Origin: Candidatus Poribacteria bacterium
GTDB taxonomy: Bacteria > Poribacteria > DTPJ01 > WJIO01
DNA length: 36,321 bases
Assembly: GCA_014730235.1 (NCBI GenBank)
Contig: WJIO01000321.1
Span: 1-36,321 of the forward strand
Direction of reading: 5' to 3'
Below, piece by piece: positions 1-36,321 of this stretch (position 1 is its first letter; every line of letters starts with the position of its first letter). The notes below the pieces were generated by a model that saw only the letters and a program-made list of their open reading frames with translations, ran no database searches and had not been told where the DNA came from. Both the position numbers and the translations under genes were made by a program.

Positions 1-602
1 ACCATATAAACTTCGGTACCAACAAATGTTCTAAAGTCTTTTCTGTCCTTGAATATACCTATAACCTGCATAAGATGATCCATATCTTGAGAACTGTCTT
101 TTACACCTGCGATATTATCAATTTTACTGATTTCATCCAATGCTTCAACCTCAATATCTGGTTGTTGGTTTATAGGAAGATTGTAAATAAATATTGGTAT
201 GCTGGACTTTTGAGCAATTTTTGTATAGTGAGATATTAGTTCTTTAGAAGTGTAGCCGGGAAGAAAATATGATGGAGTTACAACAAAGGCATCAATCCCT
301 TCTTTTTCCATCTTTTGCATTTTTTCTATAGTTCTTTGTGTGCCAAAATCGCTGCATCCCACGAGTAAAACAGCACGACCAGCCAGATAATTAATAGTTA
401 TCTGGATCGCTCTTTCACATTCTTTATCGGTTATCCTCATACCTTCTCCTGTAGTTCCCAGTATAAATATACCGTGAACACCACCGGAGATCGCATGATC
501 TATAAGTTTGCGCAGGGATTTTTCATCTATTTTTTCATCCGGGGTTAAAGGTGCAGCCAGGGGTGGAATAACACCTTTAAATTTGCTATTATTTATGAAC
601 AT
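1..602 (-). CDS. DapA-family aldolase/lyase, 5' part only (runs off left edge)
   Basis: About 200 residues are visible, read on the minus strand from an ATG at 602; the C-terminus lies beyond base 1. The sequence fits the dihydrodipicolinate synthase / N-acetylneuraminate lyase superfamily, class I aldolases that use a Schiff base on pyruvate or a related 2-keto acid in a cytoplasmic TIM barrel. Visible hallmarks are GTTGEG near residues 49-54 (carboxylate-binding TT pair), TPSYF near 109-113, the catalytic-type tyrosine in IYNLP (Y140) and GVKDSS with the Schiff-base lysine K168. The start is supported by a GGAGG Shine-Dalgarno (complement of 610-614). Substrate cannot be told from sequence: members include DapA, NanA, KDG aldolase and hydroxyproline-pathway enzymes, and the neighbourhood gives no lysine-biosynthesis context. 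A MITE sits directly upstream and may separate the gene from an ancestral promoter. Confidence 0.9.
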   Translation of the reverse strand, partial: MFINNSKFKGVIPPLAAPLTPDEKIDEKSLRKLIDHAISGGVHGIFILGTTGEGMRITDKECERAIQITINYLAGRAVLLVGCSDFGTQRTIEKMQKMEKEGIDAFVVTPSYFLPGYTSKELISHYTKIAQKSSIPIFIYNLPINQQPDIEVEALDEISKIDNIAGVKDSSQDMDHLMQVIGIFKDRKDFRTFVGTEVYM

Positions 603-620
603 TACTTTTCCTCCATTCAG

Positions 621-817
621 CCAAGTATAAAATTTATGTCCCTGTGTTTATTGCGATAAAGTTTGGTTCTTCCTGGTTCAGCGTGTTAAAGATAAGGAAC
701 TTCTATATGCTGTCATTCCTGCGAAAGCAGGAATGACAGGCTGAGAAAATTTTCAAATTATTACCATACTCAAACCGGAAGAGCCAAAGTTTTCACGGAC
801 ATAAATTTTATGCTTGG
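621..817. mobile_element. MITE (copy A) with 9-bp target-site duplication
   Basis: A 197-bp non-coding element. Its ends are inverted repeats of 21 bp differing at one position (621-641 and 797-817), followed inward by a second imperfect inverted block around TTTGGTTCTTCC (left) and GGAAGAGCCAAA (right), and a central hairpin GTCATTCCTGC / GCAGGAATGAC. It is flanked by a perfect direct repeat TCCATTCAG at 612-620 and 818-826, the footprint expected of a transposition event. It has no ORF, so it would need a transposase supplied in trans. It accounts for about half of the 400-bp gap between the DapA-family gene and the Spy-like gene; in the rest (818-1002) I see no gene. Confidence 0.8.
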
Positions 818-1002
818 TCCATTCAGCGTTGATTTTATTCGTAAATAGTTTTATTATAATCTATCATAGTACAAAGATAGAATCAATGGATAATATGACG
901 TGCTTAATTTAGACTCAACTTAAATCATGGTATTTCAGTCAAATAAAAGTGGAATTTACTTTTGTTATTTCTATTTTGACTAATTAAAAAGCGAGGGTTA
1001 CA

Positions 1003-1464
1003 ATGAAGAAAAGTTTTATAGTGATAACTATTATAATGATAATAGCTGTTTTGGGTATAATAGTTTTTCAGGATTCCAGCGAAGCTCAAAGACCTGATAG
1101 AGGAAATCGTCAAAGACGAAATTTTCCTGGTGGGTTTGTAAGGCAAAATCCATTGGAATCTTCATGGGCTTATGTATCATTTGATTTAAAGATTTCTGAC
1201 GATGCTTTGTTGAAAGCCAGAAAAGTTTATCAGGAAGCATGGATAGATCAAGCAAAAGCAACCAAAAAAATGCAGGAATCTGATGGAGATATGACAGCCA
1301 TGCAGAACCTGCGTTCGGAAATGGATAGGATCGAGAAGGTTCTTGCGGAGAAATTGTCTGATATACTTACCCCTGAACAGATGCAGAAGCTGAATAAATG
1401 GAAAGAGGAAAATCAAGAACAACAGCAGCAGATGAGAAGGCCTCCTTCACCTCCGGGCATGTAA
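1003..1464 (+). CDS. small exported Spy/LTXXQ-like protein
   Basis: A 153-aa protein with a short basic N-terminus and a hydrophobic segment (about residues 4-22), then a soluble, Gln/Arg/Pro-rich domain, so it is probably periplasmic or membrane-anchored. The middle (about 60-135) is predicted alpha-helical and charged, and ends with LTPEQMQKLNKWKEE, which resembles the LTXXQ motif of Spy/CpxP-type periplasmic chaperones and metal sensors. The tail is QQQQMRRPPSPPGM. A purine-rich site (AGCGAGGG) precedes the ATG. It lies about 150 bp upstream of the tolC-macAB-like operon, separated by a palindromic repeat, so it may share envelope-stress regulation with it, which is inference. The Spy assignment rests on a short motif and overall composition; the family may be different. 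Confidence 0.65.
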   Translation: MKKSFIVITIIMIIAVLGIIVFQDSSEAQRPDRGNRQRRNFPGGFVRQNPLESSWAYVSFDLKISDDALLKARKVYQEAWIDQAKATKKMQESDGDMTAMQNLRSEMDRIEKVLAEKLSDILTPEQMQKLNKWKEENQEQQQQMRRPPSPPGM

Positions 1465-1488
1465 AAAAAAGAAAAACTTAATTTGCTT

Positions 1489-1566
1489 GTCATTCCTGCA
1501 AAAGCAGGAATGACGGCTTATAGAAGGAGTTTCTTATTATTATCAAACTATACCCGGAAGAAACAA
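1489..1566. repeat. fragment of the palindromic MITE family (copy B)
   Basis: A hairpin with 11-bp arms (GTCATTCCTGC at 1489-1499 and its complement at 1504-1514) is followed by a right end related to the other copies (CCCGGAAGAAAC near 1552-1563). The usual left terminal repeat is not recognisable, so this looks like a truncated or decayed copy. It lies between the Spy-like gene and the TolC-family gene, where the RNA hairpin could also reduce read-through. Confidence 0.6.
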
Positions 1567-1613
1567 AAATTCAATAATTTTTTAATAAAAGGCAGATATT
1601 GAAAGGTAAAAAT

Positions 1614-2987
1614 ATGTGGAAATCCATTCTTTCTGTTTCGCTGGTAATTACAATCATATGGGTAAATTATTCCTGGTCGGCAGATGAGGATAACGTTACA
1701 GCGTATGACCTTTCAGAACCCCTTTCCCTGGAAGACTGTATAAATATTGCTCTACAGCAATCCTCAAATATTAAAAATTCAGAGCTGGATTTGGAATCAG
1801 CAAAGCTGGATATTCAGGATGCTTTTTCCAACTATTTACCCCAGGTTGATATTAACGGGGAGTATCGTTTTACCGATATGATAGATTTTGGCTGGGAAGA
1901 ACAAAATTATAATGCTTCCCTTGGTGCAAGCTATATAATATGGGATCATGGGCGTCGGGAAGCGGAAATAGCTCAATCAAGAGCGAGTGAAAGATCCGTT
2001 GAGAGTTCATATAAAGAAACTAAGCAGGACTTAATATTTAACATAACACAAGCCTATTACAACGTCCTGGAAGCGGAGAGATTAATAGATGTAAATGAAG
2101 ATTTACTTGAAATATCAAAAAGCAATGTAAAAAAGACCAAGGCCTTTGAAGAGACAGGACGATCTATTCCGGCTGATGTAGCAGCTGCTAGGGTTCAACA
2201 GGCCAACGATGAATTATCACTGATTAACGCACAGCATAACTTCGAATTGGCCAGAGCCCAGCTTGCATCTATAATGGGTTTGGATCCTGATTCTAGATTG
2301 AAAATAGTGGATGAAGAGGAAATATCCTCACCCCTTCTGGGAGATAACCTGGATAATTCCATCTATATGAAAACAGTTGACCCAACTCTTAAAATGTCCT
2401 TGGAAAACTCTATTTTAACAGCCAGTGAAAACCGTCCTGAGATAATCAGCACAAAATCCAGAATAACATCATTGGAATGGTCTCTTAGAATTGCCAGAAT
2501 GGAAAGATGGCCTGTTCTGACAGCCGAATGTAACTTTAACGTAGACCTTGACGATTACCTGCGTGATACAGACAACTTCAGTAACTACAGGGATTGGTCA
2601 GCAGTTGCGAGATTAACATTTCCTATTTTCGATAATGGAATCAATAAACGCCGTGAGAGAAATGCTGAGATAAGGATTCAAAAAGCTCAACAGGATTTTG
2701 AAGAGCTTGGGCGATCTATAGCCCTGGATGTTCAGCAAGCATACCTGGACTTAGTCCGGGCAAGAAAAAGCATGGAAATAGCCTCTGAACAGGTTGTTGA
2801 TGCAACTAACAGTATGAATGTAACCCAGGGACGATATGAGCGAAATATGATTATATTTCTGGAACTGCTGTCAGCTCAGGCCAGATACGCCCAGGCTTTA
2901 GTAAATCAGGTCAGGGCTTTTTATGATTACAAGATAGCCGAAAAAGCTCTGAAGAAGGCTATGGGTATTCTAGGTGTTGAAGGTTAA
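1614..2987 (+). CDS. TolC-family outer membrane efflux protein
   Basis: A 457-aa outer-membrane channel of the OEP/TolC family, expected to trimerise into a beta-barrel plus a periplasmic alpha-helical tunnel serving the downstream MacA/MacB-type pump. A signal peptide occupies about residues 1-23, ending near YSWSA. The mature part has the two-fold OEP repeat: the first begins at LSLEDCINIALQQS, the second around NSILTASENRPEI, each with long helices rich in Ala, Gln and Glu. RLTFPIFDNGINKR and QARYAQALVNQVRAFYDY are typical of the second half. I prefer the ATG at 1614, preceded by GAAAGG 7 nt upstream; an in-frame TTG at 1599, also with a purine-rich upstream site, would add 5 residues. It ends 17 bp before the adaptor gene. 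The family is secure, the substrate unknown. Confidence 0.9.
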   Translation: MWKSILSVSLVITIIWVNYSWSADEDNVTAYDLSEPLSLEDCINIALQQSSNIKNSELDLESAKLDIQDAFSNYLPQVDINGEYRFTDMIDFGWEEQNYNASLGASYIIWDHGRREAEIAQSRASERSVESSYKETKQDLIFNITQAYYNVLEAERLIDVNEDLLEISKSNVKKTKAFEETGRSIPADVAAARVQQANDELSLINAQHNFELARAQLASIMGLDPDSRLKIVDEEEISSPLLGDNLDNSIYMKTVDPTLKMSLENSILTASENRPEIISTKSRITSLEWSLRIARMERWPVLTAECNFNVDLDDYLRDTDNFSNYRDWSAVARLTFPIFDNGINKRRERNAEIRIQKAQQDFEELGRSIALDVQQAYLDLVRARKSMEIASEQVVDATNSMNVTQGRYERNMIIFLELLSAQARYAQALVNQVRAFYDYKIAEKALKKAMGILGVEG

Positions 2988-3003
2988 AAGAAGGAGCAGT
3001 CTT

Positions 3004-4722
3004 ATGAAGAAGTGGATTATTATCGCATTTGTAGCTATTGTTATAATGGCGGGTGGAGCAATAGTTGTCAGGAGTATTTTATCTGAAAAAGAAGCTGACA
3101 GTGCTGCTAATCAAATGCGTACTGCCACAGTCAAAAGAGGTGACATTACTGTAGCTGTTGACGCAACAGGAACTATTGAACCGCTTGTTGTTGTAGAGGT
3201 AAGATCAAAAGCCAGTGGGGCAATTACAAAACTCGCTGTTGAAGAGGGAAATAGGTTAAAAGTTGGCGATCTAATAGCTGAGATAGAGAAAACCTATACC
3301 CAGGCAGACGTTGATCAGGAAGAAGCCAATCTCAAAACCGCAAAAGCCCGGTTAACCCAGGCAAAACAAAACATAGATTTACAGAAAAAACAAACAGAAA
3401 TACAGATAAAACAAGCCAAGGAAGCTTTGAAAGACGCAGAAATAAGGCTGGATAAATTAATAGAAGAGATCGAACTGGAAAAAGAGGCAAATGCCCGAGC
3501 TGTAAAAGAAGCGGAAAACGATCTGGAAATGGCAAAACTCAGATTAAAGCAGGCGGAAATCTCACGTCCTGAATCAGTTAAAAGGGCGGAAGCTTCTGTA
3601 ACTCAAGCCAAATCTAGCCTTGATCTGGCCCAACAAGAATATGAAAGGTATCAGACTTTATTTAAACAGCAGTTTGTTTCCAAAGCCGAGGTGGAATCTT
3701 CGAAGGCAAAGTTGGATTCGGCAAAGGCATCATACGATTCTGCTGTAGAGCAGTTGAAGATTGTGGAAAAACCATCCAGCGCGGAAGAAATTAAACTGGC
3801 AAGACTCAGTGTTACCAAATCCGAACTGGCCCTGGAATCGGCAAAACATAGAGTAAAACAGGAAACAACAAGGGAAAAAGAGCTTAAGCTTACTGAATCA
3901 CAGGTCGAGGATGCCAAATCTACTCTTGAATTGGTAAAGGCAAATGCTGTGCAGGTAGAGCTAAAAGAAAAAGACCTGGAAGCGGCTCAAGCGTCTGTCA
4001 CCAAATCCGAAGTTGCCCTTAAAGCCGCCAAAGACAGGCTGGCTGATACAGTTGTTAAAGCTCCTATTGCCGGTACAATACTCCAGAAGGAAGTAGAAGA
4101 GGGGCAGGTTATTACTTCCAGTATGTCATCTATGGCATCGGCTGGAACACTTCTGGTTACAATGGCAAATCTGGATAATGTATATGTAAAGACTGACGTT
4201 GACGAAACGGATATTGGTAAAGTCCAATCTGGTCAATTCGTTGTAATTACGGTGGATGCTTTTCCGGATCAGACTTTTGATGGAACAGTGTTAAAGATAG
4301 CACCCCAGGGGCATGTAGTCCAAAATGTAACATCCTTTGAAGTTACAACAGAGATAAGCAATCCCACAAGAATATTGAAACCCGGTATGAACGTTTCAGT
4401 AAAAATTATGGTAGCTGACAGACGCGGTATATTGGTGCTGGATAACGAAGCCGTAATGGATATTCGAGGGCGTAAGATGGCCGTACCGGTGGTTGATGGT
4501 AAACCAGATAGACCTATACCTATAGAAACCGGAGTCCGGGGATGGGATATTACAGAAATTATATCCGGATTACAGGAAGGTGATGTGGTAATGATCGCAA
4601 CACCCGGTCAAAATGCTGGTGGGCTTCCCCCCTGGATGTCTGAGCGTATGAAAAACCCTATGTCCAACTTTCAAAGAATGTCTCGTGGCGGCAGAAGACC
4701 AGGCGGCCCTCCTCCGCGTTAA
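3004..4722 (+). CDS. MacA-like periplasmic adaptor (HlyD/RND family)
   Basis: A 572-aa membrane-fusion protein bridging the MacB-type inner-membrane pump and the TolC-type channel. It has one N-terminal transmembrane anchor (about 3-22). The first half of the lipoyl-like domain (about 55-95, including GAITKLAVEEGNRLKVGDLI) is followed by a very long alpha-helical hairpin (about 95-345), the second lipoyl half (VVKAPIAGTILQKEVEEGQV, about 349-370), a beta-barrel domain, and a Pro/Arg/Gly-rich tail. Typical MacA proteins are about 370-400 aa; the extra length is mostly in the coiled coil, with repeated Ala/Lys/Glu heptads. The ATG at 3004 is chosen because AAGGAG lies 7 nt upstream; an in-frame start at 2974 would overlap the upstream gene. 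It is co-oriented and tightly spaced with the pump genes. Confidence 0.9.
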   Translation: MKKWIIIAFVAIVIMAGGAIVVRSILSEKEADSAANQMRTATVKRGDITVAVDATGTIEPLVVVEVRSKASGAITKLAVEEGNRLKVGDLIAEIEKTYTQADVDQEEANLKTAKARLTQAKQNIDLQKKQTEIQIKQAKEALKDAEIRLDKLIEEIELEKEANARAVKEAENDLEMAKLRLKQAEISRPESVKRAEASVTQAKSSLDLAQQEYERYQTLFKQQFVSKAEVESSKAKLDSAKASYDSAVEQLKIVEKPSSAEEIKLARLSVTKSELALESAKHRVKQETTREKELKLTESQVEDAKSTLELVKANAVQVELKEKDLEAAQASVTKSEVALKAAKDRLADTVVKAPIAGTILQKEVEEGQVITSSMSSMASAGTLLVTMANLDNVYVKTDVDETDIGKVQSGQFVVITVDAFPDQTFDGTVLKIAPQGHVVQNVTSFEVTTEISNPTRILKPGMNVSVKIMVADRRGILVLDNEAVMDIRGRKMAVPVVDGKPDRPIPIETGVRGWDITEIISGLQEGDVVMIATPGQNAGGLPPWMSERMKNPMSNFQRMSRGGRRPGGPPPR

Positions 4723-4755
4723 TATAAATCTGCTCATGGAAGGAAAAATATAAGC

Positions 4756-5430
4756 ATGATTGTTATGAATGATGTGCATAAAGTATATACCATGGGACAA
4801 GTGAAAGTTGCAGCCCTTCGAGGGGTATCCTTAATGGTTAGGAAAGGTGATTTTGTGTCTATCATGGGACCTTCTGGATCGGGTAAATCCACACTTATGA
4901 ATATAATAGGTTGCCTTGATGTGCCATCTGAGGGAACATATGAGCTTGACGATGTTTCTATAAGCGGTCTTAATGATAATCAGTTAGCTGAAATAAGAAA
5001 TAAAAAGATCGGATTTGTGTTTCAGACTTTTAACCTGTTGGCCCGGGAAGAGGCCATTCATAACGTGGAACTACCCACAGTATACGGTGATATGCCTGAA
5101 AAAGAGCGCAGGGAAAAGGCTCAACAGGTTTTGGAAGCTGTTGGTCTTGGTCACAGGGCAAATCACCGACCGGCTGAGATGTCCGGTGGAGAGCGTCAAC
5201 GCGTCGCAATTGCCAGAGCTTTAGTGAATGATCCATCTATTTTACTGGCTGATGAACCAACCGGAAACCTGGATTCCCGAACAGGAGAAGAAATTATGAG
5301 TATATTTCAGCGACTTCATGAGGATGGTATTACAATAGTTCTTGTTACCCATGAAAGAGACATTGCCGAATACAGTCAGCGGGTTATACATCTGCGGGAT
5401 GGGGCTGTGGAAAGAGAGGAAATGCTGTGA
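4756..5430 (+). CDS. MacB/LolD-type ABC transporter ATPase
   Basis: A 224-aa cytoplasmic ATPase of the MacB/LolD/FtsE class that powers a mechanotransmission-type exporter. All nucleotide-binding motifs are present: Walker A GPSGSGKST (about 39-47), the Q-loop in FVFQTFNLL, signature SGGERQRVAIARAL, Walker B ILLADEPTGNLD and the H-loop in VTHERD. The ATPase and permease are separate genes here, whereas E. coli MacB is one fused polypeptide. The start at 4756 has a GGAAGGA site about 11 nt upstream. The stop codon overlaps the start of the permease gene by 4 bp, so the two are translationally coupled. Function as half of a tripartite exporter is well supported by the neighbours; the exported molecule cannot be deduced. 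Confidence 0.93.
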   Translation: MIVMNDVHKVYTMGQVKVAALRGVSLMVRKGDFVSIMGPSGSGKSTLMNIIGCLDVPSEGTYELDDVSISGLNDNQLAEIRNKKIGFVFQTFNLLAREEAIHNVELPTVYGDMPEKERREKAQQVLEAVGLGHRANHRPAEMSGGERQRVAIARALVNDPSILLADEPTGNLDSRTGEEIMSIFQRLHEDGITIVLVTHERDIAEYSQRVIHLRDGAVEREEML

Positions 5431-6635
5431 GAATTAAAGAAAGCATCCGAATTGCGCGCAGAAGCCTTATGGGTAATAAAATGCGCTCTATTCTCACCAT
5501 GTTAGGCGTTATCATAGGTGTGGGTGCAGTCATCACTATGATTTCCATAGGTAGGGGCGCAAAAGCAGATATATCGGACAGGATACAGCAAATGGGCTCC
5601 AACGTATTATCAATAAGACCCGGCTCCCAGAGGTTTGGACTTCGTAGATTTGGTGCTGGCAGTACCCTCAAATATGAAGATGCTGAAATACTGGAAGAAA
5701 AGTCAACTCTTGTAAACTACGTTTCACCGGAAATATCAAATCGTGCCCAAGTCAAATACGGAAACAAAAACGATAATATAGAAATTCTGGGTGTTACACC
5801 TTCATATCAGAGGGTAGAAAATTCCTATGTGGAAAAAGGTTCGTTTTTTACTGAAATGGACGTTAAATATAAAGAAAAAGTATGCGTAATAGGAAAAACC
5901 GTATTAGAAAATATTTTTGAAAATAGAGAAGCTATAGGTAAGGAAATTCGTATAAATAATATCAGCTTCCGGGTTCTGGGAATAATGGAAGAAAAAGGTG
6001 CTATGGGGCCCTGGGATATGGACAACCGGGTTTATATACCCTTAACAACTGCTCAGAAGAGGCTTTTTGGTCAAGACCATCTGCGGAGTATAAGCGTAGA
6101 AGTAAAAAGTAAAGATGATATGGAAGCAGCAAATGCAGAAATTGAGAAGCTATTAAGAAGACAGCATAAACTGGCAGCAAATAAAGAATCGGATTTCAAT
6201 ATAAGCGAACAAACTGAGTTCCTGCAAATGCTTGAACAGACGGGTCAGAGCTTTACATACCTTCTGGCCGGCATCGCTGCTGTATCTTTGATTGTTGGTG
6301 GAATTGGCATTATGAATATTATGTTAGTTTCAGTTACCGAACGCACAAGGGAAATTGGAACAAGAAAAGCTGTAGGAGCCAAAAGCCGCGATATAATGTT
6401 ACAGTTCCTTGTAGAATCCCTTGTCCTCAGTTTGTTTGGTGGAATAGCCGGAATACTTATGGGTATGGGAGGGGCTAGATTGATTTCGAATCTGGCTGGA
6501 TGGAAAACTGAAGTGTCTATTGACGCCATACTTATTGCATTCTTGTTTGCTGCCTCTGTTGGCATATTCTTCGGTATATATCCTGCCAGAAAAGCAGCGC
6601 ATCTTAATCCTATTGAAGCGTTGCGATACGAGTAA
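5427..6635 (+). CDS. MacB-type ABC transporter permease (FtsX superfamily)
   Basis: A 402-aa inner-membrane permease. It starts at a GTG that overlaps the ATPase stop. The topology is the MacB one: a first transmembrane helix (about 22-44, after the conserved arginine-rich N-terminus), a large periplasmic MacB_PCD-like domain (about 45-270), then three C-terminal helices near 274-300, 330-352 and 369-390. The family-typical loop ERTREIGTRKAVGAKSRDI lies between helices 2 and 3 and contacts the ATPase. It is the last gene of the TolC-MacA-MacB operon. Such pumps export macrolides, peptides, siderophores, lipids or toxins; nothing in the sequence fixes the substrate. Confidence 0.93.
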   Translation: MRIKESIRIARRSLMGNKMRSILTMLGVIIGVGAVITMISIGRGAKADISDRIQQMGSNVLSIRPGSQRFGLRRFGAGSTLKYEDAEILEEKSTLVNYVSPEISNRAQVKYGNKNDNIEILGVTPSYQRVENSYVEKGSFFTEMDVKYKEKVCVIGKTVLENIFENREAIGKEIRINNISFRVLGIMEEKGAMGPWDMDNRVYIPLTTAQKRLFGQDHLRSISVEVKSKDDMEAANAEIEKLLRRQHKLAANKESDFNISEQTEFLQMLEQTGQSFTYLLAGIAAVSLIVGGIGIMNIMLVSVTERTREIGTRKAVGAKSRDIMLQFLVESLVLSLFGGIAGILMGMGGARLISNLAGWKTEVSIDAILIAFLFAASVGIFFGIYPARKAAHLNPIEALRYE

Positions 6636-6653
6636 ACATAACGGAAAAAAAAC

Positions 6654-6682
6654 TTGAAATTGAAAATGAAGTGTGCTATCCT
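6654..6682 (+). promoter_or_regulatory. candidate sigma-70 promoter for the tRNA cluster
   Basis: TTGAAA at 6654-6659 is separated by 17 nt from TATCCT at 6677-6682, which is preceded by TG one base upstream (extended -10). The first tRNA begins about 75 nt downstream. Spacing and sequence fit a housekeeping sigma-70 promoter, but the site was found by eye only. Confidence 0.45.
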
Positions 6683-6756
6683 TACATGGTGAAGCTGAAA
6701 CCTGAATCTGCTTTTTAAATTAAGATTTGGTTGCTTGAAATATACGTCAGTGACAT

Positions 6757-6832
<76 letters not shown>

Positions 6833-6881
6833 TCCAGAAATTGTTTCAAGCAGACAGCTTCTTGTTAATATGAGGTTGTTT

Positions 6882-6953
6882 GCCCCCGTAGCCTAGTGGA
6901 TAGGCACCGGACTTCTAATCCGTTTAACGTAGGTTCGAATCCTGCCGGGGGTA
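6882..6953 (+). tRNA. tRNA-Arg (TCT)
   Basis: The acceptor stem pairs GCCCCCG with CGGGGGT. The anticodon arm CCGGA / TCCGT holds loop CTTCTAA (anticodon TCT), and the T-loop is TTCGAAT. The discriminator is A and CCA is not encoded. Reads AGA/AGG codons. Confidence 0.95.
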
Positions 6954-6962
6954 CTAATTTGT

Positions 6963-7038
6963 GGTGAGTGTAGCTCAACGGTAGAGCATCAGATTGTGGA
7001 TCTGGTGGTTGGGGGTTCGAGACCCCTCACTCACCCCA
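6963..7038 (+). tRNA. tRNA-His (GTG)
   Basis: The acceptor stem pairs GTGAGTG with CACTCAC. The extra 5' G (6963) opposite the discriminator C is the histidine identity element. The anticodon arm CAGAT / ATCTG has loop TGTGG-type sequence with anticodon GTG. CCA is encoded at 7036-7038. Confidence 0.95.
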
Positions 7039-7055
7039 TATTTTTATATGTATAT

Positions 7056-7129
7056 GCGCCCGTAGCTCAGATGGATAGAGCGACGGACTTCGAATCCGTA
7101 GGCCGGAGGTTCGAGCCCTCCCGGGCGTG
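7056..7129 (+). tRNA. tRNA-Arg (TCG)
   Basis: The acceptor stem pairs GCGCCCG with CGGGCGT. The anticodon arm ACGGA / TCCGT has loop CTTCGAA (anticodon TCG), and the T-arm is GGAGG-TTCGAGC-CCTCC. The discriminator is G, and no CCA is encoded. Reads CGA and related CGN codons. Confidence 0.95.
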
Positions 7130-7182
7130 TTTGAATATATTCATAGAGAATCCCACTGATTGTCTCTGTGATTTTTTTGGAT

Positions 7183-7258
<76 letters not shown>

Positions 7259-7411
7259 GTTATTATTTATGTTTTTACCGCTCCCAGATTCCACATTAAA
7301 CCCTGATCAGGTAAATGTTTATCTTGTTTACCTGAGTGAGTATTAAATCAATTCCCGGAGACTTTCGCTTTCTTAGCTCAGACAAAAATTCTGGAATCTG
7401 GATTAGAAAGT

Positions 7412-7498
7412 GGGCGTGTGTTGGAACTGGTAGACAAGGCAGATTTAGGATCTGTTGGGTTCTTGCCCGTGCGGGTTCAACTCCCGCCATGCCCACCA
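7412..7498 (+). tRNA. tRNA-Leu (TAG)
   Basis: A class II tRNA with a long variable arm (around 7456-7468). The acceptor stem pairs GGGCGTG with CATGCCC. The anticodon arm CAGAT / ATCTG has anticodon TAG, and the T-arm is GCGGG-TTCAACT-CCCGC. The discriminator A is followed by an encoded CCA (7496-7498). It lies about 150 bp after tRNA-Lys and is the last of the cluster; I see no gene between the two. Confidence 0.95.
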
Positions 7499-7652
7499 TA
7501 ATATGAAATTGACTGAATACAAAAAATAGCCTTAGATGAATGGGGTAAAGGGCAATTTTGATGCCTTTTGCCTTTTATTATAAATCATATCAAAAGGAAA
7601 AGTGGTAAAGAGTGAGAATGTTTTATTTTCATTCTTGTCCTTCCTGGGGGAA

Positions 7653-7680
7653 CTTGATCAAATTAGATTATCTGATCAAG
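7653..7680 (+). promoter_or_regulatory. inverted repeat upstream of tig (possible operator or leader hairpin)
   Basis: CTTGATCA (7653-7660) and its exact complement TGATCAAG (7673-7680) are separated by 12 nt, ending 28 nt before the trigger factor start. Arms of 8 bp at this location suit either a dimeric repressor site or a leader hairpin. No T-run follows it, so it is not a good terminator. The rest of 7499-7708 shows no gene. Confidence 0.35.
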
Positions 7681-7708
7681 CGTAAATTAAATTGCAGAGG
7701 GGGTTCCC

Positions 7709-9019
7709 TTGAAAGTAGAAATCCAGGATATAAGCTCCTGTAAAAAGAAAATCAAGATTGAAATCCCAAAAGAAGATGTCAAAGCCGAAATAGATAAGGT
7801 CTATGATGAGGTAAGAAAAGAAGCTTTGGTTCCGGGCTTTCGTAAAGGTCGCGCTCCAAGGCATATACTCAAAATGCGCTTTGGGGAATATATTAAAACT
7901 GATGTTATAGAGAGTCTAATACCAAAGGCCTTTGAAGAAGCTATTACAAATTCTGATCTGGGCATAGTCCGACCTATGGAAATGTCGGATATTGAACCAT
8001 CTTACGATGAAATTAATGTAAACGAAAATGAACCCATACATATAGCTATTAACGTTGATGTTAAACCTGATATAGAATTACCCGATTTATCAACCCTGGA
8101 AGTTGATAAAAGTGAAGTCAATGTAACCCAGGAAGAGGTTGATAAAGTTCTGGAGAAAATGAGAATAGAACGAAGCGACTATATACCTGTCGAAGATAGA
8201 CCAGTCCAATATGATGATTTTATTACTATAGATTTATCTGCCAATTTAATAGATGATGTAAATCTGCAAGAATTGGAGACGGAGGAAGAAGTCGTACAAG
8301 TTAATGAAGCCTCTTTAATACCAGGAATGGCTGAAAATTTTGTAGGAATGAATCAGGGCGAAGAAAAAAGCTTTACTATCTCTTTGCCTGAGGATTATAA
8401 AAGTGAAGATGAAGAAGGCTGGTTGCATAAAAATCTTGCCGGTAAAACCGTTGATTTCCAGGTCAAGGTAAAAAAGATCACAATAAGACAGATGCCAGAG
8501 CTTAACGACGAATTCGCCAAAGATTTGGGTGAAGAAGATATAGAGCATTTAAGAGCCAGAGTCTGGAACCAGATGGTTTTAACAAAACAGGAATCAAAGA
8601 GAAATGAGCAGGAAGAAGAACTGGTGGAACAACTTCTGGATAAATGCCAGTTTGAAGTACCTGAATTTCTTGTAGAAAAAAATGCTGAAACAATGATGAA
8701 AATTGATGAAAGCAGATATGGTGAATCTGAATCAAAAGAAGAAGATGTTTCTAAATATCGTGAGTTAGCAACGAAAATAATAAAGAGAAACTGGATTTAT
8801 GAAGAAATAGGGGAACAGGAAGATTTCACTGTAACCGAAGCGGAACTGGATTCGGTAATTCGAAATGCTGCCCAACAACGGGGAATAGATGAAATTAAGT
8901 ATAGAAGTATGCTGGAAGACACAAATAGGTTAGAAAGTATGAAATCATCAATTTTTGAGGATAAAGTTGTCGATTTTCTGCTTGAAAATGCTTCGGCTAA
9001 AAGTAAATTAATAATATAA
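7709..9019 (+). CDS. tig: trigger factor, ribosome-associated chaperone
   Basis: A 436-aa trigger factor that binds ribosomal protein uL23 at the exit tunnel and shields nascent chains. The N-terminal ribosome-binding domain carries GFRKGRAP at residues 43-50, a variant of the GFRxGxxP signature. A central FKBP-type prolyl isomerase-like domain spans about 165-260 (NEASLIPGMAENFVGMNQGE, SFTISLPEDY), followed by the helical C-terminal chaperone domain. Length is normal for the family. The start is a TTG at 7709 with a strong AGAGGGGG site 5 nt upstream; no better ATG is available. It heads the tig-clpP-clpX-lon operon, a common bacterial arrangement linking folding of new proteins to ATP-dependent degradation. 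Confidence 0.97.
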   Translation: MKVEIQDISSCKKKIKIEIPKEDVKAEIDKVYDEVRKEALVPGFRKGRAPRHILKMRFGEYIKTDVIESLIPKAFEEAITNSDLGIVRPMEMSDIEPSYDEINVNENEPIHIAINVDVKPDIELPDLSTLEVDKSEVNVTQEEVDKVLEKMRIERSDYIPVEDRPVQYDDFITIDLSANLIDDVNLQELETEEEVVQVNEASLIPGMAENFVGMNQGEEKSFTISLPEDYKSEDEEGWLHKNLAGKTVDFQVKVKKITIRQMPELNDEFAKDLGEEDIEHLRARVWNQMVLTKQESKRNEQEEELVEQLLDKCQFEVPEFLVEKNAETMMKIDESRYGESESKEEDVSKYRELATKIIKRNWIYEEIGEQEDFTVTEAELDSVIRNAAQQRGIDEIKYRSMLEDTNRLESMKSSIFEDKVVDFLLENASAKSKLII

Positions 9020-9070
9020 TATATTCTATTTAATCATTCAACTGGTTAAAATTATTTGGAGGATAAATAT

Positions 9071-9670
9071 ATGGGCTTAGTCCCGATGGTTGTAGAACAA
9101 ACTCCGCGTGGAGAGCGCGCTTATGATATATATTCAAGATTACTGAAAAACCGTATTATCATTATTGGTTCTGAAATAAACGATATAATGGCAAATCTTG
9201 TTATTGCTCAGATGCTTTATCTTGAACAGGACGATTCTGATTCTGAAATAAGTCTGTATATAAATAGTCCCGGAGGTGTTGTTTCGGCTGGGTTGGCGAT
9301 TTATGATACTATGCAATTTGTAAGACCGGAAGTCTCTACCTGGTGTATGGGTATGTCTGCAAGTATGGCTGCTATTTTACTTGCTGGCGGAACAAAGGGT
9401 AAAAGATATGCTCTTCCTCATTCCAAGATGCTGGTTCATCAACCCTCTGGTGGTGCTTATGGTCAGGCTACAGATATTAATATACATGCTCAGGAAATAC
9501 TGAGAACCAGGGAAGAACTGAATAAAATCCTGGCCAATCATACCGGTCAACCTATTGATAGGATTAAGGTAGATACTGAGCGAGATTTCTTTATGTCTGC
9601 TTATGAGGCGAAAGAATATGGACTTATAGATGAAGTCGTTTCCAATAGAACTGTTGATGAAAAGGAATAA
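9071..9670 (+). CDS. clpP: ATP-dependent Clp protease proteolytic subunit ClpP
   Basis: A 199-aa serine peptidase that forms the tetradecameric degradation chamber used by ClpX (and ClpA/ClpC where present). Catalytic features visible: the serine in GMSASMA (S98), the histidine in MLVHQP (H123) and the aspartate of DTERD (168-172); the oxyanion region YINSPGG is also intact. The ATG at 9071 follows GGAGG; an upstream in-frame TTG at 9056 would overlap that ribosome binding site and is rejected. It starts 51 bp after tig and ends 36 bp before clpX, consistent with one transcript. Confidence 0.97.
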
Positions 9671-9706
9671 TTTTAATTTATTTAAATACTGGAGAGGATA
9701 AATCTT

Positions 9707-10990
9707 ATGCGGTATAACAAACCTCCTGGTAACGAAGATCCATTCCGTTGTTCATTCTGTGGAAGCACTCAGGATGAAATTCGTCGTTTAGTTGCTGGAC
9801 AGGATCCAGGTGTATTTATATGTAATGATTGTGTTGAGTTATGTAGTGAATTATTAAAAGAAGAAGAAGAAATTGACGATCTGAATAATGTTAATATAAA
9901 AGTGCCGCTTCCATCAGAAATAAAGGCGGCCCTTGATGAATATGTTATTGGTCAGGAAAAAACCAAAAAGACCCTTTCAGTTGCAGTCTATAACCATTAT
10001 AAAAGAATACAGCTAGGAAAAGATGATGATGGAGTAGAACTGGAAAAAAGTAATATACTTCTGATTGGTCCCACAGGAACAGGAAAAACTCTTCTGGCCC
10101 AAACCCTTTCCAGGGTATTGGAAGTTCCATTTACAATAGTTGACGCTACTACCCTTACAGAAGCGGGATATGTAGGTGAAGATGTAGAAAATATTATACT
10201 GAAGCTTATACAAACCGCTGACTATGATATAGCCAAGACAGAGCGAGGCATAGTATATATTGACGAGATAGATAAAGTTGCCCGGAAGAGTGAAAATCCT
10301 TCTATAACCAGGGATGTATCTGGTGAAGGAGTACAACAGGCTCTTTTGAAAATATTAGAAGGCACTATCGCAAATGTACCACCACAAGGGGGTCGTAAGC
10401 ATCCTCAGCAGGAATTCATACCCATTAATACTACAAATATACTATTTATCTGTGGCGGAACATTTGTAGGGCTTGATAAAATCATAGAAAACAGAACAGG
10501 TAGAAAAAACCTCGGTTTTGGCGCGGAAATCAAGAGTGATCGTGGTAAAAAACTTGGTGAAGTATTAGCTGAGGTGCAACCGGATGACCTTTTGAAATTT
10601 GGTTTTATCCCAGAGTTTGTAGGCCGGCTTCCTGTTACAGCAACACTGCACGAGCTTGACAAATCGGCTTTAGTAACTATACTCACAGAACCTAAAAATG
10701 CCCTGGTTAAACAGTATAAGAAGCTTTTTGAAATTGAAGATGTTAAGCTTAAGTTCAATGAGGATTCTCTGGATGCCATTGCAGAATTGGCTATGCAGCG
10801 TAAGACCGGTGCTCGTGGATTAAGAGCTATTGTTGAGGAAATCATGCTGGATATAATGTATCAACTACCTACACTTTCTGAATCAGGTGTTGCTGGTTGC
10901 GTTATAACCAGAGATGTGATAAATAAAAAGGAAGAACCCCTCTGGGTTTATGATAAAGAAGTTCAATCTGAAAAACGATCTGCATTATAA
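9707..10990 (+). CDS. clpX: ATP-dependent Clp protease ATP-binding subunit ClpX
   Basis: A 427-aa AAA+ unfoldase, normal length, that recognises substrates and feeds them to ClpP. The N-terminal C4 zinc-binding domain has Cys15, Cys18, Cys39 and Cys42. The AAA+ module has Walker A GPTGTGKT (121-128), the substrate-gripping pore loop GYVGEDVEN, Walker B IDE (185-187), and the late motif [14 protein letters not shown]. Start ATG preceded by GGAGAGG. Placed between clpP and lon, co-directional with short gaps. Confidence 0.98.
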
Positions 10991-11014
10991 TTTTTCTTAT
11001 TCAGGATTTTGAGT

Positions 11015-13420
11015 ATGAAACGTAAATGGTCAATAGTAAATCAGGATTCATCTGACAATATATATCCCGTTGAAACTAATTCTACGCCATTACCAGTGTT
11101 ACCTTCAAAGGAAGTAATGTTCCCTGATATGACTATACCTTATTACTTTTCCAGGGAACAGGAAGTTGCAGCTATAAGATATGCTATTGAAACTGGTGGG
11201 CATTTGCTTATATTAGCTACCGATGAAGACCTTGGTCATCTTGAATCGGAAGATTTATATGAAATAGGTACTTTTAGTGAAGTATTGGAATGGGTTGATT
11301 CAGGTGATGGAGCTATTAAAGCCTTTATAACGGGTATATCCAGAGCAAAGGTTGTTGATTATATTTACGATGACGTATTTCTTAAGGCAAACGTTGAGAT
11401 AATTCCTGAGGATACTAGCTGGGATGTAGAAATACAGGCTCTTGTGAAAAATCTAATATCTAACTTAAGGAAGTTTCTAAAGGTAGTTAAAGACCTTCCG
11501 GATGAATCTCATGAAGGATTAAAGGAAATCTCATCCAAACTCAGCCCGGAAGAACTTACAAATACAATATCTCGCCATTTATCTTCATTTCTTGATCCCG
11601 GTCTTCAGCAGGAAGTACTCGAAGCTATTGATATAAAAGAACGGCTGGAAAAACTTATACAGATATTTGTTTCACAAATACAAATTTTCAGTATAGAAAA
11701 GGAAATTGAGGGCAGAATACACCATCAGGTTGGCAAACAACAAAGGGAATTTTACCTGAATGAGCGTATGAAAGCCATACAGCAGGAGCTGGGTCGGGAT
11801 CCCAGTAAATTATCTGATGAAGAAGACCTGAAAAAACGCATTCTTGATGCCAAAATGTCAGAAGAAGCCGAAGAAAAAGCCCTTTCAGAGCTTGAACGTT
11901 TAAAGCAAATCCCATCCATGTCCGCTGAAGTAGGGGTTATAAGAAATTATATTGACTGGCTGGTGTCGATGCCCTGGGCAGTTTCAACAGATAATAAAAT
12001 AGATATAGATGAAGCAGAAAAAATACTTGAAGAAGACCACTACGCTCTGGAAAAACCAAAAGAGCGTATTCTTGAATATCTTGCAGTTCTAAAGCTGGTT
12101 GAAAAGCTGAAAGGTCCTATACTATGTTTTGTAGGCCCTCCGGGAGTTGGAAAAACATCTCTGGCTAAATCCATTGCCAGGGCTACCGGTCGTAATTTTG
12201 TGCGTATGTCTCTGGGTGGAGTCCGGGACGAAGCTGAAATTCGCGGGCATCGTCGAACATATATAGGTTCTATGCCCGGTAGAATTATACAGGGTCTTCG
12301 CAAGGCAAAATCCAGAAACCCACTCTTTTTGCTGGATGAAGTAGACAAAATGAGTATGGATTTCAGGGGAGATCCTTCAGCGGCTTTACTGGAAGTCCTT
12401 GATCCTGAGCAGAACAATACATTTAACGATCATTATCTGGAAGTAGATTTTGATTTATCTGATGTATTATTTATCACAACTGGCAATTTCCTTAAGTCCA
12501 TACCCATTCCCCTCAGAGATCGTATGGAGATAATAAACATTCCGGGTTATACGGAATACGAAAAGGAAAAAATAGCCCAGCTTTTCCTTATTCCCAAACA
12601 GCTTAAAGCCAATGGTCTGGATGTAGAAAATACAAACTTTTCCCGTTCTGCTATTTTGACAGTTATTCGCGAATATACGAGAGAAGCTGGCGTAAGAAAT
12701 CTGGAACGGGAAATAGCTTCTATATGCCGAAAAGTAGCCAGAAAAGTCGTAAAACAAAAGGAAACCGAGTCTCCAAAGAGAAGCATAAACCTTAATGCCC
12801 GAAGCGTAAGAAGCTATCTGGGTATTCCTAAATTTAAACATGGTAAGGCCGAAGAAGAAGATCAGGTTGGCGTGGCAACAGGTTTGGCTTATACGGAACT
12901 TGGTGGTGATGTTTTATCCATAGAAGCTACAACAATGGAAGGAGAAGGTAGACTTGAACTCACCGGCAAACTTGGTGATGTTATGCAGGAATCGGCAAAA
13001 GCTGCTCTTAGTTATATCAGATCAAAAAGCAAAGTTTTACCACAGATAGATCTTCCTTCTGAAACCTATACAAAGCTGGATATTCATATCCATGTTCCTG
13101 AAGGTGCTGTGCCAAAAGATGGCCCATCCGCAGGGATTACAATGGCAACAGCTATGGTCTCAGCACTTACCCAAAAGCCCGTAAGAAAAGATATGGCTAT
13201 GACCGGTGAGATAACTCTCCGAGGGCGGGTTCTTCCCATTGGCGGAGTAAAAGAAAAAATACTGGCTGCTGTCAGGGCTGATATACCAAATATAATCATT
13301 CCTCAAGATAACGAAAAAGACCTCAGTGATATTCCTCCTGAAATAAGAAAAAAATTGTCGTTTCACCTGGTGGATAACATGGATAAGGTGTTGGAACTGG
13401 CAATTATTAGTGAACAGTAA
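11015..13420 (+). CDS. lon: Lon ATP-dependent protease
   Basis: An 801-aa LonA-type protease that degrades misfolded and regulatory proteins. It has an N-terminal substrate-binding domain (from [17 protein letters not shown]), a helical linker, an AAA+ module with Walker A GPPGVGKT (374-381, K380), Walker [10 protein letters not shown], and a C-terminal protease domain with the Ser-Lys dyad: S705 in PKDGPSAG and K748 in [10 protein letters not shown]. The spacing of 43 residues between them equals that in E. coli Lon. The ATG at 11015 is preferred, with AGGA 8 nt upstream; an in-frame TTG at 11009 is too close to that site. It lies 24 bp after clpX, probably in the same operon. Confidence 0.97.
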
Positions 13421-13463
13421 ATTTTGATACAAGGCCGAGATAATAAGGTTTATTTAAGTTAAT

Positions 13464-13724
13464 ATGAGATTGGACAAATTCCTTAAAATAAGTAGAATTA
13501 TCAAACGTAGACCTGTAGCCAAAGCTGTTTGCGATTCAAATCATGTTTTGGTAAATGATCAATTAGCCAAAGCGGGAAAGGAAGTAAAAGAAGGAGATAC
13601 ACTGCGTATAGATCTAAAATCCAAGATACTCACCTGTCGGATTCTTTCAATTCCAACGGGCAATGTCCGTGCCGCTGACGCTTCCTCCCTTTACGAAATT
13701 ATATCAGAAGAAGTCAAAGAGTAG
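13464..13724 (+). CDS. S4-domain RNA-binding protein, RqcP/Hsp15-like
   Basis: An 86-aa single S4 domain protein. The N-terminal MRLDKFLKISRIIKRRPVAK closely resembles B. subtilis RqcP (YabO), which stabilises peptidyl-tRNA on obstructed 50S subunits during C-terminal alanine tailing, and is related to E. coli Hsp15, which rescues stalled 50S subunits. The rest fits the S4 fold (VLVNDQLAKAGKEVKEGD). It starts 43 bp after lon in the same direction. The location behind tig-clpPX-lon suits a role in ribosome-associated quality control, where tailed peptides become protease substrates; that link is inference. No strong Shine-Dalgarno is visible, suggesting coupling to lon translation. Confidence 0.85.
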   Translation: MRLDKFLKISRIIKRRPVAKAVCDSNHVLVNDQLAKAGKEVKEGDTLRIDLKSKILTCRILSIPTGNVRAADASSLYEIISEEVKE

Positions 13725-13824
13725 GATTATATATCCATTTAGCTCTCAGAACTTTTGATGAATTCTGACTGTAATATACCACTATATTTTGCAGAATAAC
13801 TATCTTGGAATTTCGGAGTTTATA

Positions 13825-16800
13825 ATGTCTGGTTATATTCATACCTTTATTTTATTTGTTATTACTACATTTTGTTTTATATTATTTTTACCCTGTATTG
13901 CTTTGTCTCAGGATGTTGAAATTCTTGAGACATCAGACCAAAATCTTGTCATAAGCTATACTACTCCCACCCTTGAATCTGCTTCCAGAGAAGCAAATGG
14001 GCATAATTACCGGATTTTATCTTACCAGGGATGTTCCTTTACTCAGGATACTGGCAAACCCATGATCCCCTTCAGTGTTTATTCTGTCGGTGTACCTGAA
14101 TCTTCTGTTCCCCGGGCATCTGTTATATCTTCTGAGATTGTCACCCTTAATAGGCAAAAGATCTATCCTGTGGAGAGATCCATAATCCGCCGGGAAGATA
14201 ATAAAGGAATACCCGACGCCGAAACAGGAAATTTTGGAGAAACATACACTTCTGAGACCCAATTTGTCATAGATAACCAATTCTACAGCCGCAGTATCGA
14301 TTACCCCAAAATTATCGTTGAAATAGACTCCTCGGGCTACCTGAGAGAGCAGTATATAGCAAGTCTCAGAATATATCCTCTCCAATATAACCCCGGCACA
14401 GAACAGGTTACCCTGTATAAGAACCTGATTATTAACATTGATTTTCAGTCTTCCAAAGCTCAGTCTTCTGTGTTCAGGAATTATAGATCCAGTCCTTTTG
14501 AACAGGTCTATGAGGATACTCTGATAAACTATCACCAGGCCAGAAAATGGAGAAAAGTCAGGGAAAAAACACCACGACTTGCCCCATCTCCCGTCACTGA
14601 AACACGTTACAAGCTTAGTATAGAAAAAGACGGAGTTTATAGACTGACTTATAGCTATCTTAAATCAAAAGGTATAGATACTGATAACATTGACCCAAGG
14701 AAGATTCAATTAACTTCATGGGGTGATAGTGTGCCAATATATGTGGAAGGTTATCAGGATGGTCAATTTGACCCGGGGGATTACATAGAATTTTACGCGG
14801 TAAAAATGGACAGCCAGTATACTAACACAAATGTCTACTGGCTTAGCTGGAGCAGTCTGGGCAGTACTGGCACAAAATCCTGGATGATGGCCATAAAGGA
14901 CGGAAAGCCAAAAACACCTGATTTAAAACCGCCTTTGGCCTTTTATGATACAAAACACTGGGAGTTGGAAAGCGGCGCAAATATTATATACGACCCCCTC
15001 AGCAAAGTTACATCCGAAACCGCTGACCACTTTTTCTGGTCAGCTATGAGAGGTGGAGACCCAAGTAACGACTCCATAACCGATATGCCTGTTCACTTAC
15101 CTTATCGGATTTATGATCTAAGTCTTGAGGTAATCCTGCGGGTTGGATTTCAGGGGGTGACTTTTGCCAGAGGCGCAAATCAGCATTTAGTTGAAATAGA
15201 TTTCAATGGTAATATAGTTGGTAATGCCCAGTGGGAAGGACAGGAGGAATACATAAGTGAAATTATACTTTCTCAGCGGGATTTATACAGATACAACTGG
15301 CTTACCCTCAACTGCCTTGATTGGAATGGAACTACCAGCGCAACGGACCCAAAGTGGGATGTTTACCTTAACTGGGTTGAAATAGATTACTGGCGTGAAT
15401 TCAGAGCCGATAAAAACCGACTTATGTTCTCCACCGAAACTTACCCTAAAGTAACAAAAAATGTTCAATATCTTGTGGAGGATTTCACCAATTCCAACAT
15501 AGAGATATTTCAGATTGATGGTTCAAGCGCCATAGCAAAGATTATCAATGCTGAAGTAACAAAAGTTGAACCGAATGAGGAAGATGACCAGGGTTTTACT
15601 ACATACCAGGTTTTGTTTGAGGATCAGGTTTCCCAGCCTACAAAATATTATGTAACTACAAGGTCAGCCCTTCTTACCCCTGAAAGTATGGTTAAGGATG
15701 ATAATTCAACGCTCCATGATCCTGCAAACAGGGCCGATTATATAGTGATAACACACAATAAGTTTCGGGAATCTGCTGAAAAACTTGCTGAATTCAGAAG
15801 ACAGCAGGGCCTGGATGTGATCGTTGTAGATGTGGAAAACATATATGACGAGTTCAGCTATGGTATATTTGACCCTAAAGCAATACAGCGTTTTTTAAGA
15901 TATGCCTATTTTAACTGGGATAAGATACCCTCGTATGTATTATTGGTAGGTGATGCCCATTGGGATTACAAATACGTCTATGATGTATACTACCAGCGAT
16001 ATGATAATTACCCCAGAATTTACGTACCAACCTACCACGCTGCCAGCGCTCCATTTGGTCAGACAGCTATGGATCACAGGTTTGTTACCGTCAGCGGGGA
16101 TGATATTCTCCCGGATATGATGCTGGGAAGGCTTCCGGTGGAAAATGAAACAGAGGCTGAAGTCGTAGTGGATAAAATCATCCAGTATGAAGAAAATCCC
16201 TACCGGGGGATATGGCAGTCAAGGGTTTTACTTATAGCCGATGATGAAAAAAGCAAAAGCGGCGATGAGGTTTTCGAGGACAGCCGACGGGAATTGGCCA
16301 AGGACTATATACCAATTGGCTATGATCCTGTTCCGTTGTATTTAAGAGTTATTAAAGAGCCTTATCTGGTGCGTAAAGCTATAAGCGCGGAGATAAACAG
16401 AGGCGTTATTATGCTTGAATATTCCGGGCATGGAGGGGCCCATTCATGGGCTGATGAATATATCTTTGCATCAGATGACATTGGCAAGCTTCAAAATTCC
16501 AAGCGTTATCCCTTTGTAATAACAACAACATGTCAGAATGGATACTTTGATAATCCTACCGGCGGCAATAAAACCATAATGGAAGTCTTTTTACTTGAAC
16601 CTAACGCCGGAGCCATAGCATGTCTCAGCGCAACGCGTTTAACCTACGGTCAAGGAAATGCTACCTTTGATAAAATACTGTATCCCAAAGTATTCAGTAA
16701 AAAACCCCCTATTTTAGGTCAGATAATACATGAGGCAAAGACTGAATTTATTAATCTGGGTATCGCCACATGGATTCCATCGGCGGAACAATATACACTC

Positions 16801-19800
16801 TTTGGAGATCCCGCAACAAAGCTTAATCTTCCTGAACTGGAAATTGAATGTGAATTAACTAAATCTTCTGTGGATTCATCCAGTGAGCTGGAGTTAAAAT
16901 CCGGATTGGTAAAGCGTATGAAAACTGATCCTGTTACCGGTAAGACGAATATGGTCACAGATACCAGCTTCAACGCTCAAATGCAGATTTCTGTAGTTTA
17001 TCCCAATAATCTGGATGATGATAAATCCAACGATCTACCCGAACAAAACCATGCTGTCAGAATCTGGTCTGGCGAATATGAGGGTATAAAGCTTAACATA
17101 CCCAGAGGTGTTATGCCAGGTGAAGGAAAATTAAGGTGTTACGCAAATGGTGGAAGCTTATCAGCTATTGGTGGAGTGACTTTTAGTGTTTTAAAACCTG
17201 TGATAGAGTATTATGACGGCAGAATAGTCAATGATGAAAGCGTAGAAGTATACACTGCGATTGTTGATAACAGGGGGAAATCAGGAATTAAGACAGTAGA
17301 ATGTATATGGCATGATACTGAAAACTGGAAATGGTATACTTACCCGATGGTGTCCAGCAGCGCGCCGTCTGGTACTCCGAATATATCGGGAAACTGGTAT
17401 ATTATAAATAACAATATTCCCCTATCCAGACCCGGAAGTTCAATTGAATATAAGATCAGGGTGGTGGATTCAGAAGGTAATGAGGTTCTCACAAGTCTGA
17501 AAAAAATTGAAGTGCCTATAGGCGTTAATCTGGCGATTTCAAAAATAGCGGTGGCTAATTATGGTATATCTTACGGCTATTCCCAGGAAAGAAAATCCTG
17601 GATTTTATCCGCTCCTGTTGAGAACAACGGTGGCAAAGAGGTTAAAGAGCCTATAGACGTTATGTTCTTTGAAGGTAATCCAGATAGAAACAGGGATGGG
17701 GTTGTAGATTCAGAAGCGGAATTACTGGGTAGCACAGTTATAGATTATGAACAATGGGAGCATAATGGCGAGGTAATACAATCCACAAAAGCTGTCGTAA
17801 CTTTGGATAATCCCCTTGTATCTGGTGTCCATCAGATATTTGCGTGGATTAACCCGAAAGTCCATCTGGGACACGGCCAGTATAAAAACTGGGTGGAGGA
17901 TGCCGATTTAAACGATAACAAAGCTTCAGCCAGGTTCCCCATAAACGATTTTCTGGTGGGTAATGGTTATGCCAAAACAATAGCTTCAAGCCTTGATAAC
18001 AGCCTTATTATAGATTTGCCTGCCGGTGCTGTGGATGAAACGGTTATGTCCATAACCCGGATACAATCTCCTCAGCCTTTATGGAAGCAGCCGGAAATTA
18101 CCGCCGGGCCTGTTCCTAAAGCTGATGTTGACAATGGTGCTTTTAGTATCCAGCTTGCTTCCGGTGTTAATGCACTGAATAAAGAAGCTGAAGTGGAGAT
18201 TAAATTTAACGCTGCAGATATATGGAATATGGCAAAAAAGAGGCGGGGATTGAGTAACAGGGAAGATAAGTATCTTACCCGAACTGAGAGGGAATGGGTA
18301 GAAGCAGCGTGTATTCAAGAAGCCAATAAACTTGGTATTTACGAATGGCTTGAGGATACGGGTATATGGCGTTATATCGAAACATCACTTGTGATGGAGG
18401 GTGAGGATGGTTTGAGTCCAAAAACCGGTAAGTTTATTCAGGAACCATACGTTACCATGCCCACAAAGGAAAATGTATCGGATTTTCTTTTTGAAACAAA
18501 ACATATATCGGTGGATGAGATTACTACTCCCATTGGTGATTGGGTTATATTCTTTTTAAATCCCAACAGGTATAAGCTGTATTTGCGAAGGCAGGGGATG
18601 GATTACTACGAAACCCTTGATGATGGAAAACCGGACAAGGTTTACGAAAACCGGGATGTTGGTATAAGGTTGATTATGCAGAAAGGCGAAAAGGAATACT
18701 CTTATGGTGATACCTATAAGTTTGAAACCTTTCAGGATCTGGATGGAACTATTAAACTTCAAAGCCTGAAAAATTATATATCCGGTGATGGTACATCAAG
18801 AATCACCCTTATGACTGAAGAGGATGCGAGTAATTTTACATATATTAAGGGTGATTGGTCAATATTTTTCATTAATTCAATGGAATATGAAATTATTTCC
18901 AGTTATGGAAATGTAGTCAGAAATTCCGTTGGTTATCCCATTAAAGGCAAAGTTGGCAAGGAACTGGTTGTACCTTCAATTGGTATAAATATTGAGGTGT
19001 ATGAAGGTAGATGGCCCTTTGAATTTGGTGATAGATTTGTATTTAATACCCTTTACACTGGTTTGGTTAAAGCTAAAATAAATTCCCTTAATACCCTGGC
19101 CCTTATGCACAGTGAAGACCGGATATCCCCTGAAATACAGTTATGGATTAACCGGGAATCTCCCCAGAGTGGAATAGTAATTCCTCCAAAGCCTGATATT
19201 TCAATATTGCTTTCGGATAATAACGGTATAGATGTGGAATCCCTCTCTTTTATGGTCAGCGTAAATGACAGGGATTTCTATCCTGTTACAAAAGATGACT
19301 ATGTTTTTTCCGATAGAGCCAGTAATGTAAACACATTGACAAACATACCTGTATTTTACTCACCTACTTTGAATATAGGCAAATACAGATACAGGATATC
19401 CGTTAAAGATTTAAACGGCAATAAGAGTAATGTTGATGATGCTGATTATATAGAGTTTATGTTTCTGGTGGAAGAAAAGCCTGATGAAACTCCACCTGTT
19501 ATAACTGTAAACCTTGATGGTGAAACTCTGGTAGATGGTATGATGTTAGATAAATCTCCAGAAATACGCGTTAAAATTGATGATGATCACGCTCTTGAAC
19601 CATCCACAATAGCTTTTTCTATGGGTCAAAAAGACCAGGAATTGGTTGTTCTAACTGAAAGGGATTATGATATTACTATATCAGACGACGGAAAAACTGC
19701 GGAAATATTATATTTACCAAATCTTATGAATGATCTATATTCAATACAGGTGCAGGCTGGGGATACAAGCGAAAATTTTTCGTCCCTTGGATTTCCATAT

Positions 19801-20121
19801 CCCATAAGTTTTCGGGTTAATGAACAGGTGGAGCTTGGTGAGGTAATTAACGCCCCGAATCCATTTTCCTACTCGACAGATTTTACGTTTTCCCTGAATC
19901 AACCTGCCGAAAGGGTTGCTATTAAGATATACAGCCTTCGCGGTAAGTTATTAAAAACTTTAAACCATGAATCGCTATCATGGCATTACAATGAAATATA
20001 CTGGGATGGAAGGGATGAAGAAGGTAACAGGTTATCCAACGGGGTATATTTTTATAAATTTACTCTGTATGATAATGAAAGAAAAATTGTCCGAACAGGC
20101 AAAATTGCTGTAGTTCGATGA
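13825..20121 (+). CDS. giant secreted peptidase C25 (gingipain-family) protein with type IX-like C-terminal signal
   Basis: A 2098-aa secreted protein. The signal peptide is about residues 1-29. A propeptide-like N-terminal region (about 30-260) precedes a long beta-rich stretch, and a C25 caspase-like cysteine peptidase domain spans about 635-1002, with catalytic-type His869 in YSGHGG and Cys903 in TTTCQNGYFD. The remaining half is Ig/beta-sandwich-like and may bind surfaces or substrates. The last 90 residues begin with NAPNPF and contain VAIKIYSLRGKLLKTL and WDGRDEEGNRLSNGVYFYKF, matching FlgD-like / T9SS type A sorting domains. The ATG at 13825 is preceded by GGAG 6 nt upstream; a TTG at 13789 lacks support. 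Secretion by a type IX-like route is inferred from the C-terminus. No close functional homologue can be named. Confidence 0.85.
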   Translation: MSGYIHTFILFVITTFCFILFLPCIALSQDVEILETSDQNLVISYTTPTLESASREANGHNYRILSYQGCSFTQDTGKPMIPFSVYSVGVPESSVPRASVISSEIVTLNRQKIYPVERSIIRREDNKGIPDAETGNFGETYTSETQFVIDNQFYSRSIDYPKIIVEIDSSGYLREQYIASLRIYPLQYNPGTEQVTLYKNLIINIDFQSSKAQSSVFRNYRSSPFEQVYEDTLINYHQARKWRKVREKTPRLAPSPVTETRYKLSIEKDGVYRLTYSYLKSKGIDTDNIDPRKIQLTSWGDSVPIYVEGYQDGQFDPGDYIEFYAVKMDSQYTNTNVYWLSWSSLGSTGTKSWMMAIKDGKPKTPDLKPPLAFYDTKHWELESGANIIYDPLSKVTSETADHFFWSAMRGGDPSNDSITDMPVHLPYRIYDLSLEVILRVGFQGVTFARGANQHLVEIDFNGNIVGNAQWEGQEEYISEIILSQRDLYRYNWLTLNCLDWNGTTSATDPKWDVYLNWVEIDYWREFRADKNRLMFSTETYPKVTKNVQYLVEDFTNSNIEIFQIDGSSAIAKIINAEVTKVEPNEEDDQGFTTYQVLFEDQVSQPTKYYVTTRSALLTPESMVKDDNSTLHDPANRADYIVITHNKFRESAEKLAEFRRQQGLDVIVVDVENIYDEFSYGIFDPKAIQRFLRYAYFNWDKIPSYVLLVGDAHWDYKYVYDVYYQRYDNYPRIYVPTYHAASAPFGQTAMDHRFVTVSGDDILPDMMLGRLPVENETEAEVVVDKIIQYEENPYRGIWQSRVLLIADDEKSKSGDEVFEDSRRELAKDYIPIGYDPVPLYLRVIKEPYLVRKAISAEINRGVIMLEYSGHGGAHSWADEYIFASDDIGKLQNSKRYPFVITTTCQNGYFDNPTGGNKTIMEVFLLEPNAGAIACLSATRLTYGQGNATFDKILYPKVFSKKPPILGQIIHEAKTEFINLGIATWIPSAEQYTLFGDPATKLNLPELEIECELTKSSVDSSSELELKSGLVKRMKTDPVTGKTNMVTDTSFNAQMQISVVYPNNLDDDKSNDLPEQNHAVRIWSGEYEGIKLNIPRGVMPGEGKLRCYANGGSLSAIGGVTFSVLKPVIEYYDGRIVNDESVEVYTAIVDNRGKSGIKTVECIWHDTENWKWYTYPMVSSSAPSGTPNISGNWYIINNNIPLSRPGSSIEYKIRVVDSEGNEVLTSLKKIEVPIGVNLAISKIAVANYGISYGYSQERKSWILSAPVENNGGKEVKEPIDVMFFEGNPDRNRDGVVDSEAELLGSTVIDYEQWEHNGEVIQSTKAVVTLDNPLVSGVHQIFAWINPKVHLGHGQYKNWVEDADLNDNKASARFPINDFLVGNGYAKTIASSLDNSLIIDLPAGAVDETVMSITRIQSPQPLWKQPEITAGPVPKADVDNGAFSIQLASGVNALNKEAEVEIKFNAADIWNMAKKRRGLSNREDKYLTRTEREWVEAACIQEANKLGIYEWLEDTGIWRYIETSLVMEGEDGLSPKTGKFIQEPYVTMPTKENVSDFLFETKHISVDEITTPIGDWVIFFLNPNRYKLYLRRQGMDYYETLDDGKPDKVYENRDVGIRLIMQKGEKEYSYGDTYKFETFQDLDGTIKLQSLKNYISGDGTSRITLMTEEDASNFTYIKGDWSIFFINSMEYEIISSYGNVVRNSVGYPIKGKVGKELVVPSIGINIEVYEGRWPFEFGDRFVFNTLYTGLVKAKINSLNTLALMHSEDRISPEIQLWINRESPQSGIVIPPKPDISILLSDNNGIDVESLSFMVSVNDRDFYPVTKDDYVFSDRASNVNTLTNIPVFYSPTLNIGKYRYRISVKDLNGNKSNVDDADYIEFMFLVEEKPDETPPVITVNLDGETLVDGMMLDKSPEIRVKIDDDHALEPSTIAFSMGQKDQELVVLTERDYDITISDDGKTAEILYLPNLMNDLYSIQVQAGDTSENFSSLGFPYPISFRVNEQVELGEVINAPNPFSYSTDFTFSLNQPAERVAIKIYSLRGKLLKTLNHESLSWHYNEIYWDGRDEEGNRLSNGVYFYKFTLYDNERKIVRTGKIAVVR

Positions 20122-20330
20122 AAGATAAAATTTAAACCCTCGACCGATATAACCGTCTAATTGCTACAAAAGGAATAAAGACTGTCATTTTTTTGTTATC
20201 ATTTTAGAAAGTTATATTAAAAAATATGATATTACATTTTTTATCATACTTAATCCTGAAGGATCATAAATAATCAGTCAAATGATTGGTATGGATTACA
20301 AAGGAATATAATTTACACCGTTAATTAATA

Positions 20331-20410
20331 AGCGGCGGATAAATCAGGATTATCTAGACCGCTTTTGTTGTTATATAGAGCGGTCAGAATTTAACTAAAT
20401 TCTGACCGCT
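20331..20410 (+). terminator. terminator hairpin with overlapping alternative stems, ahead of the propeller gene
   Basis: A perfect 14-bp stem pairs AGCGGTCAGAATTT (20379-20392) with its complement at 20397-20410 around a 4-nt loop, followed by TTTTGCTATT. Its left arm can instead pair with GACCGCT at 20357-20363, which itself can pair with AGCGG at 20331-20335, so mutually exclusive folds are possible. The ribosome binding site of the next gene follows within 20 nt. It either ends the C25 transcript or acts as an attenuator. The preceding 20122-20330 is AT-rich and I see nothing else in it. Confidence 0.6.
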
Positions 20411-20444
20411 TTTGCTATTAGTATTTACTAAGGAGAGGTATTTT

Positions 20445-23400
20445 ATGAAGTTGTTTACATATATCTGGACAGGTATATTAATAACAATTCTACTCAGTTC
20501 CTGTGTAACCCTATCACCTCCAAATCAAGAACTCAATAAAAATGAGTCGCAGAAAGAAATTGAAACTTACCAGATAGAAAATAAAAAAGAAAAAACACTG
20601 GATTCAGAATTCTTTAGAACTCTTACAAGCAATTCCATTAATGATATAGCTGCTGATGATAATACAGTATGGATAGCCACTAATAGAGGTGTTTGTATGC
20701 TTGATCGGGCAAAGGATGAGTGGTCTTACTATACTAAAGAGCAAGGTCTGGGATCGGATAATGTTAGTGCTGTGGCAATAGATGGACAATGGGTTTGGTT
20801 TGGGACTGATGACGGGGTTAGCCGCTATGATACCGATGAAAAGAAATGGAAAACTTTTAAGGATAAGGATGGCCTTAAAGGTCAGAAAGTTTATACTATA
20901 ACCGTTGATGTTGATTATGTCTGGTTCGGTACGGATGGGGGGCTTAACAGGTATGACAAGAATATAGACAGTTGGGCTGCCCGTACAAAACAGGATGGTC
21001 TCAGTGATAACAATGTAACTGCCATTGCTTTAACTGGTGACTATATGTGGGTCGGAACTCTTTGGGAAGGTGTAAATAGATACGATAAGACAACGGACTC
21101 ATGGAATACCTATGACAAAACAGCAGGACTTATAGACAGCGAGATTACCACTATATCGGCTGTGGAAAATTTTATATGGTTCGGTACTCAGGAATCAGGC
21201 ATAAGCCTTTATGATAAAACAAATCAGACCTTTGTAAAAAATTATACAAAAACTGATGTCCTCTCCAGTAACGACATAAGGGATATAGTTGCCGACGGAA
21301 ACCATATATGGATCGGAACAGCCAACGGCGGCGTTCATAGATATATCGAAGCTGTGGATACATGGGTCAGATACACCAATAACGATGGTTTGGCCAGCAA
21401 CAATATAACCTGCATCGATGTTCATAAAAACGAAGTCTGGTTTGGTACCTATGATACTGGTATAAGCTTATATAATAAAGTAGATAATAAATGGACTCAG
21501 TTTGTCAGGGCTGATACACTACCAAATAATGATATTAACCAGGTAGCTTGCGATAAGATTGGTAATTTGTGGGTAGCTACAAAAGGTGGCGCTGCAATGT
21601 ATTCTCTATCTGATAAAGAATGGACCAGATATGGAAAACATTCAGGTCTTACTACTGATCTTACTACATCAGTTGTAGCTAATGGTAATAAGATATGGTT
21701 AGGTACAGCAAGAGGGCTAGCTGCATTTGATGTTGATAAAAATAAGTGGCAATATTACACTAACAGCAATGGGCTTTCACATGATTTTATTACCGCTCTG
21801 GATGTTACAGATCATACTGTGTGGATAGGAACTAACAGAGGTCTTTTTCATATGAATACAGAGAGCGAGGGAGATTTTGGTAGAATAGAAGATCTGGCTG
21901 ATGAGACTATAACCTCTGTAACTCCTGATGGGAATTCTATATGGATTGGAACTAAAAATGGTTTGTGGCATCATAAATTTGATGGAAATAATGGTTCTGT
22001 AACTAAAATTGAAGATGTGCCTGATGTCTATATAAACTGCATATTGGTATGGGGTAAAGGAAATATCTGGGCAGGTACTCGCGATGGAATATATTATTTC
22101 AATCCCTCCAATAAAAAGTTTAGTGCTTTGAATTGGGATATAGAAATATCCGATCCTGATGCTAATCAGGAAAGTTGCAATGTGGTCACTATGGAATTTG
22201 ATGAGACAAGACAGAAAATATGGGTGGGCAAGCCCGACGGTTTGATAAGCTATAACACAAAAACAAAAAATTGGGCCCTTGAAGGTAAAGAAAACATTTT
22301 GAATAGAAATGTCCGATCAGTTCTGGCCATCAATGGTTATCTATGGGTAGGAACTTCCAGCGGATTAGTTGAATATAACGGAAATGATGATAAATGGCAT
22401 GAACATAAAGCTTTAATGACTCGTGAACCCCTGAGGGAAGATAGTATTTCAAACATTGTTTTTGATGGTGATTACGTCTGGTTTAGCAATTGGAGGAGAT
22501 CCCGAAACGGTGCTATTGTCCGTTATGATAGACAAACTGACACATGGCAGTGGTTCAGCAGAGAAACTATACTTAAAGATACTGAATCTGAAAGCATGAC
22601 CCAGATAAGACGTATTATTGTGGATGATGACGCAGTATGGTTTGCAACCGATTATGGCTTGTTGAGATATGACAAATCAGGTGATTTCTGGGAGCATTTT
22701 ACCAGAGAAGATGGACTATGCGATAACAGTATAAATTATGTTGAGTGTGGTGATAATGTCGTATGGGTTAGCTATTCCAATATGACCCGTTTAACCGGTG
22801 CTGAAATAAGCAAGTATGATAAGGAAAAGCGTGAATGGGAAACTGTGGAAATTAGTCAACTGGTTTCCGAAAGGGAATTCGTCAGAGCTATGGCTGCCGC
22901 CGGTGATGATGTATGGATCGGCTTAAGCTCTTCCGGTGTGCGAAAAATCAGCAAAGATGGTAAACAACGTCGTTATACCAGGGAAGATGGTCTGAATCAG
23001 AATTCTGTGGATTGTATAACTGCTGATAACGGTGAAATATGGTTCGCCCACAGCGGTTGGGATGATGAAGCTTCTGTAACAAGGTATAATACAAATACAG
23101 AAAAATGGAAAGTCTACTCCACAAAGGATGTCCTTACTGATGAGAGGATAAATACAATAATTGCCACTGACAGATATGTCTGGATAATTTATCGCTGGAG
23201 CAGAAGCGGTGTAACTGCCTATGATAAAAAAATGGATGAATGGAGCAATTTCCAGCCCAGAGGAGACGGTAACCACTGGCGAAGCAGTATTGAAGATATT
23301 GCCGAAGATGGTGATTATCTATGGATAGGTACAGATGGCGATGGGGTTAAGCGTTTCCACATGGCTTCCGGTACATGGACTAGTTATGACTCCTCAACTG

Positions 23401-24554
23401 GATTGTTAATGGACGACGTTAATGATTTTGGTCTTAACGTGGATAAGCGATATGTTTGGGTTGGCACCCGAAGAGGCCTGAGCAGATACGACAAGCTGAC
23501 CGAATCATGGACTAATTTTACCAAGCGAAGTGCTCTGGCTGATGACGAAGTTCTCTCAGTAGCTGTAGATGATAAATATGTCTGGTGCGGTACCCCCGAT
23601 GGATTATCACGATATGACAAAAGATATGGTGGATGGAAAACTTACATTGAAGGTGGGGGATTATATGATATGTGGCGGAATGATATGGACAGGGATGAAA
23701 GAAGACGTCTTCATGATGCTATAGAGAAAACCCTGATAAATGACACTATTAATGCCATTGCCGTTGATGAAAGATACCTCTGGGTAGGTACTAAGGATGG
23801 CGCAAATCGATATGATAAAGTTACGGATAAATGGGACAGGTTTGAGACGGAAAACGGCCTTCCGGGTATTGATGTCAACTCAATTGTAGTCGATGGTTAT
23901 GACGTATGGATGGGTACAAACAACGGTCTCGGTAAATTCCCCCGAATGTCCGATAACATTAACGCATGGGTAAGTTATACATCCGGTATAGAGATAAGAC
24001 AGACAGCTATGACCAAAGAATATGCCAATGCCCTTGTCTCAAATGAAGTATGGTGTGTTGATGCTGATGAAGATTACATCTGGATTGGAACTATGCGGGG
24101 TGTTAGTAGATATGATAAGGGAAAGGACATGTGGGTCACATTGACTGTCGAGGACGGACTTCCCACCAACGAAATAGGAAGCGTAAAGGTTGACGGCCAG
24201 AATGTATGGTTCGGCAGTAATGATGGCATAACTGTATACAACAAAGAATCCGGTGAATGGATGTCCTTCTCTACCGATAATGGCTTAAACAGTAACAGAA
24301 TTACCTGTATTACCAGTGATGATAAATACGTTTGGTTTGGAACATTTGATGCAGGTATAATTAAGTATGATAAATCAAAAAAAAGCTGGACTTCTTACTC
24401 TAAAAAGCACGGCTTGGTACATAACTCCGTATTTTCCATCAGCGTTGATGGTGATTATCTATGGATTGGAACTCATCGCGGGCTTTGTAGATATGACAAA
24501 AATATGAATACATGGACTGCCTATACTGAATACGGTGACTCTGAAGATTTGTAA
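20445..24554 (+). CDS. lipoprotein made of about 29 Reg_prop beta-propeller blades
   Basis: A 1369-aa lipoprotein. Its signal peptide ends in the lipobox LSSC with the lipidated Cys20. From about residue 50 to the end it is a tandem array of blades of roughly 42-50 aa with the consensus D-x-I-x-A/C-I-A-x-D-x-x-x-VWIGT-x-x-G-V-x-RYDK-x-x-x-x-W; I count 29 WIGT-type strands, some decayed (blades 15-20). Such repeats normally form the periplasmic sensor half of hybrid two-component proteins that sense polysaccharide pieces, but no membrane-spanning kinase part follows here. The ATG at 20445 has AAGGAGAGG 6 nt upstream; an earlier start at 20412 would spoil the signal peptide. It may be a periplasmic or surface binding protein or scaffold. 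Ligand unknown. Confidence 0.85.
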   Translation: MKLFTYIWTGILITILLSSCVTLSPPNQELNKNESQKEIETYQIENKKEKTLDSEFFRTLTSNSINDIAADDNTVWIATNRGVCMLDRAKDEWSYYTKEQGLGSDNVSAVAIDGQWVWFGTDDGVSRYDTDEKKWKTFKDKDGLKGQKVYTITVDVDYVWFGTDGGLNRYDKNIDSWAARTKQDGLSDNNVTAIALTGDYMWVGTLWEGVNRYDKTTDSWNTYDKTAGLIDSEITTISAVENFIWFGTQESGISLYDKTNQTFVKNYTKTDVLSSNDIRDIVADGNHIWIGTANGGVHRYIEAVDTWVRYTNNDGLASNNITCIDVHKNEVWFGTYDTGISLYNKVDNKWTQFVRADTLPNNDINQVACDKIGNLWVATKGGAAMYSLSDKEWTRYGKHSGLTTDLTTSVVANGNKIWLGTARGLAAFDVDKNKWQYYTNSNGLSHDFITALDVTDHTVWIGTNRGLFHMNTESEGDFGRIEDLADETITSVTPDGNSIWIGTKNGLWHHKFDGNNGSVTKIEDVPDVYINCILVWGKGNIWAGTRDGIYYFNPSNKKFSALNWDIEISDPDANQESCNVVTMEFDETRQKIWVGKPDGLISYNTKTKNWALEGKENILNRNVRSVLAINGYLWVGTSSGLVEYNGNDDKWHEHKALMTREPLREDSISNIVFDGDYVWFSNWRRSRNGAIVRYDRQTDTWQWFSRETILKDTESESMTQIRRIIVDDDAVWFATDYGLLRYDKSGDFWEHFTREDGLCDNSINYVECGDNVVWVSYSNMTRLTGAEISKYDKEKREWETVEISQLVSEREFVRAMAAAGDDVWIGLSSSGVRKISKDGKQRRYTREDGLNQNSVDCITADNGEIWFAHSGWDDEASVTRYNTNTEKWKVYSTKDVLTDERINTIIATDRYVWIIYRWSRSGVTAYDKKMDEWSNFQPRGDGNHWRSSIEDIAEDGDYLWIGTDGDGVKRFHMASGTWTSYDSSTGLLMDDVNDFGLNVDKRYVWVGTRRGLSRYDKLTESWTNFTKRSALADDEVLSVAVDDKYVWCGTPDGLSRYDKRYGGWKTYIEGGGLYDMWRNDMDRDERRRLHDAIEKTLINDTINAIAVDERYLWVGTKDGANRYDKVTDKWDRFETENGLPGIDVNSIVVDGYDVWMGTNNGLGKFPRMSDNINAWVSYTSGIEIRQTAMTKEYANALVSNEVWCVDADEDYIWIGTMRGVSRYDKGKDMWVTLTVEDGLPTNEIGSVKVDGQNVWFGSNDGITVYNKESGEWMSFSTDNGLNSNRITCITSDDKYVWFGTFDAGIIKYDKSKKSWTSYSKKHGLVHNSVFSISVDGDYLWIGTHRGLCRYDKNMNTWTAYTEYGDSEDL

Positions 24555-24589
24555 TATGTGATCGTTAAAAAATGAAAATGTTTAGAATT

Positions 24590-24722
24590 TATACTTTCGC
24601 ACTTTTTAAAAAACATAGTATTTATGCGCTTGTAGGGACACGGCATGCCGTGTCCCTACAAGCCGAGAACCCTTATGAAATCTGTATTTACCGTTTTGAT
24701 ATATAAAAAGTGCGAAAGTATA
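24590..24722. mobile_element. second, unrelated MITE with 18-bp perfect terminal repeats
   Basis: This 133-bp element is bounded by perfect inverted repeats TATACTTTCGCACTTTTT (24590-24607) and its complement (24705-24722). In its centre is a 34-bp perfect palindrome (24629-24662) built around GGGACACGGCATGCCGTGTC. It has no coding capacity. It sits between the converging propeller and sigma factor genes, where the strong hairpin could stop transcription from both sides. No obvious target duplication is seen at its edges. Confidence 0.7.
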
Positions 24723-24804
24723 GTAGAATAATGCTTTTATTATAATGGTAAGTTACATAATTGTCATTTTTAAAGATTACATTAAATACCTTTCTTCTGG
24801 CAAT

Positions 24805-25347
24805 TTAGGCATTTGCTACCATCTTTGGTTCAATTTTAGCCGCCGCATACTGAACCCCCCGACGATACCTGGATCTTACTGCCTCATAATTCATGTCAAG
24901 TTCTGAAGCTATCTCACCAAACGACAGGTTATGAAAAAATTTCAAAAATAGCACTTTGCGATAAGGTTTTGGCAATTTCATAAGTATATCTGCAGCTTCC
25001 AGATCGCTGTTGGCCTCTTCTGATATTTCATACTCAAAGCCTTCGTCCTCCGGCACAAAACGTTTTTTATACCTGAACATCTTTCTATGATAATCAGCCA
25101 CCCTGTTAAATATAATCCTGTTAAACCATGTGGAAAATGCCGATTTTCCCTTAAAAGAATCAATAGAGGATACCAGGTTCATAAATATATCCTGAGTAAC
25201 ATCCTCTGCGTCTTCTAGAGGAACCATTCTGCGAACTCGTCGGTAAGTTAAAGGAAAATATAATTCTATTAATTCGTCCATGGATTCCATATTACCTGAT
25301 TGTATTTGTGATATTAATTTTTTATCTCTTGATGCCGTTCTTCCCAC
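24805..25347 (-). CDS. ECF-family RNA polymerase sigma factor
   Basis: A protein of 180 aa, normal for extracytoplasmic-function sigma factors with only sigma-2 and sigma-4 domains. Sigma-2 (about 20-90) has DAEDVTQDIFMNLVSSIDSF, GKSAFSTWFNRIIFNRVADY and a basic segment after it, which bind the beta-prime clamp helices and the -10 element. Sigma-4 (about 120-170) has LPKPYRKVLFLKFFHNLSF, GEIASELDMNYEAVRSRYRR, a helix-turn-helix for the -35 element. I choose the GTG at 25347 because a near-perfect site (GAGGTGAT) ends 4 nt before it; a GTG at 25356 overlaps that site. No anti-sigma gene is adjacent. It is divergent from the fused RNA polymerase gene, which makes it a candidate dedicated partner, by position only. 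Confidence 0.93.
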   Translation of the reverse strand: MGRTASRDKKLISQIQSGNMESMDELIELYFPLTYRRVRRMVPLEDAEDVTQDIFMNLVSSIDSFKGKSAFSTWFNRIIFNRVADYHRKMFRYKKRFVPEDEGFEYEISEEANSDLEAADILMKLPKPYRKVLFLKFFHNLSFGEIASELDMNYEAVRSRYRRGVQYAAAKIEPKMVANA

Positions 25348-25479
25348 TTTAATCACCTCTGTTAAATTTTATATATGATCCAGCTACTATTAATAATTGA
25401 ATTTATTTTTACAATTACCTTTGCTCTATAATAATACAAAATGCCAGTGACACCCTCGCGTCACCGTTATATTTTATTT

Positions 25480-25597
25480 GGTTCTTCCGGGTTTAGTGTG
25501 GTAAAGACAAGACTTCTTTATGCTGTCATTCCTGATTTTGCAGGAATGACAGGCTGAGGGAATTTTCAATTATAACCACACTAAATCCGGAAAAGCC
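25480..25597. repeat. MITE family copy C
   Basis: A 118-bp element. The left end GGTTCTTCCGGGTTTAGTG (25480-25498) is mirrored by the right end CACTAAATCCGGAAAAGCC (25579-25597) with few mismatches, and the centre is the family hairpin GTCATTCCTG...CAGGAATGAC. This is the copy with the clearest inner terminal repeats. It lacks the outer extension seen in copy A. Confidence 0.7.
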
Positions 25598-25715
25598 TTT
25601 TATTTTTGAACCTTTATCGGTAATTTGCGTTGGTAAATATGAAGATAGTTTTTTAACTGATATTTCTAAAATTAACTAAAACCATATGTTGCAGTGCTTA
25701 AAGAGACACTAGCAA

Positions 25716-25789
25716 ATGAAAATGCTATCAGGCTGTCATTCCTGCTTTCGTAGGAATGACATAGAACTATATTCTTTGAGCATTTTCAT
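25716..25789. repeat. short palindromic repeat sharing the CATTCCTGC hairpin (copy D)
   Basis: Perfect 11-bp outer arms ATGAAAATGCT (25716-25726) and AGCATTTTCAT (25779-25789) enclose the family core hairpin TGTCATTCCTGC / GTAGGAATGACA. The ends differ from copies A, C, E and F, so it is either a variant subfamily or a core captured between new ends. It lies about 100 bp before the fused RNA polymerase gene. Confidence 0.6.
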
Positions 25790-25893
25790 CTGTTTGTTCA
25801 TGCTGAATTCTTATAAACATTGGTTTTAGAGATTTTTTAGAATTCTCAGTTTAATAGTTTTGCAAATATATTCCATTATATCGGGAGGGTTCT

Positions 25894-28800
25894 ATGAAAA
25901 AACAATTTAAATACGACCATGACAACAACACTGATATATACGGCAGATTTATTCTGGAATCTATGGAGGAAGGTTCTGGACATATCTTAGGCAATGCCCT
26001 CAGGCGTATCCTGTTATCAAAAATTCCCGGAGCGGCTGTTACTTCTGTTAAAATTGATGGTGTTGCCCATGAATTTGACCTAATACCTGAAGCGGTTGAG
26101 GATACATATGAGATTATAAAGAACATATCAGATTTAAAATTCAATATGCTGCACCCGGGTAAAGATCGAATAAGAATCAGTATTCATAATAGGAAAAAAG
26201 TCAGGGCCAGTGATTTCTCATCGGATGATAACATAATTATTTTAAATCCTGATTCCCATATTGTAACTTTAGAATCCGGTGCCGCTTTCGTTGCCGAAGC
26301 TGTGATTGAAAAAGGTCTTGGTTTTAGTAAAGCCTGCTCCGGCGACTTTAAATCGGGTGTTATACCGGTAAATGCTGATTTTTCTCCCGTTGAACAGGTG
26401 GCTTTTTCAGTATCAAAAAAACAAAATGGGAGTGAAAATCTGAATATAGAGATAAAGACTAATGGAGGAATATCGCCTATCAATGCCCTTGTTACTGCCG
26501 TTGGGATTTTGCTGGAGAATCTGGTAGGTGATAACATAATAAGTGGAAAATTCGGCAGTGAAAAGGGAACTTTTGTTCTTGAAACCAATGGCAATCAACA
26601 TTCAATCGGCAGTCTTCTATGCTGGTATTTGATGACGCAAAATTCACAGGACGGTTCCGAAGATGTTAAATTCGCCGAATATAAGATTAACCGTCAGGAT
26701 GAATTGGTAATTAATATATATACTCATGGCTCAATTAATCCCAGACAGGCGTTGGATAAAGCATTTAAAAATCTTGAGCATATTCTCAGGGAACTTTTAT
26801 CTGAACCAGTAGCTCAGAGAGGAACCTCAAGCGATGAATGTCTGATTAATATGCAGGATAATAAGGAATCACCTGTTACTGGCAAGGTTAGTTTCGGTGA
26901 TACTTCCTCTGTTTGGGAAGCTTCGGATTTACTTCAGATGCAAACCCGGTCTTATAAACGTTTTTTACAAACCCATGTTCCTCATAAACAAAGACATAAT
27001 ACAGGGCTGAAAAAGATTCTGGATGAAATATTCCCTATAGAAAGTGAAAGCTTAACTCTGGAATGTCTTGGTTATTCATGCGGCAAAATATCTGTTGATC
27101 CCCTGGAGTGTATAGAAATCGGATTAACCTATTCAATACCTGTAAATTTGCAGATGAGGCTTTCATCAAAAGAATCAGGTGGAATCATAAGGGAAGAAGA
27201 AGTTTTGTTGACCCATGTTCCACTTATGACAGAAGAGGGTGTATTTATTATTAGAGGCCAAAAAAGGGTTGTTATTGGTCAACTTGTCGGTCTGGATCTT
27301 GATCAGTTTAATGATGTTGCGGAAAAACATGTTAAGCTGGTTAATGAAATGTTATGTGAATCTCTTTCTGAATCCCTTGCCGGATTGACATCAGCCGTAT
27401 CAGATCGGATGTCTGTGGAATTGTCCAATGGATGTAAATTAACCCCTTCCAGTCTTCTTTGTACAGAAGATGAAGATGGAAAACTCCAAATCCAGCAGGC
27501 TAAATCTGCTGTTAATAGATTCTTTCTCAGTAATCGCTTCTCTCAGATACTTCAGGAAATTAATCCCCTGGATATACTAACTCATTGCCGCCGAATAAGT
27601 CTTTACCAAAATAGTCTCGGGGCCGACGATGTATCAGGGGAACCCCGAATGTTGCATCATTCTATATATGGAAGGTTAGACCCAATGGAATCGCCGGAGG
27701 GACCAAATGTTGGTATGATTAACACTGTTGCCATGTATGCTCAAATTGATGATGAAGGCAATATTCTTGCGCCATATCGTAAGATGGCAGATGGAGAAAA
27801 AAATGACAATTTAATATACATATCGGCTAAACAGGAAAAGGGTGAAATAATAGCGCCAGCTAAATATATATCAAAAGATGGTAAAATACCCGCCCGAATT
27901 GATAATGATGTAGTTATGGTGGGAGAGGGGAAAGCAAAATATGCCGATGCCTTTATACAGCAAACCCTGGGGCCTTCCACATCCCTTATCCCCCTGCTGG
28001 AACACGATGACTCTAACCGCGCTTTAATGGGGGCAAATATGCAGCGTCAGGCCGTACCCTTACTCTTTCCCCAGCAGCCTGTGGTTCAGACCGGAGCAGA
28101 AAACAAAATCGCTCTGGATTCAAAAACTATGGTTACTGCTAAGCGCGGGGGAGTGGTAAAGTATATCACATCTCAGGAAATACATATAGTATCAGACGAT
28201 GGTGAAATTGATGTCTACAGGCTTCTGAAAAACCGTCCTGCACATTCCTCCAGAAACTGGCTTAATCAAAAGCCTGTAGTCGCTAGTAATCAAAGAGTTT
28301 CGGAAGGGCAGGTTATAGCCGATTGTTCATCATCACATAATGGTAAATTAGCTTTGGGTACTAATATTCGGGTGGCCTACATGCCGCTTGATGGATATAA
28401 CTTTGAGGATGCCATCCTTGTCAGTGAAAGGGTGATTAAGGATGACATATTAACCTCTATTCATATCAGCACTCTGGAAATAGAGGTAAGGGATACAAAG
28501 TTTGGTCGGGAAAAGATAACCAGTCAACCCCCGGGAGCTGATAACAATCAGATATCCATGCTGGGTAATAATGGTATAGTAAAACCCGGTTCATGGGTTA
28601 ATGAAGATGATGTTCTTGTGGGTAAGATTACACCTAAACCATCTGACGAAAATCCCGAGGATAAGCTTCTAAATATAATCACTGGACCAGAACGCAGGAT
28701 ACTTAACTATCATGATTCATCCCTCACTGTTCCACCGGGAAAAAGCGGCATAGTTATGGATGTAAAACGATTATCCCGAAATGAAAATCCATCTTTGCCA

Positions 28801-31800
28801 AGAGGTGTATATGAGGTGATTAAAGTTGATATAATCCATAAGAGATCTCTGGAGGTAGGCGATAAGCTCTCTAACCGACATGGCAGCAAAGGAACTATAG
28901 CAGCAATTATTCCCGAAGAGGATATGCCTTTCCTGGAGGATGGAGCTCCCGTTGATATGGTTCTGAATCCTCTGGGTGTGCCCACAAGGCTTAATCCGGG
29001 GCAAATTCTGGAAACTCATCTGGCCTGGGCTGCTAAAGCTTCAAAATCTATTATTTACTGCCCTCCATACGACGGCCCCAGTTTAGATCAGATAAGGGAT
29101 TTGTTGACAAAGTCAGGACTTCCCGCCAGCGGCATGGTTCCAATTCGCGATGGCCGTAATGGGCGCGTTACAGATCGGGAAGTTACTGTGGGATACCAGT
29201 ATACCATGAAGCTCATTCACATGGTAGATGATAAAATTCACGCCCGGTCTACAGGTCCCTACTCCCTGTTTAACCAGCAGCCCACTGGAGGCAAGATGCA
29301 GTTTGGCGGTCAGCGCTTTGGTGAGATGGAAACCTGGGCCCTGGAAGCCTACGGTGCAGCATATTCCCTTAGAGAACTTCTGACCGTTAAATCCGATGAT
29401 ATAGATGCTCGAAAAGAGATGTATTTAAATATCCTGGAAGGTAAAGATTCATCACCAAAACCGGGTATTCCCAGGACTTTAAATAATCTGATCATGTGCC
29501 TGCGGGGAGTTTGCTTTGATCTCAGTTTGCTGGGTAAGACAGATAAAAATGTATTCAGTGTAGATACTGTAGATTCAGTTATTATATCTCTGGCCTCACC
29601 GGATCAAATAAGCCGGGAGTGGTCTCATGGTCTGGTATACAGCGACTCTATGGATTGGGATAACGATCACCCGCCGCAAGGTAGCATATTCTGCGAAAAA
29701 ATATTTGGTCCCTTAAGGGATTTGCAATGTCAATGCGGAAAAATATCAGGTATGCAGTATAAGGGAAAGGTGTGCGGTATTTGCGGTGTGGAAGTTGCAC
29801 CTTCCAGTATGCGGAGCGAAAGGCTGGGTCATATAGAACTGGCTGTACCTGTATGTCATAATTGGCTGTTAAACGCCAGACCAAGCCCTATAGCTATCCT
29901 GCTTCAGATGGATATCGAAAATATAAGATCGGTAATCTATTACGAAAGCTACATAGTCACAGAGCCAGGTGAAACCACTCTGGAATTTAAACAAATTCTT
30001 AGCAAAGACGAATACCGGCAGAAATGCGAAGAATTTGGAGAAAAGTCTTTCGGTGTATTAATAGGGGCAAAAGCTGTTAGGGAATTACTGAAAGATATAA
30101 ACCTTCAGGAACTACTCTCATCTCTGGAAGATCCACATGAAAAACGTCTGGTTGATACATTTATCAACTCAGGTATAAAGCCCGAATGGATGATCCTGGA
30201 GTGCATACCTGTAATCCCCCCGGGCATCAGGCCCATGCATGAATTAGAGGGAGGAGTATTTGCCACTCTTGATCTTAACGAACTTTATGCCAGGGTCATA
30301 TCAAGAAATAAAACATGCAGGGAATTTTCTGCTATAGGTGATGAACAGGCCCATGAAGCTGCCCGGATGGTACAGGAAGCTGTTGATTCTCTGTTTGGCA
30401 ATGGTCGGCGCAGGGAGGGTCAATCCGGAGATCTTAAATCCCTGAGTGACCTTCTAAAAGGAAAAACCGGAATGCTTCGAGGAAATCTCCTGGGTAAACG
30501 TGTGGATTACTCAGGCAGATCGGTGATCGTCGCAGGGCCTGAACTTAATCTGGATGAATGTGCTTTGCCAGAAGATATGGCCCTGGAATTGTTTAAGCCT
30601 TTTATCATTCATAAACTTGTCAGTTCCGATGAAGCTAACAGCATTATCAGTGCCCGTAAGATGATAGAATCCAAATCACCGGAAACCTTAAAAGCTCTTC
30701 AGGAGGTGATACAGGATCGATATATTGTTCTGAATAGAGCACCTACTCTCCATCGCCTTGGTATACAAGCCTTCAAGCCAAGACTGACCAAAGATAAAGC
30801 CATACACCTGCATCCTCTGGTATGTGTAGGGTTCAACGCTGACTTTGACGGCGATCAGATGGCTGTGCATATACCCCTGAGTCATGAAGCCCAGAAGGAA
30901 GCAGGGGATTTAATGCTTGCAACAAAAAACGTGCTATCTCCTTCTCACGGTGGCACAATAGCCCAGCCAAATCAGGAGATGATAGCTGGATGTTATTATA
31001 TGACAATGGAGACAGGTAAATCTTCCGATCCCGGTAAGGAATTCACTGATATACTGGATTTAAAGAAATCATATGAATTGGGAAGGATAAATATACACGA
31101 TTATATTAACTACCACTATCAGGATGATTTTATAAATACAACCGTCGGGCGTATCTTGTTTAACGAAATTGTTCCCGAAGGATTAGGACGATTTATCAAC
31201 CGAAAGGTTGATAAATCAACCCTGTTTAGTCTTATCGAAGAATGTCATGCAAAATTAGGTGAGGATGAAGCCGTAAGATTCCTTAATCATGTGGATGATC
31301 TGGGTTTCAAATATGCAACCCGCTACGGTTGTTCCCTGAGCATTGATAATCTTAAACCCACAACTTCCGGAGATGAATTATTAAATCAGGAACTGATGTC
31401 ACCCATATCAATAATGGTTATATCCGGTGCTCGAGGTAGTAGAAACCGTTTAAGAAATCTAGTAGGAGTTATTGGAAATATAACTAAAGCCAGCGGAGAG
31501 TTATACAGCCTGCCTGTTTCTAACAATTTTATGAATGGATTATCAACTTTAGAGCATTTCATGATGACATCCGGCGCTCGAAATAGTCTTATTGATGTAT
31601 CTGTAAGAGTCGGTCGGGCTGGACACCTGATGCGGAAAATGGTATCAGCCTGCCAGAGTGTTGTCGTAAAAGAGCATGACTGCGGGACAGAGCATGGAAT
31701 AAAAGTCGATAATTTGACCTTTGGTGATGACATCCTGCGCTCCTTACATCATCGTATTGTTGGTAGAGTTTTGTCCTGTGAGGTAATAAATCCTGAAAAT

Positions 31801-32598
31801 GGTGAATCTATAGCCAGAGCTGGAACTTTGATTGATGATGATATTGCTTGGAGAATTGAGCATGCCGGTGTAAAAGAGGTAAGTATTCGAAGTCCTTTTA
31901 CATGCCAGACTGAGAATGGTTTATGTTCCATGTGTTATGGTATTGATCTCGCATCAGGTTCTCTGGCAGAAACGGGAACACCTGCTGGTGTTATAGCCGC
32001 CGCTGCTACTGGTGAACCTGTGGTTCAGCTTAATTTCCGGGTCTTTTATGGCAATGGAAAAGAGATTATCGAAGCCGGTATACCAAGGCTGGATAATCTT
32101 CTTGAAGCCAGGGAGGATGTTAAAATTACAGTTGGCGAGGATTCTGTGGAATTGTGCCAGACCTTAAGAAAAAATGGGCAGGAAAAGTTCCAGATACTTC
32201 TGAAGGATGAAATTATGCGCCTGTATGGTATATATGGGCTTAATGTAAACGATAAGCACTTTGAAATCCTTGTCAGCCGCATACTATGGCAGGTTCGGGT
32301 TAAAAAGCCGGGAGATACAAATTTATATGCTGGAGAGGTGGTAAACAGGCAAAGAATTATCATGGAATCCCGGGATCTTCCAGATACAGCAAAACACCCG
32401 GAAGTAGAGCCTGTTCTTACAGGCCTATGGGATGCTGTTCTCACTAACGAAAGCTTCTTGGCTGCAGCGGCTTTTGGTGATACTTTAAACGTTCTTACCC
32501 AGGCTGCTGTAAGACGTCAGCAGGATAAACTCAATGGAATGACTGAAAATTTGATCCTCGGCAAACTTATACCTGCCGGAACAGGATTTAGTTCTTAA
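25894..32598 (+). CDS. single-chain multisubunit-type RNA polymerase: alphaNTD - Rpo11-like - beta - beta-prime fusion
   Basis: A 2234-aa DNA-directed RNA polymerase core in one frame, with no internal stop; GGGAGGG precedes the ATG. Domains: complete alpha NTD (1-228; GHILGNALRRILLSKIPGAA); a shorter alpha/Rpo11-like dimerisation domain (229-302; VKFAEYK, SINPRQALDKAFKNL); linker (303-340); beta (341-1215) with YGRLDPMESPEGPN, GYNFEDAILVSERV, lysines K983 and K991 in HKRSLEVGDK, DDKIHARSTGPYSL; beta-prime (1220-2234) with zinc site CQC...CGIC, clamp helices, LLGKRVDYSGRSV, catalytic NADFDGD (1648-1654), second zinc site DCGT...TCQTENGLCSMC, and IPAGTGF at the end. Missing: alpha CTD, beta lobes, SI3. 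Trigger-loop His is Tyr2052 and a bridge-helix His is Ser1893. Beta-beta-prime fusions are known in Helicobacter and Wolbachia; this alpha-beta-beta-prime form is not one I recognise. An accessory role is inferred. Confidence 0.95.
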   Translation: MKKQFKYDHDNNTDIYGRFILESMEEGSGHILGNALRRILLSKIPGAAVTSVKIDGVAHEFDLIPEAVEDTYEIIKNISDLKFNMLHPGKDRIRISIHNRKKVRASDFSSDDNIIILNPDSHIVTLESGAAFVAEAVIEKGLGFSKACSGDFKSGVIPVNADFSPVEQVAFSVSKKQNGSENLNIEIKTNGGISPINALVTAVGILLENLVGDNIISGKFGSEKGTFVLETNGNQHSIGSLLCWYLMTQNSQDGSEDVKFAEYKINRQDELVINIYTHGSINPRQALDKAFKNLEHILRELLSEPVAQRGTSSDECLINMQDNKESPVTGKVSFGDTSSVWEASDLLQMQTRSYKRFLQTHVPHKQRHNTGLKKILDEIFPIESESLTLECLGYSCGKISVDPLECIEIGLTYSIPVNLQMRLSSKESGGIIREEEVLLTHVPLMTEEGVFIIRGQKRVVIGQLVGLDLDQFNDVAEKHVKLVNEMLCESLSESLAGLTSAVSDRMSVELSNGCKLTPSSLLCTEDEDGKLQIQQAKSAVNRFFLSNRFSQILQEINPLDILTHCRRISLYQNSLGADDVSGEPRMLHHSIYGRLDPMESPEGPNVGMINTVAMYAQIDDEGNILAPYRKMADGEKNDNLIYISAKQEKGEIIAPAKYISKDGKIPARIDNDVVMVGEGKAKYADAFIQQTLGPSTSLIPLLEHDDSNRALMGANMQRQAVPLLFPQQPVVQTGAENKIALDSKTMVTAKRGGVVKYITSQEIHIVSDDGEIDVYRLLKNRPAHSSRNWLNQKPVVASNQRVSEGQVIADCSSSHNGKLALGTNIRVAYMPLDGYNFEDAILVSERVIKDDILTSIHISTLEIEVRDTKFGREKITSQPPGADNNQISMLGNNGIVKPGSWVNEDDVLVGKITPKPSDENPEDKLLNIITGPERRILNYHDSSLTVPPGKSGIVMDVKRLSRNENPSLPRGVYEVIKVDIIHKRSLEVGDKLSNRHGSKGTIAAIIPEEDMPFLEDGAPVDMVLNPLGVPTRLNPGQILETHLAWAAKASKSIIYCPPYDGPSLDQIRDLLTKSGLPASGMVPIRDGRNGRVTDREVTVGYQYTMKLIHMVDDKIHARSTGPYSLFNQQPTGGKMQFGGQRFGEMETWALEAYGAAYSLRELLTVKSDDIDARKEMYLNILEGKDSSPKPGIPRTLNNLIMCLRGVCFDLSLLGKTDKNVFSVDTVDSVIISLASPDQISREWSHGLVYSDSMDWDNDHPPQGSIFCEKIFGPLRDLQCQCGKISGMQYKGKVCGICGVEVAPSSMRSERLGHIELAVPVCHNWLLNARPSPIAILLQMDIENIRSVIYYESYIVTEPGETTLEFKQILSKDEYRQKCEEFGEKSFGVLIGAKAVRELLKDINLQELLSSLEDPHEKRLVDTFINSGIKPEWMILECIPVIPPGIRPMHELEGGVFATLDLNELYARVISRNKTCREFSAIGDEQAHEAARMVQEAVDSLFGNGRRREGQSGDLKSLSDLLKGKTGMLRGNLLGKRVDYSGRSVIVAGPELNLDECALPEDMALELFKPFIIHKLVSSDEANSIISARKMIESKSPETLKALQEVIQDRYIVLNRAPTLHRLGIQAFKPRLTKDKAIHLHPLVCVGFNADFDGDQMAVHIPLSHEAQKEAGDLMLATKNVLSPSHGGTIAQPNQEMIAGCYYMTMETGKSSDPGKEFTDILDLKKSYELGRINIHDYINYHYQDDFINTTVGRILFNEIVPEGLGRFINRKVDKSTLFSLIEECHAKLGEDEAVRFLNHVDDLGFKYATRYGCSLSIDNLKPTTSGDELLNQELMSPISIMVISGARGSRNRLRNLVGVIGNITKASGELYSLPVSNNFMNGLSTLEHFMMTSGARNSLIDVSVRVGRAGHLMRKMVSACQSVVVKEHDCGTEHGIKVDNLTFGDDILRSLHHRIVGRVLSCEVINPENGESIARAGTLIDDDIAWRIEHAGVKEVSIRSPFTCQTENGLCSMCYGIDLASGSLAETGTPAGVIAAAATGEPVVQLNFRVFYGNGKEIIEAGIPRLDNLLEAREDVKITVGEDSVELCQTLRKNGQEKFQILLKDEIMRLYGIYGLNVNDKHFEILVSRILWQVRVKKPGDTNLYAGEVVNRQRIIMESRDLPDTAKHPEVEPVLTGLWDAVLTNESFLAAAAFGDTLNVLTQAAVRRQQDKLNGMTENLILGKLIPAGTGFSS

Positions 32599-32690
32599 CT
32601 TACTTTGCCTGTTATTCATATTCATTTTATCTGTAATTCCCGTTTGTTTTACTTTTGTTATTGCGAAGAACGGGGTAACAAATAAAGTTT

Positions 32691-32883
32691 GGTTCCTTCG
32701 GGTTCAATGTGTTAAAAATAAGAAACTTCTATATGCTGTCATTGCTGCGAAACTCTTATTCCTTTTTGCTCAAGCTTTTTCAAAAAGCTTGAAGCAGGAT
32801 GACAAGCTGAGAAAATTTTCAAATTATAACCATACTCAAACCGGAAGAGCCAAAGTTTTCACGGACATAAATTTTATGCTTGG
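32691..32883. repeat. MITE family copy E (inverted partner of copy F)
   Basis: The left inner end GGTTCCTTCGGGTTCAATGTG starts at 32691, the right inner end CCGGAAGAGCC lies at 32841-32851, and the outer right end (32863-32883) is identical to that of copy A. The core hairpin is enlarged by an insertion containing AAGCTTTTTCAAAAAGCTT. The left outer end is diverged and cannot be placed, though related sequence begins near 32655. It fills most of the 404-bp gap 32599-33002, which otherwise holds only the candidate promoter listed next. Confidence 0.7.
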
Positions 32884-32903
32884 GGATGATTCCATCTTTG
32901 TCC

Positions 32904-32932
32904 TTGACATCGTTATATATAGAAAGTAAAAT
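32904..32932 (+). promoter_or_regulatory. candidate sigma-70 promoter for the FmdB-type gene
   Basis: TTGACA (32904-32909), a spacer of exactly 17 nt, and TAAAAT (32927-32932). The coding start is about 70 nt downstream. The -35 matches the consensus perfectly and the -10 at five of six positions. It lies just outside the right end of MITE copy E. Confidence 0.6.
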
Positions 32933-33002
32933 TATATTTTGCTGAAAAATTCGGCAACTTTTTTATTATAATAAATTGGATAATCAGAAGGAGCTTCTTG
33001 AG

Positions 33003-33284
33003 ATGCCAACCTACGAATATGAGTGTGAAAAATGTGGTCACAACTTTGAAAAATTCCAGAGCATTACCGCAGAACCAATAAAAAAATGCCCCAAATGTGG
33101 GGGTAAAGTAAAGAGGTTAATAGGTGCTGGCGCTGGAGTGATCTTCAAAGGACCGGGTTTCTACGCGACGGATTATCGCAGCGACGGTTACAGACAAAAG
33201 GCAAAGCAGGAAAATAGCACTAAAAAAATACCGGATACCAAGTCTTCTGATAAAAAATCATCAGATAGCAAAGACAAATCATAA
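33003..33284 (+). CDS. FmdB-family zinc ribbon protein
   Basis: A 93-aa protein. The N-terminal 45 residues are the FmdB/CxxC_CxxC_SSSS zinc ribbon: [20 protein letters not shown] and [13 protein letters not shown], giving two CxxC pairs that bind one zinc. A segment [16 protein letters not shown] is conserved in the family. The tail is a low-complexity Lys/Ser/Asp stretch. Members are widespread, usually called putative regulatory proteins, with no agreed function. The ATG at 33003 follows AAGGAG by 9 nt; an in-frame TTG at 32976 is upstream of that site and unlikely. It is monocistronic, with its own promoter candidate and a strong terminator, and is bracketed by inverted MITE copies E and F. 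Confidence 0.9.
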
Positions 33285-33305
33285 TTTTTTATATTTCAAT
33301 ATTTT

Positions 33306-33340
33306 AAGGCTAAGGACTGGTACCAGTCCTTAGCCTTTTT
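33306..33340 (+). terminator. intrinsic terminator of the FmdB-type gene
   Basis: A perfect hairpin with 15-bp arms: AAGGCTAAGGACTGG (33306-33320) pairs with CCAGTCCTTAGCCTT, continuing directly into a T-run. It lies 22 bp after the stop codon. Confidence 0.9.
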
Positions 33341-33398
33341 TATATTTGGCTATACTCGAACCTGTCCCATGTTAATCGGTTAATTTTGAAGTAAAGTA

Positions 33399-33427
33399 TT
33401 GACGTAACATTCCAGGATATGTTAATA
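33399..33427 (+). promoter_or_regulatory. weak candidate promoter upstream of the DUF4432 gene
   Basis: TTGACG (33399-33404), 17 nt, TTAATA (33422-33427). The next gene starts 316 nt downstream, with MITE copy F and a palindrome in between, so if this promoter is real the transcript has a long, highly structured leader. The match is modest and was found by eye. Confidence 0.3.
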
Positions 33428-33462
33428 ATATGTCACACTGTTTTCCAAAAATTATTGTGAAT

Positions 33463-33625
33463 GTAATCGTTAAAAAATGTATATAATTTAGTTGTCATTC
33501 CTGCTTCAAGCTTTTTGAAAAAGCTTGAGCAAAAAGGAATAAGAGTTTCGCAGGAATGACAGCATAAGGAAGTTCCTTATATTTACCACACTAAACCTGG
33601 AAGAACCTCATTTTTTAACGATTAC
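33463..33625. mobile_element. MITE family copy F with 17-bp perfect outer inverted repeats
   Basis: The outer ends GTAATCGTTAAAAAATG (33463-33479) and its exact complement (33609-33625) enclose a core (33493-33565) that is the reverse complement of the core of copy E, differing by one substitution and one single-base deletion. The right inner end reads CACACTAAACCTGGAAGAACC. The outer-end motif ATCGTTAAAAAATG also occurs alone at 24561-24574, just before the other MITE. No coding capacity. It takes up much of the 458-bp gap 33285-33742. Confidence 0.7.
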
Positions 33626-33649
33626 TGAATTAAAAATATACTAAAATCC

Positions 33650-33677
33650 GTATTGCCGCAATATATTGCGGCAATAC
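33650..33677. promoter_or_regulatory. 28-bp perfect palindrome upstream of the DUF4432 gene
   Basis: The two half sites, GTATTGCCGCAATA and its exact complement, abut with no spacer. It lies 65 bp before the start codon. It could be an operator for a dimeric regulator of sugar metabolism or an RNA hairpin; no T-run follows, so it is not a typical terminator. Confidence 0.5.
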
Positions 33678-33742
33678 CAAACCAAAAACAGTGAAATTAT
33701 AAATTACCCTTTATGTGATCAAAACTACGGAGACATATTAAA

Positions 33743-34831
33743 ATGGCTGTTCTATATGGAAAAGAATATTCTAAAAAAGAGTTAATGGCTAAGATTGGCG
33801 ATATATCTCAGATAGCGGGGGTCAGACTCTATCAATTATCTGATGGAAATCAAAAGGGAACCGATGCAGTGGATTTCAGAACAGGTTCAGGTTTTGCCTT
33901 TACTGTTTTACCTGGGCGGGGACTGGATATATCCTATGCGGAATTTAACGGGCAACCTCTATGCTGGCGTTCTCATACAGGTGAAATAGGTCCAGCGTTC
34001 TATGAACCTGCTGGATTAGGATGGCTGAGAGGCTTCTACGGCGGTCTTTTGGTAACATGTGGCATGACAAATGCGGGTTCACCATGCGTTGATGAAGGTA
34101 AAGAGCTTGGGCTTCATGGTCGTATGTCCTATATCCCGGCTAAAAACGTCTGGGCCGACGGTGAATGGCAGGAAGATGACTATATTATGTGGGTTCAGGG
34201 TAAGGTCCATGAGGCCGTTATGTTCGGTGATAATGTTATACTTACCCGGAAGATATTGGCAAAGATGGGAGAGTCGAAGCTTTATATTCATGACATGGTT
34301 GAAAATAGAGGTTACGAGAGCATTCCCCACATGTATTTGTATCATATAAACGGTGGTTTTCCTGTGGTGGATGAAAACTCCGTCATGCTTTCTCCGACGA
34401 AAACAGCCATTCCCAGGGATGCCGATGCGGAAGTGGATTCCGAAAATTACTTCAAATTTCAGACTCCAACGCCGGAATTCAGTGAAAGGGTTTACTATCA
34501 CGATATGGTTCCGGATTCTGAAGGATATGTTTACTCCGCTTTAGTAAACAAACAGTTTCGACAGGGCCAGGGGTTCGGTTTTTACGTGAAATACTTAAAA
34601 AGCCAGCTTCCCAAATTCGTCCAGTGGAAGATGAATGGTGTTGGCACATATGTTATAGGGATGGAGCCTTCTAACTGCTGGGTGGAGGGTAGAGACAAGG
34701 AAAGGGATCGAGGAACACTTCAGTTCCTTGAAGCTGGTGAAAAGCGGGAATATAATCTGGAGATAGGGGTGCTGGAGTCGAACGAAATGATTGATGACCT
34801 TGAATCGAAAATTAAAGAACAGCTGAAATGA
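33743..34831 (+). CDS. DUF4432 / aldose 1-epimerase-like protein
   Basis: A 362-aa cytoplasmic protein with the galactose mutarotase-like beta-sandwich signature of the DUF4432 family. Visible motifs are FTVLPGRGLDISYAEFNGQP (sugar-site strand), RGFYGGLLVTCGMTNAG, LGLHGRMSYIPAKNV with the family histidine (about 125), HMYLYHINGGFPVVDE and FVQWKMNGVGTYVIGMEPSN with a glutamate in the position of the mutarotase base. Length is usual for the family. No signal peptide. GGAG precedes the ATG. Its substrate is not established for the family; it is often found near carbohydrate or sugar-acid catabolic genes, here convergent with a RuBisCO-like protein. A role in epimerising a sugar or sugar phosphate is inference. 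Confidence 0.88.
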   Translation: MAVLYGKEYSKKELMAKIGDISQIAGVRLYQLSDGNQKGTDAVDFRTGSGFAFTVLPGRGLDISYAEFNGQPLCWRSHTGEIGPAFYEPAGLGWLRGFYGGLLVTCGMTNAGSPCVDEGKELGLHGRMSYIPAKNVWADGEWQEDDYIMWVQGKVHEAVMFGDNVILTRKILAKMGESKLYIHDMVENRGYESIPHMYLYHINGGFPVVDENSVMLSPTKTAIPRDADAEVDSENYFKFQTPTPEFSERVYYHDMVPDSEGYVYSALVNKQFRQGQGFGFYVKYLKSQLPKFVQWKMNGVGTYVIGMEPSNCWVEGRDKERDRGTLQFLEAGEKREYNLEIGVLESNEMIDDLESKIKEQLK

Positions 34832-34865
34832 ATTTTATAGGAGGGGTTACCCCTCCTATAAAATT
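34831..34865. terminator. bidirectional terminator between convergent genes
   Basis: A perfect 16-bp stem with a 3-nt loop: AATTTTATAGGAGGGG (34831-34846) and its complement (34850-34865). A-runs and T-runs flank both sides, so it can terminate the DUF4432 gene rightward and the RuBisCO-like gene leftward. Confidence 0.85.
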
Positions 34866-34877
34866 TATATTTAATCT

Positions 34878-36182
34878 CTACATTATAGCCTGAAGCTCTT
34901 TATAACCTCTTGCATCGGCGAATTTTTTAAGCTCATCGGGTTTTGTTATACCGTCTTTGGTATAGGCCTCCAGAGCTTGATACATAGCTACAGAGCCAGA
35001 TTTGGGATCCATAGGATGATCCAGTATGTTTGATCCGGCCAGAGGTGCTACATCAGGGCCAAAAGCTTGGATATTTACACCTAAATTCGCCGCTCCTAAA
35101 CCTCCGGCTGTGACTGGTAATGTGTCCTTAATATTTCCCAAAGGCTCTTTGAATACTTCATCCAATCTCAACAGAAGCCCGGGATCTCTTGATGCTACGT
35201 GGACGTTAAGCTGTCCCATTACACCTATTTGGAAGTAATCACCGCCGCATAATCTGGTCAATTTGGCCGTAACCACGTCATCGATGCGTCTTGGGCCTGT
35301 GGATAAAGCCGATCTGCCACCGCTGTGAACGTATATAGGAACATTGATATCCGGATCTTCAGCCAGGATCTCCACTGTGCCAAGATTATTGGCCAATATT
35401 GCATTAAACATAACTCCGGTTGCACCATATTCAATAGCCCTTTTGGCCATGTCTTTTATCTTGTCGGGCCTTGCTGTAAGATGCGGAGCATAAATAACTT
35501 TTTTACCTGTTTTGTCCTCCGCCTTCCGCAGAGCTTCTGAAACAAGTCTTACTTTCTTTTCAAAGGGGCAGTATTTGGGATTCATCATTTTTTCGTCATC
35601 TTTTATAAGTACAGCACCGCCTAGAGCCGCCTGATAGCATTTTTCCGCTGATTCTTCTGGTGTAAGGCCGCAGCATGGCTTGATTATTGTTCCCATGACC
35701 GGCATGTTTTCATCAAGACCGATAATTTCTCTGGTGCCTTTGGCCCCAAACTTAGGGCCGGGAAATTTTTCCAGGGCTTTCTCCGGAAGCTGGAAATCCA
35801 GGTACGCCACATTTTCGTAATACACGAATTCCAATATAGGGCCGCCTACCGAAAGCATGGAGATCTGGTAAAACAGGTCTGACTCCATATCCAGATTACC
35901 AAGAGGTGAACGGACATATATTACACCTTCCCCATCTCCGTATTTTTCGATCTTGCTAACATCAGCCCTGGCACTATAAAAAGTATCTGTTGGTGTTTTA
36001 TTACCTATCCATCTTCCTGTTGTTTCTTCTTCAGCGATCTTCTTTGCTGTCTCCACCAGATCCGATTCAGTTTTGATATAATAGGTGAATAATACAGAAT
36101 CATCCGGATCGTGTTGGGAATCCATTTCTATAACTCTCAAAGGTTCACGACCCCTTATTTCCACTGGAACATATTTTTCCAT
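34878..36182 (-). CDS. RuBisCO-like protein (form IV superfamily)
   Basis: A 434-aa protein of the RuBisCO large-chain superfamily, with an N-terminal alpha/beta domain and a C-terminal TIM barrel. Aligned by motif to form I: K168 in GTIIKP matches K175; C170 replaces K177; K194, D196 and E197 in LIKDDE match the carbamylated lysine and metal ligands K201, D203, E204; H286 in VHSGGR matches H294; loop 6 reads MGQLN, so K334 is replaced (Q324). Loss of K177 and K334 rules out normal CO2 fixation, while the retained metal site argues for an enolase-, isomerase- or transcarboxylase-type reaction on a phosphorylated sugar acid. Such roles are known for RuBisCO-like proteins in methionine salvage and apiose/isoapionate breakdown. 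ATG at 36182 with GGAGAC upstream. The final 139 bp of the window hold nothing recognisable. Confidence 0.92.
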   Translation of the reverse strand: MEKYVPVEIRGREPLRVIEMDSQHDPDDSVLFTYYIKTESDLVETAKKIAEEETTGRWIGNKTPTDTFYSARADVSKIEKYGDGEGVIYVRSPLGNLDMESDLFYQISMLSVGGPILEFVYYENVAYLDFQLPEKALEKFPGPKFGAKGTREIIGLDENMPVMGTIIKPCCGLTPEESAEKCYQAALGGAVLIKDDEKMMNPKYCPFEKKVRLVSEALRKAEDKTGKKVIYAPHLTARPDKIKDMAKRAIEYGATGVMFNAILANNLGTVEILAEDPDINVPIYVHSGGRSALSTGPRRIDDVVTAKLTRLCGGDYFQIGVMGQLNVHVASRDPGLLLRLDEVFKEPLGNIKDTLPVTAGGLGAANLGVNIQAFGPDVAPLAGSNILDHPMDPKSGSVAMYQALEAYTKDGITKPDELKKFADARGYKELQAIM

Positions 36183-36321
36183 GATATTGTCTCCATAATT
36201 TGCATGGTTGATCTTGCTTTAGGGCAGGTTTATATATGAAAGTAAATTAACCCGGTTAGTTAAAAACACCGGCTTTTCCGACTTGAGTGTAGAAATGTAA
36301 AAAACATTATCTAATTACTAT

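Follow-up and report, generated by a model that had tools for sequence, protein, structure and literature searches.

The textbook view of bacterial transcription is that of one RNA polymerase (RNAP) core, reprogrammed by exchangeable sigma factors. Fusions that join beta and beta' in one chain are established in Helicobacter and Wolbachia, where they serve as the housekeeping RNAP and are not known to extend to alpha; the multisubunit RNAPs of jumbo phages are likewise not known to have one. The jumbo-phage enzymes do place an extra multisubunit-type RNAP inside a bacterial cell, and they are viral and encoded by split beta and beta' genes (PMC7598289). YonO of phage SPbeta is a single-chain, DNA-dependent RNAP that is related to the multisubunit enzymes and has no recognisable trigger loop; it is a phage-borne and very distant protein of about 100 kDa in which most conserved domains are absent (PMC5467207). 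The yeast linear-plasmid protein K2ORF6p is a beta subunit fused to part of beta', with the remainder encoded as K2ORF7p (PMC6211774). Two unlike alpha subunits, one of which carries an R45-type contact to beta, occur in the Francisella alpha1/alpha2 and archaeal Rpo3/Rpo11 heterodimers (PMC3294249).

The window analysed here, which is a whole contig of 36,321 nucleotides from a Candidatus Poribacteria genome (WJIO01000321.1), encodes alpha, beta and beta' parts in one protein. To our knowledge, a single-protein second RNAP core of this kind is known in no other cell. The gene and its parts are as follows.

25883 to 25889, forward strand: GGGAGGG, a Shine-Dalgarno-like sequence shortly 5' of the fused gene
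25894 to 32598, forward strand: fused RNA polymerase gene (alpha NTD, Rpo11-like alpha', beta, beta'), one unbroken frame of 2234 aa with an ATG start; frame, domain matches and an independent homologue
25900 to 26523, forward strand: alpha NTD with insert domain (residues 3-210), R45-equivalent R38 kept (GNALRR); domain matches and residue comparison
26539 to 26802, forward strand: second alpha-like domain (residues 216-303), lacking the insert domain; PDB sequence matches, Pfam and model
26881 to 29535, forward strand: beta part (about residues 330-1214), with E813, D814, K1065, K1073, R1106 and H1237 kept
29569 to 32589, forward strand: beta' part (about residues 1226-2232), with both zinc sites kept
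30835 to 30855, forward strand: catalytic NADFDGD (residues 1648-1654); sequence and residue comparison
31573 to 31650, forward strand: drifted bridge-helix region (about residues 1894-1919), 7 of 17 invariant positions kept
32011 to 32091, forward strand: compact trigger loop (about residues 2040-2066); residue comparison

An earlier note had described this frame as a complete core in a single polypeptide with a strong ribosome binding site. The single polypeptide is borne out by Pfam and NCBIfam profiles, which follow one another along the continuous frame as RNA_pol_L and RNA_pol_A_bac (25-209, the alpha NTD including its insert domain), RNA_pol_L_2 (229-303, Rpo11-like), Rpb2 domains (346-1212) and Rpb1/beta' domains (about 1226-2232), and a Shine-Dalgarno-like sequence is indeed present. 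The note's retained catalytic motif and zinc sites are likewise found. However, "complete" was too strong a word, given that the chain has neither beta lobe nor alpha CTD, lacks several inserts, and shows changes in both trigger loop and bridge helix. The fusion is confirmed to be neither a product of chance nor a misassembly, because an independent Ca. Poribacteria MAG (Dive96_bin1.70, hereafter G057) encodes the identical domain order in one frame of 2,163-2,216 aa, at 41% identity to the window protein; the artefactual junctions that the note had considered are thereby discounted. Nor is this the only polymerase of the organism, which was the note's other reservation, since ordinary rpoB and rpoC (contig C235) and rpoA (contig C322) occur in the same genome.

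The housekeeping alpha2-beta-beta' enzyme of that genome is the nearest relative in the tree and shares homologous core domains and a near-identical catalytic centre, but it is made from separate genes and has identical alphas with CTDs, a complete lobe, and a canonical trigger loop and inserts. The best NCBIfam matches are the Helicobacter and Wolbachia fusions (PRK09603 and PRK14844), from which the window protein differs in not being the sole RNAP. It also differs from YonO, whose homology is confined to a few residues of the active centre, in its size and in having nearly all Rpb1 and Rpb2 Pfam domains. In contrast to the Poribacteria fusion, the K2ORF6p system has no alpha homologue and shows affinity to poxvirus RNAP (PMC6211774). 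Compared with the Francisella and archaeal heterodimers, the Poribacteria fusion has both alphas in one chain with beta and beta', and its second alpha lacks the insert domain despite belonging to a bacterial protein.

We consider it probable that the fused protein is an accessory single-chain RNAP core, directed by an ECF sigma factor and reduced from the Poribacteria RNAP, with its activity and sigma partnership inferred from sequence comparisons. According to this model, alpha-I, alpha-II (reduced to the Rpo11-like domain), beta and beta' would be translated as one chain, the order of which matches the normal order of core assembly (alpha2, then beta, then beta'). The family would have a single origin, in a duplication and fusion beside the phylum's own housekeeping RNAP, with loss of the alpha CTD and of several insert regions and retention of the two-metal catalytic centre.

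Pfam matches and the model show that two unlike alpha domains, as for an alpha dimer platform, are present in the fusion, where they may pair. The top PDB sequence match of the second domain is archaeal RpoL (Rpo11; 3.3e-5), and its predicted beta-beta-alpha-beta-beta-alpha order agrees with an alpha dimerisation fold of the Rpo11/RpoL kind that lacks the insert domain. As regards its origin, either by common descent with archaeal Rpo11 or by reduction of a bacterial alpha, two relatives (P0002 and L056) score below the cut-off of PF13656, and P0002 retains a bacterial-like ALRRELLS. Grouping of the fused alpha with Poribacteria alpha gives a p-AU of 0.51, and the VIA-align rows are uninformative on the alpha part because they cover the beta part alone. 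An 876-aa alpha in genome G054 was rejected as a polymerase fusion, being an alpha with a CTD and an unknown tail.

As in bacterial multisubunit RNAP cores, the catalytic NADFDGD is kept, together with the contact residues of both beta and beta'. The window beta lacks the lobe (E. coli 150-440) and E. coli 940-1037, and the window beta', for which the structure model is of modest confidence, lacks E. coli 657-716, about 940-1133 and parts of 1153-1211. Taking as invariant those positions that are constant across the 35 housekeeping enzymes compared, the three fused proteins keep 32, 31 and 31 of 33 in beta' 425-510, and 16, 22 and 24 of 27 in the sigma-docking clamp helices. Conservation within the catalytic core is lowest in the bridge helix (7-11 of 17) and the trigger loop (3-9 of 18), neither of which has the canonical form. 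In the window trigger loop, Q929, R933 and F935 (E. coli numbers) are kept, with changes M932F, T934V and H936Y; the loop is deleted in two relatives, and the first zinc site is lost in the two that are fully readable there.

These losses, together with that of the beta lobe in the window copy, are what would be expected of a non-transcribing RNAP paralogue with a regulatory role, one that might, for instance, sequester the neighbouring sigma or bind nucleic acid while making no RNA. We regard this as unlikely, though it is the most serious of the alternatives. It is weakened because a dead enzyme needs neither a near-intact metal site, as seen in beta' 425-510, nor the nucleotide-contact residues kept in beta, and YonO works even though it has no recognisable trigger loop (PMC5467207). 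We favour an accessory polymerase that may carry out DNA-dependent RNA synthesis; because of the changes in its trigger loop and bridge helix, its catalytic cycle would be simpler and probably slower or less faithful.

The best functional clue, which was missing from the finding of the earlier note, is an adjacent sigma gene. Two features lie upstream of the fused gene.

24805 to 25356, reverse strand: ECF-type sigma-70 family factor of 183 aa, a divergent neighbour and candidate dedicated sigma; Pfam sigma-70 r2 and r4, and adjacency
25608 to 25631, forward strand: GAAC-N16-CGTT, ECF-promoter-like; weak alone; the motif also precedes the fused gene in G057 and in a third MAG, B30T1B8 (G063)

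An ECF sigma gene adjoins all three fused loci with an assembled and readable flank, which suggests a private second transcription system. The sigmas of G057 and G063 are 70% identical, and the window sigma, which is transcribed divergently from the fused gene, is about 23% identical to these two and may be an unrelated neighbour. This lack of orthology would suit an alternative core that uses general sigma factors, as a backup or under particular conditions, beside incidental ECF genes, as would the retention of the clamp helices and, in the window copy, of the flap-tip helix as sigma-docking surfaces. However, an ECF gene adjoins every readable accessory RNAP locus in two families, and no other neighbour is common to all of them, so that we find this explanation quite improbable. 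In the most likely mode of working, the accessory core would bind the adjacent ECF sigma and be led to a small set of private promoters, probably with a narrow regulon. One copy of GAACATAAC-N10-ACGTTTATA directly precedes the fused gene in each of G057 and G063; it is not claimed as the promoter of the family because it could be coding.

Homologues with the same fusion, which the earlier note had proposed to seek, do exist. Fused proteins occur in three of 84 Poribacteria genomes and in none of 302 genomes of other phyla, and a scan of genome contigs for wider spread returned only the full fusion of G057 and the pieces in G063 (also Ca. Poribacteria), where one copy is apparently interrupted. 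In a tree of 1,627 beta and beta' columns, they form one clade (99%) beside Poribacteria's own RNAP (97% SH-aLRT). Divergence lies mostly at third codon positions (second/third, 0.24/0.67 and 0.17/0.59), and the family is under purifying selection. Capture of a phage or mobile-element RNAP in the chromosome has precedents in the single-chain or reduced RNAPs of phages such as YonO, and a 2,302-aa beta-beta' frame (L067) occurs on a viral contig. Even so, it is very unlikely given the tree position; viral scans and tblastn yielded only ordinary rpoB/rpoC-like or reduced phage matches, with no alpha fusion in any phage or plasmid match, and the gene lies not on phage DNA but among chromosomal neighbours (ClpP-, ClpX- and Lon-like proteins and tRNAs). 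A dispersed repeat of about 120 bp flanks the fused gene and recurs dozens of times elsewhere in the bin, on other contigs; this genome-wide spread led us to reject it as a mark of gene mobility. That ordinary genes were joined into a chimera during assembly, or that the contig is a contaminant, has almost no probability, even with sources that are metagenome assemblies and a window genome in 451 contigs, in view of that shared repeat, of full fusions in two genomes from different families (the window genome and G057), and of fused genes clearly distinct from each genome's own housekeeping copies.

A second accessory RNAP, a compact beta-beta' protein, is also confined to Poribacteria. It is paired with an ECF sigma in 10 of 10 intact loci from five genera, and its operon starts with a promoter-like motif of its own, TGAACTTT-N12-GGTGTCA, which is perfect in all ten genomes with an intact module and in none of the eight without one. 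N12 is the correct spacing; N13, as a control, gave no perfect match. Among viral relatives of the compact RNAP, beta' and beta are mostly in separate frames, and no match to any of the four sigmas lies nearby. We tentatively propose, with somewhat less confidence than for the fused core itself, that Ca. Poribacteria may carry two kinds of self-contained sigma-RNAP module, one with the fused alpha-alpha'-beta-beta' protein and one with the compact beta-beta' protein. Each would unite a single-chain core with an ECF sigma and a promoter specific to it, as a second, orthogonal chromosomal transcription system in Bacteria.

A natural alpha-beta-beta' fusion would be of use in structural work and in orthogonal expression, and it would allow the dispensability of parts of the catalytic cycle, above all the trigger loop and bridge helix, to be tested in a cellular RNAP. 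If true, a second single-chain core that is conserved and served by its own sigma would break the one-core rule, and the logic of the sigma-RNAP modules of Ca. Poribacteria would parallel that of the additional nuclear polymerases in eukaryotes.

A single ATG-started frame (25894-32598, +) runs for 2234 codons without a stop behind a good ribosome-binding site, and Pfam and NCBIfam profiles fall along it in the order alpha, Rpo11-like alpha', beta, beta'. Both the one-frame architecture and the ribosome-binding site proposed in the earlier note are thus borne out, and the product is a bacterial-type RNA polymerase (RNAP) core. The chain order is also the textbook order of RNAP assembly (alpha2, beta, beta'). 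Elsewhere in the window, a 434-aa RuBisCO large-chain-like protein is read from sequence only at 34878-36182 (-).

Domains of the fused protein, and its neighbouring sigma gene
Residues 25-209: alpha dimerisation and insert domains (Pfam)
Residues 229-303: second alpha/Rpo11 dimerisation domain (Pfam)
Residues 346-1212: beta (Rpb2) domains (Pfam)
After beta: beta' (Rpb1) domains (Pfam), carried to the C-terminus by NCBIfam
Window 24805-25356, divergent to the fused gene: neighbouring ECF sigma gene

The second alpha domain has a predicted beta-beta-alpha-beta-beta-alpha fold, and its best match among solved chains is archaeal Rpo11 (3.3e-5); as read from the alignment, the R45-type residue present in the first alpha is gone from this domain in the window copy. 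The two alpha parts are an Rpo3/Rpo11-like pair within a single polypeptide, a resemblance that may be convergent or have another origin. A separate genome (G054) encodes a second alpha subunit that has NTD and CTD and is extended at its C-terminus by about 550 aa of no recognised kind (L040:8635-11265, +).

To our knowledge, this architecture and genomic setting are known from nowhere else, and a literature search, whose incomplete coverage makes it less than proof, found neither an alpha-beta-beta' fusion nor a Poribacteria RNAP paralogue. Known beta-beta' fusions are the sole RNAP of their cell, whereas the fused protein is a second RNAP beside the housekeeping enzyme. Known relatives include reduced enzymes of plasmids (PMC6211774) and phages (PMC7598289). 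Alpha heterodimers are known as separate chains (PMC3294249), unlike the fused protein, in which both alpha parts share a chain with beta-beta'.

The possibility that the fused gene is the only RNAP of this bacterium fails, because the genome (451 contigs, 91.6% complete) holds the separate rpoA, rpoB and rpoC for which the earlier note had proposed a search. Adjacent rpoB and rpoC follow ribosomal-protein genes on contig C235, and rpoA, including its CTD, adjoins an L17-like ribosomal-protein gene on contig C322. Nor is an assembly artefact upheld, given an independent fusion frame in another genome (G057) and a repeat common to the bin. This repeat, about 120 bp long and bounded by inverted ends (25475-25605; diverged copy downstream of the fused gene, ~32690-32851), has dozens of copies on other contigs of the same bin, which argues that the window contig belongs there.

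Members of the fused family were found in 2 more of the 84 genomes of the phylum (G057 and G063, of different families) and in none of 302 genomes from other phyla. The G057 gene is a single frame, 2,163-2,216 aa long according to the start chosen, with 41% identity to the window protein; G063 has pieces on short contigs (5' piece, C345; 3' piece, C155; part of a second copy, C635). A scan of genome contigs identified G057 and G063 as the Candidatus Poribacteria MAGs Dive96_bin1.70 (JAJRTO010000319.1) and B30T1B8 (JADFGN010000321.1, JADFGN010000679.1), respectively; the genome that holds the window belongs to this phylum too. Two fused-family paralogues of G063 (L057 and L065) are near-identical around the beta/beta' junction, a stretch at one contig's end that reflects either recent exchange or an assembly break at a repeat.

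In a quick tree of 1,627 common beta and beta' columns, whose one long branch (the window copy) leaves some risk in the placement, the four sequences of the fused family cluster as a single clade (99% SH-aLRT) that groups with 12 Poribacteria housekeeping enzymes (97% SH-aLRT), and is sister to them only if the root lies among other phyla. The alpha part is too short to settle its placement. The beta and beta' groupings fit a single ancient duplication and fusion in or just before Poribacteria.

Against 35-38 housekeeping sequences (E. coli numbering), the fused protein retains NADFDGD, N458 and R425 together with beta E813, D814, K1065, K1073, R1106, H1237, R678 and Q688. Universally invariant positions across beta' 425-510 are kept at 32/33 in the window copy and at 31/33 in each of G057 and G063. 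The corresponding counts, in the same order, are 7/17, 11/17 and 10/17 for the bridge helix and 9/18, 3/18 and 4/18 for the trigger loop, which is compact and present in the window copy (M932F, T934V, H936Y) and excised in the other two. Where readable, fused members lack beta 940-1037, approximately beta' 940-1133 and beta 230-342, which we take to be the lineage-specific inserts SI2, SI3 and SI1. The earlier description of a complete core therefore stands for NADFDGD and the catalytic contacts but not for these regions, the alpha CTD (absent), the whole beta lobe (150-440, a further loss of the window copy), or the bridge helix and trigger loop, both of which have eroded. The first zinc site is lost in fused members other than the window copy. 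At the clamp helices, the docking site of sigma region 2, the window copy, G057 and G063 retain 16/27, 22/27 and 24/27 invariant positions. Differences among fused members lie mostly at third codon positions, which shows purifying selection on these genes.

We consider the fused protein to be probably an active core, which would take the neighbouring ECF sigma and serve few promoters. Activity is argued from the retained site of chemistry, and the erosion of both bridge helix and trigger loop suggests an altered catalytic cycle. The main rival, a regulator that does not transcribe, is to be weighed against that same retained site, and we regard it as unlikely. By analogy, trigger-loop loss need not mean loss of function, since YonO makes RNA well without a recognisable loop, at lower accuracy (PMC5467207).

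As to the sigma of the favoured active core, an ECF gene directly follows the fused gene in G057 (gap of ~10 bp) and G063 (overlap). These two sigmas are 70% identical, each having only ~23% identity to the window ECF sigma. Reg_prop beta-propeller genes also lie near the fused gene in the window (20412-24554, +) and in G057 (L039:7932-9782, -), a proximity that could be coincidental if the phylum has many such genes.

An accessory RNAP of a second type occurs in G063: a beta-beta' protein of 1,043 aa that carries NADFDGD. This compact single-chain family (~1,020-1,095 aa) occurs in 11/84 Poribacteria genomes and 0/302 genomes of other phyla. A viral contig (IMGVR_UViG_3300042922_000850) has a single 2,302-aa beta-beta' frame with no alpha domain (L067:4966-11871, +).

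Compact-family loci (beta-beta' with NADFDGD) and extra motif copies
L066:6898-10026 (-): compact RNAP
L127:8961-12245 (+): compact RNAP
L129, L130-L134, L136: compact RNAP
L144 ~1501-1527 and L143 ~1501-1527: extra perfect motif copy, ~0.1 kb upstream of an ABC-2 permease/DUF3526 gene

An ECF sigma gene lies just upstream of the compact RNAP at 10/10 intact loci from five genera, and the sigmas of the five others that were compared by BLAST have 60-72% identity to that of G063. Upstream of the sigma gene, all seven aligned loci (L129, L131, L127, L066, L136, L130, L133) carry TGAACTTT-N12-GGTGTCA, a motif resembling an ECF promoter. Among 18 genomes searched, all ten with an intact compact module have a perfect copy at the sigma gene; several of the ten are closely related (five belong to a single genus), so they do not amount to ten separate observations. 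None of the eight remaining genomes has a perfect copy; in one of these, G055, the module is broken. Beyond the sigma genes, perfect sites occur only once each in the sister genomes G007 and G029, where they precede the permease gene, a candidate target of the compact sigma-RNAP. As a control, the same pattern with a spacer one base longer gave no perfect match among the matches listed. With an ECF gene beside both fused and compact loci, and the motif at the compact module, two accessory RNAP families of Poribacteria appear to be tied to ECF sigmas, with a putative self-specific promoter visible for one of them.
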